Below are positions 1-37,804 of a DNA stretch of 37,804 bases, in pieces. A program made the position numbers and the translations under genes. The notes beneath the pieces were generated by a model. The model saw only the letters and a program-made list of their open reading frames with translations. It searched no databases and had not been told where the DNA came from. Positions within the stretch are counted from its first letter, which is position 1. Each line of letters begins with the position of its first letter. This DNA comes from Gammaproteobacteria bacterium (lineage in GTDB: Bacteria; Pseudomonadota; Gammaproteobacteria; SZUA-152), in contig JAJRWE010000090.1 of assembly GCA_024276955.1 (NCBI GenBank), forward strand, positions 1-37,804. Reading direction: 5' to 3'.

Positions 1-1422
1 ATGGCGGATCATCACAACGGCTTATCATTTCTGGAGAGCGTGGATCACATGGTGGACCGCGCCCTGCTCTGCATGGATCTGGCGTCGGATGTGGCCGAGG
101 CCATCAAGGCCTGCAATGCGGTGATACAGGTCAAGTTCCCGGTCAAGATTCGCGGCAAGGTGCAGATTTTTTCCGGCTGGCGCGCGGTGCACAGTACCCA
201 TCGCCTGCCGGCCAAGGGTGGTATCCGTTTTGCCCCCTGTGTGGATCAGAACGAGGTGGAGGCGCTGGCGGCGCTGATGACCTACAAGTGCGCCATCGTC
301 GATGTGCCCTTTGGCGGTTCCAAGGGTGGCCTGATGATTGATCCGCGTCAGTACGACCGCGACGAGATGCAGCTCATTACCCGCCGCTTTACCCTCGAAC
401 TGGTGCGCAAGGGCTTTCTTAATCCGGCCACCAACGTGCCAGCCCCGGACATGGGCACCGGTCAGCGCGAGATGGCCTGGATGGCCGACACCTATAAGCA
501 CCTCAATCCCGATGATATCAATTACACCGCCTGCGTCACTGGCAAGCCGGTGGAGCACGGCGGTATCCAGGGTCGCACCGAGGCCACTGGCCGCGGTCTG
601 CAGTACGCCCTGCAGGAATTCTTCCGTCACCCGGATGAAGTCAAGGCCGCAGGGATGGAGCCGGGCCTGGCCGGCAAGCGGGTAGTGGTGCAGGGTTTCG
701 GTAACGTCGGCTATCACGCCGCCAAGTTTCTGCAGGAAGAGGACGACTGCCGCATCATCGGCGTCATCGATCGTCATGGCATGCTACACAATGGCGCGGG
801 TATTGATGTGGAGGCGGCCTACCGCTACCGTGTAGAACACCGCAGTTTCAAGGGCTTTGCTGGTGGCGAGTACACCGAGAACGGGGCCAAGGGGCTGGAG
901 AGTGAGTGTGACATCCTTATCCCCGCCGCCCTGGAGGGACAGATCTCCGTGGACAATGCCGCGCGCATTCAGGCCCGACTCATCATCGAAGCGGCCAATG
1001 GCCCCGTCACCTTCGAGGCGGATCAGATTCTCAACAAACGCGGCGTGGTGATTATCCCCGATGCCTATGCCAATGCCGGTGGTGTTATCGTTTCCTACTT
1101 TGAGTGGATTCGAAATCTGTCCCACATCCGCTTCGGCCGCATGCAGCGGCGCTTCGACGAAGTGCGTGGTCACTACCAGATCGAGGCACTGGAGAGTCTG
1201 ACCGGCAAGGTGCTGCCGCAGGCGCTGAAGGACAAGATCGATGCCGGTGCCAGTGAGCTGGATCTGGTGCGTTCGGGGCTGGACGACTCCATGCGCCAAG
1301 CCTTTCAGGGCATCCTCGAAGTGCGCAACGGTAATGAGAAAATTACCGATTTACGGACTGCCGCTTACGTGACGGCGATCCGCAAGATCGCCCGATCTTA
1401 TCTGGATGTGGGCATTTACTGA
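1..1422 (+). CDS. Glu/Leu/Phe/Val-family dehydrogenase, probably glutamate dehydrogenase
   Basis: This enzyme oxidatively deaminates glutamate to 2-oxoglutarate and ammonia, or runs in reverse, in the cytoplasm. The 473-residue product has the family layout. The N-terminal substrate domain contains KGGIRFAP, a catalytic-type lysine near K96 (MTYKCA), the GGSKGG motif with K108, and the PAPDMGTG motif with D150. A Rossmann domain follows with GFGNVG at 232-237. An acidic residue in the following VIDRHG strand fits NAD rather than NADP preference; that is an inference. The ATG is the first base of the window, so upstream start codons and the promoter cannot be seen. The next gene is convergent. 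The family is certain. Glutamate as substrate is likely, but a branched-chain or phenylalanine dehydrogenase cannot be fully excluded by eye. Confidence 0.9.
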   Translation: MADHHNGLSFLESVDHMVDRALLCMDLASDVAEAIKACNAVIQVKFPVKIRGKVQIFSGWRAVHSTHRLPAKGGIRFAPCVDQNEVEALAALMTYKCAIVDVPFGGSKGGLMIDPRQYDRDEMQLITRRFTLELVRKGFLNPATNVPAPDMGTGQREMAWMADTYKHLNPDDINYTACVTGKPVEHGGIQGRTEATGRGLQYALQEFFRHPDEVKAAGMEPGLAGKRVVVQGFGNVGYHAAKFLQEEDDCRIIGVIDRHGMLHNGAGIDVEAAYRYRVEHRSFKGFAGGEYTENGAKGLESECDILIPAALEGQISVDNAARIQARLIIEAANGPVTFEADQILNKRGVVIIPDAYANAGGVIVSYFEWIRNLSHIRFGRMQRRFDEVRGHYQIEALESLTGKVLPQALKDKIDAGASELDLVRSGLDDSMRQAFQGILEVRNGNEKITDLRTAAYVTAIRKIARSYLDVGIY

Positions 1423-1509
1423 GGGGCAGGTGTTTCTATCCTGCGTGTACGGAGGCGTTGCTGATGGCAAGAGGGCGGCGAGGCGGGTGTCGGTGATGGT
1501 GGGTAGGGA

Positions 1510-2430
1510 CTACTGGTGCTTGTCCAGTTCCTCCGTCACTGCCAGATATCTTTCCTCCATCTTTGCATAGCGCTTTTCCAGCGCCAGGTATTCCCGTTCT
1601 TTCGCCCGTTTCTTCTTTTCCTGGTTTACCTCCTCTGACAGCAGGGTCTGAATCTGCTCGCAAAGGAATTTGTTCTCTTCCTCGACCTCTTTCAGGCGGG
1701 TCTTCAGTGTGTTGTTCGGTGCGGCGCCGCCGGCGGCCACGGGTATATCGACGGTGAGTTCCGACACCTTTGTGGTGCCCATGGCGGCGTTTTCCATGAT
1801 TACCATGAATTCGCTTTCGGCCAGTTGCAGTTCCTTCGTCAGACCTTTTTTCTCCCTTTCCATCTGGCTCAGGGTGTGTTCCAGCTCGGAGAGCTTGGCG
1901 CCTTGCGTGATCTTCTCTCGCAGTTCTTTCTCCAGGTGGCTGTTATTCTGGTAAGACTGGTTGAGACGGTCGCGGAGATCGAATAGCTTTTCCTTGAACT
2001 TTTCCAGATTGCCGATGCGCTGCAGGCAGGTGGCGAGGCGGTCTTCGAGGGTCTTGATCTGGGCGGCGAAGTCGGCGTGGATGGCCTCATAGTAGTCGAG
2101 TATTGGCCGCCAGTAGTGCATCTCGTCCTCATCGCTGCTTTCCAGGACGCGGATCTCACCCTCCAGCACGTGGCAGCGCAGATTGCAGGCCGCATGCAAC
2201 TGCTTGGCCTCATGACCGTTGCTGCCGAGTTTGGCCTGTTTCTCGCGGGTCTTTTCTACCTCTGTGCGGAGATGGGCCAGCAAGCTATTGCCTGGGGTAG
2301 GGGCAGGCTGACGAGAGAGGCGCATGAGGCGGCGCAGGAGATAGATGATGATGCCAACGGCGATGAGCAGCAGGATGCCCGCCTCGATGATGAGGCTAAG
2401 GTAAAATTCGTGTGAAGAGAAGAATTCCAT
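1510..2430 (-). CDS. Membrane-anchored long coiled-coil protein, function unknown
   Basis: I do not recognise a named family. The chosen start (MEFFSSHEFY) gives 306 residues with one N-terminal membrane helix at about 11-30 (LIIEAGILLLIAVGIIIYLL). A basic stop-transfer stretch (RRLMRLSRQ) follows, then an almost continuous, highly charged coiled coil from about residue 50 to the C-terminus, broken by a Pro/Ala/Gly-rich patch near 230-245. The frame stays open upstream to 2586, but those extra residues are Pro/Lys-rich and precede the natural hydrophobic anchor, so I placed the start at 2430. The topology suggests an inner-membrane tether or scaffold with a cytoplasmic coiled coil, an inference from charge only. 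It is convergent with the glutamate dehydrogenase gene, and no clear terminator is visible between them. Confidence 0.75.
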   Translation of the reverse strand: MEFFSSHEFYLSLIIEAGILLLIAVGIIIYLLRRLMRLSRQPAPTPGNSLLAHLRTEVEKTREKQAKLGSNGHEAKQLHAACNLRCHVLEGEIRVLESSDEDEMHYWRPILDYYEAIHADFAAQIKTLEDRLATCLQRIGNLEKFKEKLFDLRDRLNQSYQNNSHLEKELREKITQGAKLSELEHTLSQMEREKKGLTKELQLAESEFMVIMENAAMGTTKVSELTVDIPVAAGGAAPNNTLKTRLKEVEEENKFLCEQIQTLLSEEVNQEKKKRAKEREYLALEKRYAKMEERYLAVTEELDKHQ

Positions 2431-2524
2431 GTCTATTGGTTGGGCTCTTCCAGGTGGATGTGATTTCTCACATCTTAGATCGGTTTTTTTTCCTCCGGGC
2501 TTTAGGGGTTTTTGGCCATTTCTG

Positions 2525-2681
2525 TTACTGGCGGCACCGTCCACTTCGCTTTCTGGCGATGCGGTGATAGATAACCACGCCAGCAATCAGCACGATCAGC
2601 AGGCCGAAGCCCTCGGTATTGCCTTCGGGCCGGGGCGCTCAGGATGCCCAGGCAGAGGCCGGGTTGGATACGGTGCCACAT
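2525..2681 (-). pseudogene. Small membrane protein, apparently broken by a one-base frameshift
   Basis: An ATG at 2679-2681, with a GGGAG ribosome-binding site 8 bases upstream, opens MWHRIQPGLCLGILSAPA, which looks like a short signal peptide. In a different frame, ending at TAA 2525-2527, lies EGNTEGFGLLIVLIAGVV plus a basic tail (YHRIARKRSGRCRQ), a clear membrane helix. Removing one base from the G-runs at 2627-2635 joins the two into a 51-residue protein with an AxA-like cleavage site. Alternatively, the second frame read upward meets a TGA and then a short peptide starting inside the DUF1451 stop region. I favour a frameshift, real or a sequencing error. The family is not recognised. Confidence 0.35.
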
Positions 2682-2708
2682 GAGGGAGACTCCCGTGTCG
2701 GACGGAAG

Positions 2709-3229
2709 TTATTCGTCATCGAGCTTGCGGCGGAACACGGTTCCCCGACACTTGGGGCAGGGTGGGATGTGGCCCGCCTTATGGAAGTGCAATTCCTCAC
2801 CACAGTTCGTGCAGACCAGGGTGCCGGGGCCGGTGATCTCGCCGGTGTGCCATTCCGCCAGCCGGGCCCGCTCGGCCAGCAGTGCCAGCTCCACCTTGGT
2901 GGGATCGACCAGCAGTGAGAGGGCGTCGAGGATGCGTGCTTCGATGAGGTCGAGATCCATGCGCAGCCAGTCCTTGAGTTCCTTGGCCTCGTCGCTGGCC
3001 AGGTATTCCCCGGCAGACTGTAGGTCGCGCTTCAGGTATTCGGCGATCTTTTCCGCCTCTTCACGCGTTAACTCGCCCAGCTCGGTGGCCTTTCCGCCGC
3101 CGCGTCCAGTGCATGCTGCAGCTTCGGTTTCAGCTCCTCACCCGCCTCGCTGAGGAATTCCCGCGTGCGTTCCAGCATGCGTTCGTAGGCGTGGGCGTGT
3201 TTTTCGGCTTGCGGCTTTTCGTCACTCAT
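2709..3229 (-). pseudogene. Zinc-ribbon protein of the DUF1451 type, interrupted by a single-base frameshift
   Basis: The gene starts at ATG 3227-3229 (MSDEKPQAEKHAHAYERML) with a charged helical N-terminus and runs in frame to about 3095. The rest of the protein, TELGELTREEAEKIAEYL and onward, is in another frame and ends at TAA 2709. That second part includes WHTGEITGPGTLVCTNCGEE and a C-terminal zinc ribbon with two CxxC knuckles (CTNC and CPKC). The frames join if AAA (plus strand TTT at 3091-3093) is read as AAAA, giving ...DAAAEKATELGEL. Without this the first frame stops after RPPSWAS. The intact family protein is about 170 residues and its role is unknown. The break could be a homopolymer sequencing error. 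Upstream lies the SNF2 helicase on the same strand. Confidence 0.75.
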
Positions 3230-3319
3230 GGCGCGATCCTTTTGGATTTGGTTGCAGCTTTCATTCGCCCGTATCTTACCTGAATCTGTGCCGGGAGGCG
3301 GTTGTCCCTTCGATATTTC

Positions 3320-9235
<5,916 letters not shown>

Positions 9236-9287
9236 GCGTTCGAAGCCAAGCAGACCGGGTTTTGTGAAGAGGGGATGGAGAATTTGT

Positions 9288-9653
9288 ATGGACAGCAGGT
9301 CAGAAAATATTATTGATGCTCAGAATTTAATTGAGATTATTAAGTTTTTGTCACCATTTTCCTTGAGTTCGATAGGGTTTGTTTCGGTAGCCTATTGGAT
9401 GATGAAAAAAAATGGAATTTCAGGTGATTCGGCATATCTTCTTGTGGCATCGTTCTGGTTTCTTTTTGGTTGCCTGACGGCGCTGTTCATTTCCATGATG
9501 GCTGCAGTAGGCAAGGCGTCAGATAGGGTTTCAGTCTATTCTTCTCCAAGGCCTATTTGCTGTCTAATATTGGCATGGGCTCTTTTTCTTGCCGGGGTTT
9601 CCTGCTTTCTATTGTTTCTGACATTTTATGAATTTCCACCACCCTTGAGATAG
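9288..9653 (+). CDS. Small three-helix membrane protein, unknown
   Basis: I do not recognise this 121-residue protein. ATG 9288 has a GGAG seven bases upstream; an in-frame GTG at 9264 would add eight residues without a better site. Three hydrophobic segments are visible: about 23-43 (FLSPFSLSSIGFVSVAYW), 53-80 (AYLLVASFWFLFGCLTALF) and 95-116 (ICCLILAWALFLAGVSCFLL). A short polar N-terminus precedes the first. The DNA is clearly more AT-rich than leuS and lptE on either side, and codon choice differs from them, which suggests transfer. It sits in the accessory block between leuS and lptE, followed by a hairpin repeat and then the Calx-beta lipoprotein. No function can be assigned. Confidence 0.65.
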   Translation: MDSRSENIIDAQNLIEIIKFLSPFSLSSIGFVSVAYWMMKKNGISGDSAYLLVASFWFLFGCLTALFISMMAAVGKASDRVSVYSSPRPICCLILAWALFLAGVSCFLLFLTFYEFPPPLR

Positions 9654-9681
9654 GTCACGCGTAATGGGGTGAGGCCCGTAG

Positions 9682-9707
9682 GATGCGGTGAGCTTGCGAA
9701 CCGCATC
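9682..9707. repeat. Hairpin repeat with perfect 8-bp arms
   Basis: GATGCGGT (9682-9689) and ACCGCATC (9700-9707) form a perfect stem around a 10-base loop. Part of it, GCGAACCGCATCG at 9696-9708, recurs inverted at 12783-12795, at the other side of the accessory block. It is REP-like and could also stop transcription, but has no T-run. Confidence 0.6.
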
Positions 9708-9843
9708 GATCGTGGCCGAAGTCCTGCAATGCGGCCCGGCGCTTTCGGGTTTTTCCCGTGGTCGGTTCAGGTTATGCGCATGGAGAAATGTAACTCTTCT
9801 GTGATTTACTAGGACAAACGATGGTCAAGACAGGAGGAACATT

Positions 9844-12528
9844 ATGGTTGACAGGTGGCTTTGGTATCGGGTGATCCTGGTTATTTTCCTGGCTTTCATA
9901 CTGTCCGCCTGCCAGGGCTGGATGTCTGATGAATTGCCTGTGCTTGATGTTTCTTCCGCGGCCGTCAATGAAGGGGATAGCGGCAACCAGACGCTTGCTT
10001 TCACCCTTACGCTGAATGCGCCCAGTGACAAGGATGTCAGTGTGGACTTTGCCACGGCCGATGCTGTCACCGGCAATGCCGCCACCGCAGGTGCGGATTA
10101 CCAGCCCGCCAGCGGCACGCTCACTATTCCCGGCGGCAGCACCTCGGCCACGGTGGTGGTCATGATTATCGGCGATACCGATGCCGAGGCGGACGAGATG
10201 TTTGTGCTGAAGTTGTCCGACCCCGTCAATGCCACGCTGGGAGCGGCGGAGGCCGTCGGCACGATTCTGAATGACGATGCGCCTGTTTCCCGGCCCACGG
10301 TCTCCCTTTCTTCCGTGTCCCTCGCTGAGGGAGAAAACGGCACCCGGCCGCTGGCGTTTACTGTCACTCTGAGTGCGTCCACCAGTGAGGATGTCAGCGT
10401 GGATTTCGCCACCGCTGATCCCGCCATCGGCAATGCTGCCACCGCAGGCAGTGATTATCAGCCCGCCAGCGGCACGCTCACCATTCCCGGCGGCAGCACC
10501 TCGGCCACGGTGGTGGTGAGGATTGTCGGCGACACCGAGGTGGAAGCGGACGAGACCTTCCTGCTGAAGTTGTCCAACCCCGTCAACGCCACCCTGGCGG
10601 CAAGCGAGGCGATTGGCACGATATTGAATGACGATATGCCGTCTGTCTTGCCGGAGATCACGACGTTTCCTGCGGCCGCCAATGAAGGCGACAGCGGCAA
10701 CCAGACACTTGTTTTTACCCTCTCGCTCAGTGTATCCGCCAGCGAGGATGTCCGGGTGGATTTTGCCACTGAAGACGCCACCGCCACTGCGGGCAGCGAT
10801 TATCAGTCCGCCAGCGACACGGCCACGATTGCCGCGGGCGATACCTCGACCACGGTGGCGGTGACCATCGTCGGCGATATCGATGTCGAGGTGGACGAAA
10901 CCTTCCTGCTGAAGCTGACCAACCCCGTCAATGCCACCCTGGCGGCGAGCGAGGTGGTTGGCACTATCGTGAATGACGATATTCTTGTGGTGACTGACGC
11001 ATGTGTTCATACGGGCAGTGGTAACGATTACCCGGTGGGACCAGGCATGACCTATACCTCCATTTCAGATGTTCCATGGGGTACGCTGGGCCCCGGTGAT
11101 ACGGTTCGCATCCATTACCGGGCCGCTCCCTACAAAGAGAAAGTCGTGATCAGCACCGATGGCACTGAACAGAACCCGATCCGGGTGTGTGGTGTTGCCG
11201 GGCCCAACGGAGAGCGCCCCATCCTGGATGGTGACGGGGCGGTGAATGATCCCGATGACAGTTCCGCTTACAGTACCTGGCCTCCAATGGAGGGGTTGGC
11301 GATGATCATGCTATGGAACCAGGACTACGACCTTAAGGTGCACAACATTATCATCGATGGCTTGCATATCAGAAACGCCAAGAACACTTACAGCTACACC
11401 CGCATGGATGGCAGCAGCGACAGCTATGAAAACGGTGCGGCCTGTATCCGCATTCAGGCGGGGGACAATATCGTCATCCGCAACAACGAGCTGGAGAATT
11501 GCAGCAATGGCATCTTCACCATGTCACAGGGCTACAATGAGGCCCACCTGACCCGCAACCTGCTCATCGAGGGGAACTACCTGCACGGTCACAGTCAAGC
11601 GGGGAGTTACCGGGAGCACGGGGTGTACATCCAGGCGCTGGGTGTGGTGTACCAGTACAATCGTTTCGGTGCGAATGCCCCCGGTTCGAAAGGCGTTACC
11701 CTGAAGGAACGCGTGGCGGGCTCGGTGATTCGCTACAACTGGTTTGACAGCGGCAGCTCCCGTGCCCTGGACCTGGTGGAGGTGGAGGACGCAGCCCCCT
11801 GGTACATCGAGCAGGAATACCGTAACTGGGCGGTCGCCAACGGTGAGGCTATCGACCCGGATCGGCTGGCGAAGGTGCAGGCCGCGGAGGCCGCTTATCG
11901 CGATACCCATGTGTACGGAAACTTCTTCCGTCATATTGGCAGCCAGACCGAGGCGGGCAGTCTGGTTCACTACGGGTGGGACAATGATCCGGCCCTGGCG
12001 CGCGAGGGCAGGCTCCACTTTTATCACAACACGGTATCGATTCTTGAGGATCGCAGCGACAACTGGCGATTCCGCCTGTTCGACATGCGTCAGTCCTGGG
12101 ATGGTGATTTTTCCAAAGAGGTTGTTGAGGCGTTCAATAACATCATCTATTTTTCCAGCGAAACGGCCGGCGCGGAGCCTGCATATCTCTGCATGAGTAA
12201 CGATAGCGGAACCGTGAACCTGGGAGTGAACTGGATGACAAACAGCTGGGAAAGCCAGGAAGCCTGGAGTGAATGTTATCCCTATGCCGCCCAGGGCGAG
12301 CAGCCAACGGTTAGCGGGGTAGATAATCTGCTTGACGTTACGGGTGCGCCACGGCCAATAGCGCCGGATAGCCTCGTTTCAAACGATACACCGCTGGTGC
12401 AGGGTACCGCGCAAAGCATACCTCCTGAAGTTAATAGCAAGCACCCGGTAACGGAGCAATACGTGGCACATCAGAAGCACGAATCACGTAATTCCGTCAG
12501 TGACCTGGGGGCTATGGAACTGCCGTAG
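9844..12528 (+). CDS. Lipoprotein with three Calx-beta domains and a right-handed beta-helix
   Basis: A probable surface or periplasmic lipoprotein of 894 residues. The N-terminus has a hydrophobic signal and lipobox LSAC with C23. Three Calx-beta domains follow at about 29-142, 143-262 and 263-378. Each has the pattern NEGDSG...VDFATAD...GSDYQ...SGT...IPGGST...GD.E.E.DE.F.L.L..P.NATL and ends in NDD; such acidic ends bind calcium in the family. From about 385 the protein turns into a repeated parallel beta-helix (DGLHIRNAKN, NNELENCSNGI, EGNYLHGHS, YQYNRFG), as in polysaccharide-active or cell-surface proteins. The start has a strong AGGAGG six bases upstream. It lies alone between the small membrane gene and lptE, next to several hairpin repeats. 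Substrate is unknown; polysaccharide binding or cleavage is an inference. Confidence 0.85.
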   Translation: MVDRWLWYRVILVIFLAFILSACQGWMSDELPVLDVSSAAVNEGDSGNQTLAFTLTLNAPSDKDVSVDFATADAVTGNAATAGADYQPASGTLTIPGGSTSATVVVMIIGDTDAEADEMFVLKLSDPVNATLGAAEAVGTILNDDAPVSRPTVSLSSVSLAEGENGTRPLAFTVTLSASTSEDVSVDFATADPAIGNAATAGSDYQPASGTLTIPGGSTSATVVVRIVGDTEVEADETFLLKLSNPVNATLAASEAIGTILNDDMPSVLPEITTFPAAANEGDSGNQTLVFTLSLSVSASEDVRVDFATEDATATAGSDYQSASDTATIAAGDTSTTVAVTIVGDIDVEVDETFLLKLTNPVNATLAASEVVGTIVNDDILVVTDACVHTGSGNDYPVGPGMTYTSISDVPWGTLGPGDTVRIHYRAAPYKEKVVISTDGTEQNPIRVCGVAGPNGERPILDGDGAVNDPDDSSAYSTWPPMEGLAMIMLWNQDYDLKVHNIIIDGLHIRNAKNTYSYTRMDGSSDSYENGAACIRIQAGDNIVIRNNELENCSNGIFTMSQGYNEAHLTRNLLIEGNYLHGHSQAGSYREHGVYIQALGVVYQYNRFGANAPGSKGVTLKERVAGSVIRYNWFDSGSSRALDLVEVEDAAPWYIEQEYRNWAVANGEAIDPDRLAKVQAAEAAYRDTHVYGNFFRHIGSQTEAGSLVHYGWDNDPALAREGRLHFYHNTVSILEDRSDNWRFRLFDMRQSWDGDFSKEVVEAFNNIIYFSSETAGAEPAYLCMSNDSGTVNLGVNWMTNSWESQEAWSECYPYAAQGEQPTVSGVDNLLDVTGAPRPIAPDSLVSNDTPLVQGTAQSIPPEVNSKHPVTEQYVAHQKHESRNSVSDLGAMELP
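10102..10517 (+). repeat. Near-identical 59-bp direct repeats inside the Calx-beta gene
   Basis: Bases 10102-10160 and 10459-10517 are the same 59 bases except for one T/C change, 357 bp (119 codons) apart. They encode the same strand-turn part of Calx-beta domains 1 and 2. Domain 3 is more diverged. This points to recent duplication or gene conversion within the gene. Confidence 0.85.
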
Positions 12529-12541
12529 TCAACACTTTCTT

Positions 12542-12574
12542 AAGCCTGAATCCGTGGCTTCAGGGCGGATGCAG
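12542..12574 (+). repeat. 33-bp hairpin repeat, copy A
   Basis: Starts 14 bases after the lipoprotein stop. CCTGAA and TTCAGG pair around TCCGTGGC. Copy B at 32000-32032 matches 28 of 33 bases, and the T-A pair of this stem is A-T there, a compensatory change that keeps the stem. No T-run follows, so a simple intrinsic terminator is unlikely. Confidence 0.7.
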
Positions 12575-12668
12575 ATTAGGCCAATTTTCTTCTATTGGTA
12601 ATAAGTTACAGTTGTTTATGTATCAAGCGTCAACTCCCCTAGGGGGCGTCGTTGATGATGATTTTCTC

Positions 12669-12770
12669 GTTACACCGCTCTGCGGTGTAACGGATGAGGG
12701 TAGGATAATCTGCCGTGGGCGAGGTGGCGCTGAGCGCCACGGGATGTGTGACACCGCAGAGCGGTGTCAC
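12669..12770. repeat. Cluster of three hairpins
   Basis: GTTACACCGC-TCT-GCGGTGTAAC (12669-12691) and GTGACACCGC-AGA-GCGGTGTCAC (12748-12770) have perfect 10-bp stems and complementary loops, so they are inverted copies of one unit. Between them GTGGCGC-TGA-GCGCCAC (within 12724-12740) forms a third. The arrangement resembles a REP/BIME unit. Confidence 0.8.
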
Positions 12771-12880
12771 AAGCTACGCGACCGATGCGGTTCGCTGGAT
12801 CACCGGCATACTGCGCCGAGGCTGATTTCCACGGAATCTGGATCCACACACCTCCCCGGAATAAAGTACAATCCGGCTCC

Positions 12881-13408
12881 ATGCGCCACCTGCTTATCCT
12901 CACACTGCTGACCCTCACCGCCTGCGGTTTCCACCTGCGCGGTAGCATCGAAATCCCGCCCTATCTGAAAACCCTCCAGTTGCAGGATGCCAGCCCCGCC
13001 ACGCGCATTGCCTCGGAGCTGCAACGCGCCTTGCAGGATGACGGCGTCACCATTACCGATGATGCCGCTCAGGCCAATGCCGTGCTGCGTCTGCAGTCGG
13101 AATCCTTTACCCGTCGCGTGCAGGCCGTGGATGCCAGCGGTAAGGCGCAGGAGTATGGCCTGCGCTACAACGTGGTGTTCTCCGTGCTGGGGCCGGACGG
13201 CGCCGTGTGGCTGTCCAATGCCAGCGCCAGCGCCATGCGCGATCTGCGTTTTGACGAAGGTGCGGTGCTGGGCGCCGGCGGTGAGCAGGAGCAGTTGCAG
13301 GCCGAGATGCGCGCCGAGGCGGTGCGCGGCATTCTGCGCCAGCTGGCGCGTGTCACGCCGGTGGCGGCGGATGAACCAGCGGCGCCCGGCCTGGGCGCGA
13401 CGCCATGA
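12881..13408 (+). CDS. lptE: LPS-assembly lipoprotein LptE
   Basis: LptE plugs the LptD barrel in the outer membrane and helps deliver lipopolysaccharide to the cell surface. The 175-residue product starts with a lipoprotein signal, MRHLLILTLLTLTAC, with C15 as the lipidated residue. It continues CGFHLRG, the typical LptE start after the cysteine. The body has the family pattern of two helices and a sheet, including YGLRYNVVFSVLG. A Pro/Ala-rich tail follows. ATG 12881 is the first position that gives a full signal peptide; the in-frame extension upstream runs through repeat DNA. Its stop overlaps the holA start by four bases (ATGA), as expected for an lptE-holA operon. The usual leuS neighbour is displaced by an insertion. 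Confidence 0.93.
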   Translation: MRHLLILTLLTLTACGFHLRGSIEIPPYLKTLQLQDASPATRIASELQRALQDDGVTITDDAAQANAVLRLQSESFTRRVQAVDASGKAQEYGLRYNVVFSVLGPDGAVWLSNASASAMRDLRFDEGAVLGAGGEQEQLQAEMRAEAVRGILRQLARVTPVAADEPAAPGLGATP

Positions 13409-14427
13409 ACGTCCGCGCCGAACAATTGGCCTCGCAGGTGAAGGAGGGCCTGGCGCCGGTCTACCTGATCAGCGGCGACGAGCCCCTGCAACAGGGCGAG
13501 GCCTGCGATGCCATCCGCCAGGCCGCGCGCGAGCAGGGCTTCAGCGAGCGCCAGGTGATGCACGCCGAGGCCGGCTTCGACTGGAGCGCGCTGCTGGCCG
13601 AGGCCAATGCGCTTTCCCTGTTCGCCGAGCAGAAGCTCATCGAACTGCGTATTCCCAACGGCAAGCCGGGTACGGAGGGTAGCAAGGCCCTGCTGGCCTA
13701 TCTCGAACGCCCGCCCGAGGACACGGTGCTGCTGATTATCAGCGGCAAGCTGGACAAGAATGCGCAAAAGGCCAAGTGGTTCAAGGCCGTGGACAAGACC
13801 GGCGTGAACGTGCAGGTGTGGCCGGTGGATGCGCAGCAGATGCCGGGCTGGATTGAGCAGCGTTTGCGTGCGCGCGGCCTGCAGCCGGAGACCGGTGCCG
13901 CGGCGCTGCTGGCCGAGCGAGTGGAGGGAAATCTGCTCGCCGCAGCGCAGGAGGTGGAGAAGTTGGTGCTGTCCTGCGCTGGCGGCGCGCTGAGCGTTGG
14001 GCAGGTGGAAGAGGCGGTGGCCAATAGTGCGCGCTTCGACGTCTTCGGCCTGGTGGATGTGGCCCTACTGGGCGATGTGCCGCACTTGATGCGCATGTTC
14101 GAGGGCTTGCGCGCCGAGGGCGCGGAACCGCTGGGCCTGCTGTGGATATTGGCGCGGGAGATCCGCAGTCTGGCCGACATGGCCGCGCAGATGCAGGCGG
14201 GGGCGCCGCTGGACCGGGTCATGACGCGGGTCTGGGGCAAACGCAAGGCGGTGGTACGCGCCGGCCTGCAGCGTCACAATGCAGTGCGCTGGCAGCAACT
14301 GCTGCGTCGCGCCGGGCGTATCGACCGTCTTGTCAAGGGAGCACCGGGCAATGCCTGGGATGAGCTGTTGCAGTTGTGCCTGTTGATGGCCGGGGTGCCG
14401 TTGTTTCGGCCGGTGGCGGTGATCTGA
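13405..14427 (+). CDS. holA: DNA polymerase III subunit delta
   Basis: HolA is the delta subunit of the clamp loader; it opens the beta sliding clamp during loading on DNA. The 340-residue product has the family features. The N-terminal domain begins MNVRAEQLASQVKEGLAPVY, then LISGDEPLQQGEACDAIRQAA (clamp-binding region), AEANALSLFAEQKLIELRIP, and TVLLIISGKLDKNAQKAKWF. The C-terminal collar domain runs to about residue 335 (RIDRLVKGAPGNAWDELLQLCL). The start overlaps the lptE stop (ATGA), indicating translational coupling. The next gene, 76 bp away, is a sensor kinase instead of the usual nadD. Confidence 0.95.
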   Translation: MNVRAEQLASQVKEGLAPVYLISGDEPLQQGEACDAIRQAAREQGFSERQVMHAEAGFDWSALLAEANALSLFAEQKLIELRIPNGKPGTEGSKALLAYLERPPEDTVLLIISGKLDKNAQKAKWFKAVDKTGVNVQVWPVDAQQMPGWIEQRLRARGLQPETGAAALLAERVEGNLLAAAQEVEKLVLSCAGGALSVGQVEEAVANSARFDVFGLVDVALLGDVPHLMRMFEGLRAEGAEPLGLLWILAREIRSLADMAAQMQAGAPLDRVMTRVWGKRKAVVRAGLQRHNAVRWQQLLRRAGRIDRLVKGAPGNAWDELLQLCLLMAGVPLFRPVAVI

Positions 14428-14503
14428 TCGGGATTGCATGTCCAGCGTTTTCGGGTAGGGTTGCAACGCAGACTTTGGGCTTGGCAACCGAGGAATCGTT
14501 TGG

Positions 14504-16993
14504 ATGGTGAAATGGATTTCATGTCTTATGCACTGCAGGATGGTGGCGGCTGTTCTGGTTGCGTGCCTGTGTTCGCCGTCGTTGCTGTCAGCAACGGAGC
14601 CGGCTTCTCCATCTGTCGCTGCCGAGCTGCAGAGCGGGCGGTTTGCCGAACTTGGACTGTCGGCCGACGAGCGACGCTGGCTGGCAGATCACCCCGAGAT
14701 TCGTCTGGGTGTGGATCCGGCCTGGCCACCGTTTGAATTTGTCGATGAGCAGGGCCGTTACCGGGGTATCGGCGCCGACGTTATCGCCTTGCTGAATGCG
14801 ATGCTGGGGACGGCCATGACACCTGTGCCAGGATTGGATTGGGCGGAGGTTATGGACAAGGCGCGCAAACATGAAGTCGATGTTTTACCGGCCGTGCGGG
14901 CAACCGCGGAGCGCCGGGAATTCCTTCATTTCACCCAGCCCTATTTTGTTTATCCCTATGTCATTTTCGTGCACAAAAACACCCGCTTCGTGACCAGCCT
15001 TGCCGATTTGTCAGGCAAGCGGGTGGCGGTGGAGCAGGCGTACGCCACCGAGGATTTGCTGCGGCGTCATTACCCGGAACTGGTGTTGCGCACGTACGCC
15101 AATACCTCGGAGGCGTTATACGCGCTGAGTCGTGGCGAGGTGAGCGCCTATGTGGGTAATCTGAATACGACATCCTGGGTCATGGATAGGCTGGGGATGA
15201 CGGACATCAAGGTCGCTGCGCCGACACCGTACAGCTTTGAGCAGAGCATCGCCGTCCGCAAGGACTGGCCGCAACTGGTGGCCATACTCAACAAGGCGAT
15301 TGAACACGTTTCACCGCAGCAATGGCAGGCGATCAAGAGCCGCTGGTTCGCGGTGCGTTTTGAGTATACCCAGGCCGTGGATAGTCGGGCACTGTGGCGG
15401 GCGGTGCTGCTGACAATTGCCATTGCCTTGCCGGTCCTGTTTTTTGTGCTGTGGTGGAACCGACGCCTGCAACGCGAGATTCGACGCCGTGAGGAAACCG
15501 AAGCCGCCTTGCGCACCAGCGATGCGCGCTACGAACAGGCGATCGCCGCCGTCAAGGAAAGCGTCTGGGATTGGGATATCAAGACCGGTGAATGCTACTT
15601 CAGCCCGCGCCTGTTTTATGATCTGGGCTATGACGATGATGTGGTACCCACCACCAACCAGGCCTGGGTCGAGCTGATCCACCCCGATGACCGCAATAAA
15701 AGGGCGCAGGCCCTGGCCGACTATGAGACCGGCGATCAGGGGCTAGAGACCTCCTTGGTGCTGGATTACCGGGTACGCCGCCGCGATGGCAGCTACGCGA
15801 TAATCCGTGCCGAGGGCCGCGCGGTCAGCCGGGATGCCGCCGGGCACGTGCTCCGCCGGGTGGGCACCCTGCGCGACATTACCGAACTGAAGGCGGCGGA
15901 GGAGCAGCTGCGTGAGAGCGAGCAGCAGCTGAAGACCATCCTCAATGCAGTCCCTCTGGCTATCGTGGTGGCCGCGCTGGACGGCGAGATCCTGATGGCC
16001 AACCCACACGCCGCGCGGGAAATCGAAAGCACCCGCCGGCCTTTGGTGGGGCGCAACATGCGGGAGTTTTATTCCGACCCCGCAGCGCGTGATTCCGTGA
16101 TGGCGGCATTGTCCGAGCACGGTCAGCTGCTTAACCGGGAAATGGTTTTTCGTACCGACAGCGGTAAATTGCTGGAAGGATTGTTGTCTATCATGCTCAT
16201 CAAAATGGGTAGGCAGACGGTGTCGCTGGGTATTCTGGTCAATCTGACCGAACGCATGCAGATGGAACGGGATCTGGCAGCGGCGCGTGACCTGGCCGAG
16301 CGCGCCAATCGCAGCAAGTCGGAATTTCTGGCCAACATGAGCCATGAACTGCGCACCCCGCTGAATGCCATTATTGGTTTTACAGGGGTGCTCAAAGACG
16401 GCATGGCGGGGCCGGTCAATGAGGAGCAGGCCAAACAACTGGGCATGGTCTATGGTTCTGCGCGCCACCTGTTGGCGCTGATCAACGACATTCTCGATCT
16501 GTCCAAGGTAGAAGCGGGCCGGGTTGATATTGTTACCGAGCGGTTTCTCCTGGCGCCGTTTCTGGAAGAGATTCATGCCCTGATGAAACCCCTGGCCACG
16601 GCCAAGGGGCTGGCATTGCGATGGGAAAGTACGCGTTTGGACTGCCTGGTTTCCGATCGTGGCAAGCTGCGACAGGTGCTGGTCAACCTGCTGGGCAATG
16701 CCATCAAGTTTACCGAGACCGGTTCGGTGACGCTGTCCTGCCGGCAAATCGATGATGAAGTGGTCATTGAGGTCACGGATACCGGCATTGGTATTGCCCT
16801 TGCTGACCAGACGCGTATTTTTAATACCTTCGAACAGGCAGATACAAGCAGCGAGCGAGAATATGAGGGAACCGGCCTGGGTCTGGCCATCTGCCGGCGT
16901 TTTGTTGAAATGTTGGGCGGTAACATCCGTGTTGTTCGTAGTGCGCCCGGTGAAGGCTCCACGTTTCGCATTGGTCTGCCGCTGAGCTCGTGA
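14504..16993 (+). CDS. Sensor histidine kinase with periplasmic solute-binding domain and two PAS domains
   Basis: An 829-residue membrane sensor kinase. Signal peptide 1-30; a family-3 solute-binding domain at about 60-285 (RLGVDPAWPPFEFVDEQGRY, ADVIALLNAML, SLADLSGKRVAVEQ); one membrane helix at about 300-318 (LTIAIALPVLFFVLWW); two PAS domains at about 335-460 and 472-590, the first with a PAC-like end (RRVGTLRDITELK). HisKA follows with the H-box FLANMSHELRTPLNAIIGF and phospho-acceptor H614. HATPase has VNLLGNAIKF (N), DTGIGIA (G1) and GTGLGLAI (G2). There is no fused receiver, so the adjacent receiver proteins are the likely partners. It probably senses a small molecule such as an amino acid; the ligand is not identifiable. 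The start has GAGGAA eight bases upstream. Confidence 0.92.
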   Translation: MVKWISCLMHCRMVAAVLVACLCSPSLLSATEPASPSVAAELQSGRFAELGLSADERRWLADHPEIRLGVDPAWPPFEFVDEQGRYRGIGADVIALLNAMLGTAMTPVPGLDWAEVMDKARKHEVDVLPAVRATAERREFLHFTQPYFVYPYVIFVHKNTRFVTSLADLSGKRVAVEQAYATEDLLRRHYPELVLRTYANTSEALYALSRGEVSAYVGNLNTTSWVMDRLGMTDIKVAAPTPYSFEQSIAVRKDWPQLVAILNKAIEHVSPQQWQAIKSRWFAVRFEYTQAVDSRALWRAVLLTIAIALPVLFFVLWWNRRLQREIRRREETEAALRTSDARYEQAIAAVKESVWDWDIKTGECYFSPRLFYDLGYDDDVVPTTNQAWVELIHPDDRNKRAQALADYETGDQGLETSLVLDYRVRRRDGSYAIIRAEGRAVSRDAAGHVLRRVGTLRDITELKAAEEQLRESEQQLKTILNAVPLAIVVAALDGEILMANPHAAREIESTRRPLVGRNMREFYSDPAARDSVMAALSEHGQLLNREMVFRTDSGKLLEGLLSIMLIKMGRQTVSLGILVNLTERMQMERDLAAARDLAERANRSKSEFLANMSHELRTPLNAIIGFTGVLKDGMAGPVNEEQAKQLGMVYGSARHLLALINDILDLSKVEAGRVDIVTERFLLAPFLEEIHALMKPLATAKGLALRWESTRLDCLVSDRGKLRQVLVNLLGNAIKFTETGSVTLSCRQIDDEVVIEVTDTGIGIALADQTRIFNTFEQADTSSEREYEGTGLGLAICRRFVEMLGGNIRVVRSAPGEGSTFRIGLPLSS

Positions 16994-17056
16994 GGCCGCA
17001 TTGCGGTGTGTCTTCATCCGGCCAGGGGAAAAGGCCGGGAAAATAAGGAAGGCTTC

Positions 17057-17431
17057 GTGAATACAACAGGCATCATTATTGCGGATGACAACGCCCAGAA
17101 CCTGTATCTGGCGCGTTTTCTTCTGGAGCAGGCGGGTTATACCGTGCGCGAGGCATGCAACGGTGAAGAGGCCGTTGCCCTGAATCGGGCCGAGATGCCC
17201 AGCCTGATTTTGATGGATATCCAGATGCCGGGCATGGATGGACTGGAAGCCACACGCAGTATCAAAAGCCAGCAGCCTGCGCCGCTCATCGTCGCGCTGA
17301 CGGCCCGCGCCATGAGTGGTGACCGCGAACATATTCTGGCCGCCGGTTGCGACGGTTATATCGAAAAGCCCATCGACCCGGCGACGTTTGTTGAACGGGT
17401 AAAAAGCTACCTGACGAAGGTGTCGGAATGA
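17057..17431 (+). CDS. Stand-alone response-regulator receiver (DivK/CheY-like)
   Basis: A single receiver domain of 124 residues with no output domain. The acidic pocket DDN is at the N-terminus (IIIADDNAQN), the phospho-acceptor is D54 in LILMDIQMPGMDG, the switch threonine is in VALTARAMSG and the conserved lysine in YIEKPID. GTG 17057 is chosen because it has AAGGAAGG just upstream and starts right before the first strand; an earlier in-frame start at 17006 would add an unusual basic extension. It follows the sensor kinase by 63 bp and its stop overlaps the next start by four bases (ATGA). It likely carries phosphate between the two kinases or to an unlinked target, as DivK-type proteins do. 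Confidence 0.9.
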   Translation: MNTTGIIIADDNAQNLYLARFLLEQAGYTVREACNGEEAVALNRAEMPSLILMDIQMPGMDGLEATRSIKSQQPAPLIVALTARAMSGDREHILAAGCDGYIEKPIDPATFVERVKSYLTKVSE

Positions 17432-18696
17432 ACATATTGATTGTCGATGACAAGCTGGAAAACCTGTATCTATTACGCGTTTTATTAGGCAGCAAAGGCT
17501 ATGACGTAACTGAAGCCAGCAATGGCAAGGAGGCCCTGGAGCGTGCCCGTGAAACACCGCCGGCGCTGATAATTTCCGACATACTCATGCCCGTCATGGA
17601 CGGTTTTGCCCTGTGCCGGGCCTGGAGGGCGGATACCCGGCTTGCATCGATTCCCTTTATTTTTTACACCGCCACCTACACCGAACCCAAGGACAAGGAA
17701 TTCGCCCTCAGTCTGGGCGCTGCCCGGTTTCTCGTCAAACCGCAGGAAGGCCACGTTTTTTTGCACGAGGTTGAAAGTGCATTATTGGCTGGAGAACAGG
17801 CAGGCAACCGCTCGAATCACGTCACGGCAACATTGCCGGAAGAGATGACGGAGGTGAGCGAGAAGGATTTCTACCGTCAGTACAACGCACGTCTGGTGAA
17901 CAAGCTGGAAGACAAGCTGGAAGAAATCGCACAGAAAAACCGGGCCCTGGCGGCACGGGAGCAATCCCTGTGTGAAGCCAATGCCCGGCTGGAAGAACGT
18001 GTTGCGCAACGTACCCGGGAGCTGGAAGTTGCCAATGAAGAGCTGGAAGCCTTTAATTATTCCGTTTCCCATGACCTGCGCGCGCCTCTGCGGCGTGTGG
18101 AAGGTTTTAACCAGGCCCTACAGGAAGAATGTGCGGGCCAGTTGAGCGAGCAGGGGCGGGATCATCTACGGCGTATTGGCAAAGCGGTTGGGCATATGAG
18201 CGAACTGATTGACGGCATGCTGGAATTGTCTCGTCTGAATCACGGTGAACTGCTGCGGGAAATCGTCAGCCTGAGCGCCATGGCGGAAGCCGTATCGACC
18301 AAGCTGCGAGAAACGGAGCCGGCGCGTGACGTGAGCATTTGTATCCAGTCGAACATCGTGGTGACGGGCGACCGCCGGCTGCTGAGTATCATCCTGGACA
18401 ATCTGCTGGGAAATGCCTGGAAATTTACCGCCAAGACCGCGCAAGCACGTATCGAATTTGGCGTCACCGAACGGGATGGCAAGAGTGTCTATTACGTTGC
18501 AGATAATGGCGCCGGGTTTGACATGGCGTATGCCGGAAAGCTGTTTAAAGCCCTCCAGCGCCTGCACTTTGTCCAGGAATTTCCGGGTATTGGCATCGGG
18601 CTGGCCTCCGTGGCGCGCTGTATCCGTCGCCTCGGCGGGCGTGTTTGGGTGGAAAGTGAGCCGGAGAAAGGCGCCACCTTTTATTTCACTTTCTAG
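17428..18696 (+). CDS. Receiver-histidine kinase hybrid (REC-HisKA-HATPase)
   Basis: A soluble 422-residue protein with an N-terminal receiver (1-120; phospho-acceptor D51 in IISDILMPVMDG; TAT switch; lysine in FLVKPQ), then a coiled-coil linker at about 145-205. HisKA follows with H215 in YSVSHDLRAPLRRVEGF, and HATPase with DNLLGNAWKFT and DNGAGFDMAY. The H-box type (SHDLRAPL) is the one common after phytochrome-like and PAS kinases. No membrane helix is seen. It starts inside the stop of the lone receiver gene, so the three genes form one operon. The N-terminal receiver probably controls the kinase, receiving phosphate from the upstream membrane kinase. No DNA-binding or diguanylate output is encoded in the cluster. 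Confidence 0.9.
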   Translation: MNILIVDDKLENLYLLRVLLGSKGYDVTEASNGKEALERARETPPALIISDILMPVMDGFALCRAWRADTRLASIPFIFYTATYTEPKDKEFALSLGAARFLVKPQEGHVFLHEVESALLAGEQAGNRSNHVTATLPEEMTEVSEKDFYRQYNARLVNKLEDKLEEIAQKNRALAAREQSLCEANARLEERVAQRTRELEVANEELEAFNYSVSHDLRAPLRRVEGFNQALQEECAGQLSEQGRDHLRRIGKAVGHMSELIDGMLELSRLNHGELLREIVSLSAMAEAVSTKLRETEPARDVSICIQSNIVVTGDRRLLSIILDNLLGNAWKFTAKTAQARIEFGVTERDGKSVYYVADNGAGFDMAYAGKLFKALQRLHFVQEFPGIGIGLASVARCIRRLGGRVWVESEPEKGATFYFTF

Positions 18697-18698
18697 GG

Positions 18699-18727
18699 CT
18701 GTCAAAATGATGGTTAACGCCCCCTAA
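18699..18727 (+). repeat. Solo terminal-repeat-like sequence
   Basis: Begins two bases after the receiver-kinase stop. It matches the right end of the 28205-28476 element at 23 of 29 positions, including the shared CTGTCA start and CGCCCCCTA end. No matching left end was found nearby, so it may be a remnant or a diverged relative. Confidence 0.5.
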
Positions 18728-18895
18728 GTTTTCCGTCTATCAGCCCCCTTTAATTCCAAAAATCGAGTACGGCCGGCCTGAATGCGGCAGTTTTGCGCAA
18801 GTGGGTGGGGCAATACCCTGGCTAAATTGTTACAATTGCATTGATTGATGGCCGGTGGCGGTGGTTTGAGAGGCGCCCATATAGGACGAATCAGC

Positions 18896-19041
18896 GTAGG
18901 AGCGGGCCATGCCCGCGATAACCGCCAAAATCTGCTACGCACGGGGTTATAGAGAACACAGAGAACATGGAGATCAACAACATGGTTTTCTCTGTGACTC
19001 TGTGGCGAGAAATTTTTTTCGCGGGCATGGCCCGCTCCTAC
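18896..19041. repeat. Inverted REP pair (BIME-like)
   Basis: A 23-bp unit at 18896-18918, starting GTAGGAGCGGGCCATG, recurs as its exact reverse complement at 19019-19041. Each unit has an internal GCGGGC-CAT-GCCCGC hairpin. It resembles Pseudomonas-type REP sequences. Between them CACAGAGAA (18957-18965) and TTCTCTGTG (18988-18996) form a second inverted pair, each with a CATG just inside. Confidence 0.85.
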
Positions 19042-19073
19042 GGAATTGGCTTTGTGAAAGACAGGTATTCGGG

Positions 19074-20330
19074 ATGGACGTAAAACAGTACATGCAGGAC
19101 CTGGGGCAGCGCGCCCGCGCCGCGTCGCGGGCTATGGCGCGCGCGCATACCGGGGCCAAGAATGATGCCCTGCTGTACATCGCCGCGGCGCTGGAATCGG
19201 CACAGGCCGAACTCATCGCCGAGAATGCCAAGGATCTCGAACAGGGTCGCAAGGACGGCCTCGACGATGCCCTGCTGGATCGTCTGGCGCTGAACGAGGA
19301 ACGCATCAAAGGCATGGCCGAGGGCCTGCGCCAGATCGCCGCGCTGCCCGATCCGGTGGGCGAGATCACCGATCTCAGCTATCGCCCGTCCGGCATCCAG
19401 GTGGGCAAGATGCGCGTGCCGCTGGGCGTCATCGGCATTATTTATGAGTCGCGCCCCAACGTCACCGCCGACGCCGCGGCTCTGTGCCTGAAGTCGGGCA
19501 ATGCCGCCATCCTGCGCGGCGGCTCTGAGGCCCGCTATTCCAATCAGGCCATTGCCGGCGCCATCCACGCCGGGCTGGAACAGGCCGGCCTGCCGCACGA
19601 TGCGGTGCAGGTGGTGGAGACCACCGACCGCGCCGCAGTCGGCGAGCTGATCGCCATGCCGGAGTATGTCGATGTCATCGTACCGCGTGGCGGCAAGGGA
19701 CTGATTGCGCGAATTTCGCAGGATGCCCGCGTGCCGGTGATCAAGCACCTGCACGGTGTTTGTCACGTCTACATCGACGCACAGGCCGATCTCGACAAGG
19801 CCGTGGCCATCGCCTTCAACGCCAAGACCCACCGCTATGGCGTGTGCAATGCCATGGAGACCCTGCTGGTCGATGCCGCGGTGGCCGGGGTGGTTTTACC
19901 GCGTCTGGCCACGGAGTATGCGAAAGAGAGTGTTGAGCTGCGCGGCTGTGAGCGCACGCGGGTGATCCTGTCCGGCATCAACGCCGCCAGCGAGGCCGAC
20001 TGGGACGAGGAGTACCTCGCGCCGATTCTGTCGATCCGCGTGGTGGACGGGCTGGATGCCGCCATTGAACACCTACACGCGCACAGCTCCGGACACACCG
20101 AATCCATCGTCACCGAGGACTACAGCAAGGCGCGGCGCTTCCTCGCCGAGGTGGACTCCAGCTCGGTGATGGTCAACGCCTCGACGCGCTTCGCCGATGG
20201 CTTCGAATACGGCCTCGGCGCCGAGATCGGCATCTCCACTGACAAGATTCATGTGCGCGGCCCGGTGGGTCTGGAGGGGTTGACCTCGCAGAAGTTTATC
20301 GTCCTCGGCGATGGCCAGATCCGACAGTAA
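19074..20330 (+). CDS. proA: Gamma-glutamyl phosphate reductase
   Basis: ProA reduces gamma-glutamyl phosphate to glutamate semialdehyde with NADPH, the second step of proline synthesis from glutamate. The 418-residue product begins [20 protein letters not shown] and has the cofactor-domain motif [20 protein letters not shown] and [14 protein letters not shown]. The catalytic cysteine is C230 in [11 protein letters not shown]. The C-terminus has the family signature [23 protein letters not shown] 19074 fits the known N-terminus; the frame extends upstream through the REP element and is not coding there. It precedes nadD by 18 bp, a conserved proA-nadD order. No proB is in the window. Confidence 0.96.
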
Positions 20331-20348
20331 GCGCGGTCATCAGCGGTA

Positions 20349-21017
20349 ATGATCGGCATCTACGGCGGCACCTTCGACCCGGTGCACTTCGGCCACCTGC
20401 GCGCGGCGCTGGAGGTCTATCAGGGCCTGGGCCTGCACGAGATGCGCCTGCTGCCCTGTTACCAGCCGCCGCACCGTGCGCCGCCGGTGGCCGATGCACG
20501 GGCACGCCTGACCATGCTGCGTTCGGCGGTGGGTACGGATACCCGCGGCCTGGTGGTGGACAACCGCGAGATGCGGCGCGAGGGGGTGTCGTACATGGTG
20601 GACACCCTGGTCTCGTTGCGTGCGGCGCTGAATGACGAGCCGCTGTGCCTGGTGCTGGGCGCGGATGCCTTTTTGCAGCTGCACCGCTGGCGTCGCTGGG
20701 AAGAGATTATTTCGCTGGCGCATATAGTGGTGACACATCGCCCCGGCTGGACGCTGGCCGCCGACGCGCCAAACCTTGATCCGGTCCTGGCCCGGCTGTG
20801 GCGAGATTGCCACGTCGGTGATGTTGCCGAGCTGGCAGCGGCCCCGGCAGGGCGCATACTGCAGTTCACCATCACCCAGCTGGATATCTCGGCGACGCGT
20901 ATCCGGGCGATGGTGGCAAGGGGCGAGAGTCCACGATTTCTGCTGCCGGAGAAGGTCTGGAACCTGATCCGTCTGCAGGGCCTGTACCATATCAAGAGAG
21001 AAGTAGATGAAGACTGA
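20349..21017 (+). CDS. nadD: Nicotinate-nucleotide adenylyltransferase
   Basis: NadD transfers AMP from ATP to nicotinate mononucleotide to make deamido-NAD, in NAD synthesis. The 222-residue product has the nucleotidyltransferase signature [13 protein letters not shown] at residues 6-18. The middle has [14 protein letters not shown], typical of NadD, and the end has the ATP-binding [13 protein letters not shown] and the [16 protein letters not shown] tail. The start is 18 bp after proA. Its 3' end overlaps rsfS by 11 bases, pointing to coupled translation in a nadD-rsfS-rlmH operon. Confidence 0.96.
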
Positions 21018-21363
21018 AGAACTGACCACCCTGGTGGTGGATGCCCTTGAAGATCTCAAGGCCGTGGATCTGCACGTCATCGACGTGCGTGACAAGACCA
21101 GCATTACCGACGTGATGGTGATCGCCACCGGCACCTCCAACCGGCACGTCAAGTCGCTGGGCGGCAACGTGGTGCTGAAGGCCAAGAAAGCCGGCCAACA
21201 GCCCTTGGGCGAAGAAGGCCTCGACGCCGGTGAGTGGGCGCTCATCGACCTCGGTGACGTGGTGGTGCACGTGATGCAGCCCGAGGTGCGGGATTTCTAC
21301 CAGTTGGAAAAGCTCTGGGAGACGGACGAGCAGTCCGCCGACGAAACCAGCCAAGCCGGCTAG
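21007..21363 (+). CDS. rsfS: Ribosomal silencing factor RsfS
   Basis: RsfS binds ribosomal protein L14 on the 50S subunit and blocks joining with the 30S subunit, lowering translation in starvation. The 118-residue product has the family core [20 protein letters not shown], then [13 protein letters not shown] and the [15 protein letters not shown] block near the C-terminus with the FYQLEKLW end. ATG 21007 lies inside nadD, preceded by an AGAGAAG-type ribosome-binding site. The order nadD-rsfS-rlmH is conserved in gammaproteobacteria. Confidence 0.96.
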
Positions 21364-21378
21364 TGCGAAGTCTGATTC

Positions 21379-21846
21379 ATGCGCATCCACCTGATTGCCG
21401 TGGGCGCCCGAATGCCCGCCTGGGTGACACAGGGTTTCGAGGAATATGCCCGCCGCCTGCCGGCCGACTGCGCTCTGCAGCTGGTGGAGATCGCTGCCGG
21501 CAAGCGTGGTAAGAATGCCGATATCGCGCGTATCACCCGTGATGAGGGCGAACGTACCCTGGCTGCCATTCCCAAAGGTGCGCTGGTGGTGGCGCTGGAC
21601 GTGAAGGGCCGGGCCTGGAGTACCGAACAGCTGTCGCGGCAGCTCGATAGCTGGCTGCACGACGGTCGCGACATTGCCTTGCTGGTGGGAGGTCCCGAGG
21701 GACTGGCGCCGGAGTGCCTGGCGCGCGCGGAACAGCGCTGGTCGCTGTCGCCCCTGACCCTGCCGCATCCGCTGGTGCGCATCGTCGTCGCTGAACAGCT
21801 CTACCGTGCCTGGAGTATCCTCAATGGCCACCCCTATCACCGCTGA
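21379..21846 (+). CDS. rlmH: 23S rRNA pseudouridine-1915 N3-methyltransferase RlmH
   Basis: RlmH is a SPOUT methyltransferase that uses SAM to methylate pseudouridine 1915 in helix 69 of 23S rRNA. The 155-residue product starts [20 protein letters not shown] and has the knotted SAM-binding segment [14 protein letters not shown] followed by [20 protein letters not shown]. The family C-terminal [14 protein letters not shown] is complete. It is 15 bp after rsfS and 6 bp before maf, in the same operon. Confidence 0.97.
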
Positions 21847-21852
21847 CCTGCC

Positions 21853-22506
21853 GTGGTGAGCCTGCCTGATATCTATCTCGCATCGTCCTCGCCGCGTCGC
21901 CGTGAACTGCTGGATCAACTCGGTGTTCGTTTCGCCGTGGTGGCGCAGGATGTGCCGGAGCATTATGTATCCGACGAGGCACCCGAGGACTACGTGCAAC
22001 GCCTGGCGCTGGAGAAGGCGCGGGCGGGGTGGCACTGTTTGCCCCTTGATGCCCGCTGTCCCGTGTTGGGAGCCGACACGGCAGTGATCGTGGATGACCG
22101 GGTGCTGGGTAAACCGGCCGACCGTGACGAGGCATTGGCCATGCTGGCGATGCTGTCCGGGCGCGCACACCGGGTGTTGTCGGCGGTGGCCGTGGTTGGC
22201 GCCAGGGTCAGTGATGTAAGCGATGGGGGAGAACTCCGACAAAGACTAGGGCAATATAGGACGTCGGTGCGCCTCAGCGAGAGCCGGGTGTGGTTTCGCC
22301 GCATCGACGAGCGGGAACGCGCGGCCTACTGGGCCAGCGGTGAACCAGCCGGCAAGGCGGGGGCTGATGCCATCCAGGGCCTCGGCGCCCTGTTTGTCGA
22401 ACGGCTGGAAGGCAGCTATTCCGGCGTTATGGGCCTGCCCCTGTTCGAGACCGCCGAACTGTTGCGGGCCTGTGGCGTCCAACTGCCACCCGATATAGAT
22501 AACTGA
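21853..22506 (+). CDS. maf: Maf/YhdE-type nucleotide pyrophosphatase
   Basis: Maf-family enzymes hydrolyse the triphosphate of dTTP/UTP or modified nucleotides to the monophosphate. The product is 217 residues. It begins with the loop [16 protein letters not shown]; the conserved GADTAV with the active-site Asp is at about 74-79, and [11 protein letters not shown] closes the domain. GTG 21853 is the start, 6 bp after rlmH. Odd feature: between AVAVVGARV and [11 protein letters not shown] there are about 16 extra residues (near 118-135), encoded by a run of rare codons (CGA, AGA, CTA, AGG), compared with a short loop in the family. The frame is kept. Confidence 0.93.
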
Positions 22507-22736
22507 ATGATTCGCCACAGAGGCGCGGGGAACACGGAAAACGGCTGAAGGTTAATCAGGACCCTGCGGGTGCCTGCGCATTTACCAAGCCTTGCCCGCT
22601 GCCGATTCGGTCGCATTTACTGGCCGAAATTCTCTGTGTTCTCCGTGGCTCTGTGGTGAAATGAATGCATCCAATCCGGCTATTTTGATGACCGGAACAA
22701 TGACAGCCGGAACATCTTTAAGGATACCACCAAGCA
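22507..22736. repeat. Intergenic inverted repeat of the CACAGAG type
   Basis: The left arm 22513-22542 (starts CGCCACAGAGGCGCG) pairs imperfectly with the right arm 22629-22658 (ends GGCTCTGTGGTG). They are roughly 30 bp each and about 85 bp apart. The same motif occurs between the REP units upstream of proA. No gene is supported; rng starts at 22737. Confidence 0.65.
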
Positions 22737-24191
22737 ATGAGCGAAGAGATTCTGATCAATGTCACCCCGCGCGAGACCCGTGTGGCGATGGTGGAAAACG
22801 GCATGCTGCAGGAAGTGTTCATCGAACGCGTCAGCCGCCTGGGGCTGGTGGGCAACATCTACAAGGGCAAGATTCAGCGCGTGTTGCCGGGCATGCAGGC
22901 GGCCTTCGTCGATATCGGCCTGGAGCGCACTGCCTTTCTACATGCCTCGGACATTGTTGCGCAAAATGGCGCCGAGAAAAATGGCGACAACATCATGCAA
23001 CTGGTGCATCAGGGGCAGGAAATCCTCGTCCAGGTGGTGAAAGACCCCCTTGGCACCAAGGGTGCGCGGTTGACCACCCACCTGTCCATCGCGGCACGTT
23101 TTCTGGTCTTCATGCCGGGGCAGGAACATATCGGCGTGTCACAGAAGATCGAGGGTGAGGAAGAACGCCAGCATCTGCGCGAAATCATCACCGGACTGGT
23201 GAAAGAGATCGGCCAGGGCGGTTACATCGTGCGCACCGTGGCCGAGCGCATGAGCGAGGCCGAGCTGCGATCCGATATGGGGTTTCTGCACAAGATGTGG
23301 GCGGAGATCCAGGAGCGTGCGGTGACCCTGCCGGGGGGAGCCCTGGTGCATGAAGATCTGCGTCTGCTGATGCGCACCATGCGCGATCAGGTGGGCGCGG
23401 AGGTGGAAAAAGTGCGCATCGACTCGCGCGAAAATTATGACAAAGTGATGAAGTTTGCCAGCAAGTTCATCCCCGAACTGGCGCCGCGTATCGAATACTA
23501 TCCGGGCGAGCGGCCCATCTTTGATCTCTACAACATCGAGGACGAAATTCAGAAGGCGCTGGGGCGCAAGGTGCAGCTCAAGTCCGGCGGTTACCTGATC
23601 ATCGACCAGACCGAGGCCATGACCACCATCGATGTCAACACCGGTGCCTTCGTCGGTCATCGCAACCTGGAAGAGACCATCTTCAAGACCAACCTCGAGG
23701 CCACCCAGACTATTGCCCGTCAACTGCGGCTGCGCAATCTGGGTGGCATCATCATTCTTGATTTTATCGACATGTCCGAGCCGGAACACCGGGCGCAGGT
23801 GATGCGTGCGCTGGATCGGAGTCTGGAACGGGATCGCGCCAAGAGCCACATCTGTGAGGTGTCCGGGCTGGGGTTGGTGGAAATGACGCGCAAGCGTACC
23901 CGTGAAAGCCTGGAGCATGTGCTGTGCGAAGCCTGTCCCACCTGCGAGGGGCGCGGTTCGGTGCGTACCGCGGAAACCGTATGCTATGAGATATTTCGCG
24001 AGCTGCTGCGCGAGGCGCGCCAGTTTGATGCGCAGCAGTTTCTGGTTCTCGCCTCACAGGAAGTGGTGGACATCATGCTGGATGAAGAATCCACCAGTGT
24101 TGCCGAGCTGGAAGAGTTCATCGGCAAGCCAATCCGGTTTCAGGTTGAGACGCTGTATACCCAGGAACAGTTTGATGTGGTGTTGCTGTAA
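22737..24191 (+). CDS. rng: Ribonuclease G
   Basis: RNase G is an endoribonuclease that matures the 5' end of 16S rRNA and degrades some mRNAs. The 484-residue product starts MSEEILINVTPRETRVAMVE. An S1-type RNA-binding domain follows (VGNIYKGKIQRVLPGMQAAF, about 38-120). The DNase-I-like catalytic domain has D299 in TIDVNTGAFVG and D342 in IILDFIDM, the two metal ligands known from RNase E/G. The Zn-link cysteines are C397, C400 and C403 (CEACPTCEG). It is shorter than RNase E and lacks the long C-terminal scaffold, fitting RNase G. It is followed by the yhdP-like gene, as in many gammaproteobacteria. Confidence 0.96.
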   Translation: MSEEILINVTPRETRVAMVENGMLQEVFIERVSRLGLVGNIYKGKIQRVLPGMQAAFVDIGLERTAFLHASDIVAQNGAEKNGDNIMQLVHQGQEILVQVVKDPLGTKGARLTTHLSIAARFLVFMPGQEHIGVSQKIEGEEERQHLREIITGLVKEIGQGGYIVRTVAERMSEAELRSDMGFLHKMWAEIQERAVTLPGGALVHEDLRLLMRTMRDQVGAEVEKVRIDSRENYDKVMKFASKFIPELAPRIEYYPGERPIFDLYNIEDEIQKALGRKVQLKSGGYLIIDQTEAMTTIDVNTGAFVGHRNLEETIFKTNLEATQTIARQLRLRNLGGIIILDFIDMSEPEHRAQVMRALDRSLERDRAKSHICEVSGLGLVEMTRKRTRESLEHVLCEACPTCEGRGSVRTAETVCYEIFRELLREARQFDAQQFLVLASQEVVDIMLDEESTSVAELEEFIGKPIRFQVETLYTQEQFDVVLL

Positions 24192-24218
24192 ATTAGTCAG
24201 GGTATCTGTCGCCGTACT

Positions 24219-25187
24219 GTGAAGACTCTACTATCTATTCTCCGTTACACCTGGGTTACCGCCTGGTACGCCATTGCCGTAACCGTGGTACTTCTGGCCG
24301 TGCTGTTCAGTGGCATGCGTCTGTTACTGCCTTATGCCGTGGATTATCGCAGCGAGATCCAGAGCGAATTGTCCCACTATATCGGCCAGCCTGTGAACAT
24401 CGATACGCTGGATGCCGAATGGCAGGGCCTGGAACCTTCGCTGGTGCTGAAAAATGTCACGCTGCTGGATGCCCGTGGTGAGATGGCGGTACTGCAGTTC
24501 CAGAAAATCCGCCTCGGCCTGGACTGGCTGGCGTCCATTGCCCTGCGGGATGTGGTGTTCAGTGGTATCACCCTGGTCGGCCTTGATCTGACGCTGACCA
24601 AGTTTGCCGACGGTCATATCGCCCTGCAGGGCCTGGCGGACAGAGGCGGTAATCAGGATCTGGATGCGCTGACGGGCTGGCTGTTCTCCCAGGGTGAACT
24701 GCGCATCGAGGATAGTGATCTCACCTGGATTGATCAGCGTCTGACAAATTCGCCCAAGCTTCAGCTGGCGGATGTGAATATCCTGTTGCGCAATGAGGGC
24801 CGACAGCACTGGCTCGATGTCTCACTCACATTGCCGGAGTATGCCGGTGAGTCGCTGAGCCTGTCGGTGGAGATGGAAGGCGATCCGCTGGCGCCTGCCA
24901 AGGGGCGGAAAACGCGTGTCTATGTTGAGGGCAAGGCAATCAATTTTTCCGGGCTTTTGCCTGAGCTGCAGATTTCGGGCATAGAGACGGGTGTTGAACA
25001 TGCCGATTTCCAGTTATGGATGGATTGGCGAAATGGCGAAATACAGAAGGTGCGGGGCGCTGCTGACCTGAAGGCGATCACGCTGGCTGGTGGGCAGGGT
25101 GCCGGGCGGGTGCGGCATTCTGTGGACAAGCTTGCTGGCCAGATAAATTGGCAAAGGGATGCAGATGGCTGGCGCTTTGATGGCTAG
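24219..25187 (+). CDS. yhdP: YhdP/AsmA-like protein, N-terminal part up to an in-frame TAG
   Basis: YhdP is a large AsmA-family envelope protein that bridges the inner and outer membranes and takes part in phospholipid transport. This part starts at GTG 24219, 27 bp after rng, with a membrane helix at about 15-38 (WYAIAVTVVLLAVLFSGMRL), followed by the typical IGQPVNIDTLDAEWQGLEPSL. It ends at TAG 25185-25187, codon 323. The same frame continues without any other stop to 28124, and the protein sequence continues smoothly across the stop (GWRFDG-stop-NIVLIRGDDFWLPS). Read through, the gene would encode about 1301 residues, the usual YhdP length. It is therefore one gene broken by a nonsense codon, or a sequencing error. 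Confidence 0.8.
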   Translation: MKTLLSILRYTWVTAWYAIAVTVVLLAVLFSGMRLLLPYAVDYRSEIQSELSHYIGQPVNIDTLDAEWQGLEPSLVLKNVTLLDARGEMAVLQFQKIRLGLDWLASIALRDVVFSGITLVGLDLTLTKFADGHIALQGLADRGGNQDLDALTGWLFSQGELRIEDSDLTWIDQRLTNSPKLQLADVNILLRNEGRQHWLDVSLTLPEYAGESLSLSVEMEGDPLAPAKGRKTRVYVEGKAINFSGLLPELQISGIETGVEHADFQLWMDWRNGEIQKVRGAADLKAITLAGGQGAGRVRHSVDKLAGQINWQRDADGWRFDG

Positions 25188-25220
25188 AATATTGTCCTCA
25201 TTCGCGGGGATGACTTCTGG

Positions 25221-28124
25221 TTGCCGAGTCGTGTATCGCTGTCCTATCTGCAAGATGAGTCGCCCAACGAACTGCGTGATGAGGGGGCGGCAGCCACATT
25301 GCCCGCGCAGCTGGATCTGGCCGTCAGCTTTCTGCGGCTCGATCGATTGAGCGAGTTGTTACCCTTTCTTTCCAGTACCTTGCCAGAGGGCGGGGCCGTG
25401 GTTGAAGACGGGCGGCAGGTTGCGCAACAGTCTGCACAAAAACTGTTGCAGGCATTGCAGGGCATAAATCCCCGTGGCGAAATCTATGACCTGCGGGCGA
25501 CATGGCAGACGGGTGATGATACGCGCTTGCAAAGCTATGCTCGTTTTAAAAACCTCATCAGCAACGCCTGGAACGATGTACCGCCAGTCAGCGATGCGGC
25601 GGGACAATTGTGGCTGAAAGATGGCGCCGGGCAGGTGCTTATCGAGCGGGCGGTGCTGGCGGTGAAATTGCCGGATCTGTTTCGCGACCCGCTGCCGCTG
25701 GATTATCTCAGCGGCCAGATTGCCTGGCAGACAGACGCCGACGGTTGGCATCTGATGGCCCGAAATCTGCGCGCCGGGAATCAGGACATCCGTACCCGTG
25801 TGACGCTGGATTTACAGAAAACGGCGGATCATCCCTCGCCCTTTATTTCCCTGGTGGGGCGTTTTTCTGATGCTGATGGTAGCCGGGTGTCACGTTATCT
25901 TCCTGCCGGCATCCTCGGTGAGCACACGGTGGACTGGTTGGATTATGCCATCAAGGGTGGGCATGTCAGCACCGGGGGTGTGATCTTGCACGGCCGTTTA
26001 TCGGACTTTCCCTATGATGCCGGCAATGGTCATTTCGAAGTGCGTTTTCAGGTTCAGGATGCGCTGCTGGACTACGCCCAGGGGTGGCCGCCGATATCGG
26101 GTATTGGCGCCGAAGTGCTGTTCCGGGGGCGTGCGATGGAAATCAACGCCGAGCGCGGCAGGATCTTTCAGTCGGACATCCGCTGGGCAAAGGTCGCCAT
26201 TGAGGACATGCAGGCCGAGCCGGTGGTTGTCACAGTGCGGGGCGATGTCGATGGAGCGACCCAGGAAAAACTGGACTATCTGATTCAGAGCCCACCGCTG
26301 AGGCAGAAATTTGGCCAGCACCTAGACATTCTGCGCGTCGCAGGGAGAAGTCTGCTAAGCCTGGATCTAGCCTTGCCGATACAGAAAATGGAGGATACCC
26401 GGGTCAGTGGCACGCTGCAGCTGGATGATAATGCCTTATCCGTTCCGCCACTGGGCGAGGTATTGAGCCACACCCGGGGCACGCTGCACTTTTCCAGTGA
26501 CGGCCTGCAGGCCGAGGCGATGACGGCTGATCTGCTGGGGCAGCCGGTGGTGATAGATATTCTGCATACGGCCAATGGCCAGACCCGGTTTCATGCCACG
26601 GGGCGCTTCGATGCCGTTGATCTCAGCCGCCGCTATTTGCCGCAGGTGTCTGATCTCCTGCAGGGGGGCAGCGAATGGGATGTCAGTCTGGATGTGCCCA
26701 TGGGTGACGACTCGCAGGCACAGCAGGCCACGGTGTTGCGTGTAAAGAGTTCCATGCTGGGGGTGGTGGCGCGGCTGCCATCACCGCTGAGAAAGGGCGC
26801 GGATGATCTGCTGCCATTGAAGCTGCGGGTAAATTTTCCACCAGCGCAAGAGCCTGTGCTGCGTCTGGCCTATGGCGGCTTTCTGTCCGGCATCTTTGAG
26901 TTTGGCGAGGGCGGGCCCATGGGCCTGCATCGCGGAGAATTGCGTTTCAGCACGGATGCAGCAGTGCTGCCCGAGCAGCCGGGTCTGCGCGTGGTGGGTT
27001 GGCTGGACACCTTTTCCCTGGATGATTGGGGCAGCATTTTGGGTAGTGGCGACGGAAAAGGCGCCGCGTGGTTGCTGTCGACGGATCTGGCCGTGCGTGA
27101 GGCCGAAGTCTTTGGGCAGAAGTTGCATAACCTGAAGTTGAAGGTGGTGCCGGAGGAATGGTACTGGCAGGCGCAGGTGGAAAGCCAGGAATTGAGCGGG
27201 TTGCTGCGGATCCCCCGTGGTGATGTGCACCGGCCCCTGGTGGCCGAGCTGGATTACTGCAGGCTCGATTCCCTCAATTTTACAGCTGACCCTGAGACGA
27301 CGATGGATCCCCGCAGTTTGCCGCCGTTAAAGGTGCGCATCGGTGACCTGCGTTACAAGCAACTTCGCTTTGGCGGGCTGCAGCTGGAAACGGTGCCGGT
27401 GCACAATGGCCTGAAAATTAAACAGCTGTTGCTGACCCCCAGGAAGACGCGTTTGAGTGCCAGTGGTGGCTGGTTTGTGCGGGGCAGTGGAGAGCAGTAC
27501 TCAAAATTTGATATTCAGGTCGAGAGTAAAAATATTGACAGGACGCTGAAGGCCTTCGGTTATCTGGACAGCATTCGCGGCGGCGAGGGAACGATAAAGT
27601 TGTCGTTGCAGTGGCCGGGTTCACCGGCGCTGCCGGATGAAAGTATGGAGTTGGTGCGTGGCCATGCGAGCATGGATTTGCGTAAGGGACAGCTGTTGGA
27701 TGTGGATCCGGGGGCGGGCCGCCTGTTTGGCCTGTTGAGCCTACAGACTCTGCCGCGGCGCCTGTTGCTGGATTTCTCTGATGTGTTCCGTGAGGGTTTC
27801 CGCTTTGACCGTATTCGGGGTGATTTCCTCATCGAGGAGGGGGATGCCTACACCAGCAATCTCTACATGGTTGGGCCGGCGGCGCGAGTGGATATCACCG
27901 GGCGAACGGGTCTGGTGGCGAAGGACTACGACCAGCTGGTGACGGTAACGCCAAAGGTTTCGGAAACGCTGCCGCTGATTGGTGCATTGGCACTCACACC
28001 ACAAATAGGCGCGGCGATTCTTTTTGTGCAAAAAATCATGGAGCCGCAGATCAACAAGGCCACACAGACACGGTACAACATCACTGGCCCCTGGACGGCG
28101 CCAAACGTTGTCAAACTAAAATAG
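25221..28124 (+). CDS. yhdP: YhdP/AsmA-like protein, large C-terminal part
   Basis: This is the downstream 967-residue part of the yhdP-like gene, in the same frame as the N-terminal part and separated from it only by the TAG at 25185-25187. A TTG at 25221 is the first possible start, but no good ribosome-binding site is seen; it is more likely the interior of one gene. It has the repeated beta-strand pattern of the family (ISGIGAEVLFRGRAMEINAE, LDTFSLDDWGSIL, DLRYKQLRFGGLQLET) and the conserved AsmA-like C-terminus (GHASMDLRKGQLLDVDPGAG, VDITGRTGLVAKDYDQLVTV, INKATQTRYNITGPW). Without the N-terminal anchor it could not be placed in the membrane normally. Confidence 0.82.
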   Translation: MPSRVSLSYLQDESPNELRDEGAAATLPAQLDLAVSFLRLDRLSELLPFLSSTLPEGGAVVEDGRQVAQQSAQKLLQALQGINPRGEIYDLRATWQTGDDTRLQSYARFKNLISNAWNDVPPVSDAAGQLWLKDGAGQVLIERAVLAVKLPDLFRDPLPLDYLSGQIAWQTDADGWHLMARNLRAGNQDIRTRVTLDLQKTADHPSPFISLVGRFSDADGSRVSRYLPAGILGEHTVDWLDYAIKGGHVSTGGVILHGRLSDFPYDAGNGHFEVRFQVQDALLDYAQGWPPISGIGAEVLFRGRAMEINAERGRIFQSDIRWAKVAIEDMQAEPVVVTVRGDVDGATQEKLDYLIQSPPLRQKFGQHLDILRVAGRSLLSLDLALPIQKMEDTRVSGTLQLDDNALSVPPLGEVLSHTRGTLHFSSDGLQAEAMTADLLGQPVVIDILHTANGQTRFHATGRFDAVDLSRRYLPQVSDLLQGGSEWDVSLDVPMGDDSQAQQATVLRVKSSMLGVVARLPSPLRKGADDLLPLKLRVNFPPAQEPVLRLAYGGFLSGIFEFGEGGPMGLHRGELRFSTDAAVLPEQPGLRVVGWLDTFSLDDWGSILGSGDGKGAAWLLSTDLAVREAEVFGQKLHNLKLKVVPEEWYWQAQVESQELSGLLRIPRGDVHRPLVAELDYCRLDSLNFTADPETTMDPRSLPPLKVRIGDLRYKQLRFGGLQLETVPVHNGLKIKQLLLTPRKTRLSASGGWFVRGSGEQYSKFDIQVESKNIDRTLKAFGYLDSIRGGEGTIKLSLQWPGSPALPDESMELVRGHASMDLRKGQLLDVDPGAGRLFGLLSLQTLPRRLLLDFSDVFREGFRFDRIRGDFLIEEGDAYTSNLYMVGPAARVDITGRTGLVAKDYDQLVTVTPKVSETLPLIGALALTPQIGAAILFVQKIMEPQINKATQTRYNITGPWTAPNVVKLK

Positions 28125-28204
28125 TTTAACTGTCAGGCGGGCCTGACGGTTGGCGCCGAGTTGGTGGAATGGTTGGTTTTTTACTGCCTTTCCAAGGTGT
28201 TATG

Positions 28205-28476
28205 CTAGGGGGCGCTCTCAATCATTCTGACAGTCCTGTTGCATCTGAAAAAACGCCAGACAAGGCGAGAGGAGAGAGGTTTGGTGGTTCCAAATAAACG
28301 ACGAACAACGCGGTATGGCGTTTTTTCAGACGCAACCCGAAGGGCCAGTGCTCATTTTTCATCCAGCGGCGTTGTCGTTCGCTTATGTGGAACAACCACA
28401 CGGCGCTCACGACGCCTTGCTGGATAAAAAAATGAGCGCAGGCAGGGCTGTCAGAATGATTGAGAGCGCCCCCTAG
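28205..28476. mobile_element. MITE-like element with 29-bp perfect terminal inverted repeats
   Basis: The left end 28205-28233 (CTAGGGGGCGCTCTCAATC and on) is the exact reverse complement of 28448-28476. The element is 272 bp and has no coding capacity. Inside are two more inverted pairs: 28238-28257 with 28317-28336 (19 of 20 bases) and 28350-28367 with 28419-28437 (nearly perfect). CTAG lies at both outer ends; TA may be the target duplication. It sits between yhdP and the amidase gene. A related end lies at 18699-18727. The transposase family that could move it is not seen in the window. Confidence 0.8.
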
Positions 28477-28549
28477 CCCTGTTAATTGCAGAACTATTGA
28501 ATACTTCACCCGCCGGGATGGCGGCCAAATTAAAGAAACAGGAAATTCT

Positions 28550-29374
28550 ATGAGTAAAGTGGCGGCAATCCAGATGGCCTCCGGGCCCAACGTCAATGCA
28601 AATCTCATCGAGGCTACACGACTGATCACCATGGCCGCGGATGCCGGCGCGGCGCTGGTGGTGTTGCCGGAAAACTTTGCCATCATGGGCCTGTCTGAGT
28701 TCGACAAGGTAAAAATCCGTGAGGCCGACGGCCAGGGCGCGATTCAGGATTTTCTCAATGAACAGGCCGCCAAGCATGGCGTGTGGCTGGTAGGGGGCAC
28801 CATCCCGCTGGCGGCGCATGACCCCGACAAGGTACGCAGTGCCTGTCTGCTGATCGACGACCAGGGCCAGCGCGTCGCCCGCTATGACAAGATTCACTTG
28901 TTCGATGTCGAGCTGCCAGACAATGGCGAGCGTTACGTCGAGTCGGAAACCATCGAGGAAGGTGATCAAGTAGTGGTGGCCGATACCCCCTTCGGCCGGC
29001 TGGGACTGTCCATCTGCTATGACCTGCGCTTTCCCGAGCTGTTTCGGCAGATGGCGGATCAGGGCGTCGAACTCATCGCCATTCCTTCCGCCTTTACCGC
29101 CATCACCGGCAAGGCCCACTGGGAGCCCCTGGTGCGCGCACGGGCTATCGAGAATCTTTGTTATGTCATTGCCGCCGGGCAGGGGGGGTATCACGTCAAC
29201 GGCCACGAAACCTATGGCGACAGCATGATTGTCGACCCGTGGGGGCGCGTGCTGGATCGCCTGCCCAGCGGTTCCGGCTTCGTGCTGGCCGAACTGGACA
29301 TGGGCAATCTGGAATCCATTCGGCGTAATTTCCCGGTTCTGGGGCATCGCCGCATGCAGTGTGCGACGACCTGA
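28550..29374 (+). CDS. Nitrilase-family amidase (Nit1/deaminated-glutathione amidase-like)
   Basis: A carbon-nitrogen hydrolase of 274 residues, probably the Nit1-like amidase that removes deaminated glutathione; that substrate is inferred from sequence type. The catalytic triad is E41 (VLPENFA), K114 (RYDKIHLFD) and C156 (LSICYDLRFPEL). ATG 28550 has AGGA six bases upstream; the in-frame region before it lies in the mobile element. In related genomes this gene follows yhdP and precedes tldD and darP; here tldD is absent and an iron gene block follows. Confidence 0.93.
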   Translation: MSKVAAIQMASGPNVNANLIEATRLITMAADAGAALVVLPENFAIMGLSEFDKVKIREADGQGAIQDFLNEQAAKHGVWLVGGTIPLAAHDPDKVRSACLLIDDQGQRVARYDKIHLFDVELPDNGERYVESETIEEGDQVVVADTPFGRLGLSICYDLRFPELFRQMADQGVELIAIPSAFTAITGKAHWEPLVRARAIENLCYVIAAGQGGYHVNGHETYGDSMIVDPWGRVLDRLPSGSGFVLAELDMGNLESIRRNFPVLGHRRMQCATT

Positions 29375-29419
29375 GCGCCTGCCGGATTCCCCGAGTCCGG
29401 GTTGCCTGTTCGCAGGTTG

Positions 29420-29440
29420 TTGAAAAACAGGACTTTTCAA
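29420..29440. terminator. Possible bidirectional terminator between nit and bfd
   Basis: TTGAAAA (29420-29426) and TTTTCAA (29434-29440) form a 7-bp inverted repeat around ACAGGAC, between two convergent genes. The stem is AT-rich and therefore weak. Confidence 0.3.
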
Positions 29441-29471
29441 TTAAGAAGCTGTCAGGGATGCAGTTTCTTGT

Positions 29472-29651
29472 TCATGGTTTACCGCATGCGCTCAGAGTCT
29501 GGTCGCGTAACTGGCGTACCTCACGGGCGCACTTGCCGCACTGGCCGGAGCAGCCCAGACGCTCACGCAGGCCGCGTATGCTGGTGGTGCCGTCCTCGAC
29601 GGCACTGCGGATATCACTGTCGGTCACGGCCTTGCATAAACAGATATACAC
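29472..29651 (-). CDS. bfd: Bacterioferritin-associated ferredoxin
   Basis: Bfd is a small [2Fe-2S] protein that binds bacterioferritin and passes electrons to its heme to release stored iron. The 59-residue product is MYICLCKAVTDSDIRSAVED at the start (GTG read as Met). The cluster cysteines are the CLC pair (C4, C6) and the later pair in CSGQCGKC, matching the Bfd pattern. GTG 29651 has AGAGGAG seven bases upstream. It is divergent from the two bacterioferritin genes. A Fur-box-like sequence lies in its upstream gap, consistent with induction under low iron. Complete for the family, which is about 60-70 residues. Confidence 0.92.
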   Translation of the reverse strand: MYICLCKAVTDSDIRSAVEDGTTSIRGLRERLGCSGQCGKCAREVRQLRDQTLSACGKP

Positions 29652-29699
29652 GATAGAACTCCTCTCACTTGCCGATCTGAGTCCATCCTAAACCTTAAT

Positions 29700-29718
29700 G
29701 GGAATGATTGTCAATACG
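29700..29718. promoter_or_regulatory. Candidate Fur box between bfd and the bacterioferritin genes
   Basis: GGGAATGATTGTCAATACG matches the 19-bp Fur consensus at 12 of 19 positions. It lies about 50 bp upstream of bfd. In other bacteria bfd is Fur-repressed. Weaker than the site at 31777. Confidence 0.4.
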
Positions 29719-29839
29719 GTTAACTCTCTGCTGCCGGCAATGCACTTAGAAAATCGGCGTTTTTCCCTGCCCTGTCGCGGGCTACAATAATACTAATCCC
29801 TCGCCCCATCCGATCGACAAACGAACAAAGGATCCTGTT

Positions 29840-30304
29840 ATGAAAGGCGACGCCAAAACCATCGACTATCTCAACCGTGCCCTGAAGAACGCGCTGACGG
29901 CCATCAATCAGCACTTTCTGCATGCACGCATCTTTAAAAACCAGGGCCTGGACCGCCTCAACAAGCAGGTCTACAAGCACTCCATCGAAGACATGAAGCA
30001 GGCTGACAGCCTGATAGAACGCATCCTGTTCCTGGAAGGCCTGCCCAACCTGCAGGATCTGGGCAAGCTGTCTATTGGCGAGCACGTCGCTGAAATGTTG
30101 CAGAGCGATCTGAACATGAACCTGGACCATCGGGAGCTTCTGGTGGAGGCCATCGCCGCCTGCGAGGTGCTGGGTGATTTCGTCAGCCGGGAGCTACTGG
30201 AGGAAATTCTGGGGGAGCGTGAGGAGATCATAGACTGGCTGGAGACCCAGCAGCACCTGATGAACGAGCTGGGGCTGGAAAACTATCAGCAATCACAACT
30301 CTAA
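29840..30304 (+). CDS. Bacterioferritin subunit with heme ligand but without ferroxidase ligands
   Basis: A 154-residue ferritin-like protein of the Bfr family. It keeps the heme-ligand methionine M52. By alignment to E. coli Bfr, all six ferroxidase ligands are replaced: E18 is A18, E51 is D51, H54 is Q54, E94 is N94, E127 is R127 and H130 is I130. The remaining helices and the end [17 protein letters not shown] are normal, so it should fold and assemble. The neighbouring gene, 33 bp downstream, has the opposite pattern. This resembles the two-subunit bacterioferritins known in Neisseria and Pseudomonas, where one chain carries heme and the other oxidises iron. The start has AAAGGA upstream. 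Confidence 0.92.
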
Positions 30305-30337
30305 ACGGCATACCGAATACCACGAGGAGAAATCATC

Positions 30338-30805
30338 ATGAAGGGTGAACAAAAGATTATCGACGTCCTGAACCAGCTACTGGCCGGCGAACTGACGGCC
30401 ATGGATCAGTATTTCATCCATTCACGCATGTACGCGGACTGGGGGTTTTCCCAGCTGCATGAACGCGTCGCCCACGAAATGGAAGACGAGACCGGCCACG
30501 CCTCCAGCCTTATCGAACGCATCCTGTTCCTTGAGGGCACACCAGACCTGTCCACACGTAGCGGCCTTAGCATCGGCAAGGACGTGCCGCAAATGCTCAA
30601 GAACGATCTCGACCTGGAGTATACGGTTGTCGCCGCCCTCAAGGTGGCCATCGCCACCTGCGAGGACTGCCGTGATTACCAGAGCCGCGAGCTGCTGGAA
30701 AGCATGCTCAAGGACACCGAAGAAGACCACGCCTACTGGCTGGAAAAACAGCTGGGTCTGATCAACAGGGTGGGATTACAGAATTACCAGCAGTCACAGA
30801 TGTAG
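30338..30805 (+). CDS. Bacterioferritin subunit with ferroxidase centre but without heme ligand
   Basis: A 155-residue Bfr-family protein. The ferroxidase ligands E18, E51, H54, E94, E128 and H131 are all present (the last two correspond to E127/H130 of E. coli, with one residue inserted before them), as is Y25. The heme-ligand position 52 is threonine, not methionine, so this chain is not expected to bind heme between two copies of itself. The upstream gene supplies M52 and lacks the ferroxidase. The two probably form a mixed 24-subunit shell that stores iron. ATG 30338 has GAGGAGAAA about seven bases upstream. Cotranscribed with the first subunit (33 bp apart). Confidence 0.93.
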   Translation: MKGEQKIIDVLNQLLAGELTAMDQYFIHSRMYADWGFSQLHERVAHEMEDETGHASSLIERILFLEGTPDLSTRSGLSIGKDVPQMLKNDLDLEYTVVAALKVAIATCEDCRDYQSRELLESMLKDTEEDHAYWLEKQLGLINRVGLQNYQQSQM

Positions 30806-30820
30806 AAGTAGTTCCGTAAT

Positions 30821-30845
30821 CCTCGACGATATGCAGCCGTCGAGG
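30821..30845. terminator. Candidate hairpin after the bacterioferritin genes
   Basis: CCTCGACG (30821-30828) and CGTCGAGG (30838-30845) form a perfect 8-bp GC-rich stem with a 9-base loop, 16 bases after the stop. No T-run follows, so factor-independent termination is uncertain. It lies between convergent genes. Confidence 0.45.
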
Positions 30846-30871
30846 GTTCGTCATGGCTGAGTCAGAGTCGG

Positions 30872-31033
30872 CTAGCCTTTCTTCTTTTCTTCGACCTGTT
30901 TGCTGAGAAAAAAGGGCGTGACATACACGCCATCGGAAATCTTGCGACAACGATCGCAGCAGCCGTCACAGGGTTTACTCCCGGCTTTCCCTCCTGGCGC
31001 AATCATTCCGGTCTGTTTTTTTCGATCATTCAT
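30872..31033 (-). CDS. Small Cys-rich protein next to hemP
   Basis: I do not recognise this 53-residue protein (MNDRKKQTGMIAPGGKAGSK at the start). It has four cysteines in CDGCCDRC (C22, C25, C26, C29), flanked by lysines and arginines, and a C-terminal FLSKQVEEKKKG tail. The motif suggests metal or Fe-S binding. ATG 31033 has GAGAGGAG about eight bases upstream; an upstream in-frame extension would run through a hairpin. It lies just downstream of hemP on the same strand, after a terminator-like hairpin (31053-31081). The context suggests a role in iron or heme handling, an inference from position. Confidence 0.65.
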   Translation of the reverse strand: MNDRKKQTGMIAPGGKAGSKPCDGCCDRCRKISDGVYVTPFFLSKQVEEKKKG

Positions 31034-31052
31034 TGTTGATGTCTCCTCTCGC

Positions 31053-31081
31053 AAAAACGGCTTGGCTGTGGCCAAGCCGTT
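31053..31081 (-). terminator. Intrinsic terminator (possible attenuator) after hemP
   Basis: On the minus strand AACGGCTTGGC pairs perfectly with GCCAAGCCGTT (11 bp) around a 4-base loop, and a run of five T follows directly. This is the clearest intrinsic terminator in the window. The ribosome-binding site of the Cys-rich gene begins only a few bases downstream, leaving no room for a separate promoter after the hairpin. Confidence 0.8.
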
Positions 31082-31113
31082 AACCCGGATATTGAGCACG
31101 GAGTGCCCGCCTA

Positions 31114-31293
31114 TTATTTGGTCAAAATCAACTTGTCCTGGCGGGTAATCCGTAACCGGTACGCATGACCGGCGTGTTTGATCAGGATCTCCTGCCTGTC
31201 GCGGAAGAGATCCCGGCTGTCATAGCTTTTTTCTACCGTTTGATTTGGCAGTAACTGCCTTGCGGGTGGCCGGCTTGTTATTTTATCTTTCAT
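31114..31293 (-). CDS. hemP: Hemin uptake protein HemP
   Basis: HemP-family small proteins accompany heme-uptake genes and in some bacteria are required for heme use, possibly as regulators. The 59-residue product ends YRLRITRQDKLILTK, the family signature, preceded by SRDLFRDRQEILIKHAG. ATG 31293 overlaps the stop of the upstream unknown gene by four bases (ATGA), so they are translated together. Genes upstream on this strand lead to a gap with a strong Fur box shared with the TonB-dependent receptor. The region between hemP and the Cys-rich gene holds a terminator. Confidence 0.88.
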   Translation of the reverse strand: MKDKITSRPPARQLLPNQTVEKSYDSRDLFRDRQEILIKHAGHAYRLRITRQDKLILTK

Positions 31294-31649
31294 GCTGCAC
31301 CTTGTTTCATTGGATTTGTGTACTGCGTCATCGCAAACGCCGTTGCAATATCCACCGCACATCCGTCGTCGCAATTCAGGCAAACATCCCCCATATTCCC
31401 GGCCTGCACCCGTTGCACCAGCGAGATATCCTCGGCACATCCCATCAGGAATAACTCTTTTGTCAGCTGCTGTATTCCCGATTGTTGCCGGCGGGACAGC
31501 TCTTTCCGCAGCTCTCGCCGTACCGGTTTACCATGCGGGTCGCCGATTTTACTGAGACGCCACAGCTGCTGTATCACGCCGGTCTGTGCGTTCACAATCC
31601 CCAGCCGGGGTTCGCCGTGTTCCAGCCATGCGTTAATCAGATAACTCAT
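31290..31649 (-). CDS. Unknown 119-residue protein coupled to hemP
   Basis: I do not recognise the family. The product begins MSYLINAWLEHGEPRLGIVN and contains a Cys motif near the end (VCLNCDDGC, CxxCxxxC) plus a cysteine in LMGCAEDIS. The region WRLSKIGDPHGKPVRRELRK is basic. It has no signal peptide or membrane helix. Its stop overlaps the hemP start by four bases. AAGGA lies nine bases before the ATG. It is the first gene of a hemP operon facing the Fur-box region, so it is probably iron-regulated. The cysteines could bind iron, heme or an Fe-S cluster; that is speculation. Confidence 0.7.
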   Translation of the reverse strand: MSYLINAWLEHGEPRLGIVNAQTGVIQQLWRLSKIGDPHGKPVRRELRKELSRRQQSGIQQLTKELFLMGCAEDISLVQRVQAGNMGDVCLNCDDGCAVDIATAFAMTQYTNPMKQGAA

Positions 31650-31764
31650 ATCATCGTGTCCTTTTTTAGCACCTTAGAAATAATTTTCTGCGCACGTTGT
31701 AGAAAAATTTTTTCGTGAAGGGACTTATCCAGTCCATCCGGGTTAGGTTTCAGGAGAACCATTT

Positions 31765-31863
31765 ATGCCCATCAATCTAAATGATAATCATTATCAGTTA
31801 AATGTCAATGCCAATCTTAATAGTTGTGATTCTCATTTACATGCGGGTCTCATCCAGTCATAA
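31765..31863 (+). CDS. Possible 32-residue leader-type peptide spanning the Fur box
   Basis: ATG 31765 has AGGAGA seven bases upstream, a good ribosome-binding site. The frame reads MPINLNDNHYQLNVNANLNS and ends at TAA 31861-31863, 270 bp before the receptor gene. It is Asn- and His-rich and overlaps the Fur box, so the reading may be a by-product of the operator. No homolog is recognised. Confidence 0.2.
   Translation: MPINLNDNHYQLNVNANLNSCDSHLHAGLIQS
31777..31795. promoter_or_regulatory. Fur box
   Basis: CTAAATGATAATCATTATC matches the 19-bp Fur consensus GATAATGATAATCATTATC at 16 of 19 positions, including the whole GATAATCATTATC palindrome. It lies between the divergent hemP operon and the receptor gene and probably represses one or both when iron is plentiful. 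Confidence 0.85.
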
Positions 31864-31999
31864 TCCCATGCAGCCAGCCAAATCAACCCGCACGGGTCAA
31901 ACAGTAGCCAGCCAGTCAACCCGCCTTTGCTCTTTGTATAGAAAGATCAGGGTGTATAGAGATAGGGCTTCAGCCAAGGCGGTTTTATCGCAAAAGTTG

Positions 32000-32032
32000 A
32001 AGCCAGAATCCGTGGCTTCTGGGCAAATGTAG
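32000..32032 (+). repeat. 33-bp hairpin repeat, copy B
   Basis: Starts AAGCCAGAATCCGTGGC. It matches 28 of 33 bases with copy A at 12542-12574. The stem CCAGAA/TTCTGG replaces CCTGAA/TTCAGG there, with both sides of one base pair changed together. It lies about 100 bp before the receptor start. Confidence 0.7.
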
Positions 32033-32043
32033 AGTGCAAGATA

Positions 32044-32064
32044 TTGATTTCACTGTGAAATCAA
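32044..32064. promoter_or_regulatory. Perfect 10-bp dyad, candidate operator
   Basis: TTGATTTCAC, one T, then GTGAAATCAA: a perfect palindrome 69 bp upstream of the receptor start. Such symmetry suits a dimeric regulator, but it could also be a hairpin in the leader mRNA. The regulator is unknown. Confidence 0.45.
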
Positions 32065-32133
32065 GGCCTGTCAGCATGCGCAGTCATGATGTTACGGAAT
32101 CCGCTGAAAACGTAAATTGAGGGAAGTGGCAAA

Positions 32134-34461
32134 GTGAAAAAATATAACAGCTTGTTTCGCGGCATATTCGCCATCGCTGCACTGGGCTTGGCGGCAATAC
32201 CGGCTGGCGCCGCAGATGATGAATCCGGCAAGAATGAGGTGGAGGCCAAGGATGAGGTGGCCGCCAAGGTCCTGGACAAGGTCATGGTCATCGGTAACCC
32301 GGCCAATATCGACGAAATGCCGGGCTCCGCCTATTCGGTTACCACCGAGGACATTCGCGAGCAAAACTACGACGACATTAACCAGGTGCTGCGCAAGGTG
32401 CCGGGTGTTTATGTACGGCAAGAAGACGGCTTCGGTTTGTTTTCCAACATTAGCCTGCGTGGCGTGGACACCACCCGCAGCGCCAAAGTGACGGTGATGG
32501 AAGACGGTGTGCTGACCGCGCCGGCCCCCTATTCCGCCCCGGCCGCCTACTACACGCCCACCATGGGCCGCATGAGCGGACTGGAGATCCTCAAGGGCTC
32601 CAGCCAGGTCAAATATGGCCCGCAGACCACCGGTGGCGTGATTAACTACCTGTCCACCCCCATCCCGCTGCAGCAGACCGCCTACCTGAAGGCCTCCTAC
32701 GGCAGCTTTGGCGATCAGCGTACCCACGGCTATTTCGGTAACACCCTCAGTACCGGTGCAGGCCAGGTAGGTTTCCTGGTGGAAGGCTACTTCCGCAAGA
32801 ACCAGGGCTACAAGACCATCGATGTAACAGACGACTTCCGTGATGGCGATAACACCGGTTTCACCAAGGCCGACCCCATGGTCAAGTTCTCCTGGGAGCC
32901 GGACACTGCCATGTACCAGCGCCTCGAATTCAAATATGGCACCTCCGAGCTGGATGCCAATGAGACCTACCTGGGCCTGAGTGAGGCCGATTTTGCGGCA
33001 GATCCCTACCGGCGCTACTCGGCTTCACGTTTCGACAACATCAAGACCAAGGAGAGACGCAGCTACCTGCGCTATGCCCTGGCACCCTCGGACGATCTGG
33101 ACGTGATCGCCACCCTGTACCAGAACACCTTTTCGCGTAACTGGTACAAGCTCAAAGATCTGCGCGATGGTGGTTGGGTCGACGACGATGGCAACCCTAC
33201 CAGCCTCAGCCTTTCTTCTGCACTGGCTGGTGCAGAGGGCGGTACTGGACTGGACTGCCTGAGGGGCGACCGGGCCTGTACCCTGCGCGTGCGCGCCAAC
33301 AACCGTGACTACGAGACCCAGGGTATTGACGTGGTGAGCTACTATCGCTTTGGTACCGGCGCGGCAGAGCATGAAATCTCCGCCGGTATCCGCTTCAACC
33401 AGGATCAGATAATCCGCTTCCAGTGGGATGACAACTATTCGCAACTGGCCACCAATGGCGCTATCGACGGCATGACCCCGGGCACCCCCGGCCGTGCGGG
33501 TGATCGGCTGCAGAAGACCGATGCCCTGGCCGTGTACCTGCAGGACACCATCAAGGTCGGCGCCTGGGGCTTTACGCCGGGCATCCGTGTTGAGCAACTG
33601 GATCAGACCTATATCGAAAACTACGCAGGCGTTAAAGCCCCGTCCGTAACCAAGACCAACACCATGAACCTGTGGGCCGCCAGCTTCGGCGTTACCTACA
33701 AATTCAACGATTCCTGGATCGGTTTCGGCAGTGTCAATCGTGGTTTCTCTCCGCCCAGCCCCAAGAGCGCCACCGGCGGTATCAATGAAGAGACCAGTCT
33801 GGCCTACGAACTGGGGGCACGTTACACCAATGCCAACCAGGCGCTGGCCGTAGAAACGGTAGCCTTCTACACCGACTTCAGCGATATGATCGCGATCGAT
33901 AATGTCGGCGGCACCGGTACCGGCACGTCCACGAATTTCGGCAAGGTGCGCAGTTATGGTCTGGAATTCTCCAGCCAGTATGACGCCGGTATCGCCAATG
34001 GCTGGACGGTCAAAAACCCCTGGTATCTGACCGCGAGCTACACCAATGCCACCCAGCAGAATGCTGCGTATGACAAGGATCCGGAGTCTATTTTCAGTTT
34101 TGGAAAGGCTGGCAACCAGGTGCCGTACATTCCTGAGCTGGTCCTCAGCCTGGGCACTGGCGTGGATTCGGGACGCTGGGGCAGCTACATCAGCGGGAGC
34201 TATGTCAGCGAGACCTTCGCCACCGCCAACAATGTCAATAACCAGGAAAATGGTGACGGCGATCCTGATTCCCGCTTTGGCAAAACCGATGCCTACTTTG
34301 TCGCCGATGTCTCCGCTTTTTACCGTATCCGCGAGGGCGTGAAACTCTTCGGCGGTGTACAGAATGTGGCCGATGCGAGCTATCTCGTCTCGCGTCAGCC
34401 GGAAGGCCCGCGCCCGGGTATGCCCCTGTTCGCCTATGCGGGCCTGGAAATGGACCTCTAA
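32134..34461 (+). CDS. TonB-dependent outer-membrane receptor, FecA-like
   Basis: A 775-residue outer-membrane transporter for an iron complex. The signal peptide is MKKYNSLFRGIFAIAALGLA with cleavage near AGA-AD. A TonB-box-like DKVMVIG is near 49-55. The plug domain follows (SAYSVTTEDIREQNYDDINQ, LRKVPGVYVRQ, ISLRGVDTTRS, VTVMEDGVLTAPAPYSAPAA, LEILKGSSQVKYGPQTTGGV). The plug is closest to FecA-type ferric dicitrate receptors, but the substrate could be another siderophore or heme. The barrel occupies the rest and ends LFAYAGLEMDL. GTG 32134 has GAGGGAAG upstream. A Fur box lies upstream, and exbB-exbD-tonB follow on the same strand and can power it. Confidence 0.93.
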   Translation: MKKYNSLFRGIFAIAALGLAAIPAGAADDESGKNEVEAKDEVAAKVLDKVMVIGNPANIDEMPGSAYSVTTEDIREQNYDDINQVLRKVPGVYVRQEDGFGLFSNISLRGVDTTRSAKVTVMEDGVLTAPAPYSAPAAYYTPTMGRMSGLEILKGSSQVKYGPQTTGGVINYLSTPIPLQQTAYLKASYGSFGDQRTHGYFGNTLSTGAGQVGFLVEGYFRKNQGYKTIDVTDDFRDGDNTGFTKADPMVKFSWEPDTAMYQRLEFKYGTSELDANETYLGLSEADFAADPYRRYSASRFDNIKTKERRSYLRYALAPSDDLDVIATLYQNTFSRNWYKLKDLRDGGWVDDDGNPTSLSLSSALAGAEGGTGLDCLRGDRACTLRVRANNRDYETQGIDVVSYYRFGTGAAEHEISAGIRFNQDQIIRFQWDDNYSQLATNGAIDGMTPGTPGRAGDRLQKTDALAVYLQDTIKVGAWGFTPGIRVEQLDQTYIENYAGVKAPSVTKTNTMNLWAASFGVTYKFNDSWIGFGSVNRGFSPPSPKSATGGINEETSLAYELGARYTNANQALAVETVAFYTDFSDMIAIDNVGGTGTGTSTNFGKVRSYGLEFSSQYDAGIANGWTVKNPWYLTASYTNATQQNAAYDKDPESIFSFGKAGNQVPYIPELVLSLGTGVDSGRWGSYISGSYVSETFATANNVNNQENGDGDPDSRFGKTDAYFVADVSAFYRIREGVKLFGGVQNVADASYLVSRQPEGPRPGMPLFAYAGLEMDL

Positions 34462-34533
34462 CCCACAGCAGTTTCGTAACCGGGTGGCGTGCCAGGAGGC
34501 GCGCTACCCATTTTTGCGTATGGAAAAATAATT

Positions 34534-35202
34534 ATGTATGACTTATTTCAACAGGGCGGGGCCGTCATGTATGTGCTCCTGCTCATGTCCGTTCTCGCCA
34601 CCGCCATTATTCTGTTGAAACTGTATCAGTTCTCCCGCAGCGGTCTGCGCCGCTCGGCATTCGTTGATGATGTCGTCTTGGCCTTGCAGCGTAATGAGAA
34701 TGGTCAGGCCCTGCAGAATCTGCAGCAGCAGAACAGCCCGGTCGCCCGAGTGCTGGAGAGCGCGGTACGTTGCGGTGCCGACCCCGCTATGTCCACCGGG
34801 GATGTCGAGGCAGAAGTAAGCCGGGTGGGTAGCGCACAGATCCGCGCCCTGGAATCCTGGCTGCGAGGCCTGTCGTCCATCGCCCACCTGAGTCCGCTGC
34901 TGGGACTGCTGGGTACGGTGACCGGCATGATTGCCGCCTTTATGAACCTCGAGGCGGCCGGTAGCCGGGTGGATCCCTCTATTCTTTCCGGTGGTATCTG
35001 GGAGGCCTTGCTCACCACCGCCTTTGGCCTCACCGTGGCGATCCCCGCCATGGCGGCTTTCTATTACCTGGAAGGCGAGGTCGATCATGTACGTGCTGAC
35101 ATGAAGGACGCCAGCATTCGGGTGCCGCGCCATTTTGGCAAGAGCCCTCATATAGGCACCCACGATGATGAGCGCATCGAGGATGAGACCCATGGAATTT
35201 GA
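34534..35202 (+). CDS. exbB: ExbB/MotA/TolQ-family proton channel
   Basis: ExbB forms the inner-membrane pentamer that, with ExbD, converts the proton gradient into energy for TonB. From ATG 34534 (MYDLFQQGGAVMYVLL) the protein has 222 residues. Three membrane helices are visible: about 10-30, 130-150 (HLSPLLGLLGTVTGMIAAF) and 165-190 (LLTTAFGLTVAIPAMAAFYY). The last two form the conserved channel domain. The in-frame start at 34489 would add 15 residues; it is less likely because the helix begins right after 34534. It starts 72 bp after the receptor and its 3' end overlaps exbD by 11 bases. Confidence 0.9.
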   Translation: MYDLFQQGGAVMYVLLLMSVLATAIILLKLYQFSRSGLRRSAFVDDVVLALQRNENGQALQNLQQQNSPVARVLESAVRCGADPAMSTGDVEAEVSRVGSAQIRALESWLRGLSSIAHLSPLLGLLGTVTGMIAAFMNLEAAGSRVDPSILSGGIWEALLTTAFGLTVAIPAMAAFYYLEGEVDHVRADMKDASIRVPRHFGKSPHIGTHDDERIEDETHGI

Positions 35203-35584
35203 AGGCCGGGCCCGCATCCATTCCCATCTGGATATCGCGCCGCTGATCGATATCGTCTTTCTGCTGTTGGTGTTTTTCATGCTCACCAGCACCTTCATGG
35301 TACCGGAGGCCATTGAGCTGGAGTTGCCGGAATCGAGCAGTGCCACGGTCACCGATATCACCCCCATTATCGTGTCGCTGGATCAAACGGGGCAGCTTGC
35401 CCTCAACGGGGAACGCATTGAACTGGAACAATTGCGCGGGGCTATCGAGCCCTTGCTGAAAACGGATGCCGCCATCACTCTGAAGAGCGATGCCCGCACC
35501 GAGGTGCAACAATTGCTCGCGGTGATGGATGAGATTCGCGCTGCCGGGGGCACCGACGTGGCCCTGGCGACGTTGCAGAAATAG
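35192..35584 (+). CDS. exbD: Biopolymer transport protein ExbD
   Basis: ExbD works with ExbB to couple proton flow to TonB movement. From ATG 35192 (MEFEGRARIHSHLDIAPLID) the product has 130 residues. The single membrane helix is about 17-37, with the proton-path aspartate D20 (APLID) at its edge. The periplasmic domain runs TPIIVSLDQTGQLALNGERI and ends VALATLQK. Starts further upstream (35165) would add a short Met-rich piece inside exbB. It overlaps the exbB end by 11 bases and is 8 bp before tonB. Confidence 0.92.
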   Translation: MEFEGRARIHSHLDIAPLIDIVFLLLVFFMLTSTFMVPEAIELELPESSSATVTDITPIIVSLDQTGQLALNGERIELEQLRGAIEPLLKTDAAITLKSDARTEVQQLLAVMDEIRAAGGTDVALATLQK

Positions 35585-35592
35585 GCGGAACC

Positions 35593-36312
35593 GTGCCCAT
35601 CACTCGCCTGCAGATGAGCGTGATGTTGGTGCTTGCCCTGGCCTTGCACGGGGCTCTGGCCCTGTGGCTTGCGCCGCCGCAAGCAAGCCTGCCGGAACCC
35701 CCTCCCGAGGTGCCGTTGCGCATCAATCTGCTGGCCATGGTGGCGGACAGCACGGTGAATGCCGCGCCGCAGCCTGCTGCACCGGTGCCGGAGCCACTTC
35801 CTGAACCTGAGCCGCTTCCTGAACCTGAGCCCGAACCGGAACCACCGCCCGAACCGAAGCCCATTCCCGACCCCGAGCCCATTCCCGAGCCGCTTCCCGA
35901 CCCCAAACCGGTGCAGGAAACACCGTCGCCCCCCGTGCCTCCGCAGGAGCCGGTTGCCGATGCATTGCCGGAAACCGTGCCGATACCGGTAGCGGAGCCG
36001 GTTAGTGCGCCGCTGGATGCCGTTGCCACCGCGCGCTACGAGCAATTGCTGGTGGCCTGGCTGGAAAAGCACAAGAAATATCCGCGCCGCGCCAAGCGGC
36101 TGCGCATCGAAGGGGGGGGGATGTTGCGGATTCGTATCGACCGCAGCGGTCAGACCCTGCAGGTCAGCCTGGATGAGCCCACCGGCAACCGTTTTCTCGA
36201 CAAGGCCGCGCTGGAGATGGCGCAACGGGCCAACCCGTTTCCGCCCATGCCGGACAATGATCCCCGCGCGGAGCTGGAATTTCGGGTTCCGGTGATGTTC
36301 CAGCTGAATTGA
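35593..36312 (+). CDS. tonB: Energy transducer TonB
   Basis: TonB spans the periplasm and pulls on outer-membrane receptors. The 239-residue product has one N-terminal helix at about 10-27 (VMLVLALALHGALALWLA). A long Pro-Glu/Pro-Lys rich rod follows at about 60-140 (for example PEPLPEPEPEPEPPPEPKP). The C-terminal domain is at about 145-239 with YPRRAKRLRIEGGG and the usual FPPMPDN...FRVPVMF end. GTG 35593 is the start. Odd feature: a run of nine G (36112-36120) encodes GGG within the C-terminal domain, a site prone to slippage. The operon order receptor-exbB-exbD-tonB is typical of iron uptake clusters. Confidence 0.92.
   Translation: MPITRLQMSVMLVLALALHGALALWLAPPQASLPEPPPEVPLRINLLAMVADSTVNAAPQPAAPVPEPLPEPEPLPEPEPEPEPPPEPKPIPDPEPIPEPLPDPKPVQETPSPPVPPQEPVADALPETVPIPVAEPVSAPLDAVATARYEQLLVAWLEKHKKYPRRAKRLRIEGGGMLRIRIDRSGQTLQVSLDEPTGNRFLDKAALEMAQRANPFPPMPDNDPRAELEFRVPVMFQLN
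36112..36120 (+). repeat. Run of nine G inside tonB
   Basis: Nine consecutive G encode Gly-Gly-Gly in the C-terminal domain of TonB. Gain or loss of one G would break the protein, so the tract could act as a phase-variation switch. It is also a typical place for sequencing error. Confidence 0.85.
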
Positions 36313-36367
36313 CGCCTTGCTTTCAGTGGGTAAGGTGTCCGCCCGGCTTGTTCAGCCCGTTATACTT

Positions 36368-36738
36368 CATGTTACGTAACTACTTACACCATGAAGAACA
36401 TGAAGTGTTGGAAGATAATAGTGAATTAGCACATCAGGTCATTGGTGCTGCCATTGATGTTCACAAGGTGCTTGGCCCAGGCTTATTGGAGACCACCTAT
36501 CAGCAATGCCTGGCACATGAATTCTCATTGAGGAAAGTTTGTTTTCAACTTGAGTGCCCACTACCGGTTGAGTACAAAGATGTTCACCTTGATTGTGGTT
36601 ATCGTATAGATTATTGGTTGAAGGCCAGATTGTATTGGCGATGAAAAGTGTAGAAACATTGCAGGGTATCAAAAGATTTGTCCTGTGAAACCTTTATGCG
36701 CTTCATGTTCTTCATGGTGTAAGTAGTTACCATGTTAC
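36368..36738. mobile_element. Element with perfect 30-bp inverted repeats and 8-bp direct repeats
   Basis: The 30 bp at 36376-36405 (ending CACCATGAAGAACATGAAG) recur exactly inverted at 36701-36730. CATGTTAC flanks both sides as a direct repeat (36368-36375 and 36731-36738), like a target-site duplication. The core holds a decayed GxxExxY gene. The inner sequence is mutated while the ends are perfect, the pattern of a MITE. The motif CACCATGAAGAACATGAAG resembles repeats often found around GxxExxY genes; this is from memory of the family. Confidence 0.75.
36369..36688 (+). pseudogene. Decayed GxxExxY-family (PDDEXK-like) gene
   Basis: GxxExxY proteins are small predicted PD-(D/E)XK nuclease-like proteins of unknown role. 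From ATG 36369 the frame reads LHHEEHEVLEDNSELAHQVI, then GAAIDVHKVLGPGLLETTY (the GxxExxY motif) and LPVEYKDVHLDCGYRID. There one T is missing near 36611-36612; in the next frame the protein continues LLVEGQIVLAMKSVETL. The expected ExK is AMK, so the catalytic Glu is lost. The text then jumps to GIKRFVL and stop at 36686-36688, missing about 35-40 residues of the usual C-terminal region. The gene is dead by frameshift, active-site change and internal deletion. Confidence 0.75.
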
Positions 36739-36956
36739 AAACCTTGTTGACATGTCAATTAAGCCATATAGGCCAAGACATGTAACAGAAATACACATAA
36801 GATACTTTTGAGCTATTCCGTTTATGCCAAAATCCAAAAATGATGGCGTTACTTGGATAAGTAATGAAAGTAGCATGCTTGCAAGCAACCAGAAAAAATA
36901 GGTGTGCAGTTTAATTTCGCGTGGAAGAAAAAAGCTCTCATTCGTATGACTGTCCG
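36739..36956. other. AT-rich region without recognised gene
   Basis: No gene recognised. A 25-codon frame at 36824 lacks a ribosome-binding site. The right end holds one arm (36923-36936) of the inverted repeat that reaches into darP. Confidence 0.5.
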
Positions 36957-36972
36957 CTAGCTTTTTTCTTCC
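36923..36972 (-). terminator. Inverted repeat across the darP 3' end
   Basis: GGAAGAAAAAAGCT (36923-36936) and AGCTTTTTTCTTCC (36959-36972) form a perfect 14-bp stem with a 22-base loop. One arm encodes the last residues of DarP. It may stop transcription of darP, but the stem is AT-rich. Confidence 0.4.
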
Positions 36973-37463
36973 ATCAACTCGCGCAGATAACGAAACAGCA
37001 GGCGCGCCGAGCGCGGCGGTTTGTTGGCCAGTTTTTCCTTGCCGGCGTTGCGCATTAGCTGGCGCAGGTATTGGCGGTCGACATCCGGGTGCTGCGCCAC
37101 CAATTCCTCCAGTACATGATCGCCTTCCTCCAGTAGCCGGTCACGCCAGCGTTCGATGCGGTGCAGCTGTGCCGCCGCCTGGCGTGATTGGCCGTGCAGG
37201 GCATCCAGCTTCTCACGAATGGGCGCGGGATCGACATTGCGCATCACTCGGCCGACGTATTGCAGCTGGCGCTTGCGTGCGCCGCGGCTGTGGATGCGCC
37301 GTGCCTCGACGATGGCGTCGTACAGACTCTCGGGTAGCTCGAATTTCTTGAATTGCTCCGCTGTCAGGTTGACCAGTTCCTCGCCCAGTTCCTGTAGGGC
37401 GTGCATGTCCCGCTTAAGCTGGGATTTGCTCTTTGGTGCTTCGTTGTCGTCATCTGTGGTCAT
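36957..37463 (-). CDS. darP: Ribosome-associated protein DarP (YjgA, DUF615)
   Basis: DarP (formerly YjgA) binds the large ribosomal subunit and acts late in 50S assembly. The 168-residue product begins MTTDDDNEAPKSKSQLKRDM; the family core has KSQLKRDMHALQELGEELVN, LYDAIVEARRIHSRGARKRQ, LQYVGRVMRNVD and the end PRSARLLFRYLRELMEEKS. All blocks are present and the protein is all-helical. ATG 37463 is chosen because it starts the acidic N-terminus; the longer frame upstream overlaps the next gene. It is 22 bp downstream of the Fe-S/FAD oxidoreductase gene on the same strand. Confidence 0.94.
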   Translation of the reverse strand: MTTDDDNEAPKSKSQLKRDMHALQELGEELVNLTAEQFKKFELPESLYDAIVEARRIHSRGARKRQLQYVGRVMRNVDPAPIREKLDALHGQSRQAAAQLHRIERWRDRLLEEGDHVLEELVAQHPDVDRQYLRQLMRNAGKEKLANKPPRSARLLFRYLRELMEEKS

Positions 37464-37485
37464 GATGATTTGTCCTGCGCTCTGA

Positions 37486-37804
37486 TTACAGCAGTACCTG
37501 CTCGATGCCGCCCTGTTTGATGCGTTCGACGAATTGTGTCTGCCAATTGTCGCCGAGCAGGCCGCGCGCCACCTCCACCACGATGTAGTCGGTTTCCAGG
37601 CCGGTGTCGTCGGCATAGCGCGACAGACCCTGCACGCAGGCCGGGCAGGAGGTGAGCATTTTTACGTTGCCGTCTTTTACCCGTGGCGCGCCGGTGAGTT
37701 GTTCGATGCCCTTTTGCAGCTCTTCCTGCTTGCGGTAGCGCAGCTGGGTGGCGATGTCCGGGCGTGACACGGCGAAGGTACCGGCCTCGCCACAGCAGCG
37801 ATCC
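37486..37804 (-). CDS. C-terminal end of an Fe-S/FAD oxidoreductase (DUF3683-like), truncated by the window
   Basis: Only the last about 106 residues are in the window; the gene enters from the right edge. The visible part includes DRCCGEAGTFAVSRPDIATQ, with the CCG motif of the cysteine-rich domain found in GlpC/lactate-oxidase type Fe-S subunits, then QLRYRKQEELQKGIEQL and a second cysteine pair in LTSCPACVQGLSRY. The end is RIKQGGIEQVLL. This matches large proteins that join an FAD-linked oxidase with an Fe-S C-terminus. The substrate cannot be told from this part. It is 22 bp upstream of darP. Confidence 0.75.
   Translation of the reverse strand, partial: DRCCGEAGTFAVSRPDIATQLRYRKQEELQKGIEQLTGAPRVKDGNVKMLTSCPACVQGLSRYADDTGLETDYIVVEVARGLLGDNWQTQFVERIKQGGIEQVLL

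Follow-up and report, generated by a model that had tools for sequence, protein, structure and literature searches.

The locus described here raises the question of why a small element should keep perfect terminal inverted repeats around a gene that has plainly decayed, and of what acts upon such ends. In the window (the whole stretch of 37,804 nucleotides that was analysed), two 30 bp arms at positions 36376-36405 (forward strand) and 36701-36730 (reverse strand) are complementary at 30 of 30 positions with a spacing of 295 nt, and the 8 bp sequence CATGTTAC abuts both on the outer side, at 36368-36375 and 36731-36738. The perfect 30 bp inverted repeats and 8 bp direct repeats of the original prediction were confirmed to the base. 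When the 700 bp region was shuffled 15 times, the longest inverted repeat obtained measured 8-12 nt, compared with the 30 nt observed. The true ends of the element read GTAACTACTTA... (36376-36386 on the left, 36720-36730 on the right; short form GTAACTACT) and the motif CACCATGAAGAACATGAAG starts 11 bp further in, forming the inner ends at 36387-36405 and 36701-36719. The element sits between convergent genes, tonB-like and DUF615-like, and outside any operon. A separate 15 bp perfect inverted repeat, TGGAAGAAAAAAGCT / AGCTTTTTTCTTCCA, at 36922-36973, overlaps the DUF615-like gene at its 3' end and is probably the terminator of that gene.

The core, at 36423-36697 on the forward strand, belongs to the GxxExxY family, a PD-(D/E)XK family. 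It matched NCBIfam TIGR04256 at 7e-19 and 68 bits (curated cut-off 35), with the start of the gene near 36423, and Pfam PF13366 (PDDEXK_3) at 2e-18 and 67 (cut-off 22), and retains 65 of 116 positions of the family while lacking both the reading frame and the catalytic Glu. All three lesions previously read from the sequence proved real. The frameshift lies near 36609-36612. The codon equivalent to E78 is GCG (Ala) at 36638-36640, leaving the D-ExK catalytic set incomplete, whereas E78, D68 and K80 are invariant across 39 intact relatives. An internal deletion of 96 bp, with its junction at 36661-36670, has occurred between two copies of GCAGGGTATC, both of which are still present in the copy at C185. 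This deletion is recurrent, the orthologous copy between fliP and fliQ being full-length in genome G000 and cut at the same place in G005.

A search for the 30 bp end yielded many copies in the same genome, at approximately 13 loci, and further copies in two of six congeners, at approximately 12 loci in G005 and 4-5 in G001. The element was absent from the other members of the genus and from 50 further genomes, save for short matches to unrelated GxxExxY genes, and no copy was found in the plasmid records searched. Several contigs stop inside copies of the element, as would be predicted of a repeat. Perfect 8 bp duplications were present at three loci with unrelated surroundings (CATGTTAC, GGTAAAGG and AAAGCAAA), the geometry of the window copy being repeated at the latter two, and four further copies have kept 6-7 of the 8 bases. 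Between fliP and fliQ the element of G000 is flanked by GGTAAAGG on each side, and the same position in G001, G002, G003 and G004 is empty, with a single uninterrupted GGTAAAGG site; in G005 the duplication around the orthologous copy is preserved at 7 of 8 bases. The predicted 8 bp target duplication was in this way verified against empty sites at a sister locus. For the window locus itself no alignable empty site was found, the tonB/DUF615 intergenic region being too divergent in the six congeners. Dispersed copies, terminal inverted repeats, the lack of a functional transposase and, at fliP/fliQ, a target duplication checked against an empty site are those of a MITE.

Dispersal might alternatively reflect segmental duplication or a recombination hot spot, with the copies carried by larger flanking repeats. 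Six loci (C87, C123, C153, C213, C133 and C5) do share their flanks and have spread inside a larger repeat, but at six others (C6, C156b, C177, C185, C210 and C3) the flanks are unrelated and homology stops at the tips of the element. For the family as a whole this explanation is highly improbable, being refuted by the empty fliP/fliQ sites of four congeners, and it holds only for the six nested loci. The larger dispersed repeat, with a left flank CCCACC...GATTAAA and a right flank AAATAGGC..., hosts nested copies at those six loci of G000 and at several loci of G005. One copy (L026, 2145-2494; G000:C177) sits inside another inverted-repeat unit, of end type CGCGAATGGACGCRAATAA.

IS66 elements possess inverted repeats of 20-30 bp that start with GTAA and produce 8 bp duplications (PMC11946415; PMC3281130). 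Genes of IS66 (PF03050) are present in the genus, with element ends GTAACTACTCAGCC, and the outermost 11 bp of the window element, GTAACTACTTA, agree with these ends at 10 positions. The likeness, GTAACTACTtA at the tip of the MITE against GTAACTACTcAGCC in the same-genus IS66, is confined to approximately 11 bp. The family accordingly combines GTAA-type termini with 8 bp target duplications, three of them perfect and four retaining 6-7 of 8 bases. Its own genome contains only a fragment of IS66, the remnant of which reads GTAACGACTCAGCC. No complete IS66 copy bearing its own duplication was found among the draft genomes of the genus, where IS66 copies are partial or lie at contig ends; the one copy with complete ends (L110) showed no matching 8 bp (flanks ATCGAATC versus GATATCGA) and the others run off their contigs. 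Since the tips match those of same-genus IS66 and IS66 makes 8 bp duplications, comparison of the sequences suggests that the window block is probably a MITE that is built on a GxxExxY unit and relies for its movement on an IS66-type DDE transposase acting in trans. Like MITEs of the IS66 family it is short and non-coding, with terminal inverted repeats, 8 bp duplications and tips of the form GTAACTACTyA. It differs from them in its core, which consists of a decayed GxxExxY unit, complete with nested ends, rather than of a deleted IS66, and in having only approximately 11 bp in common with IS66.

The element would accordingly be composed of two nested layers, an outer IS66-like tip of 11 bp (GTAACTACTTA) at each end and, within, a former GxxExxY unit comprising CACCATGAAG-AACATGAAG ends and the gene for a small protein of PD-(D/E)XK nuclease fold. 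A single capture of such a unit between IS66-like tips may have preceded amplification. The outer tip would be recognised by the transposase, presumably that of IS66, and joined to the target via an 8 bp staggered cut. Decay of the core, through frameshifts and recurrent deletion between short direct repeats, would be unconstrained, since a copy would remain movable for as long as its ends worked. Among the clear copies that retain the catalytic codon, none of 17 encodes Glu (Ala in 14, Thr in two and Val in one). Because all of these lack Glu, the family would appear to have spread in trans, and the copies are most simply explained if catalytic activity had already been lost in the founder of the dispersed family. 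The absence of Glu could in principle also go back to a founder that depended on another, active GxxExxY protein in trans. The copies are only 75-93% alike, so the activity is presumably old.

The original prediction had gone further, proposing that GxxExxY genes in general are parts of small mobile units defined by ends of this kind. Intact GxxExxY genes were indeed found to lie routinely within inverted repeats. For 59 intact loci from diverse phyla with enough flanking sequence, an inverted repeat with a score of at least 18 surrounded the gene at 47, as against 10 of 196 control positions shifted within the same contigs; at a score of at least 20 the corresponding figures were 42 of 59 and 4 of 196. 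In a second sample, drawn from the phylum, 19 of 28 loci scored at least 18. The term native GxxExxY unit is used here for a GxxExxY gene with inverted CACC-type repeats on either side. The ends of native units are mostly TTCACCRCARAGRCRCARAG..., with a Bacteroidota type TTACACAGAG..., and where the anchors are clear the units mostly measure 430-460 bp. The inner ends of the window element (36387-36405 and 36701-36719) fit this definition and share the register CACCRCARAG... with native ends, whereas native units do not carry the GTAACTACTTA tip. Enclosure by CACC-type inverted ends is therefore a general property of GxxExxY genes, and the 8 bp duplication belongs to the IS66-like shell. Sampling of 398 genomes from the phylum showed GxxExxY genes in 65, and the rule spans Planctomycetota, Acidobacteriota, Bacteroidota and Proteobacteria. 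The inverted-repeat unit is not mentioned in the sources consulted for TIGR04256 and PF13366, and no published description of inverted repeats around GxxExxY genes was found in the open-access literature. Judging by titles and the opening lines of abstracts, the papers retrieved for GxxExxY do not concern inverted repeats, and none was retrieved for PDDEXK_3.

The predicted structure of a GxxExxY protein (mean pLDDT 94) has a PD-(D/E)XK nuclease core, the nearest folds being SSO0001, which we take to be a Cas4 protein, and lambda exonuclease, with modest TM-scores of approximately 0.5. A sequence search for solved structures of GxxExxY relatives returned none. The obvious hypothesis is that the protein acts on DNA, in the movement or repair of the unit. 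Such a nuclease, together with CACC-type repeats that enclose the gene at most loci across phyla and so tie it to the ends, might be taken to mean that the window block derives, by decay, from a GxxExxY transposon able to move itself, whose nuclease cuts the CACC-type ends and makes the 8 bp duplication. Against this, native units show no target duplication, the direct-repeat length being 2.15 compared with 2.20 in permuted pairs (permutation p = 0.64), the 8 bp duplications of the window family lie outside GTAACTACTTA, and that family spread after loss of the catalytic Glu. A self-mobile transposon is already disfavoured and we consider it unlikely. The machinery that makes the 8 bp duplications in the window family is most likely IS66 and not GxxExxY. 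Of the earlier description of the block as a non-autonomous copy of a GxxExxY element, the mobility and the lack of autonomy stand, given the copies, empty sites and 8 bp duplications, but the element looks to be an IS66-type MITE with a GxxExxY filling. The wider proposal likewise survives in the general enclosure of GxxExxY genes by inverted repeats, but the mobility of this particular family is better ascribed to its IS66-like shell. As an IS66-type MITE the window copy belongs to a known kind, although its filling is unusual, and the general rule is of greater importance.

A different reading of the inverted repeats is that they act as RNA, forming a long hairpin that is excised by RNase III, so that insertions in operons are tolerated and the ends kept. 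Intervening sequences of 23S rRNA are single-gene elements of 400-500 nt that are bounded by inverted repeats and cut by RNase III, and their core gene often decays (PMC4990558). The setting of native units would suit such excision, since 28 of the 40 loci at which both neighbours were called lie between co-directional genes, filling the gap that opens at the stop of the upstream gene and closes shortly ahead of the start of the downstream one, although these gene calls were heuristic. Over the arms of 65 native units, however, A-C mismatches (101) were as common as G-U mismatches (97), whereas RNA pairing would tolerate G-U. Because the two are equally frequent, the arms do not appear to be maintained for RNA pairing. 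The window copy, moreover, lies between convergent genes and carries a target duplication at the level of DNA. An RNA-hairpin role was rejected for want of a G-U excess, and we regard it as very unlikely. GxxExxY units thus share with the intervening sequences, which carry a four-helix-bundle (S23p) gene, the form of a single-gene unit of approximately 430 nt with terminal inverted repeats, but they differ in the gene, in lying outside rRNA and in having no covariation signal at the RNA level to match the RNA processing of the intervening sequences.

Four-helix-bundle genes (TIGR02436, relatives of S23p) also occur outside rRNA, and inverted repeats were found around 21 of 30 such loci (L243-L272). 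Their ends have a 7 bp period, e.g. GTAGGCAGTAGGCA, with types GTAGGCA, GAGTGAG and AGTAGTG, distinct from the 9 bp period of GxxExxY ends. REP and REPIN sequences are small palindromic units, with gene-bearing and gene-less versions, that lie between genes. GxxExxY units resemble these in palindromic form, in existing with and without the gene and in intergenic position, but RAYT, the REP-associated transposase, is an HUH Y1 enzyme whereas GxxExxY has a PD-(D/E)XK fold, and the ends of GxxExxY units are arrays of 9 bp period.

Native GxxExxY units are likely candidates for mobile elements in their own right. A more specific proposal is that GxxExxY genes are the sole gene of widespread and apparently undescribed mobile units of approximately 430-460 bp, in which a Cas4- or lambda exonuclease-like PD-(D/E)XK protein is placed between inverted arrays of 9 bp period (TTCACCRCARAGRCRCARAG...), the units settling between operon genes without target duplication and TIGR02436 genes representing a parallel class with ends of 7 bp period; we hold this to be about evenly balanced between right and wrong. 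The rule gives the GxxExxY family a concrete hypothesis, as the nuclease of a selfish intergenic unit, along with defined DNA substrates. It also accounts for many small annotated ORFs that read through the repeats and for internal deletions in otherwise intact units. The inverted repeat of native units tends to extend into the flank (p < 0.002). Among nine genomes of the phylum, no near-identical units were found at different sites within a genome, the only copies having homologous flanks.

Within the genus, other GxxExxY genes have inverted-repeat ends that are related to those of the window family but different (CACCACAGAGGCACGGAG, AACACGGAGATCACAGAG and AACGCAAAGGCGCAAAG), and lie at trpE/trpG and gatA/gatB. 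The trpE/trpG unit of G002, G003 and G005 has lost most of its core and kept its ends, so a dead core with good ends is not peculiar to the window family. No clean empty site for a native unit was found at gatA/gatB or trpE/trpG, where every congener holds some repeat unit. The gatA/gatB gap is a hot spot for several types of unit. In G000, G003 and G004 it contains a GxxExxY unit, whereas G001, G002 and G005 (L229, L231 and L232) have an array of CACTAAA type there and G006 (L230) an inverted repeat of CGCAAAG type, both without a gene. Gene-less versions of both the GxxExxY and the TIGR02436 end types occupy this site in congeners. In one GxxExxY unit at this site (L089, 300-830; G000:C33) gatB apparently takes its start codon and initial residues from the right arm, which would then be translated in the frame of an essential gene. 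Elsewhere, native units were observed directly before pglX in BREX-like loci, or between hmaB-like and hmaC-like genes of an Hma-type defence locus (L135, L179, L155 and L159), the latter site being common to a Planctomycetota contig and a Desulfatibacillum contig and so to two phyla.
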